64,000 nucleotides of DNA from Zanthoxylum bungeanum (taxonomy: Eukaryota; Streptophyta; Magnoliopsida; Sapindales; Rutaceae), in contig SKCR01029062.1 in assembly GCA_019454045.1 (NCBI GenBank), positions 62,001 to 126,000 of the forward strand. Direction: 5' to 3'. The first letter of the stretch is position 1. Each line of letters starts with the position of its first letter. Below the pieces are notes generated by a model, which saw nothing but the letters and a program-made list of their open reading frames with translations, searched no databases and was not told the DNA's origin. The position numbers were made by a program, and so were the translations under genes. Below, one piece after another: positions 1-64,000 of this stretch.

Positions 1-145
1 ATCATAGAGACCTCCTATCATTTATACATCTAGGTGATCTAATCACAAATGATAAGAGTGCAATCTCATTTGTCACATAGTTAATTTGTACAACAACATC
101 ATGATCTGTACAAATAGTGACGCTATGTGTCATAATTGTCCAATA
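1..145 (-). repeat. 3' LTR of Copia A (partial)
   Basis: On the minus strand the LTR starts TATTGGACAATTATGACAC directly after the polypurine tract. It matches the outer end of the LTR at 22527-24556. The remainder lies left of the window. Confidence 0.85.
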
Positions 146-156
146 ATCTCCCACTT
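146..156 (-). other. Polypurine tract of Copia A
   Basis: Minus strand AAGTGGGAGAT abuts the 3' LTR. This is the usual Copia plus-strand primer sequence and fixes the element's orientation. Confidence 0.8.
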
Positions 157-159
157 GGC

Positions 160-3100
160 CTATAGCCAGTCACTCGAGTGTCTTACACCCGAACTATGTA
201 CGGTTGGCTCAAATTGCTGAGAAATGCTTTGGTCAGCGGATTTGCATGATTATCATCTGATGCGATTTATTCGATCATCACATCGCCACGATGTATGATC
301 CAAACGAATCATATGAATATCGAAGTATGTATCTGGATCGTTGATGAGACCATTAATTCTTTAGCCTGTGCTGACGCCTAGCTCAGCTGCTAACAGAACT
401 ATATCTAATCTAATTAGATTTATTATTGACCCAAATGGCTTCTATTGCCGCTTCAGCTGCAGCAATAACCCGCATTTGTTGTTTATTCGGTAACAGTATC
501 TTGCTTGGAAGATTTCCAGCTCAATATTCCGTTATTCAAACTTTATAGTACCGTTTGCGACTTATAGTCATTTTATCGGTTTAGGTAACTTGCAGTAGTG
601 ATCCCAGTCACTTCAAGTTCTCCTTCTCCACATATTAAGACAGCATCTTTAGTTCTCTAAGAAACTAACGGATGTTCTTAACATCAATCCAGTGACTATC
701 ACTTGGATTGGCCTGTTTGTGAATCCATATGCTCAAAGCGTATGAGACACCAGGTCGCGTACATTTTTCAATGTACGAGTTCTCGGAGATTTTTCTCGAA
801 AGCCAAGCTTTCACCGATTTTATTATGGGAATATCATTTCCAAGAAATGACGTATTATAATTATTTATAGGACAGCAACTGTCAGTGCGCTCCTACTAAC
901 CTCCTTATATACACAAGAATCATTTCGTTTTGAATTAAATCATAAACTATTATGATTACATCAAAACGATAATTACAAGAACCTAATGCTTGCTTCAATC
1001 CAAACATGGATCGAATAACCTGCAAATCTTGTTTGCTTGTTATGGTACGACAAAACCGACAGGATATTGTAAACATCCTCCGAAAGGTTTCCGTTTAAGG
1101 AAAGCGATTTTCTTGTTAAGCTGACATATTTCATAAATAAAACACGCAGCTTTAGCAAGCATTATCCAAATGATTTACCGTGGCAACAGGTAAAAGGTTG
1201 AATCGTAATCAACACAATGTTGATAACGATACATTTCCGCTAAAATCCTAGCTTTATTCGTTGGTATGTTGCCATCCATGTATGTCTTCCTTGAAGACTT
1301 ATAGTACCAATAGGCACAATGCCTTGCGGTACATCAACTAGTATCAAAACATAGTTGATATACATGGAATCCATTTCGGATTCATGACACTTTGCCATAA
1401 TAGGGAGTCGATACCTTGTATCACTTCCTCATACGTAGTCAGTTGGTATTCCTCAAAAGATTGACATCTTTATGAGGTGAGATCAGAAACCCATACCCCA
1501 TGTTTTTTTTCTGACTCTCTCCGACATACGCGGTTCTTATGTATTCAAAGATTATGGTATAGTTTCATCATTGATGAACTATTTGTGTTCCATTAAGGAA
1601 TAGGTGCCTTGAATAGTATTACTCCGATTTTCATCAAGTTTTATTATCCTCTCACTTACCACTGTATATCGGTATTCCTCTTAGGAAAACCGCATGGTGA
1701 GCAACAATTACATTGTCCTCTAGTGAGTTGTATAAGTACTCTACTTTGGTATCCCTAGGATAACCGACAATTGGCACTTATCCAATTTGGGTTTTAGTTT
1801 GGTATCATCCAAACGTATGCCTAGCATTCCCAAATATTCAGGAATGAGAAACCTGGTTTCTTTCGTGTTCATATCTAATATAATATCTGTCAAACAGATT
1901 TTCATGGAACCTTATTCTAAATAAGTTCTTCCACTGTTAAAGCTTATCCGTTGAAGGAAATGATAGCTCAGAGTGACTCATGATTAACCTTATCATGTCC
2001 AATAAAATTCGGTTTATCAGTTCAGACACACCGTCAAAATGACGTGTTCCGTGAGGAGTCCTCATAGAAAGAATACTATACTCTTTCAAGTATATTAGAA
2101 ACTTATTGCTTAAGTATTTTCCATTACGGTCTTACCGTGACGGTTTAATACTTTAGCCGATCAGTTTGTCTATTTCGTGTCGAAACTTTAAAAGTTTCTG
2201 ATTTGTGTTTCAAAAGAAACACATAACCATAACGAGATGCCACATCCATAAAGGTCACGAAATATTCATATCCACCTCTAGCCTAGCTAGACATTGGCAC
2301 ACTTGTTTCACTATGAACTAGGGCTTACAGATCGGTGGCACTTACATTTTTACCAAGTAAATAATATTTTAGGCACTTTGCCCAATAAACTAGATTCGTA
2401 GACTTTATTTGATTGGAAACAAATTAGTCCGAGTACCCACTCTTCGAAAGTGTGGATATACGAGTCTTGTTTGATTGTGTCCCACACAACAATGCCACAA
2501 TTAAGTTTCATCTGATCAAATCAGTTTGAGCTATTTGTTTGTCATGTTTGAGATTTGTTTATATTCAAAATATAAATTCTGTTATTCACATCTAATGTGT
2601 ATATCTCAATATCATCTTTATATAATAAAACATTTTAGTGTTCTAGAATATAAAGGTACACCTGCAACGGGTTATACAGAATATAAAGGTACATCTGCAA
2701 CGGGTTATACACTGATATAGAGATAATGTATCTAGTGAAACTAGTTACATTATAACAATTTCCAAATTTAGATACACACCTGAAGGGTAGTTCCTAAATT
2801 TAGGTATCTACGGTTAAAACAACGACTTTCGTCTCGTTTCCAAATCGCAGATTAATCTCGATTGAAGTCAGTATCCTATTCAAAACAGATTCTGAACATC
2901 AATACATATATTTTATGTACCACACTAAGTATTTAAAATCCAATTTCAATACTAGTAGTGAACACAATTTGACAAACATCTTTGAAGTCAGAGCCTTGCT
3001 CGTCTTCAATTCATTCATGTCTGCTTTGTCTAAACGGCAGTCACGCTTCCGCGATCCCGCTTGCCATAATTTAGGCAGACATTTTGGGATATGTCATTTA

Positions 3101-4046
3101 TCTTCCTAGAAGATTATAATGATTTTGCCTTTGCCAGTTTGAACACTCCAGAAGCCTTTGGCCAAGCCTCGGGTTTCTAGAATATCAAAGTAAGGTACGC
3201 CTTGCGCTACTTGCCTAATTGCAAACTTTGACTTTATCTCCTAGAGAATAGTCATTAACTCTCCAAGAGTTATTTATTGCAATTTAGTACTTCTAAAATC
3301 TAAGTATAGATTTATGAAGATCCTTCAATTTCAGTATCATACTTTAAGGATCTAATCCTTAGTTCTGATTCAGAAATTAAGGAGTCTACTGCGACAAGCT
3401 TAATTGATTAAGCACTAAAGTTATCATCACATAAATCTTCCAAAGATTATGCTCTACTATTGCTTAACTCCGGGCTTAGGCCTAATATGTTATTTTATCC
3501 AATAAAGTAACTTATTATTTTCCAGGACCATCCTGAAATTTATTCCCATTTGAAAATTAAACCATTTAAATACATTTTCCCTAGGATTATGTTTTAAATG
3601 TCAATCTTTCAATTTTATCTTGATTCTAATAGTCCAACTATTTAATCAACGATTTAGGTACTATTTATTATAATGATTACAATAGTCCAACTATTTAATC
3701 AACTATAATTAATAGATTAAAATCAATTATATTGATTAATAATCCAATTATAAAATCAACTATAAATGAATAGTTTGAATACAGTCCAACTGTTAATTAA
3801 AACAACGTTTAAATATTAGTCCAACTAACATTTAATTTATTTGACGAATGATATTGTGATTGAGCGGTATGGCAAGTAATTAAACGATTATTGAAAATTC
3901 AATTCTTGCCTCCCACTATTTTTCGGCGAGCCTCTAACCCTCTGTCGAGTACTCGGGAAACCGTGTTTCCTAGTGGGCAAGGATCTCGTTAAATATCACA
4001 CAATCGTGACTTTGGCCAACAAATTGTATGATAATTAACTAGGTAG
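160..4046 (-). pseudogene. Decayed Copia pol of element A
   Basis: Remains of a Copia polyprotein on the minus strand. At about 222-245 the translation contains ANPLTKAF, matching the conserved ADPLTK block near the end of Copia RNase H. At about 890-1015 the translation reads SMFGLKQALG followed by a run ending LVYI, matching the reverse transcriptase block that contains YGLKQA. The order (RNase H nearest the polypurine tract, reverse transcriptase further in) is correct for Copia. Stops and frameshifts separate the blocks, and the longest open stretch is only about 60 codons. Integrase and protease upstream (about 1200-4046) could not be identified with confidence. A 33-bp tandem duplication lies at 2645-2710. 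Not expected to make protein. Confidence 0.72.
2645..2710. repeat. 33-bp tandem duplication in Copia A body
   Basis: Two adjacent 33-bp units (2645-2677 and 2678-2710), each beginning AGAATATAAAGGTACA, differ at one base (C/T). The length is a multiple of three, so the copies stay in frame. It looks like a local replication-slippage duplication. Confidence 0.85.
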
Positions 4047-4051
4047 ATCTC
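4047..4051. repeat. Left TSD of LOG1 element (ATCTC)
   Basis: ATCTC immediately precedes the LTR terminus TGACCGG at 4052 and recurs at 20609-20613 directly after the opposite terminus. This is the 5-bp duplication made by integration. Confidence 0.9.
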
Positions 4052-4084
4052 TGACCGGCGTAAACACACACGTATAACGCAAGC
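4052..4084 (-). repeat. LOG1 3' LTR, distal 33 bp (cut off by element C)
   Basis: These 33 bases equal the outermost bases at 19038 onward in the other LTR. The LTR resumes after element C at 13530. Combined 3' LTR length is about 1608 bp. Confidence 0.9.
4080..4084. repeat. Left TSD of element C (CAAGC)
   Basis: CAAGC lies just before the terminus TGTTGGGG at 4085 and is repeated at 13525-13529 just after the terminus CCCTACA. It proves insertion of C into the LOG1 LTR. Confidence 0.92.
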
Positions 4085-6693
4085 TGTTGGGGTTGGTGCT
4101 CAGAGCGCCAATCCGGACCGTATTTATGTCTGATTCATGAATACGAACATCCCCTTATTCCATAATATTACTTATTTATGGTTGCACCTCTTGTTCTTAT
4201 ATACGTATTCGATCTGATTACGATTAGATTGAAACTAAATGTGGTTTAGTGATATGTATATATTATACAAAGGCCCGATAATATATAATGCAGTACACAG
4301 TTACAAAGTTAGTTTGTAATTGACATTGGGAAGTGTCACTGCTATATGTATATTATCAAACAAAGTTCCTGGTCAAGATTTGCTAACACGGGTCGGTTAG
4401 TCAAATCCGTTGAGACCAGTACATGTCGTATATCGAGACTTGGTCCGATGGTTTATCCCAATGAACCATGAGTCTAGGGAGACTCGTATAGACATGTAGG
4501 TGTTTATAATGGATAAACATTGAACGGCTCACCGAAGATTCTTAATGGATGGTACGCCAACGTCAATAAGAATCTTCTCGGGTTGAGTAGCATAGTGGTC
4601 CTTCGACTTGAGATACCACTGTGGATGTATGAGACATCCTCCACACTTAGATGGCAGTCACGTCACCGATCTATTTAGATCAGACCTCCGCCTGTTCGTT
4701 GGGTGTGGATCGATCCTCAGGATATCCTGTGTGTGTCAAGATAGGATCCGTCAGTTCTGTGTACAGAGCATAGGTAGTCCATATACTATTAGCAGTCTGT
4801 TAAATCTGTGGCCACAGTATACATCGGAAGTAAGTTCCGAGTGTTATTTAGAGATTGCTAATAGATACGTCGACGAGATAATACCTATAGAGATTTGACG
4901 TTTACATCTATATCTCTGGGATTATCCGGATACCTGTGACGGAGGGATTATACGTATGCAATGACCTCGACCTGTATGATTCAGCTAGTTTATCCGTGAT
5001 CGTCATAATCTACGGGTGGATAGATTATGCACATGAAATTGGATTTCGTGACAGATACCTGAATCTAGAGAGTCTCAATAATGAAACATACTCGTAGAGC
5101 ACTAGAGCAACATTTATGAATAATGATGATTATTTATAAATCGTTTAATCGTTAAACGAAAAATACATGCGAACGGGCCGAACCGTCATTTCCTATTATT
5201 AATGTGTATATTGTATTTAATATATGATATTATTAAATACACATTAATAAATGGTCAAATAAAGGTATTTGACATATATCATCAATATATGTATTTGAGA
5301 TATTTAAAGTAAATATGATACATATATTTGATATATTTGCATTTAATTAATTATTTAATTATTTAATTGTTAAATGATTAATATAATTAAAATATAATAT
5401 ATCACCAAATGAGAAAGTTAGGAAATGATTATAAGTGTAAATGTTGACTTTACATTAAAGGAAAAGGTTGTCAAATTGAATTTGACTTCCTTAGATATTT
5501 GTTTTAATTGTTAAAATTGAAATATCCATTTCCTTTATTTATTTGATATTTTCGGCCATACACTTTATAAATATAAGAGTTATATTTTTCTTAAGTTGCC
5601 TTGTTGACTTAATTAAATATCTTTAAAGTTGTTTTAGATATTTGATCAAGTTGAACAAATGAAATTCAAATGAAGTTGAAATTAATATTTCTTGTATATG
5701 CCTTTGTCAATCGGCCAAGGCCTTCTAATGCAAGTATATATTGTTTTTCATTTCATTTAATGTAACCTAATACACTTTCAAAGAAAACTCCATTAATGGA
5801 AGAAAAGGAAGCTTGTGAGAAAGAAAGAAGAAATCAAGAAAGCTTGGATTTTAGTGAGTTTTTCCAACTTGCTATTAGAAAGGAAAATGTTCCTTAGGAT
5901 CTAGGCTTTAACATATGATGTTCTTAGGTTATTTCTTTCTTTATTCCTTGTGTTTTTGTTGATGGAAGTTTTGATGGAAGTGTTGAGCATGTATAATGAA
6001 GGAAGGTTGTGACTATTGTAGTTATAAGCTTTCTTTTAAGGTTTTGGAAACCATGTTGCTAATCTAGAGTTGTTGACCCACTCTTAGATGACCTAGATTT
6101 GATCTTGAGTTGTTTCATTGTGTTGAGACTTTGATTGGATGGAAGAAACATGATTAAAGTAATTGATTTAACCAATTTGGTCTAATTTGTCCAATTTGAA
6201 GAAATTGAAAAATTAGGGTTCATGACCAATTCCAAATTTGGGGGTTTTCATATATGTTGTGTATTTGGAGTGTATATGATGCATATAAAGTTTCATGTTC
6301 ATTGGATTACATCTTGATGTGTTTTGATGCATGAAATGACAAAGTGCACAAATGGCACCCCTTAAGGAGTATTCGGCCAAGGAGTAATATTTGGGGATTT
6401 TGTTGCTTTTGGTGTTTTGATGTTTTGAACATGCTAAGTTCATCTTAGAAATGATTTAGAATCATTCAAAATTGATTAGATCAATTTCGGACTAAAATGG
6501 ACAAAATACCAAGTAAGGGTAATTTGGTAAATCACCTAAATATGATTTATTGAATTTTATTTCATAATTTGATTATTGGAATATTAAATAAATATGTTTA
6601 TTTAATTAATCCGAGAAAAAGTTTTGAAATCGGAAGATACGATCTTCCGCCGCTTCCGCTGCGTTACCGGATTTGCCCCATAAAACCCCTACA
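4085..6693 (+). repeat. 5' LTR of element C (2609 bp)
   Basis: Begins TGTTGGGGTT and ends CCCCTACA. A near-identical copy is at 10904-13524. A 96-codon frame at 4608-4898 inside it has no recognisable domain and is probably chance. Confidence 0.92.
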
Positions 6694-6696
6694 AAA

Positions 6697-6708
6697 TGGT
6701 ATCAGAGC
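6697..6708 (+). other. Primer-binding site, initiator tRNA-Met
   Basis: TGGTATCAGAGC, the 12-base complement of the plant initiator tRNA-Met 3' end, lies 3 bp after the LTR end. Confidence 0.92.
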
Positions 6709-9700
6709 GAGTCTGATCCTAGGCCACCATAAATGATTAGCTTGTTTTATTCAATGTTTAATCATGTTTTCTTGACTTTATACATGCATGGTATAATCTA
6801 ATTTGATTAGATTTAGGGTGTATGACACTTAATGGAAATCCCCGCTTAATAAGGTTTTAAAGTAACTAGTATTTGGAATACTTGTTTCTTGGTCCGTCTT
6901 GTCAATACGGTTTATAAATATCTTTTCGTTGACTACATCTGAGACCGTGCCTCTGCTGTGAGGGTGTAGCTGATAGAAATTTATTTATTGCCGATTGTAT
7001 ATTAGATACTAGATAAATTCAAGCGAAAGCGGAATCCTGAACGTGCCCTAGCTGTCAGGGTTACGCAAGTAACTTGAGTTTTATCATTGACAAGTTAACC
7101 TTGGTACGTCTCCTTGTGGGCCTGCCTTCGCAGCGAAAACGAGAACGACCAGGGACCGGAACCTCGGAGTCACTGGTGAGTGATTGACAATTAGTTGTCT
7201 ACCTGTGAATATACGTAGGCGAGACCGTGCCTCTGCTGTGAGGCGAAATATATTCATGGGGTCCTCTTCCCTTTATGGAATTCGATTTAATTATTGAATT
7301 CTCGTCTTTTTCCGTTGGGGATTACGGAATTACGTAAAAATAGTGGGAGGCACTGCTAGTTTAAAATATTCCATAACTTAGGCAGTGTATGTTGTGTTAT
7401 GGAAATTGTCGCTTGTTTGTTTCCTTATTCTATTGTTTATATAGAATTAAACTTTTATTACTGCACACATATTATGATATGTTATCTGATTTGACTCTTG
7501 GTTGCAGTTATTCTAGAATAGGTTCTAGATACTAATAGACTAGGATATTAATAGATTAGTCTAAACCATCGAGAACTGTTGTTCCGATTTTCTTAAAAAA
7601 TAAAGATGGTTAATGACTTAGTTTCTAAGTCATAATAGATAATCTAGATAGATATCCCCTTTAGGATATAATACTTTAGAGACAATAGTTTCTTATGCAG
7701 TAAGATTGGACTTGAATTAGTTCATGTCTCGAGATTCTTGACTGGCATTTAGAAAGCCCTATTTATTTGTTTTATGTTTATCTAGTAATGACGTTTCTAA
7801 GCTTTAATTACCTTTAGAGGTTATGTGTCTGACACAATTTGCTAATCAGTTATTTACAATTATTGTGAATAGTTGAATGGAAATAGTAAAGCTAAAGAAA
7901 GGAGATGCGTATATTTGTGTATAGAAAATATCGATTTTCACAATACTACAACTATAGGTATTGGATACCAGATCTCCCGTCTAGTTATTTGAAATATTGG
8001 TTAACGATGTTGTGATATTGTGATATCGGAACTTGCGCGACTATTGGATAGTCACTTGTTCTTTATAAACAATTGTTACATATTTTATAATAACTAGTAG
8101 TGTCATTGACGTATAGATAAACATTAGAAAAATTATTCAGTAAAGTAAAATATTTAGAACGGTGCTTTATGAATTTAATCACGTAAGTATTGGATGCTCA
8201 ATCCATATGGTAAAGGATGGTTTGATACTAGATCACACCACATATCCTTATCCATTTAATGAATATGTATTCAGGAAAGTGATTAAGATCTCATTTAACC
8301 AATGATTGTCATGGACCACCAAATTTATTTAAACTGATACATTGGAGTTGTATGTGGTTTAATAAATAATAATTGCTTAAGCTAGTTTTCTTTACTTCGT
8401 AACTTAGTTGATGAATTGTCATAACTTAGTTACGTGTTTCTGAAGGAACACATATTGAAAGTCTTGAAAGTATCAAGTACTTTCAATCCGTTCTGATGAA
8501 ACATAGATTGAACATTTTTGACTTGTTCAAATATATTCAATCTAAAGGTTTTAGAGAATTCTATCCTCAAAATTCATAACATGTCTTTGAACTGTTCAAA
8601 GATCTTTGATACGATCAAACGTATGAATTTAAAGCAATTAGTTCTAAGGTTATTTAGTGAATATGATTCATATTCAATATTGTTCTTCCACGATTCCATC
8701 TTGATGGAATTGAGTAGTGGGAGCAATCGAATCTTATATGATTGATTGTTTGTTCGTGTGATATTGAAAGTTACCGAATTAGTTTCAATACTCTTGGGGT
8801 TATACTCCAGTAACACTAATTCATCTCTTTAATTAATGTTCCATTATTTTCTGCAGTTGCATATATGATATGTATAGGTAGAAAATTTGAATCTTGAAAA
8901 GTTTGAGATTTCAATCTTTCTTTTATATAGTTATTTAATGGAAATTACTTACACTCGGAGGTATAAGTAAAAGTTTATCGTTTATTCTGTTTAATAGAAT
9001 ATTGTATTCTGTTAATAGAATATCTTTCCTACGATTCTAAGTAATAAAATCGTTTTATTACTTGGTGTGTAACATCAGATGTTAACTATTGTAGAAAAGA
9101 CTTGACTTATTGAAGTCAAATGTGAGAATGATAAATTATAAATGGAACTATGTAATTAATAAGATGAAACAACCCTTATACATCTTCCGTGCAAGTCCAA
9201 TAGGATAACAGAATCATTCACGAGTATTTGATACTTAATGGTTCCGTTGTTTTCTTATTGAAGAAAAATTATCCTATGACTTTTAATGGAAGCGATATTT
9301 GATATCGATTCTGGAAGTTCACCATTGAACCTTAGATCTAAGATTGTTCATAGCTTACTACGATCAAGTTTTGAACTTGATTAAGCTTTCATTATGAATT
9401 AGTTCATGATATGTGCTAATTGTTTGCGCGACGAAAGCATTGTGAGCTTATTAAAGGTTTGACCTTTACAGTATGACAGTGAGAAAAGTTATACTCAGCA
9501 ATCTATTGTAGATTCTGAGAAAACTTATCTCTAGTCACACTAATGAACAATTAAAGATATATTGGTTAATGTTGATAATAAACTGTATATTTTAGCTAAA
9601 GAATGCAAAGTGGCGTTTTTGGATGACTTATTCAGATAAGAGATCAGTTGTGATTTCCTTATTTGAAGAGTTCATTCTGAAATGGCCCTAGAGTTTGTGT

Positions 9701-10889
9701 TTCTGTGAGATCGCAGTTATAGTGTGTTAGCTTACAGAGCCTATTGTAGACTCGGATAAGTCTTCCAAATATGTGTTCTCTATTGTTGATATCGTCAGAT
9801 TGTCTGATCTTGTCAAAGTATAGAGAATACATATGTGATTAGAAGGGTTAGTGAGAGCGTACAAATTACTTTCTAGTGTTATATATCCTGATGACATTAT
9901 CATTATTATTGTAATAATGAGATGTTTGTGAGGTAAAAGATTTACCTAAGTCTTCTTTACTCCGTGAAAGCAGTGGGAGTTGTCTCTGTTATATTTGATA
10001 TAAAGTTTTATATATGATATGAAACTTGGAGACTTGTGAGATACTCCTATTAGTCGTACATTAGATATGATCTAATGAAGGACATAACAAGGCTATCTGT
10101 ATGACAGTTAGTATAACTGTTCGACAGTTATTGTATGTCTTATACATAGTATTCATCTTTCGTAAATGATGATTCCTTTTTCGAAAGAAATATTGATTAG
10201 AATGTCTAAATAATATTATGTATCATTTGATGATAACATAATGAATACTTTATTATGTGCGATTATCGATGTCGATTTAATCGTAATTGTTACGAGTTAT
10301 TTTGACATCCTATAGACCATATGATGGATCTTGAAACACGTTCTTTGTGATCTTTGAGATATTAAGAACGAGTTTCTAATTCATGGAGAATATAGTCTAC
10401 AACCATTAGGGTCATATTAGTTTTGAGAATAATTATGACGTTAGATAGTCTACGTCATAAAGATTCACAAAAGATGCAGTGGGAGTGTCACGAAGGATTC
10501 TACTATTTAGTGGAATCAAATGCAACTTTTGAAGTATTGACTTATGAAGTTGCATAGTGACCTTTTAAATTAGAAGTTTTTGAATTGTTATTGTGCTTGC
10601 GGTTGTCTTCATAGTATTTTGGATTTGATCCTTAAATACTTGGACAACTCAGTAGCTGTAGCACAATACTGATATAGCATCCATTTCATATTAATGTATA
10701 ATTTAGATTCTACAAAATATGAATGATGCTGACTATGGGAAACGATAGAGTTTGATTGACAAACTCGATATTTCATAGCGGACTTGTTTTGTTGTTGCCT
10801 ACCTCTTAAGTACTGGGTGAGCTTTTGAGGGCCATGTGCATACGATGCACATTGAGACGTGTATATGATACCGTGGATTGGCACTAGAG

Positions 10890-10903
10890 CAAGTGGGAGA
10901 AAT
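10890..10903 (+). other. Polypurine tract of element C
   Basis: A run containing AAGTGGGAGA abuts the 3' LTR at 10904. Confidence 0.85.
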
Positions 10904-13524
10904 TGTTGGGGTTGGTGCTCAGAGCGCCAATCCGGACCGTATTTATGTCTGATTCATGAATACGAACATCCCCTTATTCCATAATATTACTTATTTATGG
11001 TTGCACCTCTTTGTTCTTATATACGTATTCGATCTGATTACGATTAGATTGAAACTAAATGTGGTTTAGTGATATGTATATATTATACAAAGGCCCGATA
11101 ATATATAATGCAGTACACAGTTACAAAGTTAGTTTGTAATTGACATTGGGAAGTGTCACTGCTATATGTATATTATCAAACAAAGTTCCTGGTCAAGATT
11201 TGCTAACACGGGTCGGTTAGTCAAATCCGTTGAGACCAGTACATGTCGTATATCGAGACTTGGTCCGATGGTTTATCCCAATGAACCATGAGTCTAGGGA
11301 GACTCGTATAGACATGTAGGTGTTTATAAGGATAAACACTGAACGGCTCACCGAAGATTCTTAATGGATGGTACGCCAACGTCAATAAGAATCTTCTCGG
11401 GTTGAGTAGCATAGTGGTCCTTCGACTTGAGATACCACTGTGGATGTATGAGACATCCTCCACACTTAGATGACAGTCACGTCACCGATCTATTTAGATC
11501 AGACCTCCGCCTGTTCGTTGGTGTGGATCGATCCTCAGGATATCCTGTGTGTGTCAAGATAGGATCCGTCAGTTCTGTGTACAGAGCATAGGTAGTCCAT
11601 ATACTATTAGCAGTCTGTTAAATCTGTGGCCACAGTATACATCGGAAGTAAGTTCCGAGTGTTATTTAGAGATTGCTAATAGATACGTCGACGAGATAAT
11701 ACCTATAGAGATTTGACGTTTACATCTATATCTCTGGGATTATCCGGATACCTGTGACGGAGGGATTATACGTATGCAATGACCTCGACCTGTATGATTC
11801 AGCTAGTTTTATCCGTGATCGTCATAATCTACGGGTGGATAGATTATGCACATGAAATTGGATTTCGTGACAGATATACCTGAATCTAGAGAGTCTCAAT
11901 AATGAAACATACTCGTAGAGCACTAGAGCAACATTTATGAATAATGATGATTATTTATAAATCGTTTAATCGTTAAACGAAAAATACATGCGAACGGGCC
12001 GAACCGTCATTTCCTAATTAATGTGTATTTGTATTTAATATATGATATTATTAAACATACACATTAATAATGGTCAAATAAAGGTATTTGACATATATCA
12101 TCAATATATGTATTTGAGATATTTAAAGTAAATATGATACATATATTTGATATATTTGCATTTAATTAATTATTTAATTATTTAATTGTTAAATGATTAA
12201 TATAATTAAAATATAAATATATCACCAAATGAGAAAGTTAGGAAATGATTATAAGTGTAAATGTTTGACTTTACATTAAAGGAAAAGGTTGTCAAATGAA
12301 TTTGACTTCCTTAGATATTTGTTTTAATTGTTAAAATTGAAATATCCATTTCCTTTATTTATTTGATATTTTCGGCCATACACTTTATAAATATAAGAGT
12401 TATATTTTTCTTAAGTTGCCTTTGTTGACTTAATTAAATATCTTTAAAGTTGTTTTAGATATTTGATCAAGTTGAACAAATGAAATTCAAATGAAGTTGA
12501 AATTAATATTTCTTGTATATGCCTTTGTCAATTTCGGCCAAGGCCTTTCTAATGCAAGTATATATTGTTTTTCATTTCATTTGAATGTTAACCTAATACA
12601 TTTCAAAGAAAACTCCATCAATGGAAGAAAAGGAAGCTTGTGAGAAAGAAAGAAGAAATCAAAGAAAGCTTGGATTTTAGTGAGTTTTTCCAACTTGCTA
12701 TTAGAAAGGAAAATGTTCCTTAGGATCTAGGCTTTAACATATGATGTTCTTAGGTTATTTCTTTCTTTATTCCTTGTGTTTTTGTTGATGGAAGTTTTGA
12801 TGGATGGAAGTTGAGCATGTATAATGAAGGAAGGTTGTGACTATTGTAGTTATAAGCTAGAATTTAAGGTTTTGGAAACCATGTTGCTAATCTAGAGTTG
12901 TTGACCCACTCTTAGATGACCTAGATTTGATCTTGAGTTGTTTCATTGTGTTGAGACTTTGATTGGATGGAAGAAACATGATTAAAGTAATTGATTTAAC
13001 CAATTTGGTCTAATTTGTCCAATTTGAAGAAATTGAAAAATTAGGGTTCATGACCAATTCCAAATTTGGGGGTTTTCATATATGTTGTGTATTTGGATGT
13101 GTATATGATGCATATAAAGTTTCATGTTCATTGGATTACATCTTGATGTGTTTTGATGCATGAAATGACAAAGTGCACAAATGGCACCCCTTAGGGAGCA
13201 TTCGGCCAAGGATGTAATATTTGGGGATTTTGTTGCTTTTGGTGTTTTGATGTTTTGAACATGCTAAGTTCATCTTAGAAATGATTTAGAATCATTCAAA
13301 ATTGATTAGATCAATTTCGGACTAAAATGGACAAAATACCAAAGTAAGGGTAATTTGGTAAATTCACCTAAATATGATTTATTGAATTTTATTTCATAAT
13401 TTGATTATTGGAATATTAAATAAATATTTTATTTAATTAATCCGAGAAAAATTTTTGAAATCGGAAGATACGATCTTCCGCCGCTTCCGCTGCGTTACCG
13501 GATTTGCCCCATAAAACCCCTACA
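10904..13524 (+). repeat. 3' LTR of element C (2621 bp)
   Basis: Second copy of the LTR at 4085-6693; it ends CCCCTACA before TSD CAAGC. An 80-codon reverse-strand frame at 11221-11463 is not credible as a gene. Confidence 0.92.
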
Positions 13525-13529
13525 CAAGC

Positions 13530-15104
13530 GCACGTATCTTCAAGTAGTATAAAAATATCGATCCCACGAGGACTTAATTCCTACTGTTGTTATTAATTAT
13601 TGAATCTATTTATTTACAAATATCTAATTGAGGGTGAAGAAAATGATTGCTTGATTGATTTGGTTGTTTATAGTTTTGTAAAATAAATAAATAGACAAAA
13701 GAAAATACTAAGGAAAATAACAAAAGACACAAAGATCTAGGGTTGTGAATCATTCTAATATCTTTTAAAAGATGAAGTGATTATTTTATGTTTGTGTAAT
13801 AAATCAGTTTACTAACCTGGAACACTAAATTATGCAAAAGCCTCTGTCGATGGTCAGACGCAAATACCAAGTTTAACTCAATTGAACCATATGTCTATGT
13901 CAACCAAATTATATGGATTCATTAAGTTTGAGTTCCAATTATGGCTACCCCCGTCCGACAGGTATATGTCTATCCTGTAAGGAAATCTATTAAGGGTTAT
14001 CTATCCTCAAGGAAGATCGTGGACTATTAAGTCTAAGGCTGAAACCTAAAATCCATATGTCTAGTTCATTTTAGATTTACCACATCAATCTTATTGGTGA
14101 TCAGAAAACAAGAAGCATTAAGCTTAAGACTTAATAAGTAAACCTTTAGATTACCCAACTATAAAATAACCCCTTATAAACCGGTGATATTAGAATTCAT
14201 CACAACCCCTAGATAACTAACACATAGCTAGGGCTAGTAAAAACTTAAAAGACATAAAGTAAAAATACTGAAAAGTAAAAGACATAAAGTAAAAACTGAA
14301 AAGTAAAATAAAAAAAAAATGCTGAGGTAAAAGGATCAACTTTTACTATTTACTATTTAGATATCTCCCTTAATATAATATATTAACTTGTGATTAATTT
14401 TCCAACCAGCCATATAGGCGGTAACCTGATTAAGTCAAATTAAGTCCAACCAGCCATAAAGGCGGAACCAAAATTAAATTACCAACCGACCAATCTGGCG
14501 GTATCCTTGATTAGTCAGGTTTAAACCAGATTAAAATGAATTACCAACCGACCAATCTGGCGGTATCTTTTTTAAGTCAATATTTTAAATAGTGAATATA
14601 TTATTTTAAAGGGAGATTAATCTAAATAGTAACAGTAAAAGAATTACCTTTCACCCTAGCTGGGGAAGTTACCTCCTCATGGTGAATAGTAAAAACTGTA
14701 AAAAGTAAAAATAAAAAGTAAATTACTATTATTACAGAACATAATTAAAATTATTTACAAAACTAAAAATTAAAAAACTAAAAACTAAAAACTAAAAGAA
14801 ACTAGAGAGAGAAACTCTCTCTTTACATCAAAGAAATGAGAGAGAGTGGTACATCTAAAATTGAAATTTGAAGCTCTATTTATAGGCGCGGATAGGCATC
14901 GGGCGTCGCGACGCGGGAAATTACCAAAATGCCCTTTTTCGTCCAATTTTCATTGTTTTTTCCCAAATCACCTCCAGAATGTCCTGAAACTATATTTATC
15001 TAAAAAATAACACAAAACACATCAAAATATTCACAAAACTCAAGAAACTATACAAAATATTAGGTTAAATTAGTGGGAAATAGTGATATATTTACCACTC
15101 ATCA
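13530..15104 (-). repeat. LOG1 3' LTR, main part
   Basis: Matches 19071-20608. On the minus strand it starts TGATGAGTGGTAAAT at 15104. It carries a TATA box (14877-14884), a GC palindrome (14903-14915) and degenerate tandem units around 14400-14580 built on CCAACCGACCAATCTGGCGG. The homologous array in the 5' LTR has lost about 50 bp near 20100. Confidence 0.92.
14877..14884 (-). promoter_or_regulatory. TATA box in LOG1 3' LTR
   Basis: Minus strand TATAAATA flanked by a GC-rich stretch upstream. Same position and sequence as the box in the 5' LTR; in this copy it would drive transcription out of the element toward lower coordinates, where element C now lies. Confidence 0.6.
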
Positions 15105-15135
15105 CACCCCTAAACCTAACATTTTACTAGTCCTC
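15105..15135 (-). other. Polypurine tract region of LOG1 element
   Basis: Minus strand reads CTCGAGGACTAGTAAAATG then TTAGGTTTAGGGGTG directly before the LTR. The layout (CGAGGACTAG, then TTTAGGGGTG, then TGATGAG) is common at the 3' end of Tat-type plant elements. Confidence 0.7.
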
Positions 15136-15668
15136 GAGCAAAACATAGAGTAAAATAACATAAATAAATTAACTAAGCCATTTTCGTAGGGATCACGGTT
15201 GCATTTAGCGTATGCAACAAGCCTTTAAACCCCTAGGTGTCCCTAGTGGACGAGTTGTAGTCTCGTGAGGGTTTACAGCAATGATACCCACAAACATTTT
15301 ACAAAAGTAAAAAGGTAATAAAACTAATGCACACAAAAGCAAAAAGACAAGCGAAAAAAGAATAAAGAAGTTAGTGACTAATCAGGTGAAACTTCTACTC
15401 CAAGTTACTAGTTGTTTTGTTTCTTTCTAAATTACAGAATATGTAAATTCTCCGATTATTTTTTACCATTCTTCATATACACAACCAACAAGATATTAAT
15501 CAACTCATTTTTGCCCATAACAGTCATAAGTGTAGTTGATAAGAGAGTAATATTTTTGTCCTAAAGTTCTATCAGATTTCACACCTTTTGTAGCAATGGA
15601 ATAATTTTTCTCATTTTTCTGATTTTTTTTCTTTGATTTTTCTCTATTTTTTTTATTTATATACAATA

Positions 15669-15904
15669 TCTTCCATCTATATAACGAGTGTTGGGTCGGT
15701 GGCTCCCAAACTAGTTGGCTTTAGGGCACCAGGTGTTAAGACAACCCTACGGACTTAATTTCTCAGACTTCAGATATATATATATATATTTGCAGCATCT
15801 TTGATCCATGTAGCGAGCTTTGGGCCAGTGACTCCCAAACCAGTTGGTTTTAGGGCACTAGGTGTTAAAACACCCTAACAGACTTAATAACTCGGATCTC
15901 AGAT
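15669..15904 (-). repeat. Tandem repeat in the 3' untranslated part of LOG1 element
   Basis: Two diverged units (about 15669-15773 and 15803-15904), each with a block close to CTCCCAAACTAGTTGG, the segment TTTAGGGCACCAGGTGTTAA and a block ending GACTTAAT. The LOG2 element has the same units at about 29838-30070. Tandem repeats here are known in Ogre/Tat-type elements. Confidence 0.75.
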
Positions 15905-16343
15905 TTTTTTTTTACTCCATCACTTTTTGAGATGCTTCCTCCGATTAAACTAGAGCATTGAATATTACAAACTTTTCAATTTTAGCTCATGTCCGTATGT
16001 TACTATATATGTTGATAATATCTACCAACTGAGCATATGAAGATTCATTTTAGTCAGTGTTATGGAGAATTCACAAATTAAATAATTTAAAAGGAAATAA
16101 ATAAAAAATAACTTGTTTCGAAATAGGTTTGAGATACGTCTCAGGAGTGGAAACTCCTTACTCTGCTATCTCTTACCAATTCCACCTTTTTAGTCAAAAT
16201 AAAAAAACAAAATATTTTTGTAATTTTTGAAAAATTTTCAAATTTTTTTGTATTTTTCGAAAAATTTTGGACTAAAAATAAAAACAACACACTAACTAAA
16301 AATAAGGTACTGATCAACTAATTCCCTCCCCCAAACCTAAATG

Positions 16344-16363
16344 AGACATTGTCCCCAATGTCT
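16344..16363 (-). other. Perfect hairpin 60 bp downstream of LOG1 stop
   Basis: AGACATTG and CAATGTCT form a perfect 8-bp stem around a 4-base loop, followed on the element strand by the purine run GTTTGGGGGAGGG (about 16322-16335). The LOG2 element has the same stem at 29106-29125. The ACATTGGGGACAATGT motif is widespread in Tat/Athila-type plant elements. Confidence 0.8.
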
Positions 16364-16422
16364 TAAACAGTAGAAGAAGAGTTTAGAAGATAATATATGG
16401 TTAGCTGAAATTCTACAGGAAA

Positions 16423-17076
16423 TTAAAGGTTAAGATCCAGATTAATCCTACGCCTCTTACCACGATCGTCCTCAGACCAATTTATCTTTGAAAGGATAGG
16501 GTCAATTCGTGGTTCATAGGCTATGAGTTGGTCTATTAGATCCGGAGTAGTTCTGGCAGTAAATAGGAGTTCTTTCAAAGGTTTTGACACGAACCCATTT
16601 CTCCGGGCATCATCAAGTAACACACAAAGAAAATCATAAAATCCATCAACATTAAACAGCCCAATTGGTTTCTGGTGTATGTTAAGGTTCTCCCAAGATA
16701 GCACTATAAAAATTTCCTCCAATGTACCTAAGCCACCTGGCAAATCAATAAAAGCATCAGCACGGTTAATCATTTCTACCAGTCGTTCAGACATACCTGG
16801 CACGATCAGTTCCTCTCCGTTTGATGGTTCAATAAGATTTTCCTCTGCCAAGGGTTTTGGAATGATTCCCAAAACGTGACTGCCTCCCTCCTGTACAGCC
16901 TTTGAAACGATCCCCATAAGTCCAAGATTTCCTCCGCCATATATTAAGTGCATATTCCTTGCAGCTAAGACTCGACCCAATTCATGTGCTGCTTCTACGT
17001 ATTGTGGTTTAACACCAACACTACTACCGCAAAACACACAGATATTTTCAACTCGTCTTCTTGAAGTGGCTTCCAT
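16423..17076 (-). CDS. Cytokinin riboside 5'-monophosphate phosphoribohydrolase, LOG-type, carried by a retrotransposon (LOG1)
   Basis: A LOG-family enzyme would release active cytokinin bases from their riboside monophosphates in the cytosol or nucleus. The 217-codon frame has no stop or frameshift and spans the whole family: NICVFCGSS near the N-terminus, YGGGNLGLMG, GIIPKPLA, the nucleotide-binding PGGLGTLEE, and NIHQKPIGLFNVDGFYDF. Length matches plant LOGs (about 210-225). I chose the ATG at 17076 because the LOG2 copy starts at the same residue; an in-frame ATG at 17115 would add 13 residues. Host LOG genes have several introns and this copy has none, so it was captured through RNA. The Arg-Lys pair before the PGG motif in typical plant LOGs is Arg-Leu here, so activity is not assured. 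The C-terminus carries GKRRR and ends INLDLNL, resembling a basic patch plus an LxLxL (EAR-like) motif. The LTR promoter lies upstream at about 20385. Confidence 0.9.
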   Translation of the reverse strand: MEATSRRRVENICVFCGSSVGVKPQYVEAAHELGRVLAARNMHLIYGGGNLGLMGIVSKAVQEGGSHVLGIIPKPLAEENLIEPSNGEELIVPGMSERLVEMINRADAFIDLPGGLGTLEEIFIVLSWENLNIHQKPIGLFNVDGFYDFLCVLLDDARRNGFVSKPLKELLFTARTTPDLIDQLIAYEPRIDPILSKINWSEDDRGKRRRINLDLNL

Positions 17077-17546
17077 TTTTTTATGTATTTCTTTCTCAAC
17101 TCTGGATGCCTTCAAAAGTGCAATGACGGGCTGAATTTATAGTACCTGAAAAAGGGTGAGTAATAATAGCACTAGTATCTTCCAGAGGACGTTTGTTTGC
17201 TAAACAACAAAATGAATCGTGAAAGGTCAAAAAGTCTGGATCCTGTCTACGAAAATAAAGATTATTACAACAGAAAAGAGAATCAAAGCAATAATTAAGG
17301 CAACGGAATTGTGTACGCAATACGCCACTTGTTTGGTATATAAATCCATTAGGATGCGTCTCAAGAATTAATTCTTTACTCAGCCATCGCTAATGAATTG
17401 TCTCTCTACTTTGTGATTGCCAAACATCATTCCTTCTGTCTTTAAAATGCTCCGTTTGTGCTTTTCCCTACAAAAATAACACACAAAATTAAAAACTCTA
17501 CAACATGTATACATAAAATATGAAAATAAAAATTACAACAAATTGC

Positions 17547-17562
17547 ATGGGTTGCCTCCCTG
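17547..17562 (-). other. Tat-type end-of-ORF motif (GGGAGGCAACCC)
   Basis: Minus strand GCAGGGAGGCAACCCATG follows the gag-like frame. In many Tat/Ogre-type elements this motif marks the end of the coding region, so the LOG gene occupies what is normally untranslated 3' sequence. Confidence 0.6.
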
Positions 17563-17611
17563 CTAGTGCTAAATTTTTCGTCTTCATCCAGACGTGACTG
17601 AAATCTATCTG

Positions 17612-18901
17612 TCAAGGAGGTTTCAGCGTCATTTTGGATGTCCGATTAAAGACAATCCCGTGAGCATTGCTTTTGAATGGTCTCTTCCAAAGGTAAATGG
17701 GCAAAGAGAGTTTTGTCTCATTCAGTGCTCGTGCCGCCTTTTTGCTCCTTATTGTTCCAGTGGTTCCTGCAAAGAAATAAAGAAAATCAGAAGGTCTCGT
17801 ATGGTGCTTGACTTGGAATGGGAGTTCCATTCTGTCAAGCTTCTGGGCGATATCTTTGATTTGTACTCCCCAAAACAGCGATGTTTCTCCTGAATGCTCT
17901 GGATCTTTATTAATGTCAGACATTTGCTCCTCCATTTGATCTGCTTCTTGCTCCATATTTTCTTCACAGATGAATTTTAAAATTTTTGTATTCAGCTCTT
18001 CATCTGTCATCTGTGAAATACATGCTTCAAAATTGTCAACCTGAGGATGCAAAAATGTTTCTGACATTAGGTTTTCATCCTCTGATACGACTGGAATGGA
18101 TGGTTCAGATAGATATCTTCAAACATCATGGTAAAACATGCTCCAAGATCTTCATTTTGAGGATTGAAAGTTTGATCCTCCGTTGTTGGTGCAGTTGGTA
18201 CAAATAGATCAGCTTCATCCTCGTCAGAATCTGAATAATAAAAGTCAAATTGATGCCGGTTCGGGCTCCTGAACTGATACCTCTGGTTGTTGATACTGCT
18301 CAGCCTTCTCCTCTGTTGAAGTGTCATTGTGAAATGATTGGTACTCGAAGGCTTCATCAGTGTCATCTGAAACTGGTTCTTGAGGTATGTAGTTCTGGTT
18401 TTCTGTGAATTGTCTCATTTGATCTGTCATCCTCTGAATGAATTCCGATTGTCTCTGAATACTTTCAAATTGATTCTGGCTTGTTTGAAGCATTGTATCC
18501 AACTTTTCTTTTCGTTTCTTGAACATATCTTTGAGCATGTTTAGCAACTGATCTTCCTCTGATGGTTCTGGTTGTTGATGAAGATCATAGGTAGATGGTG
18601 GATAAGATGGAAAATGTGGTTCTGTGAAATGTGATGGCTCGTCATACCATGAATGATCTTGATAGCTCTGCCACCCTGGATGGTAGTTGTATTCGCAATA
18701 ATCTCTAGGGTGGTTGCCATTACATATGTCACATCTCCCCATTGCGTATTGTTGAGCAAATGTGGTATTGCTTGGTTCTGGCATCCAGTGATAATTGTTG
18801 GGCTGGACAACAGGCCTCAGAAAACCGGACTGTTGCTCCCAGATTTGGGGTGTATCTTCTAGTAAAGCTCGTGATCTTTCAATCTCCCAATAATGTTCCA
18901 T
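17612..18901 (-). pseudogene. gag-like ORF of LOG1 element, frameshifted
   Basis: Starts with ATG at 18901, about 110 bp inside the primer site. The first frame (18901-18245, 218 codons) contains CDICNGNHPRDYC near residues 56-68, a CxxCxxxHxxxxC zinc-knuckle-like motif resembling those of Tat/Athila gag proteins. It is followed by a Pro/Tyr-rich stretch and a Lys/Gln-rich probable coiled coil (about residues 125-170). Translation continues in other frames at 18366-18067 (acidic stretch DSDEDEAD) and 18067-17612. At least two frameshifts, or unrecognised splicing, separate them. No protease or polymerase follows, so it must rely on proteins from a partner element. Whether the first frame alone is translated is unknown. 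Confidence 0.62.
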
Positions 18902-19013
18902 TTTTCAATCACCTGAAAACAAAAGAAAGAAATAAAAATTACAGATAAAAATAAATAAAATTAGATACAAGTAAATTAGATAGCTTCAAAATTAATAACT
19001 CAAGAAAAATAAA

Positions 19014-19031
19014 TCCCCAGCAACGGCGCCA
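19014..19031 (-). other. Primer-binding site, tRNA-Asp
   Basis: Minus strand TGGCGCCGTTGCTGGGGA is complementary to the 3' end of plant tRNA-Asp with one mismatch. It lies 6 bp inside the 5' LTR. tRNA-Asp priming is typical of Tat/Athila-type gypsy elements. Confidence 0.88.
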
Positions 19032-19037
19032 AAAACT

Positions 19038-20608
19038 TGACCGGCGTAAACACACACGTATAACGCAAGCACACGTATCGTTCAAGTAGTATAAAAATAT
19101 TGATCCCACGAGGACTTAATTCCTACTGTTGTTATTAATTATTGAATCTATTTATTTACAAATATCTAATTGAGGGTGAAGAAAATGATTGCTTGATTGA
19201 TTTGGTTGTTTATAGTTTTGTAAAATAAATAAATAGACAAAAGAAAATACTAAGGAAAATAACAAAAGACATAAAGATCTAGGGTTGTGAATCATTCTAA
19301 TATCTTTTAATAAGATGAAGTGATTATTTTATGTTTGTGTAATAAATCAGTTTACTAACCTGGAACATTAAATTATGCAAAAGCCTATGTCGATGGTCAG
19401 ATGCAAATACCCAGTTTAACCCAATTGAACCATATGTCTATGTCAACCAAATTATCTGGATTCATTAAGTTTGAGTTCCAATTATGGCTACCCCCGCCCG
19501 ACAGGTATATGTCTATCCTGTAAGGAAATCTATTAAAGGGTTATTTATCCTCAAGGAAGATCGTGGGCTATTAAGTCTAAGGCTGAAACCTAAAATCCCT
19601 ATGTCTAGTTCATTTTAAATTTACCACATCAATCTTATTGGTGATCAGACAACAAGAAGCATTAAGCTTAAGACTTAATAAGTAAACCTTTAGATTACCC
19701 AAACTATAAAATAACCCCTTATAAACCGGTGATATTAGAATTCATCACAACCCCTAGATAACTAACACATAGCTAGGGCTAGTAAAAACTTAAAAGACAT
19801 AAAGTAAAAATACTGAAAAGTAAAAGACATAAAGTAAAAACTGAAAAGTAAAATAAAATAAAATAAAATGTTAAGGTAAAAGGATCAACTTTTACTATTT
19901 ACTATTTAGATATCTCCCTTAATATAATATATTAACTTGTGATTAATTTTCCAACCAGCCTTATAGGCGGTAACCTGATTAAGTAAAATTAAGTCCAACC
20001 AGCCATAAAGGCGGAACAAAAATTAAATTACCAACCGACCAATCTGGCGGTATCCTTGATTAGTCAGGTTTAAACCAGATTAAAATGAATTACCAACCGA
20101 TAATGAATATATTATTTTAAAGGGAGATTAATCTAAATAGTAACAGTAAAAGAATTACCTTTCACCCTAGCTGGGGAAGTTACCTCCTAATGATGAATAG
20201 TAAAAACTGTAAAAAGTAAAAAGTAAAAAGTAAATTACTATTATTACAGAACGTAATTAAAAATATTTACAAAACTAAAAATTAAAAAACTAAAAACAAA
20301 AAGAAACTAGAGAGAGAAACTCTCTCTTTACATCAAAGAGATGAGAGAGAGTGGTACATCTAAAACTGAAATTTGAAGCTCTATTTATAGGCGCGGATAG
20401 GCATCAGGCGTCGCGACGCGGGAAATTACCAAAATGTCATTTTCGTCCAATTTTCACTGTTTTGGCCCAAATCACCTCCAGAATGTCTTGAAACTTTATT
20501 TATCTACAAAATAACACAAAACACATCAAAATATTCACAAAACTCAAGAAACTATACAAAATATTAGGTTAAATGAGTGAGAAATAGTGATATATTTACC
20601 ACTCATCA
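19038..20608 (-). repeat. 5' LTR of LOG1 element (1571 bp)
   Basis: On the minus strand it runs from TGATGAGTGG (20608) to CGCCGGTCA (19038). It matches the split 3' LTR closely, with one ~50-bp deletion near 20100. Confidence 0.92.
20382..20389 (-). promoter_or_regulatory. TATA box of the LOG1 5' LTR
   Basis: Minus strand TATAAATA, followed at about 35-70 bp by CT-rich sequence (about 20309-20350, on the minus strand CTCTCTCATCTCTTTG and TTTCTCTCTCTAG). That resembles a plant pyrimidine patch at a transcription start. A transcript from here would run through the gag-like frame and the LOG gene. Confidence 0.65.
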
Positions 20609-20613
20609 ATCTC

Positions 20614-22526
20614 TAAGATCGATTGGATCCAATCCAATTCCTAGATCCAGTAGGGGGACATCCAAGTCCGAAACATATATCTTATATATGTCAATACATC
20701 CAATGTATTACCTAACCTTTTTCCTCTGAATCAACTAAGCATTGGCTTTGGCACAACAAACTTAGTGATCCCAGTTAAGCGCGACCCATTGACCATGGAA
20801 AGCTTCGTAATCAATGTCGATGGATAAGAAGTGGTCTTGACTTTGGCCAACAAACCACAACTTGGACAAGACACCAATATGGAACAAAGCCTTCGTGATT
20901 CAAACACATCCTCGACGGACAAAGGTCTTGACTTTGGCCAAAAAACCAATGCCAGTCTTAGATCTTGAGTAAGAATCACTCAATGGAAGGAAAAACGCTT
21001 AATATTTTGCGAGGGTTTTTCGAGTGCAAATTGGCAACCAATTTATTATCTTTGTTAAGGTCTCATCATCATACACCCTTAAACATGCATTCTAAACACA
21101 TAATAAAGCGCGTATAATAAAATAATAATGATATGCGGATGGATACTTTACACATTGATCCTAGATCAAATCTCTCACTTTCTCTCTCCCGCTAGCACAA
21201 GTATTTACTTCTACCCATTACACTACACTTCTAAAGAAACCTCATTTACATTGAGGGGAATAGGTGAGAAGAGAATACAAAGAATATGGAGGTATAAGGC
21301 TGGACACGCAGGTCCAATTAATAAATCAAATTTATTACAACAATTTCTAAAATTGTCTCACCCTTCTAATATCCATCCGATATACATTATTCATGCATCG
21401 CAACCATGTATTCACACAAGCATGTTATCAATCAATCTAATCAAATTAATTAATCTGATAATTAGTGATCATCCAATGTTCAAACAACGATTTGATTTTG
21501 CGCGAGTCAAACTCGTTTTTGAGAATAAGTACTCAAAGTACGAATTCTCGAATTAAATTAAACTACATAATTAAATCCAATTCAATATGCATTTAATTCT
21601 AATTCGCTTATTTAATTCCAAATTAAACATTACACTTTAATAACGAACCTTTTACGACTTAAATTCCAAATTTAATCGTTACGGGTCTCAAAGCCCGATT
21701 AACGTCCAACGTCAATTTAATTAAAGTCCAATGGGCTTTTAATTAATTTCTTAAGGCATGGACTTTTGGTCAACTCGGGTCAAACCGAATAACCAAAATC
21801 CAATCCGGGAATTACCTCATAAGCCCAGAAATCAATTTAGGCCTATTAGGCCCAATTAAACTTTAAAGGTCCATTAAGTCGCATTTGGGCTTTATGGATG
21901 CGATTTTGGGCCCAATTGGATCCAACCAATTTTGCCTAAACCCAACTTGGTACAACCAAGCCCAATAAGCCCAATAACAACATAACAAGCCCAAATCCAA
22001 TTTAAGGCCCAAATAATTAAATTCTAAAAATCCAATTTCCCAATTTAATTACACTAAAGTGTATAACACAATTAATCACCCAAATTAATATTTCAAAAAC
22101 ATTAATTTATACAATTAATCATGCTCAATTATAACAAAATATGTCCAACATATTTCATCAAAAATCAAACCCATTTTCATGCTCAACATGTCTCGGCAAT
22201 TAGGGGAATTTTAAATCAATTTCGATTTCAATCCAATTGAATCCACAATCAATATTAAATCAACATTCCCAAATGATTCCAATTCATCCAATGAACAAAA
22301 AATCAAAAATTCCAAGACAATTAGGGCTCAAGGCATTCGGCCAACACATAAAATTTGGGGAAATTTGTTCCAAACAACATTTCATCAAATTGATCCAATC
22401 AATCATCAATTAAAACACATTTAAGCATACTAATTTATCCAATTTCATTATACATGTTCAAAATCAATTTTACCCAAATTTTAGGCCCTAAATCAATTTC
22501 ATGCTCAACCTTGCTCAAGATACCAT
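20614..22526 (-). other. 5' internal part of Copia A, no intact gene
   Basis: Homologous to 24563-26416 of Copia B. It holds a degenerate primer site (minus strand TGGTATCTTGAGC, 22513-22525) and dispersed copies of GACTTTGGCCAACAAA (about 20838, 20929; another at about 4009 across the LOG1 insertion). Gag is expected here but I recognise no gag motif; frames are short. Confidence 0.6.
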
Positions 22527-24556
22527 TGTTGGTGTTTGCTAAGGTCCCAAGATCATAAACAAGCATGAAATAAGTGCGAATACAAATCAACGAAGTTGCG
22601 AAATACTCACATCGATCGGTTGAGCGACGTGGAGACGAACAAAACTGAAATTCTGCCTCCATGGACTGCTCGGCAGTGGCAGTGAGTTGCTCACTGTTTT
22701 CGGCCATGTGTCTCCAAGTTTTGAGCTCCAAGCTGCGTCAAACGATTCCTGGCTCATTGGTGGACTTCCCTATCACCTTCGCATGTCTCTCGGAGTGCTA
22801 GGTCTCGATGATTTTGCCGCAAAATCATCACACTTGCTTCCCTTTACTGTCTCGGCATTGTGCAGAAACCAGAAGAATTTTCAGCCCTTTGGGCGTGAAA
22901 ATGAGAGGAGAGAGGAGGAGAGAAAGTTGTGTGTGTTGTTTTGATTTTGTGTATCAAATACACTTATATATTTTCCAAAAATAAATAAATGATTTACCAC
23001 CTTTTTGGTTTTTAAAAAGTCAAATGGTAAAAGCTTTCCAACAACTCCAACAACTACCATCAATCAATCACATCAATCAATCAAGTGTCACATCACTCAA
23101 AGTGACATGTGATTTGACGCTTGATGCGACTAGCGATTTGACGCTTGATTTGACTTATGTGCGGCACTCGAATTCGAAATGCGAATGCACTCGCAAAAAA
23201 TCTTGGGCTCGGGTTCGCTAATTCAAAATTAACGAATTTTCCGTTGCGACGCAATTAAATGATTACGCCTAGCGAAATCACTATTCACGTCGCTAACGAA
23301 TTAATTCTAAATTAACTCGTTCGCTCGAATTAAAATCTAATTTTAATTCCGCGTTGAAATCCAATTTCGTTTAATATATCGAATATATTAATTTAACCGA
23401 TTAATTCCAAATTAATCGTTCTCTCTCTTTTATTGATATTTTATCCCAAATAAAATATCTCGGCAATTAATCCCAAATTAATTTTCTCTCTCATCTAATT
23501 AATTCAAGTGCGAGTCATACATCATCGGTGAATCTTCGAGAAGTGACTCATGAGATCCCCGGATATGTTGGCAGTAAATTCGGTCGTGGGACTATCTGAA
23601 CACGTAAGTACCTCGTACTACGTTTATACCGATTTACAAGACAAGATTGGCTTCTAGCAAAGCGCCATGCCTACCCAATTCTCCAGAAATATCCTTACAG
23701 GAATAAAGGATCTATATCAGGCGTAGTATACGTAGTATTGCGTATTTTTGTCCAGTATCGGATGATCACGTGCTAGGCCTGGGCTGGAATTGTGTCTGCC
23801 CCGTACGAAGCACATGTCGGATGTCTGGTAACTAGTCTTTATAATCGGATAAACATGACCTTGTCATTTTATCTCGATGACTGTAATACTTAAGAGTACT
23901 AGTACCGTATCCTACGTGACCATCATCTCTATATGACTGAAGTGATACTTCCATCTTGACATCACACCCAACACACTACGATTCTCAATATACCCAGCAT
24001 AGGCGTACACGGAACCTGTTAAAGCCCTGAACGACCGCAACCAAAGTATATTGATTGTCGCAAGTATTAGCGGTGCAAGTCTAAGGGTTAAGACCAAATA
24101 CACCTACCCTGATTTCGGACTTCCATAGAAACACAGTCATACTACCAATGGAATTCCGAGGGGGTCTATCCAGAGCGAAGCTGTTTCCCGTACCATCGGT
24201 AAAACACAACCTCTTATTACACTTGTATGAGTATCCTATACCCAAATATATGAGAACTATGCCGTTGTACCCTCACAACGCGCACAAGTGTAATACTAGT
24301 CTTTTACGTATTTATCGATGTCCAATCTCGATAATACTCTGACTATGGATATTTAATGATTTATCCTTCGTGGACTGATACTGTCTCATATCATTCTCAA
24401 TCCAGGAACAAATCATAGGGACCTCCTATCATTTATACATCTAGGTGATCTAATAAAAAATGATAAGAGTGCAATCTCCTTTGTCACATAGTTAATTTGT
24501 ACAACAACACCATGATCTGTACAAATAGTGACGCTATGGGTCATAATTGTCCAATA
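22527..24556 (-). repeat. 5' LTR of Copia A (2030 bp)
   Basis: Begins TGTTGGTGTTTGC on the + strand and ends TGTCCAATA. It aligns with LTRs at 26417-28332 and 30662-32681, sharing blocks such as CATCGGTGAATCTTCG and GGATATGTTGGCAGTAAAT. Confidence 0.88.
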
Positions 24557-27500
24557 ATTCCTACTTCCGGTAGGTGGACCTCCAAGTCCGAAATATATAT
24601 ACAATATATATGCCAATATATCCAATATATTTTCCTAACATTTTTTCCTCTGAATCAACTAAGTCTTGGCTTTGGCTCAACAAGCTTAATGATTCCAGTT
24701 AAGCGGGACCCATTGACCTTGGAAAGCGTTGTAATCGATGTCGATGAACAAGAAGTGATCTTGACTTTGGCCAACAAATCATAACTTGGGCAAGAAATAC
24801 GATATGGAACAAAGCCTTCATGATTCAAACACATCCGCGATGGACAAAGATCTTGACTTTGGCCAACAAACCAATGCCAATCTTGGATCTTGAGAATGAA
24901 TCATTCAATGGAAGGAAAACGCTTAATATTTGTTGAGGGTTTTTCGCGTAATTGGCAACCAATTAATTATCTTTGATTAGGTCTCATCATACACCCTTAA
25001 GCATGCATTCTAAAAGCATAATAAGGCGAGATAAATAAATTAATAATGATATGCGGATGGATATTCACAAATTGTTCCTAGAACAAATCACTCACTTTCC
25101 TCTCCTCGGCTAGCACTATTCTAACTTCTACCCAATTACATAATACATCAAAGAAACCTCATTACATTGAGGGGAATTGGTGAGAAGAAAATTACAAAGA
25201 ATCGAGAGATAAAGGCTGGACACGCAGGTCCAATTTAATAAATTCTAAATTTATTACAACAATTTCCAAAATTACCCTCACCCATCTAATATCCATCTGA
25301 TATACATTATTCATATAACACATCCATGTATTCACATAAAGCATGTTATTCAATCAATCTAATCCAATTAATTAATCTTTGAATTAAGTGATCATCCAAT
25401 GTTCAAACAACGATTTGATTTGCGCGAGTCCAACTCGTTTAAGAATAAGTACTCAAAGTATGAATTCTTGAATTATACCGAACTATAAATTTAAATCCGA
25501 TTCAATTTGTATTCAATACTAATTCTATATTTAATTCCAAATTAAATAATTACACTTTTAATGTGCCTTTACGACTTATATTCTAAATCTAATCTTAATG
25601 GGTCTCAAAGCCCAATTAACATCCAATGTCAATTTAATTAAATTCCAATAGGCTTTCAATTAATTTATCAAGGCATGGACTTTGGCAACCAAAGCCCAAT
25701 AAGGAAACACCATTTACCACAGAATTAATTTTGGCCCATTAGACCCAATTAATTACTTAAAGGTCCATTTGTTATAGTTGGACTTAATGGAATGGTTTAG
25801 GCCCAATTTGGATCCAATCCAATTGTCCTAAACCAACTTGGCCCAACCAAGCCCATTAGGCCTAAATACAACAATTTTAGCCCAATTCTAAATTAAGCCT
25901 AACTAATTAAATTTTAATATTCCAAATATCATGATTTAATTAATTAAAGTGTATAGTCATAATTAATTATTCAAATTAACATTTCCAAAATACCAATTTA
26001 ATCAATTAATCATGTTTTATTATATTCAACACATGTCCAACATTATTGAAACAAAATCAACTAATTTTCATGATCTTTTGGTCACGGAAATGGAGGGACT
26101 TCTTATATCAATTTTGATTTCAATCCAATTAAATCACAAACTAATATATCCATGTATTTTAAACACATCCAATGATTTAAAAAAATAAAAATCACCATGA
26201 CCTAGGATCTATATACATTCGGCCAAGCCTAATAATTTTTGGAAAATTAATCCAATTAATTTTTTATCAAATTGATCATGCATAACACTTAGTTATCATT
26301 ATATAAGCATACTCAAACAAACAATTTGATCAAATCATGCTCAAATCAAAAATACCCAAATTCAAGTATATAAACCCTAAGTTCATTTCATGCTCAAAAT
26401 AGGCTCATGATACCATTGTTGATCTCTAAGATCATCCCAAGTTCATTTCAAACATGAAATAATGTGAATACAAATTGAGGTATAGCGGAAATATACTCAC
26501 TTTGATCGGTAGAGAGGATGTGTGTAGAACAAAACTTTTCCTTCCTTGAAAGTCTCCAAGCTTTCTTTGATAAAGTTGAGCTCCAAGCTTTGAGTGATTT
26601 GAGATTCCAAGCTCAATGGGAGAGTTTCCCTATCACCTTTGTATGATCTCTTTGAGTGCTAGCTCTTGAAAAATTTGCAACAAATCATTCAATTTCTTCT
26701 TGATGAATTCGGCCGAGCCAAGAAAATTTTGGAGAGAAAATTTTCACTATTGCCGTGAGTGGTGAGAGAAGAGAGGAAGTGATGATATTTTTTTCAAAAG
26801 AAAATATATGATATATCAAATATCCAACATTTGGTATATGTCTTTCATGTCATCACTTTGAGTGTTTAACAAGTCTTTAACAACCCACCAAATACCATCA
26901 ACAAAAAGTTAATTAAAATGACTAGGTAATGTGACTTGTGATGTGACTTGTGGGCCCCACTTGATTCAAAATCCGAGTGGGCCCGCAAACACATCCCGGA
27001 CTCGGGTTCGCTAAATCTGAATTACCGAATTTTCCGTTGCGATGCAATTAAATCAAATTTAATTAAATAATTATGCCTAGCAAAATTACTATTAACGTCG
27101 CTCGCGAATTAATTCTAAATTAATTCATTCGCCCAAATTAAAATCCAATTTTAATTCCGTTATGAAATCTAATTTCATTTAATATATCAAATATATTATT
27201 CTAATTGATTAATTCCAAATTAATCGTTCTCTCTCATCTAATAGAATTTTATCCCCGATAAAATCTCTCCGCAATTAATCCTAGATTAATTATGTTCGAA
27301 TTATACGTCATCGGTGAATCTTCGGGAAGCGACCCATGAGATCCCTGGATATGTTGGCAGTAAATCTGGTAGTCGGACTATCCGAACACGTGCGTACCTC
27401 GTACCACATTTTTACCGATTTACGAGACATGGTTGGCTTCTAACAAAGCGTCGTGCCTACCCAATTCTACAGAAATATTCTTAAAGGAATATATAATCTA

Positions 27501-28332
27501 TAACAGGCGTACTATACGTAGTATTGCGTATTGCGATCCAGTATCTGATGTCACATGCAAGGCCTGGGGTTGGAATAGTGTCTGCCCCATACGAAGCATA
27601 TATCGAATCACAAGCAACTAGTCTCTATAATCGGATAATCATGACCTTGTCATATTATCTCGATAGTTGCATCATAATAGAGAACCGGTTATGTATCCAT
27701 ACGTGATCATCATCTCCATATGACTGAAGTGATACTTCCGTCTTGACATCACACCCAATACACTACGATTCTCAATAAACCCAGAAGAGGCGTACACAGA
27801 ATTTGTTAAAGTCCCGGACGACCAAAACCAAAGCGTATTGATTGTCGCAAGTACTAGCGATGTAAATCTCAGGTTAAGACCAAATACACCTACCCTAAAG
27901 CGGATTCCCATAGACACATAGTCATACTACCAATGGGATTCTGCGGGGTCTATCCAGAGCGAAGCTGTTTCCGTACCATCGGTAAACACAACCTCCTATC
28001 ACACTTGAATAAGTATCCAATACTTAAATATATGAGAACTATGATGTTACGCTTCCAAAACACACAAGTGCAATAATAGTTTATTCTGCATTATCGATGT
28101 CCAGTCTCGATAATACTACGACTAGGGATATTTAATGATTAAACCTTTATGGATTTTTATTGTCTCATATCTTATAATCCGGAACTAATCATAAGGACTT
28201 TTATCATTTATATATTCATGTAATCTAATTAAAAAATGATAAAATGCAATTTCCATTGTCACATAGTTAATTTGTACAAAAATCACAATGTATTTTACAA
28301 ATAGTGACGTTGTGGGTCATAATTGTCCAACA
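24557..28332 (-). mobile_element. Copia element B (minus orientation, 5' part only)
   Basis: Second member of the Copia A family: 5' LTR 26417-28332, primer site 26403-26415 (minus strand TGGTATCATGAGC), internal sequence 26416-24557. It stops where Copia A begins, so A is inserted in B and the remainder of B lies left of the window. The junction base order (AATTCCTA in both elements) fits an uninterrupted sequence before A arrived. No intact gene. Confidence 0.78.
26417..28332 (-). repeat. 5' LTR of Copia B (1916 bp)
   Basis: + strand TGTTGATCTC to TTGTCCAACA. Many small differences from the LTR of Copia A indicate an older or separately diverged copy. Confidence 0.85.
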
Positions 28333-28384
28333 TACAGCTCGTCATTTCTCTATTCGACACATCCACAAAAGATAGAGAATAAAA

Positions 28385-29020
28385 ATGGAGAAAACTTCGA
28401 GAAGACCAGTCATTAATATCTTTGTGTTTTGTAGAAATAGCTCTAGAACTAAACCAGAATTTATTGAAGTTGCAATAGAGTTGGGTAGAGTTATGGCGGA
28501 AAGAATCATGCACTTAGTATATGGCAGTGGTAATCTTGGATTGATGGGATGTGTTTTAAAGTTCGTGCAAGTTGGTGGCAATAAAGTTTTGGGGATCATT
28601 CCAAACCTTTGGCAGAAGAATCATCGAAAAATCAAATGGAGAATAATATATTGTCTCAGATATGTCTGAAGACTTAATGAAATGATTAATCATGCTGATG
28701 CTTTTATTCTTTTACCAGGTGGGCTGGGTACGTTGGAAGAAATATCCACAATTGCATCATTGGCGAACTTGAACATTCACCGAAAACCGATTGGACTACT
28801 TAATGTTGATCACTTTTTCAATCTTCTTTTAGTATTTCTTGAGGATGACAAAAGACTTGGGTTCATTTCGAAATCGATAAAAGATATCGTCCTAACTTCA
28901 AAAAAAGTTGATAAGCTATTAGTTTATGAACCAAAAATCGACCTCATTCTTTCCAAGTTGAACTAGTCTGATAACGATCATGGCAAAAAGCGTAGAGTGG
29001 ACTTGAATCTTAATCTGTAA
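28385..29020 (+). pseudogene. Broken LOG-type gene (LOG2)
   Basis: Second intronless LOG copy, aligning along the whole of the LOG1 protein from its start (MEKTSRR) to its end (DLNLNL). Breaks: CGSS near the N-terminus has become CRNSS; a single-base deletion in the stretch after GIIPN (about 28605-28615) shifts the frame; a second indel near 28680 restores it at MINHADAF; and a tryptophan codon of LOG1 is a stop codon at about 28965. PGGLGTLEE is retained. After the late stop the translation still gives GKKRRVDLNLNL, so the basic patch and LxLxL-like end are ancestral to both copies. An in-frame stop just upstream of the ATG supports this start. It is not expected to make a working enzyme. 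Confidence 0.88.
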
Positions 29021-29105
29021 TTTTTTTTCTTTTAATAGTCATAGATTCAATTGTCGATTCCACACTAACCATGTGATATCTTCAAAACTCTACTTCTTGT
29101 TATTC

Positions 29106-29125
29106 AGACATTGGGGACAATGTCT
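29106..29125 (+). other. Perfect hairpin downstream of LOG2
   Basis: AGACATTG, loop GGGA, CAATGTCT; followed by the purine run TTGGTTGGGGGAGAG. Same arrangement as in the LOG1 element. Confidence 0.8.
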
Positions 29126-29599
29126 CAATTTGGTTGGGGGAGAGAATAGTTGAGTAGATAGTTTTTGTTTTTACTGTTGTATTTTTCTTTCAAAAACAAT
29201 TTACGTTATTTTTATTTTGTTGTTATTTTGTGTGTAAAAAATATGTTTTGTGTTGATTTTCTTTTGTGTTTTTCAAAAGAAAATACACAAAAACCAACAA
29301 TAAATTTTTGACTAACCAAATGGAATTGTTGTTTAGAGATGGCAGTGTAAGGAGATTTCGCTCCTGAGACGCATATCAATGTAATTCGTAACAAGTTTTT
29401 TTATTCATTTCTTTTTTAATCATTTAAATTTGTGAATTCTCCATAATATTGATTAAATTTGATCTTCATATGCTCATTTGAAAGATATTATCAACATACA
29501 CGGTAACATATGATTATGGATTGTAAGAGAAAATTTTATAATATTCAGTTCTCTAGTTTGTTGGAGGTAACACCTAAAGGCAGTGGAATTTGTATTTTT

Positions 29600-30070
29600 A
29601 TTCAAAAAAACTAACCAAGCTTTTACTTAGTAACCGGACATTTTGCCTCAACAAGTAGTGATTGTTCGCATAAAACGATAGAGCTTGAGTTTGTAAAAAA
29701 ATGATAATTATAATAATCAAGCTTTTACTTAATAACCGTACATCTTGTCTCAGTAAACAGTGATTGTTCGAGTAAAACGGTAGATCTTGAGTTGTAAAAA
29801 CAATTATGTGTAAATAAATTCAATTATGTAGCCTCTCTAACTCGAGCAATTAAGTCCATATGAGTGTTTTAACACTTAGTGTCCTAAGTCCAACTGGTCT
29901 GGGAGTCACCGACACAAAGCTCATTAAATGGGTTAAAGAGAAAGTTTAATGAAATCGGACACTTCTTCTTTCTAACATGTGATATTCGAGCAATTAAGTC
30001 TGTATGGATGTTTTAACACCTCGTGCCCTAAAGTCAACTGGTTTGGGAGTCATTGGCTCAAAGCTCGCTA
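29600..30070 (+). repeat. Tandem repeats in the LOG2 3' untranslated region
   Basis: Two ~105-bp units around 29618-29800 (each with CAAGCTTTTACTTA and GTGATTGTTCG) are followed by two ~120-bp units around 29838-29950 and 29980-30065 (each with GAGCAATTAAGTC and TTTAACAC). The second pair matches the array at 15669-15904 in the LOG1 element. Confidence 0.72.
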
Positions 30071-30380
30071 CAAGGATTAAAGATGTATTATATTTAAAAA
30101 AAAAAACATGTTTGTATTTATAAATAAACTTCCATTGCCAAAAAGGTGTGAATTCTAATATAATTTTAGGAAAAATTTTTACTCTCTTTTCAACAAGATT
30201 TAATAATATTGTGGGCACAATGAATCGATTGATATCTTATTTCATGTGTGTATGGAAGAAGGGTAAAAAGTTTAGGAGAATTTACTTAATTGATTATTTA
30301 GAAAGAAATAAAACAATTTTTAACTTGGATAAGATTTTTTTCTTTTCAATTTTCGCTCAAATTACTAGGAATTAATAATA

Positions 30381-30395
30381 AGTTGGTTGGGAGTG
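30381..30395 (+). other. Polypurine tract of LOG2 element
   Basis: AGTTGGTTGGGAGTG directly precedes the LTR start TGATGAAC at 30396, the counterpart of TTTAGGGGTG/TGATGAG in the LOG1 element. Confidence 0.65.
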
Positions 30396-30661
30396 TGATG
30401 AACATTAAAAAGTACACATTTATTAAAATTAAAATTAATCATTTTACATTTCTAGTTTCATTAATCCCCTTAATTTAGCACATTCGTAAAATAATAATTA
30501 AATTTATGTTATATATATTTTTATTGTGATTTTTATTTCTTATGTAAGTGAAATAATAGTTTGGATGCATAACTAGAGAAATGGATGTGATATTTGGATT
30601 TTGGAGGCAAGAAAACTTAAAACAGCGTTCTAACACTGTACAATTTTGCAAAATCTAATTT
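30396..30661 (+). repeat. 3' LTR of LOG2 element, first part
   Basis: Starts TGATGAACATT. It is split by the solo LTR at 30662-32681 and continues at 32687. Confidence 0.7.
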
Positions 30662-32681
30662 TGTTAGTGTTCCTAGAACATGCCAAGGATCTAATAAGCA
30701 AGAAAAGGTGTTCATAAATTCATTATAAGTTGCGAAATTACTTACATTGAATGGATTTGAGCTTTTAAAATTTTGAGAAGAAGATCTCCAACATCCAACC
30801 TTTGTGTTGATTCCAAGCTTTGAGTTGTGAAGATCTCCAAGATCCAACCTTTGTGTTGATTCCAACCTTTGAGTTGTGAAGATCTCCAAGATCCAACCTT
30901 TGTGTTGATTCCAAGCTTTGAGTTGGTTTCCCTATCACCTTAGAAGACTTCTACAAGTGCTAGCTTTGTTGATTTTGCAACAAAATCAAAGAGAAAGAAG
31001 CTTCAAGTTCACGCCCAAGCAAGGATGAACTAGGGTTTGATTTTTGTCAAGTGTTGTGTAATGAGAGAGAGAGATGCCTTTTGGTAAAACCAATTTACCC
31101 TTTTACCTAAACAAAGTGGTTGGGTAAATGGTTTCACCAAAACCATTCCAAGGTAGTTGGAAAGTTGGTGGCTTGGCATAAATGCCAACTACCACATGTG
31201 AAATGGGCCCCACATTTGAATTCAAAATTCAAATGTCTCTACGAACATTTGCCGCGGCTCGGATCCGTTTAATCCGATTAAACGTACTTTCGTCGCTAAA
31301 TAATTAAATCTAATTTAATTAAATAACGATGCCTCGCAAATATATTACGAACGTTGTTTACGAATTAATTCTAAATTAATTCGTTCGTTCGTATTAAAGT
31401 TCGACTTTAATTTCGTAATGAAATCCAATTCAAATTAATATATATGATATATTAGTTTTAGCCCATACAAATAAATTAAATAGAAAAATCAAATTTAACT
31501 ATTAAATTTATTTTACCGATTAATTCCAAATTAATCGTGTTCTCTCTCTTCCGAACACATTTGATCCCAGATTAAATAAAGCCTCAATTAATCCCAGATT
31601 AATTTTCTCTCTTTAAATTAATCCCAGATTAATTCTAGTTTAAGTCAACTGTCATCGGTGAATCTTTGGGAAGCGACCCAAGAGTCCTATGGATATGTTG
31701 GCAGTAAATCTGGTTATCGGACTATCCGATTAAGTGCGTACCTCGTACCACATGCTTACGGATTTACAAGACATGGTTGGCTTCTAGCAAAGCACCGTGC
31801 CTACCCAATTCTCCAGAAATATTCTTACTGAAATATATAATCTTTGTCAAGCGTAGTATACGTAGTATTACGTATGTCGATCCAGTATCGGATGTCATGT
31901 GCTAGGCCTGGGGCTGGAGTTATGTCTGCCCCGTACGAAGCACATGTCGAATGTCTGGTAACTAGTCTCTATAATCGGATGAACATGACCTAGTCATATC
32001 ATCCCGATGACTGCAGTACTTAAGAGTACTAGTATCGTATCCTACGTGACATCATCTCCACTATGACTAGAGTGATACTTCTGTCTTGACATCACACCCA
32101 ATACACTACGATTCTCAATATACCCAGCAAAGGCGTTCACAGAACCGGTTAAAGCCCTGGATGACCAAAACCAAAACATATTGATTGTCGCAAGTATTAG
32201 CGGTGCAAGTCTCAGGTTAAGACCAAATACACCTACCCTGATTTCGGACTTCCATAGACACATAGTCATACTACCAATGGAATTCCGAGGGGTCTATCCA
32301 GAGCGAAGCTGTTTTCCGTACCATCGGTAAAACACAACCTCCTATTACACTTGCATGAGTATCCAATACTCAAATATATGAGAACTATGATATTGTGCCC
32401 TCACAACGCGCATAAGTGTAATACTAGTCTTTTACGCATTATCGATGTCCAATCTCGATAATACTCTGACTAGGGATATTTAATGATTAATCCTTCGAGG
32501 ACTGATACTGTCGCATATCATCTCAATCCAGGAACTAATCATAAGGACCTCCTATCATTTATACATCTAGGTGATCTAATCACAAATGATAAGAATGCAA
32601 TCTCTTTGTCACATTGTTAATTTGTACAACAACACCGTGATCTGTACAAATATTGACGCTATGGGTCATAATTGTCCAACA
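30662..32681 (-). mobile_element. Solo LTR of the Copia A/B family, TSD AATTT
   Basis: A 2020-bp LTR (minus strand TGTTGGACAATTATGACC to CACTAACA) flanked by AATTT at 30657-30661 and 32682-32686. No primer site or polypurine tract of its own is attached, so it is the product of recombination between two LTRs. Inside it, at about 30780-30925, an approximately 63-bp unit containing GAAGATCTCCAAGATCCAAC is repeated about three times. Confidence 0.9.
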
Positions 32682-32686
32682 AATTT

Positions 32687-33705
32687 TGCGTAATTTTCAT
32701 ATTTTGGCCATAAGTTCTTACTACGACATCGGATTGAGGCGATTCTAGTTCTAGATGAAAGAAGACTAAAATATTTACAACTTTGATGTCAATAAGAATT
32801 TCTATTTCTGAAGTTTTCAAGGCCGAAATTGATGAAAATTCCAAAGTGTGTTATATGTAATTATGAAAGACAAAAACAAACAAGAAAAGACAAAAGAAAA
32901 AAAAATAACAAATTATAATAACAAATTATCCATTTTCTTTGCATGCTTTGACAAAACATGCAAGGACAAAATAAATAAATAAATAAAAAGAAATTTGTGA
33001 TATGTCTTGCCATTTGAGATGCCGAACACCTCAGTTTCTTCAGCTTCTCCATAGAATTCTCTCTGAGATTTTTTGAAGGGTCTTAACTCTTGTGTATTTT
33101 ATTTTCGAAGCTTTATTGTAATTTCTTTTTCTTTCAGTAATAAAATTATGTGTGTTTTTATTCAAATCATAAGTAACTAATTTCATCCTGCTGGGGTAAA
33201 TGGTGAAGCTTTTAATATAAAAATATAGATTAATCTTATATATATATTATAATATATAAATTATAATCTAATGATTAATATTTAATTGAAATCTGGATCA
33301 ATTATTGACAACTTTGTTACCGTCTATATGGCTGGTTTTATTTATTTGGCATAATTGAGTATCTGACTGTACTAGTTGTAGACAAATGTTATCACCGCCT
33401 TTATGACTGGTTTTATATGCTTTGGCATAATTAATTCCTGAAATAAATTAATTGGGTAAAAATGACAATTTATATATTATAAGAAGTAAGATTTCTAAAT
33501 TTGAAATATTAAAAGTAGATCCTCTTGCCCCAACATTTTATTTTAATGTTGCAGTCCAATTTAAAAATTATCAATCACTTCAAATTAAGTCTTTTTATTT
33601 TCACTCAAATTATTATTTTTTTTTACTAAATCTATTCTTTATGGATCGACCCTGGAGTTACCGTGTTATTTTATTACTTCGGCACTCTTATACTTAGGAG
33701 TAAAG
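32687..33705 (+). repeat. 3' LTR of LOG2 element, second part
   Basis: Continues the LTR after the solo insertion; shows the CCGTCTATATGGCTGG and CCGCCTTTATGACTGG units seen in inverted form at 14400-14580, and GGATCGACCCTGGAGTTACC near its end. The exact end is uncertain by about 10 bp. Confidence 0.62.
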
Positions 33706-33719
33706 AACCACTTTGTAAG

Positions 33720-35745
33720 TGTGTCATCTATCTCTAAGACACCTTTAGAGTTATGGAGTTGTCGCAAAGCTAGTTTACAACATTTCTGCATATGGAGGTG
33801 TCCAACACATATACTGAAGAACAAAACTATAAAGTTGGAGTTGCGTTTATGGTGTGCCTATTTGTAGGCTATCCTAAAGAGACTATGGATGGATTCTTTT
33901 ATAATCTAAGAGGAGATCAAAGTGTTTGTAATTCTTGAGAAGGACTATATGAGAAAATCCATGCCTCGCAGTAAAGTGGTACTCGAGGAGTTACTTTCTG
34001 AGTAGACCAATGCATCATCAATAACAGTTGTTGACAATTACAATAATGTAACACCTTTGACATGGGAGCGTCAGATGTAGTTATATCTGGAGAGTCTACC
34101 ACCTAGACATAATGGGAGGATTTTGAGACAACATGATCGCTATCTAATGATTAGAAAAGTAAAAGTTTTCACCTCCAGTAATGGTGTAGATGATATATTG
34201 AGCTATTGTAGTGCAATGGATGATCCTGATAAAAACGAATGGCTCAAAGCCATGAATCTCGAGATGGAGTCTGTGTACTCCAACTCAGTCTGCGATCTTG
34301 TAGACCAACCTAATTGGATAAAACCTATAGGTAGCAAGTGGATCTACAAGAGGAATAGATGAGTAGATGAGAAGGTACAAACCTTCAAAGCTAGATTAAT
34401 GGCCAAGGGTTATACCCAAAAAAATTCGATTGTGAGGAGATTTTCTCGCCAATAGTCATGATTAAATCTATTCACACTCTTCTAGATCTTGCCATATATT
34501 ATGAATATGAGATATGGCAGATGGATGTTAAGACAACATTCTTGAATGCTAGTCTTAATGAGAGCATCTATATAGTGCAACCAGAGAGATTCGTTGCCTA
34601 AGATCAATAGCAAAAAGTTTGCAAGCTGCAAAGATCTATTTATGGACTAAAGCAAGCATCTTGTTCTTGGAATATAAGGTTTGATGCGATGATCAAGTCT
34701 TATAATTTTGAGTAGAACGTCGATAAGCATTGTATATACAAACGTTTCATTGACGGTAAAGTGGTTTTCTCGTATTATACGTCAATGATATTTTACTCAT
34801 TGAGAATGATGTAGAAGTATTATCAGAAGTAAAATTTTGGCTAGCTAATCAATTCCAAATGAAAATTTTGGGATATACGAGTTATGTACTTGGGATCCAG
34901 ATTATTCGGGAATGTAAGAGACGACTGTTAGTTGTGTCTCAGACATCTTATATCGCTAAGATTATTGTGCGGTTCTAAATTCAGAATTCCAAGAAAGATA
35001 ATTCGTCTTTTCTGACATGGAATTCACTTATCGAAGGAACAGTTTCCTAAGACACCTCAAGTAGTTGAGGAAATGAGACATATCCCATATGCTCTGCTGT
35101 TGGAAGTATCATGTATGCTATATTTTGCTATGCATGAGACTGGACATCTGTTATGCAGTGGGAGTAGTCCGTAGTTTTCAGTCTAACCCAGGATAAGATA
35201 AGTGGGTGACTATAAAGCATATTCTCAAGTATCTTAAGCGAACGAGAGACTATATACTTATATATTCTTGAGAGGATATGATCATTAGAAGATATACCAA
35301 TTCTGATTATCAGACGGATGTATATTATGGGATATCAAAATCCGAATCAATGTTCACCCTAGTTGGTGGAGCCATATTATGGAGGAGTATAATGCAATCT
35401 TGCATTGCGAACTCCACTATTGAGGCGGAGTATGCAGCAACTTATGAAGCAGATAAGGAAGCAGTATGGCTCCATAAATTCTTGGGAGATCTGAAAGTTA
35501 TTCCATATATGGATAAACCACTCACACTTTATTATGATAATAGTGGTGTAGTGGTAAATTCCAAAGAACCAAGAAGCCACAAGATAAAGAAGCATATAGG
35601 GAGAAAATATCATCTCTTTAGGGAAATAATTCAGATAACGTTCTGCAGAGAATATTGCTGATTCGTTTACAAATACATTGACCGCTAAAGTGTTTAAAGG
35701 TCACCTAATGGGTCTAAGATTATGCGATATATCTCATTTGCTCTA
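33720..35745 (+). pseudogene. Copia pol remnant (integrase end, reverse transcriptase, RNase H)
   Basis: Blocks in the correct order: integrase C-terminal region (LELWSCRKASLQHF at ~33745, then VGYPKETM-like), start of reverse transcriptase (DDPDKNEWLKAMNLEMESVY at ~34220, KPIGSKWIYKR at ~34323), QMDVKTTFLN at ~34517, RSIYGLKQAS at ~34633, the catalytic box as YVNDI at ~34775 in place of YVDD, and RNase H with STIEAEYAATYEADKEAVWL at ~35413 and NSKEPRSHKIKKHIGRKYHL at ~35557. Stop codons and frameshifts interrupt it repeatedly, and the catalytic Asp change independently predicts loss of activity. The 127-codon frame at 35278-35661 is the longest survivor. Confidence 0.88.
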
Positions 35746-35760
35746 ATGTAAGTGGGAGAT

Positions 35761-36865
35761 TGTTGGGATATATGCCCTAAAGCATGATGAAATATGTAAA
35801 CGTGATTTTATTTTAAGAAATAAACGATGATGTTATTCATTTATTAAAATGTTTATTTTAAAATTTGCATATTATAAGTTAACATGTATGCCCTTGGATA
35901 CTAAACGTACTTTCAGGCTTAGTGTATAAGTGTTATACATAAGAGGAGTTAATTCTGAAATTAGTAATCCTAAATAGGCTGTAGAGAGCAAACAAAGACG
36001 AGCACTTTGTTTGTGGTTTATCTATAGCTACGGTCCATTCCATATTGTATGACGACTTTGATCCGGGTCCGTTCATGTAGTGACATGAGAATGGAGGCAC
36101 TTTATATGATGTGATCATATAAGACTGGACTAAGACATAAATGAATTTCTTTTAATATCTGTTAAACAAAGAAATTCATATCAGTCTAATAGATGATCAT
36201 ATATAGGTTGATCTGAATCTTGAGTGTACTACGAACTTCTGCATGGTAGACTATGTCCTTTGATTTACAAAGGTGAGGTTGGTGAAGAAATCCTGACAGA
36301 TAGCTACGTACTTTAGGGACATAGTTTGGTGTGTGGCTGTGGACGTTTTACAAAGATATGGAATTAATTCCTTCTTACGAGAAGTAGATGAGTATCTTTC
36401 CTAAAGGTCAATTCGATACTTGAACAGTTAAAACGCTCAAGTCTTCCTATTAAGAAAAGAAATATTAATATTCATAATAGTTATAAATAAATCATTCATT
36501 AGAGAATTAATAGTACTTATAGCATAAAATAATTAGAGAGGTATAACAGACATTATGACCCAGCTCTAATTATGACATACTTGTGAAAGGTCAATCTGTA
36601 TGCAGTGATTATATCAGTGGATACCGATGAGTTTCGGTATAAAATATATCTGCAGTAACGAGAGTGCAGCTTTAGGTTTTTAATGGAATAACTTAAAGTT
36701 AATAATTTGGAATATTTAATTAAAGAGTTCGGGATTATTGGAGCTCGGAAGTGTAAGTAATGTTTAATATATAGTTTTATATTAATGATTATTAGATAAT
36801 CATTTAATTAAAATTTGAATTTTGAATTTTGAATTTTGAATTAAATTTGATATAATTCAAAATCA
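35761..36865 (+). repeat. 3' LTR of Copia D
   Basis: Starts immediately after the polypurine tract. No second copy is in the window, so the end is inferred. Confidence 0.6.
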
Positions 36866-37232
36866 AATATGTAATTTATATCTTGACGGTTACAGATATC
36901 GTGTGCACACACAGTTCAAGATTAGGGATGACTAATGGCCTAAGATCTCATATTTCGAGTTATTAGGGTAATATAGATCCGTACCCTCGGCTCCAGATTT
37001 GTGGATTAGGGGACGACGAGACGTAATGTCCCAAGACCATCAGATATTTATGTATGGGAGGACGCCCTTAAACACCGGATATTGGCGTACGGGGGGGATG
37101 GGGAGACGTAATGCCTCCATGCGCCAGATATTTTAGATACAGATTCCTCAGAAATAGGTTTTCAGAAACAGATTTCCGGAACTAGATTTTTCAGAAATAA
37201 TAAATTTACAAAAGATATTTCACGGGAACTTA

Positions 37233-37240
37233 GTTTTATA
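37233..37240. repeat. TSD of hAT-like element (GTTTTATA)
   Basis: GTTTTATA recurs at 38184-38191. An 8-bp duplication is characteristic of hAT transposons. Confidence 0.9.
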
Positions 37241-38183
37241 TAGGGGTGAGCACCAGTTCCGGTTCTACCCGGAATCAGTTGGAACCGGGTAGATTTTCCA
37301 GGTTTAGAACTGAAACCGGTTGTAATCGGGTAGGTTCCGGTTCCAAAAATGAAGGAACCGATTTTATCCGGGTAGGTTCTGGTTCTAAAATGGTCAGAAC
37401 TGGAACCGGACCATGGAACCGGTTTAGATTCTGGTGGCAGATGCATATAGGAGCATGGAAGCAGCTAAGCTGCATGGAAGCTCTGTCAGCAAACAAGACT
37501 TTAACCATGCTCAAACTTTAATTAGCAGTTAGATATGTCAAAAATCATTTATTCGGTGACTTTCTCAGCGTTCCTTTGTATTAGCCATCCTATGGAATCT
37601 TATGAACTGTGCAAAACACTTCATCGGCTACTGGATATAAGGAGGATGGAAAAGTTAATTACGAAGATTAATCACTATTCAAGATCATTTTCCTGAATTC
37701 CTTCATTTCATTACTAATAAATGTCATTTCGTTACTGATAAATTAGTAGGAGTAAAGAGATAATAATGACCACTTTCTATAAATACCATCAAGTGGGAGC
37801 ATAAAGTCTTGTTTAGATGATAGCATGTAATTATACTAGCAGTTTCAAAACGATCAAAGCTAATTACCATAAAGAGAAAACAGAAAGGGTAATGAGGTTG
37901 ACGAGCATTAAAAGTCTAAAACTTCATTTTCTTCGTTCTTGAGCTTCTGCACTCCGATTTGGTCCCCATTTTTTCCTACAGACTCGTATCGGAATGTAGT
38001 TTTCATTAAAATATTTTAAAATAGGGTAATTTGGAACCGGACCATAATCGGATTGAAACCGAATAATAGGATACCCTGTTTAATTGGGTAGGTTCCGGTT
38101 CCACTTAGTGCGAAACCAGATTTTTCTGGGTAGGTTCCGGTTCCATGCGGAACCGGAACCGAAATCGGTTTTGCTCACCCCTA
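37241..38183. mobile_element. Non-autonomous hAT-like element, 943 bp
   Basis: Terminal inverted repeats TAGGGGTGAGCA / TGCTCACCCCTA and 8-bp TSD GTTTTATA. Subterminal regions are packed with GGTTCCGGTT / AACCGGAACC units in both orientations. The corresponding place in the other F LTR (about 52664) reads CTTAGTTTTATTGAAAAGC with no insert, so the insertion is confirmed by an empty site. Open frames of 79-94 codons here (for example 37246-37521) come from the repeats and carry no transposase motif. Confidence 0.93.
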
Positions 38184-38366
38184 GTTTTATAGAAAAACTC
38201 ATATTCTTACAAACAGAAATGAGTTTTTAGAAAATTTTTACAGAAACAGATGTATTTTCAGTTAAGAAAAAGATTTCAGAAAAGATTATTATCTGGGAGA
38301 ATTTTTTATTTTTAGAACCATGAACTTTCAGAAAGAATCGGTTTTCGTTTTTAAATGTCCACTCAC

Positions 38367-38386
38367 TAGATCGTTCAAACGATCTA
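38367..38386 (+). other. Hairpin in F LTR upstream of a C-run
   Basis: TAGATCG, loop TTCAAA, CGATCTA, followed by ACCCCCC. It occupies the same LTR context as the E hairpin at 42837-42857 but with a different paired sequence. Confidence 0.8.
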
Positions 38387-38789
38387 ACCCCCCCTCTCAA
38401 TTTCTTGTTTTGCAAGTTACTCAGAGGACGAGCTCGAGGGGATGGATATTGATGCCAGACACTAGGGTGTTGAGTCTACCAGGTCGAGTTAGAGATACAG
38501 TACAGTCACAATTTAAGAAAGGTCATATATCATGCATTCAGTATGGTTGAGATTTTATGTGTGTCGTAAGTTAAAGTAACCTTGATATAGACACAAATAT
38601 ATTATTGTGTATTCATAGTTATGAGTATTAGAGGTGCATTATATGTTATTGAATTGGGCAGAGGTCCCTATGCATGAGTCTGTATTTGTTATGAATTAGT
38701 AGTGATGTACATAGTCATTATGTCAGAGGCTCAGGGGGATAAGTCGGCATATTCTCTGCCAGTAGCATCTCCTGAAGGGGGATGTTACA

Positions 38790-41700
38790 AAGATGGTATC
38801 AGATCATGGTCTAGGGAGTCAGTGACTGCAGTGGGTAGAGTGATGGGGTCTTGTATAGTATGTCTGGGATACCCGTATGCGAGGCACTACCTCTCCAGTA
38901 TCTGATCCTTGAGTACGTCCTCAAGTCCTATAGACAGGTTAGTAAAATTCCCAAAGCTATCTGAATCTTCTTCCTAATCAAGTAACCATAACCCTTATTC
39001 TAGCAGGAAATCTTTCTCTAGTTATCCTGGCTTATCAACATAAGTTCAAGATAAGTTATAAGAATAGAAAGTAAAGTTCTAAGAATAGTCACACAAATGA
39101 GTGGGAAGAGAAAACTATAAGAAAAGTAAAGAATGGTACATAGATGTTTAAGCAACCAGAGCCAAGAAGAGATGAAAATACAGAAATAGATGATAAAGAA
39201 AACACCAGAATTTATAGTAGTAAGGAGAATAGAGTAAGTCTGAGCAAGAATAAAATATGCTAAATAAACCTGAGTAAGATTCCTTCCATACTACTAAGAC
39301 TCATTCCCTCATCAGAAAATTCCTTCAAGTTGACCTAATAGCCTTAAGTACCTCATATAGATAGCAAGTTCCCCGAGTAACGAAGAATAGTCAGAAAGAT
39401 AAAACAAGAAAGAAATTAGGATTAGATGTGGGAGTTCCAACAGACAAGAGATGCCAAAAAGTATGTAGAGATTTTAGATCCCCAAACCCAGGTCCACTGG
39501 CAAATAAGTGAAGGTCTTAAACAGAAATGACTAATTGCCTTAACCTAAGAATCTGATAGATAAGGTCCCGATCTACCTAGATTATCATCTTTCAGCGATA
39601 CCAATCAAGGAAACAGTCCTGACGGAGTCTATCTCATACTTACCTTACATGAGTAATAGACTCTACCAGGACACAAAGTACCAGAACTATGATGCCAATA
39701 TCCATTGAGATGTAGATTCCTACTCCATCCTTTATCAACTTAGATAAAGTTAACCATCAAGAAAGCCCAATACTCGTAATACTGTATTTTGAGACAAGGA
39801 CAACAGACCTCGAGAGGTGGTTCACCCAGAAAGGAACCAAAAAGGTTTCTAAGGATAGAAGAGAAAGAACCTAACACAAGTCAAGATGGCAAATTTGCAG
39901 TACTAGAAAGAAACCCATAAATCAGAACGATGCCAGTAGGAATCCGTCTGAGTTTAAACAGATAGACCCGTGAGGTTGGGGACATACAAGAATAACAAGA
40001 GTATTAGTACCGACAATAATACTAAATGACATAGTTGTAGCCTATAGCAAGAATAGAGAGCGGAAGTCTAGAAGAAACCCTTAAGAATGAGTTACCACTA
40101 GCCTCGGCAATACAACCTAGAGCCAAGAGATAGAATATGAAAATAATAATGAAAAATGTGGGAAGTGACAAGAAAGTTAAGTACATTCAGACACATAAAT
40201 AACGTAGTGCGAAGGCAGTAGCATAAATGGAAACCTCTGCATAGTTGATAAAAGTTGTGGAACCCTAAGATATGGAGTAGTCGACCCAGGTCCCGGCAGA
40301 ATGAATGACAACTCTTCATTCCAGTAGCCCTGACTCTAGTAAGTATATAGACACTTAACCAGACCATCATTAAGATGAAGTAAATAATAGAAATGTGTAT
40401 TCGCAGATCTCTATGGAATGCATGTACTCACCCTTCAAATTAGAGCCCAATAAGGAAAATGACCAGTAAAAATGAGTATTTGACAGAATAGATGGATCAC
40501 ACGATGGCTAGACGGCCGAACCAATAAGTTCAACATAACATAGATAAGAATCATGAGATGGCATTATTCTATATGAGATAGAATAGTTTGAAGTCATAGT
40601 AAGTCAAGCAAAATCTAGAAGTCATCGTGGAGTTGGAAGCCCTTAAGGGAGTAAAGGCTCAAAAGAGCGAATGAACCAGAGAGAGCGGTTCTCAGGAATA
40701 TAGTATATGACTTATAAGAGCCTTATTATACTGGGATGGAAGAACTAGTAGGAGAATAACACCTGAACCAAAATTTTTAATAAAGATGCCCTAAGCGATC
40801 GAAGTTAATGGAGTTCCCATGGGAGTAAAGACGTAAGGAGTTCAAGGAACTGAGATAAAGAGGAAATCTAAGTATAAGGGTAAAATTCGTAAGAATGAAT
40901 AAAAAATGGAGTATAGTAGTAAAGTCAATAGATGAAAAATAATCAGGAGTATAGTTGAAGGAGATAATTCAGATAGTACCTAGAAGAAGTACCTTAGTGT
41001 AGAAGCCAATACCAGTAAACATGGGAGTCATAGGCTTATAGATGAGAAGCACGTGCAAATACAGCACGGGTAACTAGTGAGATCACCACAGCCGAAAAGG
41101 CTTCAGGACCAAACCCCACCCTCCCAACCCTCTTTACACAACAGCAACAAAGATGGACCTCGATGATTGCCCCAAGATACTCCCAGAAATAAGTGAATGC
41201 ATGGTGGAAGAAGATCGAAAAGTAAAACCTTTAGACTTAGTACAAGAGTAAAATAGAAGAGGAAGATAACTCTAAGTAAAAGATTTAGGAAAGAAGTTAT
41301 CTAGATGGAGCGATAAAGAGATAAAGTAATGGTCAAGCAATGACGGGAATACAAAAAAACAGCATTAAACATAACTGGGGATATGTAAAAGAAGATATCC
41401 TTCGGATAAGGAGACAGAGACATGGACCACATAAGTTCTAAGCACAAATTAGAGTAGGAAATAAGACGAAAAGAACAAGAAGTAAAATTTTTGGAGGTGG
41501 AACTATCGAGATAAGACGATAATAGAAAATATACTAGATAAACAATGACAGGGGTTCATAAGTGCTAAGATAGACTTTCAATGGTTAAGTTCAGTAGTAC
41601 TACGTAACAACAAGCTTTCTCAGCGTCGAAATAAGACTGGAAATTCCATCCAACAAAAGACGGAAGAAAGGTAGTGAGTATAACCTATAAGTTCCAATGT

Positions 41701-42485
41701 AATATACCCAGTTAAGAAACAAAGCAAAGTACAACCTGAAATAAATCTATTGAGATATAACATAGAGACAACCAAAGAAACTAGGTATATGGATATTATT
41801 GAGACTGAAACAACACATGCAAAATAAGACTATGAAAATAAAAATAAGATATTCTTGAGTGCAATCAAGCAAATAGGACAAGCCAATGTAAAGGATAGTT
41901 AAGCATATTCATAATAGCAATGAATTTAAAGATACAAAAGAGTGTAAACACTAACCAGGATCGAATCACCAGCATCGCTGAGTATGAGAGGCATTGGTAA
42001 AAAATAGTAGTAAAGCAAAAGTGCATGAAGAATCTAACCTTGAGCTACGAGATCCTAAGCCCCAGAGATAGATAAGAGATACGAGAATATGAAGATTAAA
42101 ATTAATAGTAGTTGAAACTTAACAAGAAAAAAAGAGTGTTCAATAGATAAACTAAAAGAATAAGTGCTTAAGTCAGATTGAGTAGGTGGAGTTAAGGAAG
42201 TATTAGGTACGATCAATTTAATAGCAACAAACCTTATATATACAATTACCCCAGAGTTAAGACGGAACATGAAGAGACCTAGCTATAGGAGACACAAGCC
42301 TCCTTCAAGACGTGCGAGCACTATCTACAAACAATTTAGATGCATATTCATAAGGTCAAATGACATCAGTATGAATGGGGTATGAATATTAAGGAGGAAA
42401 TAAGGGCAAATCAAACCAGCACAACCTAGAAGGAAGAATATCAAGCCTAGAAGACTTGAATGGTGAAGGAAATCAAGTGGGTTAA
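38790..42485 (+). other. Interior of element F (and start of its 3' LTR), purine-rich, no genes
   Basis: After the primer site and a leader shared with E (38794 to about 38945), 3.5 kb is strongly A+G rich on the + strand. I find no gag, protease, polymerase or integrase motif; the longest frame, 90 codons on the minus strand at 40098-40370, has no recognisable domain. The start of the F 3' LTR probably lies somewhere in the last 600 bp. Confidence 0.68.
42481..42485. repeat. Left TSD of element E (GTTAA)
   Basis: GTTAA is repeated at 51384-51388 just outside the other terminus. Confidence 0.92.
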
Positions 42486-42836
42486 TGAAACATCCCCGAT
42501 CCGGGAGATGCTACCGGCAGGGGATAGATGTGCTAACCTCATAAGCCTATGACTTTCTGACTGTACTCTGAACTATATAAATGTCATGCATACAAACCAT
42601 AACTCAAACAACGTAAAATACTTTTATTAATGCATACTTAGAATACTTCTCTTACAACACTTTAAGGACTACTTGTAATGATTATCACATCACTAGTGCA
42701 TGTATGCAACTCTAACTGGACTATAGTACTCTGACTCTAAACTGGTATACTCTAACCCTGGTGAGTGCATCAGTATCCATCCTCCCGAGCTCGTCCTCCT
42801 AGAAAACCCAACAAAACAAATAAAACTGGAGAGGGG

Positions 42837-42857
42837 TTAGATTGCTATACAATCTAA
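42837..42857 (-). other. Hairpin in E 3' LTR
   Basis: TTAGATTG and CAATCTAA pair perfectly over 8 bp with a 5-base loop; on the element strand it is followed by CCCC. The second copy is at 48783-48803. Confidence 0.85.
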
Positions 42858-43136
42858 GTGAGTGGACTAAAACCGAAAATTAAAGTAAGAGTCTTTTAAC
42901 TTTAAAATCATACTTTTAGAAACATCTTTTATAAAACTTTATTTCTTTTGAAATCTGTTTCTGAAAATCTGGTTTTTGAAAACTACTTGCTAAAAATCTG
43001 GGTTCTGGAACTCTAAAAACTTTATACTAAAAATCTGAAATCTAAAAACTCTCTGTTAAAATCTGATTTCTGAAAACTGGGTTTTAAAAATCAGAAAAGT
43101 TGTGTACTGTAAGTCTGAAAAACTGAAATTTGCTCT

Positions 43137-43234
43137 ACGTCCAGGACCATAACTCAACTGGACGTCTCTCCACACCCAGGACCATAACTCAACTGGGTGT
43201 ACTCTATGCCCAGGACCATAACTCAACTGGGCAT
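43137..43234 (-). repeat. Triple hairpin array with identical loops (E 3' LTR)
   Basis: Three stem-loops at 43137-43165, 43172-43200 and 43206-43234. + strand stems are ACGTCCAG/CTGGACGT, ACACCCAG/CTGGGTGT and ATGCCCAG/CTGGGCAT, each a perfect 8-bp stem. The 13-base loop GACCATAACTCAA is identical in all three. The outer stem bases differ between units but remain fully paired. Confidence 0.95.
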
Positions 43235-45437
43235 CTGAAATCAGGATTTCGGGACCTTGTAGCCCCTAGTCCTGCTCGAGGATCTGAGAGGGTCCCCTCA
43301 GTCCTCCACATGTGCACATGCGTCTGAATCCGTCAATTCCACTGTACTAGTTATAAACTGGGGTGAGGTTTTACCTCATGCCCCGAAAACATAAAAAAAA
43401 TCAAATTTTAAAACTTTCCCATGTAAAGCATTACTAAACATGTCATAAAACATAAATATCATATAATAGCAGCGATAAAGAAATCTAACGCCCTAAGGCA
43501 TAAAAATAAGTCTGTTATCAAAATACGACTTAACAAAAGCAAGTAAAAAGAAAGTGTCCACTCACTGTATACGGCTAAGATGAGTCCCTTCACGGGGTGG
43601 AAGGCCGCTGAGAATCTTGAGGTCGATCTAAATATATGAATAAGAACAAATTCGTTAGCTACTACAACGAGAATATTTCCATAGATAAGAATAAACGTGA
43701 AATGCATGAATTATCACCCCCGCTGTCTTTCTAACATGTTAAAGCACCCTACAGAGTTTTTACGAGGTTCGTTTCGCGGTTATGCAAATCATTTTACGCG
43801 TCTACAACTCCTACATCAAAACAGAAGAGTCACTGACAGTGACCTGACTTTGAAAATTCGGTATAAATAGAGGGGATCAGTTCTGGAGCTGAATTTTTAA
43901 TAAAATACTCCTCTATGAGTCTACTTTATGAATGTTTTACGGATCTCGATTTGGACTTCAGAAACTCAACCTATAGGCCGAAATTCAAGGTCTGTCCAAC
44001 AGAAAAACTGGGCACTAGGGCAGCAGGTCGTCCATCTTCAAAAATTCGTTCCGACCTCGTCTTAAGTCCAAGAATTCTAAATTTTGGATATGTTACTCCA
44101 TGATGTGTCTAAAGTACCCAGAATTTTACGGAACTTGATTTCGACTTCTAGAACGAAAATTATAAAGTTTTCTTTACACCTTGTTCTGTTACCACAGAAC
44201 CAGTAGTTTACTGCAGTGCGGCCAAGTTTGAAAATTCGGTACGACTCTCTCTTAAGTCTAAAAATTCTGAATTTTGAATATGATATTCCCTTTGTTTCTA
44301 GTTTACTCAGAATTTCACGGCTTGTCAAACGGATACCTAAAACTCATGTTATAACCTAAATACCACAGCCTGTCCAGAAAGTATAGCATACCAATTTACT
44401 GTCAAGTTCTCATTCACTACTCTATTTATTCTTCCTTGTTTGACTCTTCCAAATACAAAAACCAACATACAAAACATCATCTTTTACTCAACTTCACACA
44501 CATCCAACCTTCAATTTATTTCTTTATTCACTAAATCACTTACTAACATTACTAAATAATTCTTTAGCATTTCAAACTAATTTAGCCAACATCATCACCC
44601 ATTTCTTCATCATCTAAACCATCAATTTATCATCAAATCAAATCAATTCCTAACCCATTTTCCCCCAATTTGAACAAATGGAACCTAACATCTTACTTAG
44701 AAACTCATTATCATTATCATACTCATGCTCTTAATATTACACAATTTGTTTAAATCCTTAAAGGTTCAATTAAAGAAAATGGGTCATGAATCCTTACCTT
44801 GCTTCCTTGATTCCAAAGCCTCCTACAAAGCTTCCATGGATGCCTAGACTTCCTTTTCTTCCCTTTCCTTTCTCTTCTTTCTCCTTCTTTCTCTCTTTCT
44901 TCTTCTTTCTTCTTCCTTTCTTCTTCTTTCTTTCCTCTCACGGCTTCTCTTCCTCTCCCCTCTTCCAATTTCGTTTCTTTCCCTCTTAGGTATAGGTGAA
45001 TAGTTGCTCTTATATAGGAGGACTTAATTGATAAAGAAGAGTGTAGAATCTTCTAGGGAAATGGAGAAATTTGAGATTTTATCATTTGGGTCCGCTTTTA
45101 CTATTCATCCAGATTTTGACTTGCGTTTTTGACCTGGTTCTGGTCCGAATTTAAGAAAATGTTTAACGGGAAAGTTGTAGGTCTCGGTCTAAGCTTTCCG
45201 ACGATATAAAATTCATAAAATTCCGAGTTCGTATGAAAAAGTTATGCCCAAAATACTATATATAGTATAAAAGGGCATACGATACAGTTTCGTCTCGGGA
45301 CTTCGAAAAATTTACCGATCGTTCCCAAATTCCTTGCACAATTATATTTGAGTTCCAACATGATTTATTTTTATACTCCTTTGTCTCGTATGCAGTAATA
45401 TCGTCATAGGTAGTAGTAATAACTACCGGTCGTTACA

Positions 45438-48431
45438 AATTCTCCCCCCTTAAATAGGATTCGTCCTCGAATCCTCTTGGCGTCTAACTCGTGGTTTTGC
45501 TTCTTTACGAATTTCCAAAGATACTTCTTTACTCATCTCTTTGTATTTAACCACTTCTGACTACAAGAGTTTCATTTTTCCCCTTATTAAGTCTTTATTT
45601 CTGATAGTATTTCTACTGGGTACTTCTGACTACCGTCCTTTTGTCGAACCTTATTCTCATTATCTCTAAAATTTCTTCCTATTAGACTCTTACTCAAATC
45701 TTATGATTCTTTATCATGAGTAAACTCTCAGTAGCTTGATTCTTAGTTTCCATCGAGGATTTTAATATGTAAAACCAATACCTAATATTTCCCTACTCCA
45801 TGTGTCCATCTTATCCTTAGAATTATTTCCTACATTGGTTGTATTTCACCGATTATTTTCTCCTAACCTTATCTCGTATTTCCTTATTCTTTACTTCCCT
45901 TTATTAACTCGTATAGACTTCTTTGGTCTATTCTGATAAATTCCTGCCATTGCTTGACTTCTATCCTATCATAATTTAACAACTTCCTTCTCGTCTTCTC
46001 AAAGTCTTACTTGGTCACCCATGAATTACATTTTTGATCTTTTCTTTCAATTCTTCTGCCTTATGTTTCTCGACATCGTTTTGTATCAACTTATTCTGCC
46101 ATTCTTATGATATATTATTAAACCTACCAAACCACCCATAACCCGCTGTTAAACCATCCCAAACCCATAGTGCTTCTGTGTATATCTACCTGATGTCTTT
46201 TCTTACACTGGGTTTTTACAGCTAAAAGAAATTTTTAACTTACTTCCTAGTTACATAATTTTATGCTGATACTATACTCTTCCTTTAGATACTACTGTAA
46301 TTCTTTTGCTATTCTCTTTTGGGACTTATTTTACTATGATGGTTCCTTTCTCGTTCTAATCCTTCATCTTTTTACTATATTTCTTTTCAGAGAACTGTTT
46401 CTATTTGACTATTGCGAGCATTCTCACTTAATCTCTAACCTAATATACCAGCCTTCTTCTACAGTCCTTACTTTTTTCACTCTTTATGAGGTACTCACTA
46501 TTTTTCTTCATAAATGATTTTCTATAATCTTTGTCCCTCTATTCTCTCTGATTCCTTGAAAGTTCCTTCCTAATCTTAGTTTCTTGACTCTTTATTCCTT
46601 TGTTCCCTTGAAAACTTATTTACCTCGTCCCCCAAGATCATCTTCCTTTAAATCCTTGGTCCATTCATTTTATTCTTCCTAAATCCCCGTTCTACTCAAT
46701 ACCACAATCCAATTCGTGTTTTGCCTAAACTTATCATTACACCTCTCCACAAGTTCTTTTCTTTACTACGCTCTAGTGTTCCATAACTATTATCAATTCT
46801 TTATTCTATCGCTTCTTAGAAAAATATACTAAATTTCCCTGTTATTCTTCAATATTCTTATATCATTCCCCAATTTCTATTTCCTTACTAACTACGAGTC
46901 ATTTCTCTATTTGTCTCTTAAATCTCAACCCATTGTTCTTCTTATAAACCTTGATGTGTTCTCTTTATACTACTGTCCATACTAAACACTTAGCACTTTC
47001 TTATATTTCTTACATTTTCTCAAGCCTATCTTTATCCTTTACAATAGACCTCTGTTAGTTCTACCTATCTGTAGATTCTATGACATTTGATCTATTCCTG
47101 GACTCATACTCGTCTAGTAAGCCTTACTCTGAATCACCTTGATCGTTGCACTGTTCTAGGGTTCCCTTGTTTCATTCTTAAAATTTGCCTTGATCTTCTT
47201 CTAGGTAACCTACCTCTCAAGGTCTCTTTATCTCCTAAAACGGACTTAAATCTATTTCTTATGATCGCTTTTACTCATACTAATAGAAATTACTTCAACC
47301 TCATAAATCTTTCCTTTATATTTGGTGGAATTTCTCCATCCTTGTTCCATTCGGGTAACTTCCTTATCTTATATCTTGAAAAAGTGAAGATCTGAGTAGG
47401 TCGGACTTTATCTTATCGAATTCCTTAGTTAGGGTAACTAACTGCTGTTTCGGTCACCACTCATCTTACTGGACTATAGATCTGAGTTTGTAAAGTCTAA
47501 AGTCTCTATACCTCTATAGCATTCAACATCTATTTGAAAATTACACGATCGTCCTCAACTTTCTTGCTTCTTTATCTTATAATGGCCTTGATTAGTCGTA
47601 GGATGATTGCTATCCATACAAGATGGTTCACAGGATATTGAATCAATCTCGAAGGAATTCTTCTTGGGGAAGAGGGTATCTTACTTAATGAGAGAATCTT
47701 TTCTTCGATCTAATCATCTTCTGTTCTATCCTTATCTTACCATACTTACCTTTACTGCTAGTCTTGGTATTATTGCTTAACTCCATGTCTCTGATTTCTA
47801 CTTCCATAGATTCCTTCATTACTCGTCTGTTGCTATTTCTCTATCTGTTTACCTCTATATCTTACTTCTGCCTTTCAAATCCATACTCTCTTTTCTTGCT
47901 GTAAATTTCAGCTATGGCACTCTACATACGCTTCATGCTGCTGTTTTTGTCACTTCTAACTCTTTTTATCCTTATAGGTTTATCCTTGTACATTCTCATG
48001 GATTTCTACTTGACTTTAGACTAATCTACCTTTCAAGGTGGATATCCTTAGGCTTTCCTATTTCCTTCTATCTCTTTACATCTCTGTCTCAAACTAGTTT
48101 AAATTTCTAGGTATATTTCCTTCTAGTCTCATCTTTTCTCACATTTCTTTGGGACTTATCAATCTGGTTTCCTAGCTTATTCAGAACTTCGAAAAGTAAA
48201 CTAAGATGACTATGGAACAATCCCTTAACTAGAGGGAGGAAAAGGAATTCGAGTAGTAGCTGGGAGGTATTTACTAACCTGTCTGGGAAGCTTGAGGACG
48301 TTCTCGAGGATCGGATACTGGAGAGGTAGTGCCTCATATACGAGTATCCCGGACATACTAACGTATACAAGACCCCAGCATTCTGCCCACTGCAGTCACT
48401 GACTCCCTAGACCATGCTCTGATACCATCTT
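45438..48431 (-). other. Interior of element E, no genes seen
   Basis: Strongly C+T rich on the + strand (A+G rich on the element strand). An 87-codon minus frame at 48370-48107 overlaps the leader conserved with F (SYMRHYLSSI here, YARHYLSSI in F), but F stops at once after it, so it is more likely a conserved leader than a gene. No retroviral-type domain recognised. Confidence 0.7.
48416..48427 (-). other. Primer-binding site of element E, initiator tRNA-Met
   Basis: Minus strand TGGTATCAGAGC, 4 bp inside the 5' LTR end at 48432. Confidence 0.92.
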
Positions 48432-51383
48432 TGTAACATCCCCGATCCAGGAGATGCTACCGGCAGGGGATAGATGTGCTAACCCCATAAGCCTCTGACT
48501 TTCTGACTGTACTCTGAACTATATAAATGTCATGCATACAGACCATAACTCAAACAACGTAAAATACTTTTATTAATGCATACTTAGAATACTTCTCTTA
48601 CAACACTTTAAGGACTACTTGTAATGACTATCACATCACTAGTGCATGTATGCAACTCTAACTGGACTATAGTACTCTGACTCTAAACTGGTAGACTCTA
48701 ACCCTGGTGAGTGCATCAGTATCCATCCTCCCGAGCTCGTCCTCCTGGAAAACCCTACAAAATAAATAAAACTGGAGGGGGGTTAGATTGCTATACAATC
48801 TAAGTGAGTGGACTAAAACCGAAAACTAAAGTAAGAGTCTTTTAACTTTAAAATCATACTTTTAGAAATATCTTTTATAAAAACTTTATTTCTTTTGAAA
48901 TCTGTTTCTGAATCTGGTTTCTGAAAACTACTTGCTAAAAATCTGGGTTCTGGAACTCTGAAAACTTTATACTAAAAATCTGAAATCTAAAAACTCTCTG
49001 TTAAAATCTGATTTAAAATGGGTTCTGAAAATTGAGTTTAAAAATCAGAAAAGCTGTGTACTGTAAGTCTGAAAAACTGAAATCTGCTCTACGTCCAGGA
49101 CCATAACTCAACTGGACGTCTCTCTACACCCAGGACCATAACTCAACTGGGTGTACTCTATGCCCAGGACCATAACTCAACTGGGCATCTGAAATCAGGA
49201 TTTCGGGACCCTGTAGCCCCTAGTCCTGCTCGAGGATCTGAGAGCGTCCCCTCAGTCCTCCACATGTGCACATGCGTCTGAATCCGTCAATTCCACTGTA
49301 CTAGTTACATGCTGGGGTGAGGTTTTACCTCATGCCCCGAAAACATAAAAAAAATCAAATTTAAAACTTTCCCATGTAAAGCATTACTAAACATGTCATA
49401 AAACATAAATATCATATAATAGCAGCGATAAAGAAATCTAACGCCCTAAGGCATAAAAATAAGTCTGTTATCAAAAATATGACTTAACAAAAGCAAGTAA
49501 AAAGAAAGTGTCCACTCACTGTATACAGGCTAAGATGAGTCCCTTCACGGGGTGGAAGGCCGCTGAGAATCTTGAGGTCGATCTAAATATATGAATAAGA
49601 ACAAATTCGTTAGCTAATACAACGAGAATATTTCCATAGATAAGAATAAATGTGAAATGCATGAATTATCACCCCCGCTGTCTTTCTAACACGTTAAAGC
49701 ACCCTACAGATTTTTTACGAGGTTCGTTTCGCGGTTACGCAAATAATTTTACGCGTCTACAACTCCTACATCAAAACAGAAGAGTCACTGACAGTGACCT
49801 GACTTTGATAATTCGGTATAAATAGAGGGGATCAGTTCTGGAGCTGAATTTTTTATAAAATACTCCTCTATGAGTCTACTTTATGACATTTTTTACGGAT
49901 CTTGATTTGGACTTCAGAAACTCAACCTATAGGCCGAAATTCAAGGGCTGTCCAACAGAAAAACTGGGCACTAGGGCAGCAGGTCGCCCATCTTCAAAAA
50001 TTCGTTCCGACCTCGTCTTAAGTCCAAAAATTCTAAATTTTGGATATGTTACTCCTTTATGTGTCTAAAGTAACCAAAAGTTTACGGAACTTGATTTCGA
50101 CTTCTAGAACGAAAATTATAAAGTTTTCTTTACACCTTGTTCTGTTACCACAGAACCAGTAGTTTACTGCAGTGCGGCCATGTTTGAAAATTCGGTACGA
50201 CTCTCTCTTAAGTCTAAAAATTCTGAATTTTGAATATGATATTCCCCTATGTTTCTAGTTTACTCAGAATTTCACGGCTTGTCAAACGGATACCTAAAAC
50301 TCATGTTATAACCTAAATACCACAGCCTGTCCAGAAAGTATAGCATACCAACTTACTGTCAAATTCTCATTCACTACTCTATTTATTCTTTCTTGTTTGA
50401 CTCTTCCAAATACAAAAACCAACATACAAAACATCATCTTTTACTCAACTTCACACACATCCAACCTTCAATTTATTTCTTTATTCACTAAATCACTTAC
50501 TAACATTACTAAATAATTCTTTAGGCATTTCAAACTAATTTAGCCAACATCATCACCCATTTCTTCATCATCTAAACCATCAATTTATCATCAAATCAAA
50601 TCAATTCCTAACCCATTTTCCCCCAATTTGAACAAATGGAAAACTCACTTATCATTATCATTACTCATGCTCTTAATATTACACAATTTGTTTAAATCCT
50701 TAAAGGTTCAATTAAAGAAAATGGGTCATGAATCCTTACCTTGCTTCCTTGATTCCAAAGCCTCCTACAAAGCTTCCATGGATGCCTAGACTTCCTTTTC
50801 TTCCTTCTTTCTCTCTTTCTTCTTTCTTCCTTCTTTCTCTCTTCTTCTTCTTTCTCTTCCTTTCTTCTTCTTTCTTTCCCTCTCACGGTTTCTCTTCCTC
50901 TCCCGTCTTCCAATTTCGTTTCTTTCCCTCTTAGGTATAGGTGAATAGTTGCTCTTATATAGGAGGGCTTAATTGATAAAGAAGAGTGTAGAATCTTCTA
51001 GGGAAATGAGAGAAATTTGAGATTTTATCATTTGGGTCCGCTTTTACTATTCATCCAGATTTTGACTTGCGTTTTTGACCTGGTTCTGGTCCGAATTTAA
51101 GAAAATGTTTAACGGGAAAGTTGTAGGTCTCGGTCTAAGCTTTTCGACGATATATAATTCATAAAATTCCGAGTTCTTATGAAAAAGGTATGCCCAAAAT
51201 ACTATATATAGTATAAAAGGGCATACGATACAGTTTCGTCTCGGGACTTCGAAAAATTTACCGATCGTTCCCAAATTCCTTGCAAAATTATATTTGAGTT
51301 CCAACATGATTTATTTTTATACTCCTTTGTCTCGTATGCAGTAATATCGTCATAGGTAGTAGTAATAACTACCGGTCGTTACA
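48432..51383 (-). repeat. 5' LTR of element E (2952 bp)
   Basis: Near-identical to 42486-45437, including the hairpins. The pyrimidine-rich tract (about 50785-50930) differs in repeat content from the first LTR, as expected for slippage. Confidence 0.93.
49091..49188 (-). repeat. Triple hairpin array (E 5' LTR)
   Basis: Same three hairpins at 49091-49119, 49126-49154 and 49160-49188, with stems and loops unchanged relative to the other LTR. Confidence 0.95.
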
Positions 51384-51388
51384 GTTAA

Positions 51389-53284
51389 GGTAAGAATAGA
51401 CTTGATCTAAATTTGAAGTGTTGATATTTTAATGATTTGATGATTATGGTTTGTTGTTAGCTTGAAATTGTTGATGATTATATGGTTATTGTGTTAAGAA
51501 AAGAAAAGATTTAGAGAAACCCCCAATCCAAGAAACCCTAAGTAATGAGTCAAATTAGAGACTGAAATTAAAGGTTGTGATGATATTAAAAGAGTATATT
51601 GATGATATTTTATGTATTTATTGTGGTTATAACTTGAGTAGTGTTTTAGAAGTTGAGAGAGAAGATGAAATTAAAGTTGTGAAAATAGGCTGGCGTAGTG
51701 ACTCGCGCTCCCGGCGTCGCGACGCGTACTGGGAAATTACTCTTTAATACGGTTCTGGAATGTCAACATCGCACGCCCAAGGGACAGCGTCGCGACGCGT
51801 AGCCAAATTTTCCCCATAACCAGTTTTAGTTCATTCCAGTTTCACCCTAGCATTTTAGAGGCCACCCTAAGGATCTCTTATCAGCTCACATACATACATT
51901 ACATCATGACATAAGTATGATACGTCTTGTAGTTATAGCAAGTACTTGAATGGGTAAACTTAGCCTAATTCCGAAATATATTCCTCGGCCTATATTCTAA
52001 TCAAGTTTATCAATTTTAGATCATCGTAGGAATCGTAAATTCCTTCAGCAAAGTGATTTAATGTCAGATGGACTCCAAATCAGTGAGTGGACCATTCTCT
52101 CTAAATGTTTTTACTTATATGTTTTGATACTATACTTACTTTTAAGCACATATGGCGTTAGCCAGATTTTATTTCAGTTGTTTCAAGAAAGAGCATGATT
52201 CAGAAAGATAAGTTTTATTATAGTTATTTTACGAATGGTGATGTTTTTAGAAAAACTATTTTTGAAAGTTTAGTTTTATGATTTTCGAGGCATGGGGTAA
52301 CAAATCATCTCAGTTGTAACTTGACACATATATGGAATTGATGGATATAGATATCATGTGCGCACGTAGTTCATGACTAGGGATGATTGGTGCCCCTAGA
52401 TCCTAGATTCTGAGCCGTATCCCCGGCTCCAGATTTGTGGCTTGGGGGAAGGCGAGAAGTAATGCCCCAAGACCCCCAAATATTTGCGTACGGGGGACGT
52501 CCCCAAGCGTCAGATTTTGCGTATGGGGGACGGCGAGATGTAATACCCACATGCGCCAGATATTTCAGATACAGATTCCTCATAAATAGGATTTCAGATT
52601 CGAATTTCCAGAAATAGATTTTTCAGAAATGATAATATTTATAAAAAGAGCTTTCAGTAGAACTTAGTTTTATTGAAAAGCTCAGAGTCTTACAAACAGA
52701 AATGAGTTTTCAGAAAAGTTTTACAGAAACATAAGTATTTTCAGTTAAGAAAAAGATTTCAGAAAAGATTATTTTTCTGGGAGAATTTTTAGTATTTTTA
52801 GTTTTTAGAACCATGAATTTTCAGAAAGAATCAGTTTTCATTTTTAACTATCCACTCACTGGATCGTTCAAAAGATCTAACCCCCATACTCCCAGTTTCT
52901 TATTTTACAGGTTAATCAGAGGACGAGCTCGTGAGGATGGATATTGATGGCAGTCACTAGGGTGTTGAGTCTACCAGATCGAGTTAGAGATGCAGTACAG
53001 TCACAGTTTAAGAAAGGTCATGTGTTATGCATTCAGTATAGTTGAGATTGTGTGTGTGTAGTAAGTTAAAGTAACCTTTATAGAGACACAAATGTATTAT
53101 TTTATATTTACATTTATGAGTAATAGAGGTGCATTGTATGTTATTGAACTGGGCAAAGGTCCATATACATGAGTCTATATTTGTGACGAATTAGTAGTGA
53201 TGTACATAGTCAGTGAGTCAGAGGCTCGGGGGGATAGGTCGGCCTATTCCCTGCCAGTAACATCTCTTGGAGGGGGATGTTACA
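51389..53284 (+). repeat. 3' LTR of element F (part after element E)
   Basis: Right part is homologous to 36890-38789. It begins at the AAGGTAAG splice-donor-like sequence interrupted by E. It contains two copies of GCGTCGCGACGCG (about 51710 and 51786), a hairpin CTTGGGG/CCCCAAG at 52441-52471 and ends GGGGATGTTACA. Confidence 0.75.
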
Positions 53285-53423
53285 ATGGTAGCATGACAGC
53301 CATGCATGTAGTCAGGCAATCAGTTAGTCAGTAGATGTATGTCAGGGGTCAGGTAATGGTTAGGTCGTCTCCTACCGATCACATGCCTAGATTTCTCAGG
53401 GTGTGACAAGTTGGTATCAAAGC
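53285..53423 (+). mobile_element. LTR end and primer site of another gypsy-like element (G)
   Basis: The LTR end GGGTGTGACA (to 53408) is followed after 3 bp by TGGTATCAAAGC at 53412-53423, one base off the initiator-Met primer site, then CATAGGTTTAGGG. Element F seems to have inserted into this LTR. The downstream body is not recognisable. Confidence 0.6.
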
Positions 53424-54182
53424 ATAGGTTTAGGGTGTAATGACTTTTCCGGCTCTATCGATCTCATGTTAGTCCTCTTACTCATTTATATAACATTGTA
53501 ATCATTACATGTGATAGTTAGAATATAATACCCCGGTCAATCATGAAATATCCAGTACAGTAATTCATCATGCATGACATGTTATTCATATAAACTTATA
53601 TTAGAAGGCTATAAACCTTAAAAATCTCTACCGGAGACTCGGGATGAATTTTTAATATGAAAAGTTAGAATGTGAAATGTTGATCATCAATAATAATTCA
53701 TTTCCTTAATCATTAACAATTATATTTTTCTCATTTCCATGTAAAAAATAAAATTAATTAGGATCGTATCTTTAATCATATTTATCCAAAAAATACAAAT
53801 CCTTCAAATTCTCTTAAATTAATAAATGTGCATTTTAGCCTATTTTACTTTATACTTATTTTATTAATGGAGAATAAAATCTTAGTATAAGTATTAATTT
53901 AGCTAGGTTATAAACATTTATATAGTTAATTTAATATAACATCTTACTCTCAAACTTCGATATAACTTCTATATTAAAACATTAAAAATTAAAAACGAAG
54001 AATGTGAAAAGTTAGAATGTGGGTATTATGGAGTACTTTTGAAATTCTAAAGCAATGTGATCATTAAAATCAATGTGTTGGTTTCCAAATAAGATATTAT
54101 GTTAGTGGTAATTAGATTATAAAAATATATAAATAATTTAATTTTTACTCATGTATCATCATCGATAATAAATTACTTGAGT
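53424..54182. other. AT-rich spacer, nothing recognised
   Basis: No frame, repeat or terminus that I can name; the first ~100 bp may be leader of element G. The last 8 bases (54175-54182) are the TSD of the next element. Confidence 0.5.
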
Positions 54183-54578
54183 TAGACCCGACTAAGGTTA
54201 TGGTTCGAACTGAAACCGAACTGGATAGAGCCATAAAATAACGGTTTCATCCGATTTCGGTTCCAAAACTGAAATCGAATTGAAACTCAATTCTGTTTGG
54301 TTACGGTTCCACATAATGTGGAACCTTAACCTTAAGGTCGATTCGGTTCTGGTTAGGAACATGAACCAAATTACTTTTTTCTTTTTTTCCAAAAATAAAG
54401 GACTAAATCTAAAATGAATCAGTTTTTCCAGTTCGATCTGATTCTATGGTTCCAAAAAAGCTGGAACCGTAACCGGACTAATCTTGAATCGGTTCGGTTA
54501 TGGTTCCAGCTTTCTGGAATTGTGAACATGACAGTTCGGTTCAATTCGAAAACTAAACTGAACCGTTGGCCAAGTCTA
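54183..54578. mobile_element. hAT-like miniature element, 396 bp
   Basis: TSD ACTTGAGT at 54175-54182 and 54579-54586. Imperfect inverted ends TAGACCCGACTAAGG and, from the right, TAGACTTGGCCAACGG. The interior is rich in GGTTC/GAACC units like the element at 37241. No coding capacity. Confidence 0.8.
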
Positions 54579-54878
54579 ACTTGAGTTATATAACTTCCAA
54601 AACTAAATATTAATAACTAATAAATGACAAATAATGGAGGTGAAAGGCTTATGGGCTTATGTGGACATCCTCAAATGTAAAGGAGATGACATGGATAGCT
54701 TGATATGAGATATAATTATTCAACTTTTATATATTATAACTAAATGACAACCCACACAATGCTCGGGGTTCGTATCATAAGTGAAAGATTTAGTAGATTA
54801 AGATTGTCATTTATGAATAGATTGTAATTCATGTTAATTTTTGTGTATTTTTCTAAGAATAATACATGGAATTGTGTA

Positions 54879-55440
54879 TAGGGGTGGAAATTTGGGTCAG
54901 GATTCGTTTATTCGTTCGATTCGATTCGCTTTAAAGCGAATGCGGGTTTGAAAAAATGGATTCGTTTAATAAATGGGTCAATTCGATTCGATTCGATTCA
55001 TTTATTAAACGAATCGAATATAAATTTAAGCTCATTGATTCGTTTATTCATTTAGGATTCGTTTTATTATTTTTATTTACTAGTTCTTGTTAATTTTCAA
55101 TTAAGATTCGAGAAATTATAGCTAATTACTATAGAAAAAGTAATATTTTCGATATTTGGTGAAGTATTTTTAGTAAATATATTAATTACATATTTCATAT
55201 GTATATATTTATGAAGAATTAATATAAATCAAGTGTGGTAAATTAATTTATTAAATAATATCATGACTAAACGAATAAACGAATATTCGTATTCGGTTCG
55301 TTTAATAAAACGAATCGAATACGAATCCTGATATTAGGATTTGTTTAATAAACGAATCAAATACGAATTCATCACATTTTGATTCGATTCATTTAGGATT
55401 CGATACAAATTCAATTTGTTGATTCATTTTTCCACCCCTA
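54879..55440. mobile_element. hAT-like miniature element, 562 bp
   Basis: TSD ATTGTGTA at 54871-54878 and 55441-55448. Terminal inverted repeats TAGGGGTGGAAA / TTTTCCACCCCTA. Both ends carry many copies of GATTCGATTCG-like subterminal repeats around an AT-rich centre. No coding capacity. Confidence 0.9.
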
Positions 55441-55448
55441 ATTGTGTA

Positions 55449-55916
55449 TTCATATTGTTTATAAATGTAACGTAATTGGAATTCAAAATAATATTATAAT
55501 ATTTTACTAACATTTTAAAAAGTATAAATTGAACAGAAGTTTTGTTTTGCTAAAAAATATTTTATGAGGGCATGAAACAAATATATGAATAAGAAATCAA
55601 AATCAGATCTAGCTTTATGGGTTTTGAAATTCAAACAAATGCGTAATTGGTTGGCTTAATCCAGTATTGATAAACTTTTCACTTACCAAAGAAATTTATT
55701 TGTAAGTTGATGACTCACTTATATAGATAGAAATTTAGTAGCAAGAAATTAATGACCATTGGCAAAGAATGTTGAAGAGCCCAATTAGATAAGTGGATAT
55801 TTTTAGAAGTAATTAAGAGGGCTAACTTGTACAGAAGGAAATATTTCAATTTTTATACATTAAAATAGATTTAAGGGAAATTTATAAAAACTAACAAAAA
55901 ATTACTCATTTTTCAA
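55449..55916. other. AT-rich spacer, nothing recognised
   Basis: No ORF or repeat I can name between the hAT-like element and the MULE terminal repeat. Confidence 0.5.
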
Positions 55917-56037
55917 AATAAACCATAACGTTTATCATTTTCATTTCTATCCATAGTTTTTAAAGTGTACTTCGGAGAGTCTGGATTCTCCGAAATACAC
56001 ACTGAAGTTGGTGTAAATTCAGAGATCTGAACTATTA

Positions 56038-56121
56038 TCCGAACTATTACTTTAAATTCTGAAGTATTAATTCAGATCTCCAAAGTATTCTTTAAATTTT
56101 CAAAGTTTGAAAAAAAAAAGT
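56038..56121 (+). repeat. Left inverted repeat of MULE (inner part)
   Basis: Partner of 61981-62063. Where the right copy has CG or CGG the left often has CA or TAA, a deamination pattern. Confidence 0.8.
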
Positions 56122-58011
56122 TTATAAAACTGGGCATTCCCATTTGTTCTCACTATAAAAATTAGCCTTCCTTTTTTGCCAACCCACTTTTTGAAGTTTC
56201 TTCATATTCTCCTAAGTCTAAAATGGAACAAATACCTCTTACTTTCTACAATGATGAGTCTTGAGAGAAATTAGATAATGGCAGCGATTAATACATGGGA
56301 GGATCTATTTTTTAGAGTTAGGTACTGCGGGCACAACTTATGAGCAATTTGTGGAAATATTATACGTGCGAATGTAGAGAAGTAAAATGGAGTATAAAGA
56401 CAGTATGAAAAGTTTATTTTCATTATATTCGTAGCGATGTTTAGTTATTGAAATTGGTAGTCAAAATGACTGAGAGTGGTTTTTAAATTTACACTCAAAT
56501 GTCGTTCGACAATGTAGTATAGTCGAGATATATTTGAGTTGGGATAAGATTACTACTAGCAAATGTCAATAATCTAGAGGTTGTTATTCATCGAGTTGTA
56601 ATATGATAAGCCATTCAGTTCCAGTTTATGTGTTATATGAAGCTCCTTGGGATAATTATACAATGGGTAGAGATGATGAAAATGTCCAAAGATCATGGTC
56701 AACTGGTGGGTTTGTTGGAGGTGATATGGTTGGTCCTTCAACAAAAGTTCTAGAAGTTAACATGAATATTCGACTGTATGCATCTTGATGTCTCCCTCCT
56801 ATCATTTCTATGACGAATATGCCTTTAAACACCAATATATCAACATCGGGTGGTGGCAAAATGAGGGTGGGTAAATGCTACTCCTCTAAACTTGAGCCGC
56901 ATAAAGACTTGGCTTTTATTGTTGTAAGGGGCACTTTAAAACCACTGTAAGCAGGTCGACGAAAACAAGATTTGAAGCTCGTTGTACTGATCAATCATGG
57001 GACTGGAAAGTGCAGGCACGGAGCATTTCTGAGTCAAAAACTTGAACTGAATTGTAAATGAGTACGTGAAGATACACCCCTGCAATTCTAATAATGTTGG
57101 TTCCGGAGGAGTCGTATTAGTAATCGGATTATTGGTGACATTGTCAAAGATAAATTTTTGGATGCCAACAGAATCGTTAAGCCAAGAGATATTGTGAGTA
57201 ATATTTAATCTGAGTATGGGGTTCAATTATCATACAACCAAGCATGTAGGTCAATAGAGTTTGCAATGCAAGTTGTATGCATTGATGCCATTGTATTCAC
57301 ATGTATTGCAGGGTATTAATCCCAAGACAATTACTCATTTGTACACAAATGAAAAAGGTCAGTTTCTTTATTATTTTGTTACAATAAGTCAAAGTATTCA
57401 GGGGTTTATTTCATCGATCAAACCGGTAATAGCACTTGATAGAATTTTTTTGAAAGGCAAGTATAGTGGATTACTGTTTATTACTGCCGCCGATTATGGA
57501 AATAACTAAATATATCCTTTGCCATTTGGTATTATGGACTCCGAAAATGATCGGTCATGGATTTGGTTTATGACCAAACTCTGTGGTTGCATCAAAGATG
57601 TGGCATATCTAATTTTAATTTCTAATCGACAGTGCAACATTGAGAAATCTATTATGACAGTTTTCCCTAAAGCTTCTTATGGTGTTTGCATCCACCACGT
57701 GTCTATGAACCTTAAAGTTAGGTTCAGGATGAGACAAAAGGATATGGACAATTTTATGATGACCTACTTTGTTGTTGCCAAGTCATAAAGACATCAGAAT
57801 TGTAATATCCCGAATATTTTTCGGAACGGTTCTAGAAGCTTTCTGAACTGAAGTTCGGAATTTGGAACTGATTGATATTCTCTATGTGTTGGAAAATAGA
57901 TGGGAATATTTTTAAGTCAAGTTTCTTCGTGTTGGAAAACGCGTGGTTTCGAGAACCGGTTACGTGATTTTTTATTATATCGTTTTACGCATAAAAGTTT
58001 CTTGTTTCGGC

Positions 58012-58019
58012 TATAAATA
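58012..58019 (+). promoter_or_regulatory. TATA box of LTR H
   Basis: TATAAATA in the context GGCTATAAATATAGC, about 210 bp into the LTR; a plausible LTR promoter. Confidence 0.5.
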
Positions 58020-58261
58020 TAGCAAATGAACTCCGATTGAGCTGATTCTTGAAACATTAAACTCATTTTTCCGAGACGAACAACTTTTATGTTGAACACT
58101 TTTTGCAATTCGCATCAAAAGGGCTTCAAAATAGCTGATTTTCAAAAATACCCTTATAAGTGGTGGCAATTTTATAATTTCTGGAAGAATGGTATTACAT
58201 GTAAAGTTTCTTTTACAGTTCATCATTACAAAAAAAAAAAAAAAAAAAAACGAGTGAGAAA

Positions 58262-58313
58262 GGGAGGCGTGGCTGGCGCACGGCCGGCCAGCCACTCCCG
58301 ACGGCGTGCGTCG
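58262..58313 (+). other. GC-rich double hairpin after an A21 run
   Basis: GTGGCTGG (58269-58276) pairs with CCAGCCAC (58288-58295), extended outward by GGGA/TCCC across a 3-base bulge. Next to it CGACG (58299-58303) pairs with CGTCG (58309-58313). Strikingly GC-rich against the surrounding AT-rich sequence. Confidence 0.8.
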
Positions 58314-60209
58314 GTACCGCTGGCTTCGTCATGATCAGGCCGGCCACTTGGTGGCCGACAATTTCCCTTTTGGAGACCGGAGCGGCGAGAAAGAGAGGGA
58401 GAAAGGCGCGAGTTGATTTTTTTGGATTCTGGCTCCTCGTTTCGTTTCACGACTTGAGCCACCCTCCAAATCGAAGCCCTCGAAAAGTACTACAAGATAT
58501 CGGTGATGATTTTTCAGATACGTGCTCGGTTGCACGCAAAATGAGGAAGGAATATTCGGATGAATAGTGACCCATGGTGAACAGTAGATCCTATCGGAAT
58601 TTCGTCGATTCCAGCGCGTTCATGGGATCGTTTGGAGTCCGTATATGCCCTCGAAATCTCGGTAAGAGCTCCCGGTAAAAATCCATAAATTTCAAGTTTT
58701 CCGCTAAATATTCGGATGTATCCATTGGTTTTGTAGAGTAGTGTAATTATATAAAATGAATTGTTTGAGTATAATTATATTGAATGTGTACATTTGGTAG
58801 AATTCGAGTGAAAACGGAACGAATTATGGCGATCCGATAGATTATGCAAGTTTTTGGTAAAAGTGGGTTTTCTGTGTATTAATATGTTTTTTATCATAAT
58901 GATGGATATGAGTTATATGTGATGATAAGATAGTGTTTAGATAAATCCGGGTAGGTTCGGAGGGTCCGAGACCCTTCCGTAGCGTTTGCAGAAACTTTTT
59001 CGAAAGAATTTCTAAGAATGCGTAAACTGAGAATTTATGGTAACTGATCACTTGGATTAGTCTATAATGATGCTATAAGATTACTGGAACTGAAAACATT
59101 GAGATCAGACCTGATTTGGTTGTTCCGGAAAGATCTGGGATTTTATCGTAGTTTAGTCGAGAATACCATAAATCGCGATTTTGACGGTATTTTCGCCATT
59201 TGTTTTGACATATGTGACTAGGACCTGGAGTGGTCGCGAAGCTAGGTAAGTAACCCATGTGATGCGAATTTAAATTAGTGATTTCGTGTTTGATATATAT
59301 ATATATATGTATATATATATTTGACATATGAGGTTAAAATATGATAGTTAAGGTATATTATTGAGAACGAAGTTCAAGATTACGTATGATTAGGATAATC
59401 GACTACCACAAGTATGGATCTTTGTATTTGATATGACATGAAGTAAGACATGAAATGAACTTAATGTTCATGTGTATGTATGGATGTATGGAAGTGTATT
59501 AATCGGTACAAATATAGATTCGTGTATGCAAATGTATGAGTATGTATAAGCATGTGTAGTAGCATATGAACGCGTATTTGTATATGTATGACATGATTGT
59601 ATATGTATGATTATGAGTATTTACAGAAAAACTCAGAGTTTTACAAATAAAAAAGAGTTTTTCTAAAAAGTTTTATAGAAAGAGATGTATTTTCGGATAA
59701 GGAAAGAGATTTCTAAAAAGACAGTTTTCTTAGACATTTTGTTTTAATTGCCGATTTGATGATATTTCAAAGATGGATAATTTTGATAAAAGTATATGTG
59801 TATGACTTCATGTTTCATGTGATTGAGGTGTATTTGATATCAAAAGATATACTCTATGGTATTCATGTTTTGCTTTGTATGCTTTGGATGTTAGCTATTG
59901 GAGTATCACATTTGTAGATAAGTAAATATGAAAGTTTGACATGGGTTAAGTATAAGTATAATAACAAGTTAATATAATCTGAACTTGTAACAATTTAGCA
60001 ATTTTGATATATTGTTGATATGTTGATTTGTTTGTTTGAAGTTTATATTTGACCTGTTTGTCATAAGATTAGCTACCTTATGTTGTATAGAAGTCTGAGG
60101 TTTAAAGCTCAGTGGTTCAGTAAATATACTGTATCTTACAGTTAGCTAATGTTTGCGTTTGTAGCTCACGTAACCTTTATGAAGTAACCAGCCGTAGTTT
60201 AAGCTGACT

Positions 60210-60257
60210 AAACCACCACGGGTTTGGGATGGCCTTAGCCGCGGGTTTGGGTGGTTT
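60210..60257 (+). other. Hairpin in LTR H
   Basis: AAACCACC (60210-60217) pairs with GGTGGTTT (60250-60257), with a 32-base loop containing CGGGTTTGG twice. Confidence 0.75.
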
Positions 60258-60458
60258 GGTAGATAATAAGTTAGTTCCGGTTGTGAGAAAAATTGATGTT
60301 TCAGTCGGTGCAGTGAATGTATTATCAAGGTATGATATGTGTATGTTGTCATCGAATTAAGAGGAGATTTATAAGTTTGAGTATAATCAAATATATTTGA
60401 TTTCTATTTAAGTTCTTATTGTCACTTGTTATATTTTCACAAGATATGAGTTACTTAC

Positions 60459-60474
60459 TGAGCTTTATAGCTCA
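60459..60474 (+). other. Hairpin upstream of a C-run in LTR H
   Basis: TGAGCT, loop TTAT, AGCTCA, followed by CACCCC: the counterpart of hairpins at 42837 (E) and 38367 (F). Confidence 0.7.
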
Positions 60475-61980
60475 CACCCCAACAGTTTGCTAGTGTCGCA
60501 GGTTCCCATTGGACTTAAAGAGCTGGAAGATCCTTGAGGCGTTTTGTAGACAGCGGATCACCTGATGCAGTCAAGTTGGTCTTGAGTCGTTGTATGGTTC
60601 TGGGTTGTGTTATGGGCTCCCACAGCCTTAGTTTTATTTATTTATATCACCTGTGTAGTTTTAATCGTGCTGAGCACGTAGTTGTTTATAGTTATTATGT
60701 ATGATGTCAGGCCGGAGGCCTATTTGGTTATAAGTTGAGATTATGTCAGGCCCGAGGCCTATTTGCTTATGAATTGAGAATAATGGTTTGTATTTGATAT
60801 CAGGATACCTCGAGATGCTGGACTTTGATCCAGGTTTCATGATTTTTAGCAGAGGTCATGTCGAAATTTTAGTAGCATCAGAGGCTTATGGAGATGGGTT
60901 TTCCTATCTCCTATCGGTAGCATCCTGGCGTTAGGTGGGATGTTACAAGAACTTTGATGCTCAACTTCAAAAACTTTGGCAAATTAATGCAGACACATCA
61001 AGGTATTTAGAAGAGTTTATAGAGTGCAATGGGTAAGGGCAGAGTTTTCAAGCAGAAGATATAACATGATGTTAACAAATATTGCTGAAAGTATGAACGA
61101 GTTGCTTAAAGAGGCTTGAGCACTTCTGGTGCTTAGTTTACTTCACTATATCAAGATGACCCTTCAGAGATGTTTTTTTATCTAAAGAATCAACTGAAAA
61201 TATTGTTACGCCGTTGATCTCGTGGGCGTATGAAAAAATAGAGAAATATATAGTGAAATCGCATCGAATGTCTAAATCACCAACTGATCGCTATAAGTTT
61301 GAGGTCTGTGGTGGAGACATGATTGAAATTGTCAACATAAGGGAGAAGACGTATACGTGTATAAAATTTGATTTAGAGCAACTTCTGTGTGCACACGCAT
61401 TGGCTGTAGTGCAGTTGCTAGAATCAAACGCTCTAGTCTTTGGAGTAAGATATACACAACAGCCACCTTTCGTACTGCGTATGGGGAAACTATACATCCT
61501 GTTTGTGGCCAATCTGATTGGGTCTTACCAGAAGAGTTATCAGGTATAATATTATTACTTTTTCATTGAAAAAATATTCAAAAATAATTTTAACTAATCT
61601 TTTGATTCTCGATGCAGGTTTGAATGTATTGCCACCAAATGAGCTTGTTTCGACGGGACGATCGAAAACAAATAGAAGACTATCACAGGATGAACAAACA
61701 GTGCAAGTCATATGCGATCGATGTGGCGAACGTAAACATAATAGGCGTTCATGCATGACTCCTCTTAGCCAAAATCCAAGTCAACATTAATTTTAACTTA
61801 CGTAAACAGATTTAATGTATTAGAAATTGATGTTTTTGATTTATATTTTCGAACTTATATGTAAAAATCCTATGTATCAATAAAATCATTAACTATTTCG
61901 TTGAACATCAAAATCAATAATGTATCATCATAAAAGACTAAGTTTTTGTAGTGAGAATAAATTAGGAATGCCCAATTTAT

Positions 61981-62063
61981 TAACTTTTTTTTCAAACTTC
62001 AGAAATCCGAAGAATACTTCGGAGATCCGAATTAATACTTCAGAATCCGAAGTAATAGTTCGG
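61981..62063 (-). repeat. Right inverted repeat of MULE (inner part)
   Basis: Retains CG dinucleotides that are lost in the left repeat. Contains inverted TTCGGA/TCCGAA units. Confidence 0.8.
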
Positions 62064-62128
62064 ATATACAAAATTTTGAAAAAATAAATAAATAAATAAT
62101 TTAGAAAATGGCAAACGTTATGATTTAA

Positions 62129-62237
62129 TGCACTTTGTACTGCATTTATCATACAAGTACAAGCATATATAATTGAAAATTATCCAAAATAAAAAAGTAC
62201 ACAATTAAGTTGGGAATCTAGCTAGATATTCTTTTGC
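62129..62237. other. Short 3' flank of the 3-ketoacyl-CoA synthase gene
   Basis: 109 bp between the MULE end and the stop codon on the minus strand. The gene's 3' untranslated region and poly(A) signals must lie here or inside the MULE. Confidence 0.5.
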
Positions 62238-64000
62238 TCATTTGTGAAAGAACTCAAATATTGGAATATTTGACACTTGAACTGGAAAATCATCAATTTC
62301 ATCCATCCAAGGATTCTCCTCCTCCTGGTCAGGATTGATATTCCTCAATGCACTCCACACAACAGAGGTGCACTTGAATCCTGATCCAAAAGAAACTTGC
62401 CATATCCTGTCACCTCTCCGAATTCTTCCTTTACCCTCACAGTAACCCAAAACATACCATACTGAACTACTTGCAGTGTTCCCAAATCTGTAGAGAGCCA
62501 TTCTTGAAGGCTCCATATGCCATTCACTGAGTCCAAGCTGCATCTCTACATTATCCAACACCGGTTTCCCTCCAACATGGATGCAAAAATGTTCAAAAGC
62601 CAACTTAAAATCCGGGATATATAACTTGTTTTTCATCTTAAAGAATTGTCTTGCTACTGAAGATGCAAGAAACAAGAATTGCTCTGACATTGGAAGAACT
62701 AAGGGTCCAAGTGAGGCGATATGAGTCTTGAGGGATTGGCCAACGACAGTGGTGAGGTCTTTAGAGACTCTGATTCCAATATTTTGGGACTCATCCTGTT
62801 TTTGGGCGATGCAGTTGTAGCTTTTGTCGTCGGAACCCATGTGGGTGCGAAGGGTTTGAACTAGTTGATACTTTGAGCGGCGGCGATCGGACAATCGGTT
62901 GGAGAGGAGAATTGCGGCGCCGCCCATGCGAAAGACACAGTTTGAGATTGCCATTGATTGGTCATTGCCTGAATACCAGTTTAAGCCTATGTTCTCTGTA
63001 CTGACGACTAGAGCATAGGAATTAGGATGCATCTGTTACAATGGAAGTAATTAGATCGATGACTGTGAAATAAAAGTTGAAATTTACTGTTATGACTTTT
63101 AAATAGTAATTTTGATAAATCAAACATCACAGTAGATCTCAAAAAGACAAGCAAAAGACAATGTATTTGTGAAAAATACTACTTTACCCAACAGTTATGA
63201 TTGAGTTCATGTCCAAACAAATAAAAATATTAAATAATAATTTTTTTAAATTTATCTGTTCGGACATATTTATCGGACAGAATAACAACACTATCTTTTT
63301 GACACATCCAAACACCCTATAGAAATAGAATCAATCAAAGGAATAAGACAAGTTGGGGGTTAAACCTGTAAAAGCCTTTGAGCCAGGTCTATAGATATAA
63401 GACCCGCACTGCAACCCATACCACCAATATTATAGCTTAAAATGTTGGATCTAAGCTTGTAGTGATTCACAACCATGGCTGACAAAGATGGTGTAGGACT
63501 GAACATGCTGCAGTTCACTATAAGAATCCCAATGTCACTAGGCTTCACTTCAGTTTTGGTCAAGACCTTGTCGACTGCTCCAATTATTACAGCCTCCGTC
63601 TCCTTCCTTGCCTCAGCAATATTTCTGCTTTCAAACGGATTGTCCATCATGGCTTTTGGCACATATGACATGCTCCCAATTCCTGAACCCTCTATTATTT
63701 TCTTCTGAAAGGCTAAAATTTCTTCCGAAAATACCCCTGTTTTTGTTAACATTTCTATCATACGGTCTCCATTGGACATGTGAGATGGGTCTGGCTTGTA
63801 ACATGCAAAGTTCACCAAGTAAACTTTTCTCGGACGACTCATTAAGTAAATGGTCGAGATCAACACAAGGGAAACCAAGCTTAGAAGCATTGTCACTGTC
63901 AATGAATCATCAACCGTTAAATAATCGAAGCCAAGCTTAACGTATTTGAGTTCATTTTGCAAGATTCTGTCATTTTCATAAGCCATTCCTGCAACACTGC
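62238..64000 (-). CDS. 3-ketoacyl-CoA synthase (very-long-chain fatty acid elongase condensing enzyme), 5' end may lie beyond the window
   Basis: Condenses malonyl-CoA with long-chain acyl-CoA in the endoplasmic reticulum, the first step of elongation for waxes, suberin or seed oils. Two exons: 63366 and up, and 62238-63032; the 333-bp intron is GT-AG, phase 0, joining RLLQ to [14 protein letters not shown]. With the ATG at 63986 the protein has 471 residues. Catalytic triad by alignment to FAE1 (Cys223, His391, Asn424): Cys192 in GGMGCSAG, His359 in [10 protein letters not shown], Asn392 in RFGNTASSS, all present with correct spacing. The N-terminus is odd: KYVKLG, which precedes the first membrane span in relatives, is followed almost at once by what matches the second span ([20 protein letters not shown]), so about 30-45 residues with the first span are missing. 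The sequence upstream of the ATG is open to the window edge and has a possible splice acceptor, so the true start is uncertain. Subfamily not resolved; it looks closer to KCS1/FAE1 types than to CUT1. Confidence 0.9.
63033..63365 (-). other. Intron of the 3-ketoacyl-CoA synthase gene
   Basis: Donor TTACAG/GTTTAAC and acceptor TTGTAACAG/ATGCATCC on the minus strand. Removal joins the family's conserved [16 protein letters not shown] segment without loss. Confidence 0.88.

What the first reader, a model, noticed from the sequence alone, without database searches (positions are those of the whole stretch)
15105..19037. LTR retrotransposon carrying an intact intronless cytokinin-activating (LOG) gene
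Seen: a full LOG reading frame (16423-17076) on the element strand between a gag-like frame ending with the GGGAGGCAACCC motif and the polypurine tract, inside one element bounded by matching LTRs and TSD ATCTC. Known: LOG enzymes convert cytokinin nucleotides to active hormone; Tat/Athila elements sometimes carry extra ORFs, but plant host genes kept inside LTR elements are rare. Inference: a host LOG mRNA was captured and is now copied with the element under an LTR promoter. A mobile, LTR-driven hormone gene could alter local cytokinin levels or host tolerance of the element.
Basis: partly seen in the sequence, partly recalled or inferred. Interest (0 to 1): 0.9.

Follow-up and report, generated by a model that had tools for sequence, protein, structure and literature searches.

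The report
Jumping gene with altered hormone enzyme
A family of plant jumping genes carries and conserves a remodelled copy of a hormone-activating enzyme, often next to a gene that resembles a plant-virus protein, so the element may use these genes to manage its host; no activity has been tested.

Summary
Window 4052-20608 is one LTR retrotransposon with TSD ATCTC on both sides; its 3' LTR is split by a younger nested element. LOG (16423-17076) is open and is element cargo: the 40 scored genome matches are all at least 95% identical, 26 of 40 are open, dN/dS is about 0.2.

The window copy is non-autonomous. Other copies carry Athila-type gag and pol, then a second extra frame matching carlavirus nucleic-acid-binding families (Carla_C4, Viral_NABP; viral members suppress RNA silencing), then LOG.

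Element-type LOGs form one clade apart from sampled canonical plant LOGs, with relatives in rosids and asterids. They keep the catalytic Arg and Glu, but most lost the Lys and Glu of the cytokinin side-chain pocket and gained a basic plus LxLxL (EAR-like) C-terminus (77 of 89 against 0 of 120 canonical). A mobile cytokinin-activating gene is therefore less likely than a repurposed LOG, perhaps nuclear and co-repressor-binding.

LOG-family domains in LTR elements are already in print (Citrus, Populus). I found no report of the NABP partner, altered pocket or tail, in open-licence papers only. Host species, host LOG genes and family-wide counts stayed open because the genome search stopped answering.

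The parts
4047..4051 (.). left TSD, ATCTC
4052..4084 (-). terminal 33 nt of the 3' LTR, cut off by the nested insertion
4085..13524 (.). younger nested LTR element inside the 3' LTR (TSD CAAGC; LTRs 98.4% alike); not part of the LOG element
13525..15104 (-). main part of the 3' LTR
15105..15116 (-). purine-rich tract next to the 3' LTR (GGTTTAGGGGTG)
   Evidence: role inferred from position
16423..17076 (-). LOG open reading frame, 217 aa
16426..16440 (-). C-terminal LDLNL (LxLxL, EAR-like) of LOG
16447..16458 (-). basic patch KRRR of LOG
16714..16716 (-). codon of Glu121, matching catalytic Glu122 of CgLOG
16783..16785 (-). codon of Arg98, matching catalytic Arg99 of CgLOG
17146..17162 (-). 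splice-acceptor-like tract TACTCACCCTTTTTCAG about 70 nt before the LOG start
   Evidence: pattern kept in 19 of 21 copies; splicing not shown
17549..17560 (-). GGGAGGCAACCC, codes for REAT of the pol end (S/R)REATHAI
17612..18067 (-). frame with a short piece like the region behind the protease of L010 (23 aa, 57%)
18245..18901 (-). gag-like frame, weakly like the gag C-terminus of L013 (27%, E 2e-4); no Pfam match
18912..18932 (-). acceptor-like tract before the gag-like frame
   Evidence: splicing not shown
19014..19031 (-). primer binding site TGGCGCCGTTGC..., complement of a tRNA-Asp end (tRNA recalled)
19038..20608 (-). 5' LTR
20609..20613 (.). right TSD, ATCTC

Best explanation
Shown: the window holds a non-autonomous member of a large Ty3/gypsy (Athila-type) LTR retrotransposon family whose extra gene is a LOG that is under purifying selection. 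Some copies carry gag and pol, then a carlavirus-type Cys-rich nucleic-acid-binding frame (NABP), then LOG. Element-type LOGs form one clade that gained an LxLxL tail and then lost the cytokinin side-chain pocket, with the catalytic Arg and Glu kept. Inferred: LOG is made from the LTR transcript, perhaps from a spliced RNA; the basic tail takes it to the nucleus and LxLxL recruits TOPLESS-type co-repressors; it binds or cleaves a nucleoside monophosphate other than the cytokinin precursors; and, where NABP is present, the two help the element against host control such as RNA silencing.
For: 40 of 40 scored matches at least 95% identical; 26 of 40 frames open, dN/dS 0.212, shared changes 59 synonymous and 42 non-synonymous against singletons 46 and 100. 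In 21 copies dN/dS is 0.184, with frames shifted by one and two bases 0.66 and 1.62; RT-INT 0.158 (n=6); the 6 window-type copies 0.156. Gag-pol domains and NABP; NABP in 11 of 20 fetched copies; 59 of 63 homologues match Carla_C4, 58 of 63 Viral_NABP. One clade. Tail 77 of 89 against 0 of 120, basic run 81 of 89 against 0 of 120. Pocket: with PMC4979012. Acceptor-like tract 19 of 21. Viral NABPs suppress silencing (PMC3689765 and PMC12172455, passages); a C-terminal LxLxL binds TOPLESS in HaRxL21 (PMC7446885, passages).
Against: No expression, splicing, location or activity data. LxLxL alone is weak evidence: ten other LxLxL effectors tested in PMC7446885 did not bind TOPLESS. The window copy has neither NABP nor pol, so a joint LOG-NABP role cannot apply to it alone, and it has a private Ala-to-Asp change before PGGLGT (1 of 21 copies). 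NABP is less constrained (dN/dS 0.354, shifted frames 0.90 and 0.82). Copies were chosen by likeness to this LOG, so open frames may be over-represented and copies without LOG are unseen. The LOG tree of 21 copies is nearly unresolved. That tail gain came before pocket loss rests on one row, P0041, and on a branch of support 98/86 but 92/75.
Confidence: 0.45

Rival explanations
1. The element LOG is still a cytokinin-activating enzyme; LTR-driven expression raises local cytokinin and keeps cells dividing, which favours element copying.
For: LOG fold with AtLOG3 as best match; catalytic Arg in 83 of 89 and Glu in 87 of 89, pocket Trp in 88 of 89 element-type proteins; a viral NABP induces hyperplasia (PMC12172455, passages), so both genes could act on cell division.
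Against: Lys and Glu of the side-chain pocket kept in 5 of 89 each, His in 20 of 89; alanine in place of the AMP-site residues, Lys100 among them, nearly abolished CgLOG activity (PMC4979012, passages). Replacement by other residues was not tested there.
Confidence: 0.2
2. LOG acts inside the element's own cycle, for example as a nucleotide-binding partner of gag or RT in the particle, not on the host nucleus.
For: Phosphate-site residues are conserved while base-pocket residues are not; LOG sits next to a nucleic-acid-binding frame in 11 of 20 fetched copies.
Against: The conserved basic and LxLxL tail needs another reason; no particle data.
Confidence: 0.15
3. LOG is a passenger: an old capture copied along with the element without function.
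For: 14 of 40 copies are not open; the window copy lacks gag-pol function and has a private change in the core.
Against: dN/dS 0.18-0.21 with shifted frames at 0.66 and 1.62; shared against single changes differ (Fisher p 4.4e-5, which treats sites as independent); catalytic residues kept across the clade.
Confidence: 0.07

Closest known systems
LTR retrotransposons with a YgdH (LOG-family) domain in Citrus and Populus (PMC9289625, section 12 and passages read; it cites Steinbauerova et al. 2011, not held, whose abstract I recall as naming two Athila-like elements similar to LOGL4)
   Same: LOG-family gene as extra domain of plant Gypsy elements; Populus proteins fall in the same clade as the window LOG
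   Different: The passages I saw say nothing on NABP, pocket, tail, selection or non-autonomous carriers; I could not compare DNA of those elements
Athila lineage of Ty3/gypsy (PMC6317226, passages)
   Same: gag, RT, RNase H, integrase in Gypsy order, extra frames at the 3' end, no second RNase H seen
   Different: NABP and LOG where other Athila elements have an env-like frame (env-like frame recalled); lineage not tested with an RT tree
Phalaenopsis Gypsy elements with an AlkB-type m6A demethylase (PMC9289625)
   Same: a host-type enzyme kept as extra frame in many element copies
   Different: different enzyme and tested in vitro there; nothing tested here
Canonical plant LOG enzymes, AtLOG3 and AtLOG8
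   Same: fold, PGGxGTxxE, catalytic Arg and Glu
   Different: side-chain pocket and C-terminus; 43-44% identity of listed LOG3-type and 37-40% of LOG8-type rows to the window LOG
Carlavirus Cys-rich proteins, NABP (PMC3689765, PMC12172455, passages)
   Same: Pfam Carla_C4 and Viral_NABP matches, four conserved Cys, basic stretch before them
   Different: encoded by a retroelement next to LOG; absent from the window copy; direction of transfer unknown
HaRxL21, a downy-mildew effector with a C-terminal LxLxL that binds TOPLESS (PMC7446885, passages)
   Same: LxLxL near the C-terminus
   Different: shown by experiment there; motif only here

Membership tests
Ty3/gypsy, Athila lineage | LTRs with TG...CA ends and 5-bp TSD | tested here: met
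   window and L014, L016, L028; 3 of 7 copies examined were not resolved by the pattern used
Ty3/gypsy, Athila lineage | RT, RNase H, integrase in Gypsy order in related copies | tested here: met
   L010 frame of 963 aa, gag in L013; the window copy itself lacks them
Ty3/gypsy, Athila lineage | no second RNase H, which marks Tat (PMC6317226) | tested here: met
   none among Pfam matches up to E 0.1 in L010; one copy tested
Ty3/gypsy, Athila lineage | place in an RT/INT tree | not tested
   no labelled reference set at hand
LOG phosphoribohydrolase, type I | fold | tested here: met
   model pLDDT 86.8, best match 2a33 AtLOG3
LOG phosphoribohydrolase, type I | PGGxGTxxE with catalytic Arg and Glu | tested here: met
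   window PGGLGTLEE, Arg98, Glu121; Arg 83 of 89, Glu 87 of 89 element-type
LOG phosphoribohydrolase, type I | side-chain (prenyl) pocket Met, His, Lys, Glu, Trp | tested here: not met
   window keeps Met and Trp; His, Lys and Glu are Ser, Leu and Ile, as in all 21 own copies
LOG phosphoribohydrolase, type I | activity on cytokinin riboside monophosphates | not testable with these tools
   needs purified protein
Carlavirus-type NABP (related copies, not the window copy) | Pfam match above the curated cut-off | tested here: met
   Carla_C4 3 of 3, Viral_NABP 2 of 3 frames
Carlavirus-type NABP (related copies, not the window copy) | four-Cys finger preceded by a basic stretch | tested here: met
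   Cys 85, 88, 93, 97 and KKRRAK at least 90% conserved in 63 sequences
Carlavirus-type NABP (related copies, not the window copy) | fold | tested here: inconclusive
   model pLDDT 61, not searched
Carlavirus-type NABP (related copies, not the window copy) | suppression of RNA silencing | not testable with these tools
   needs a leaf assay
EAR-motif protein | LxLxL near an end of the protein | tested here: met
   LDLNL in 20 of 21 own copies, 77 of 89 element-type, 0 of 120 canonical
EAR-motif protein | binding of TOPLESS-type co-repressors | not testable with these tools
   needs an interaction assay
Single-event transduction of a host gene (Bs1 type; PMC7264820 and PMC11963269, passages) | cargo in one or a few copies | tested here: not met
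   40 of 40 scored matches, 6403 first-look candidates

The most novel reading that the evidence does not exclude
An old plant retrotransposon lineage carries a two-gene counter-defence module: a protein shared with RNA viruses that blunts RNA silencing, and a LOG turned from hormone enzyme into a nuclear, co-repressor-recruiting nucleotide hydrolase. The LOG part is valuable enough to persist even in copies that lost pol and NABP.
Probability: 0.22. Interest if true: 0.92.

Novelty: new variant of a known kind. Interest (0 to 1): 0.74.

Why it matters
Extra frames in plant LTR retrotransposons mostly lack known domains (PMC9289625 and PMC6317226, passages). Here both extra genes have recognisable relatives, both show dN/dS below their shifted-frame controls, and the LOG shows a traceable series of changes. 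That makes the question what such cargo does for an element testable with small purified proteins. It also warns annotators: proteins named LOGL10 in Populus fall in the element-type clade and may not make cytokinin. The frames are 217 and about 182 codons, below the 250-codon limit of the survey PMC6317226, which may be why they were not highlighted there.

Tried and rejected
Recent single capture: rejected by the clade and its spread. Chance retrogene insertion into one element: rejected by copy number and different TSDs. Passenger without function: disfavoured. About half of the changes are C-to-T or G-to-A, so methylation decay contributes to the counts. NABP fold search: not run, the model was too poor. 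Viral-contig scans with NABP and with LOG found no relatives. No NABP, gag or RT of this family was detected in the window by tblastn at E 1e-4. The DNA tree of 21 LOG copies was nearly unresolved, so keeping of LOG by descent in window-type copies cannot be told from exchange with other copies. Host LOG exons, the species and counts of NABP and LTR copies were sought, but the genome search did not complete.

Limits of the counts: the 120 listed LOG hits are the best of 2681, the 120 canonical ones the best of 7998 scored, the NABP hits 120 of 191. All 120 canonical hits were counted whatever their length; of the 120 LOG hits only the 89 of 210-225 aa were. The canonical set holds LOG3- and LOG8-type proteins; other LOG subfamilies were not sampled on purpose, so where the element clade joins them is open. 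Apart from own copies and P0223 I did not show that the database proteins lie in elements. Alignment A3 used 63 NABP rows (62 of the 120 listed plus one own copy). Papers: no report of a carlavirus-type NABP in LTR elements; none of LOG in such elements beyond PMC9289625. PMC8126959 was seen only as a listing with the start of its abstract.
Full report
What is there. The LOG frame 16423-17076 on the minus strand is open and complete, 217 aa, with Pfam Lysine_decarbox at E 1.3e-34. The 5' LTR is 19038-20608; in element direction it starts TGATGAGTGG and ends GTCA, and the primer site follows at 19031. The 3' LTR seemed truncated near 13522, and ATCTC was absent between 12901 and 13600. A 33-nt match of the missing LTR end at 4052-4084, flanked by ATCTC, solved this. 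A younger LTR element (4085-13524, TSD CAAGC, LTRs 98.4% alike) sits in the 3' LTR. The LOG element therefore spans 4052-20608 with TSD ATCTC on both sides. Its LTRs differ at 39 of 1538 aligned sites, K2P 0.0258; with a recalled plant rate of 1.3e-8 per site and year this is about one million years.

Cargo, not a chance insertion. The LOG DNA gave 6403 first-look candidates in the own genome; only 40 were scored, and those 40 are all at least 95% identical over nearly the whole frame. I fetched 20 with flanks. In these the LOG is 95-96% identical to the window, while matched pieces of the 3' region are 87-94% and of the LTRs 81-94% identical. L014, L016 and L028 have their own TSDs, CTAAT, ATTTA and ACGGA; with the window that is 4 of 7 copies examined, the other 3 not resolved by the pattern used.

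Kinds of carrier. Of the 20 fetched copies 6 hold at least 1 kb of the RT-RNaseH-INT frame together with NABP, 5 hold NABP without it, 5 are of the window type (no NABP, same 5' part) and 4 fit none of these. In L010 the 963-aa frame has RT, RNase H and integrase domains; L013 has a gag domain. No second RNase H was seen in L010, which argues for Athila rather than Tat by the criterion in PMC6317226 (passages). The window's gag-like frame resembles the gag C-terminus of L013 weakly (27%, E 2e-4). The window copy thus looks like a deletion derivative that kept LOG. L010 itself has an interrupted gag and NABP frame; its LTRs are 96.7% alike over the matched part. I call it gag-pol-bearing, not proven autonomous.

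A second extra gene. Directly before LOG in 11 of 20 fetched copies lies a frame of about 182 codons. It matches Carla_C4 above cut-off in 3 of 3 frames tested and Viral_NABP in 2 of 3. Of 63 aligned sequences 59 match Carla_C4 and 58 Viral_NABP at E up to 0.01. In the 11 own copies several frames have a stop or an indel. Named homologues come from Xanthoceras, Acer, Orobanche and Rhamnella. P0223 of Orobanche holds NABP and LOG in one gene model; P0234 of Rhamnella has a stretch that I read by eye as an integrase end before NABP. So the neighbourhood is not private to this genome. Viral members suppress RNA silencing (PMC3689765, passages; one weak or unable in some assays), and one acts as a transcription factor that induces hyperplasia (PMC12172455, passages). 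The direction of transfer between viruses and elements is not known here.

Selection. Pooled Nei-Gojobori dN/dS of LOG is 0.184 in 21 copies and 0.156 in the 6 window-type copies, the window included; frames shifted by one and two bases give 0.66 and 1.62. RT-INT gives 0.158 (n=6; shifted 1.09, 1.51) and NABP 0.354 (n=11; shifted 0.90, 0.82). With 40 copies LOG gives 0.212, and 26 of 40 frames are open. Changes shared by copies are 59 synonymous and 42 non-synonymous, singletons 46 and 100. This is the pattern of selection in the active lineage followed by decay after insertion. All copies were found by likeness to this LOG, so open copies may be over-represented.

A changed LOG. In a tree of 71 proteins 47 element-type rows are one side of a 100/100 branch against 24 canonical plant LOGs, and again when tail and pocket columns are left out (36 against 12 rows). 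The model of the window LOG is good (pLDDT 86.8) and matches AtLOG3 first. PMC4979012 (passages) assigns catalytic Arg99 and Glu122 and a side-chain pocket of Met96, His97, Lys100, Glu125 and Trp129 in CgLOG. Mapped by alignment, of 89 full-length element-type proteins 83 keep the Arg, 87 the catalytic Glu, 88 the Trp and 72 the Met, but only 20 the His, 5 the Lys and 5 the Glu of the pocket; in 120 canonical proteins each is 120 of 120. The window has Ser, Leu and Ile at the three changed sites, as do all 21 own copies. The element-type proteins end in a basic run (81 of 89) and LxLxL (77 of 89); canonical ones have neither (0 of 120 each). On the tree the pocket changed once and the tail state four times (one gain and small later changes is one reading). 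P0041 has the tail and the old pocket; the deepest rows P0082, P0035 and P0037 have neither the tail nor the pocket change. Tail gain before pocket loss rests on P0041 and on a branch of 98/86 or 92/75. LxLxL is one form of the EAR motif, which HaRxL21 uses to bind TOPLESS; the same paper found ten other LxLxL effectors that did not bind (PMC7446885, passages).

How it may be expressed. A tract TACTCACCCTTTTTCAG lies about 70 nt before the LOG start in the window, and its pattern is kept in 19 of 21 copies. Another acceptor-like tract lies before the gag-like frame. A spliced LOG message is plausible, not shown.

What is known already. PMC9289625 (section 12 and passages) reports YgdH, the LOG-family domain, in LTR elements of Citrus and Populus and cites Steinbauerova 2011, which is not held; I recall its abstract as naming two Athila-like elements similar to LOGL4. 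So LOG in such elements is not new. The NABP neighbour, the changed pocket, the tail and pol-less carriers were not found, which cover open-licence papers only.

Verdict. A real, high-copy, selected cargo gene; a new variant of a known kind. The most interesting open point is whether LOG and NABP act against host control. Host species, host LOG genes and family-wide counts could not be obtained.

Noticed in passing
window 28385-29002, + strand (3' region matches up to 30329): A second, decayed LOG of the element type, 54% identical in protein to the first and nearest to P0005 (66%), in the opposite direction; its frame is broken.
   Followed up: partly
window 4085-13524: A younger LTR element nested in the 3' LTR of the LOG element; its LTRs of about 2.6 kb are 98.4% alike and its TSD is CAAGC.
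   Followed up: partly
window 20609-21552 and L028 1-641, 8397-8707: L028 is inserted in a copy of the same repeat that flanks the window's LOG element, about 310 bases away from the matching site.
   Followed up: no
window 16744-16746 (LOG residue 111): The window LOG has Asp where the other 20 of 21 own copies have Ala, just before PGGLGT, so this copy may be less active.
   Followed up: no
P0013 and P0021 (Xanthoceras): Long gene models of the element-type LOG with the old pocket motif MHERKAEM; P0013 holds it twice.
   Followed up: no
L029 435-995, - strand: A stretch 89% alike in protein to the window's gag-like frame lies upstream of the L010 element in the same contig.
   Followed up: no
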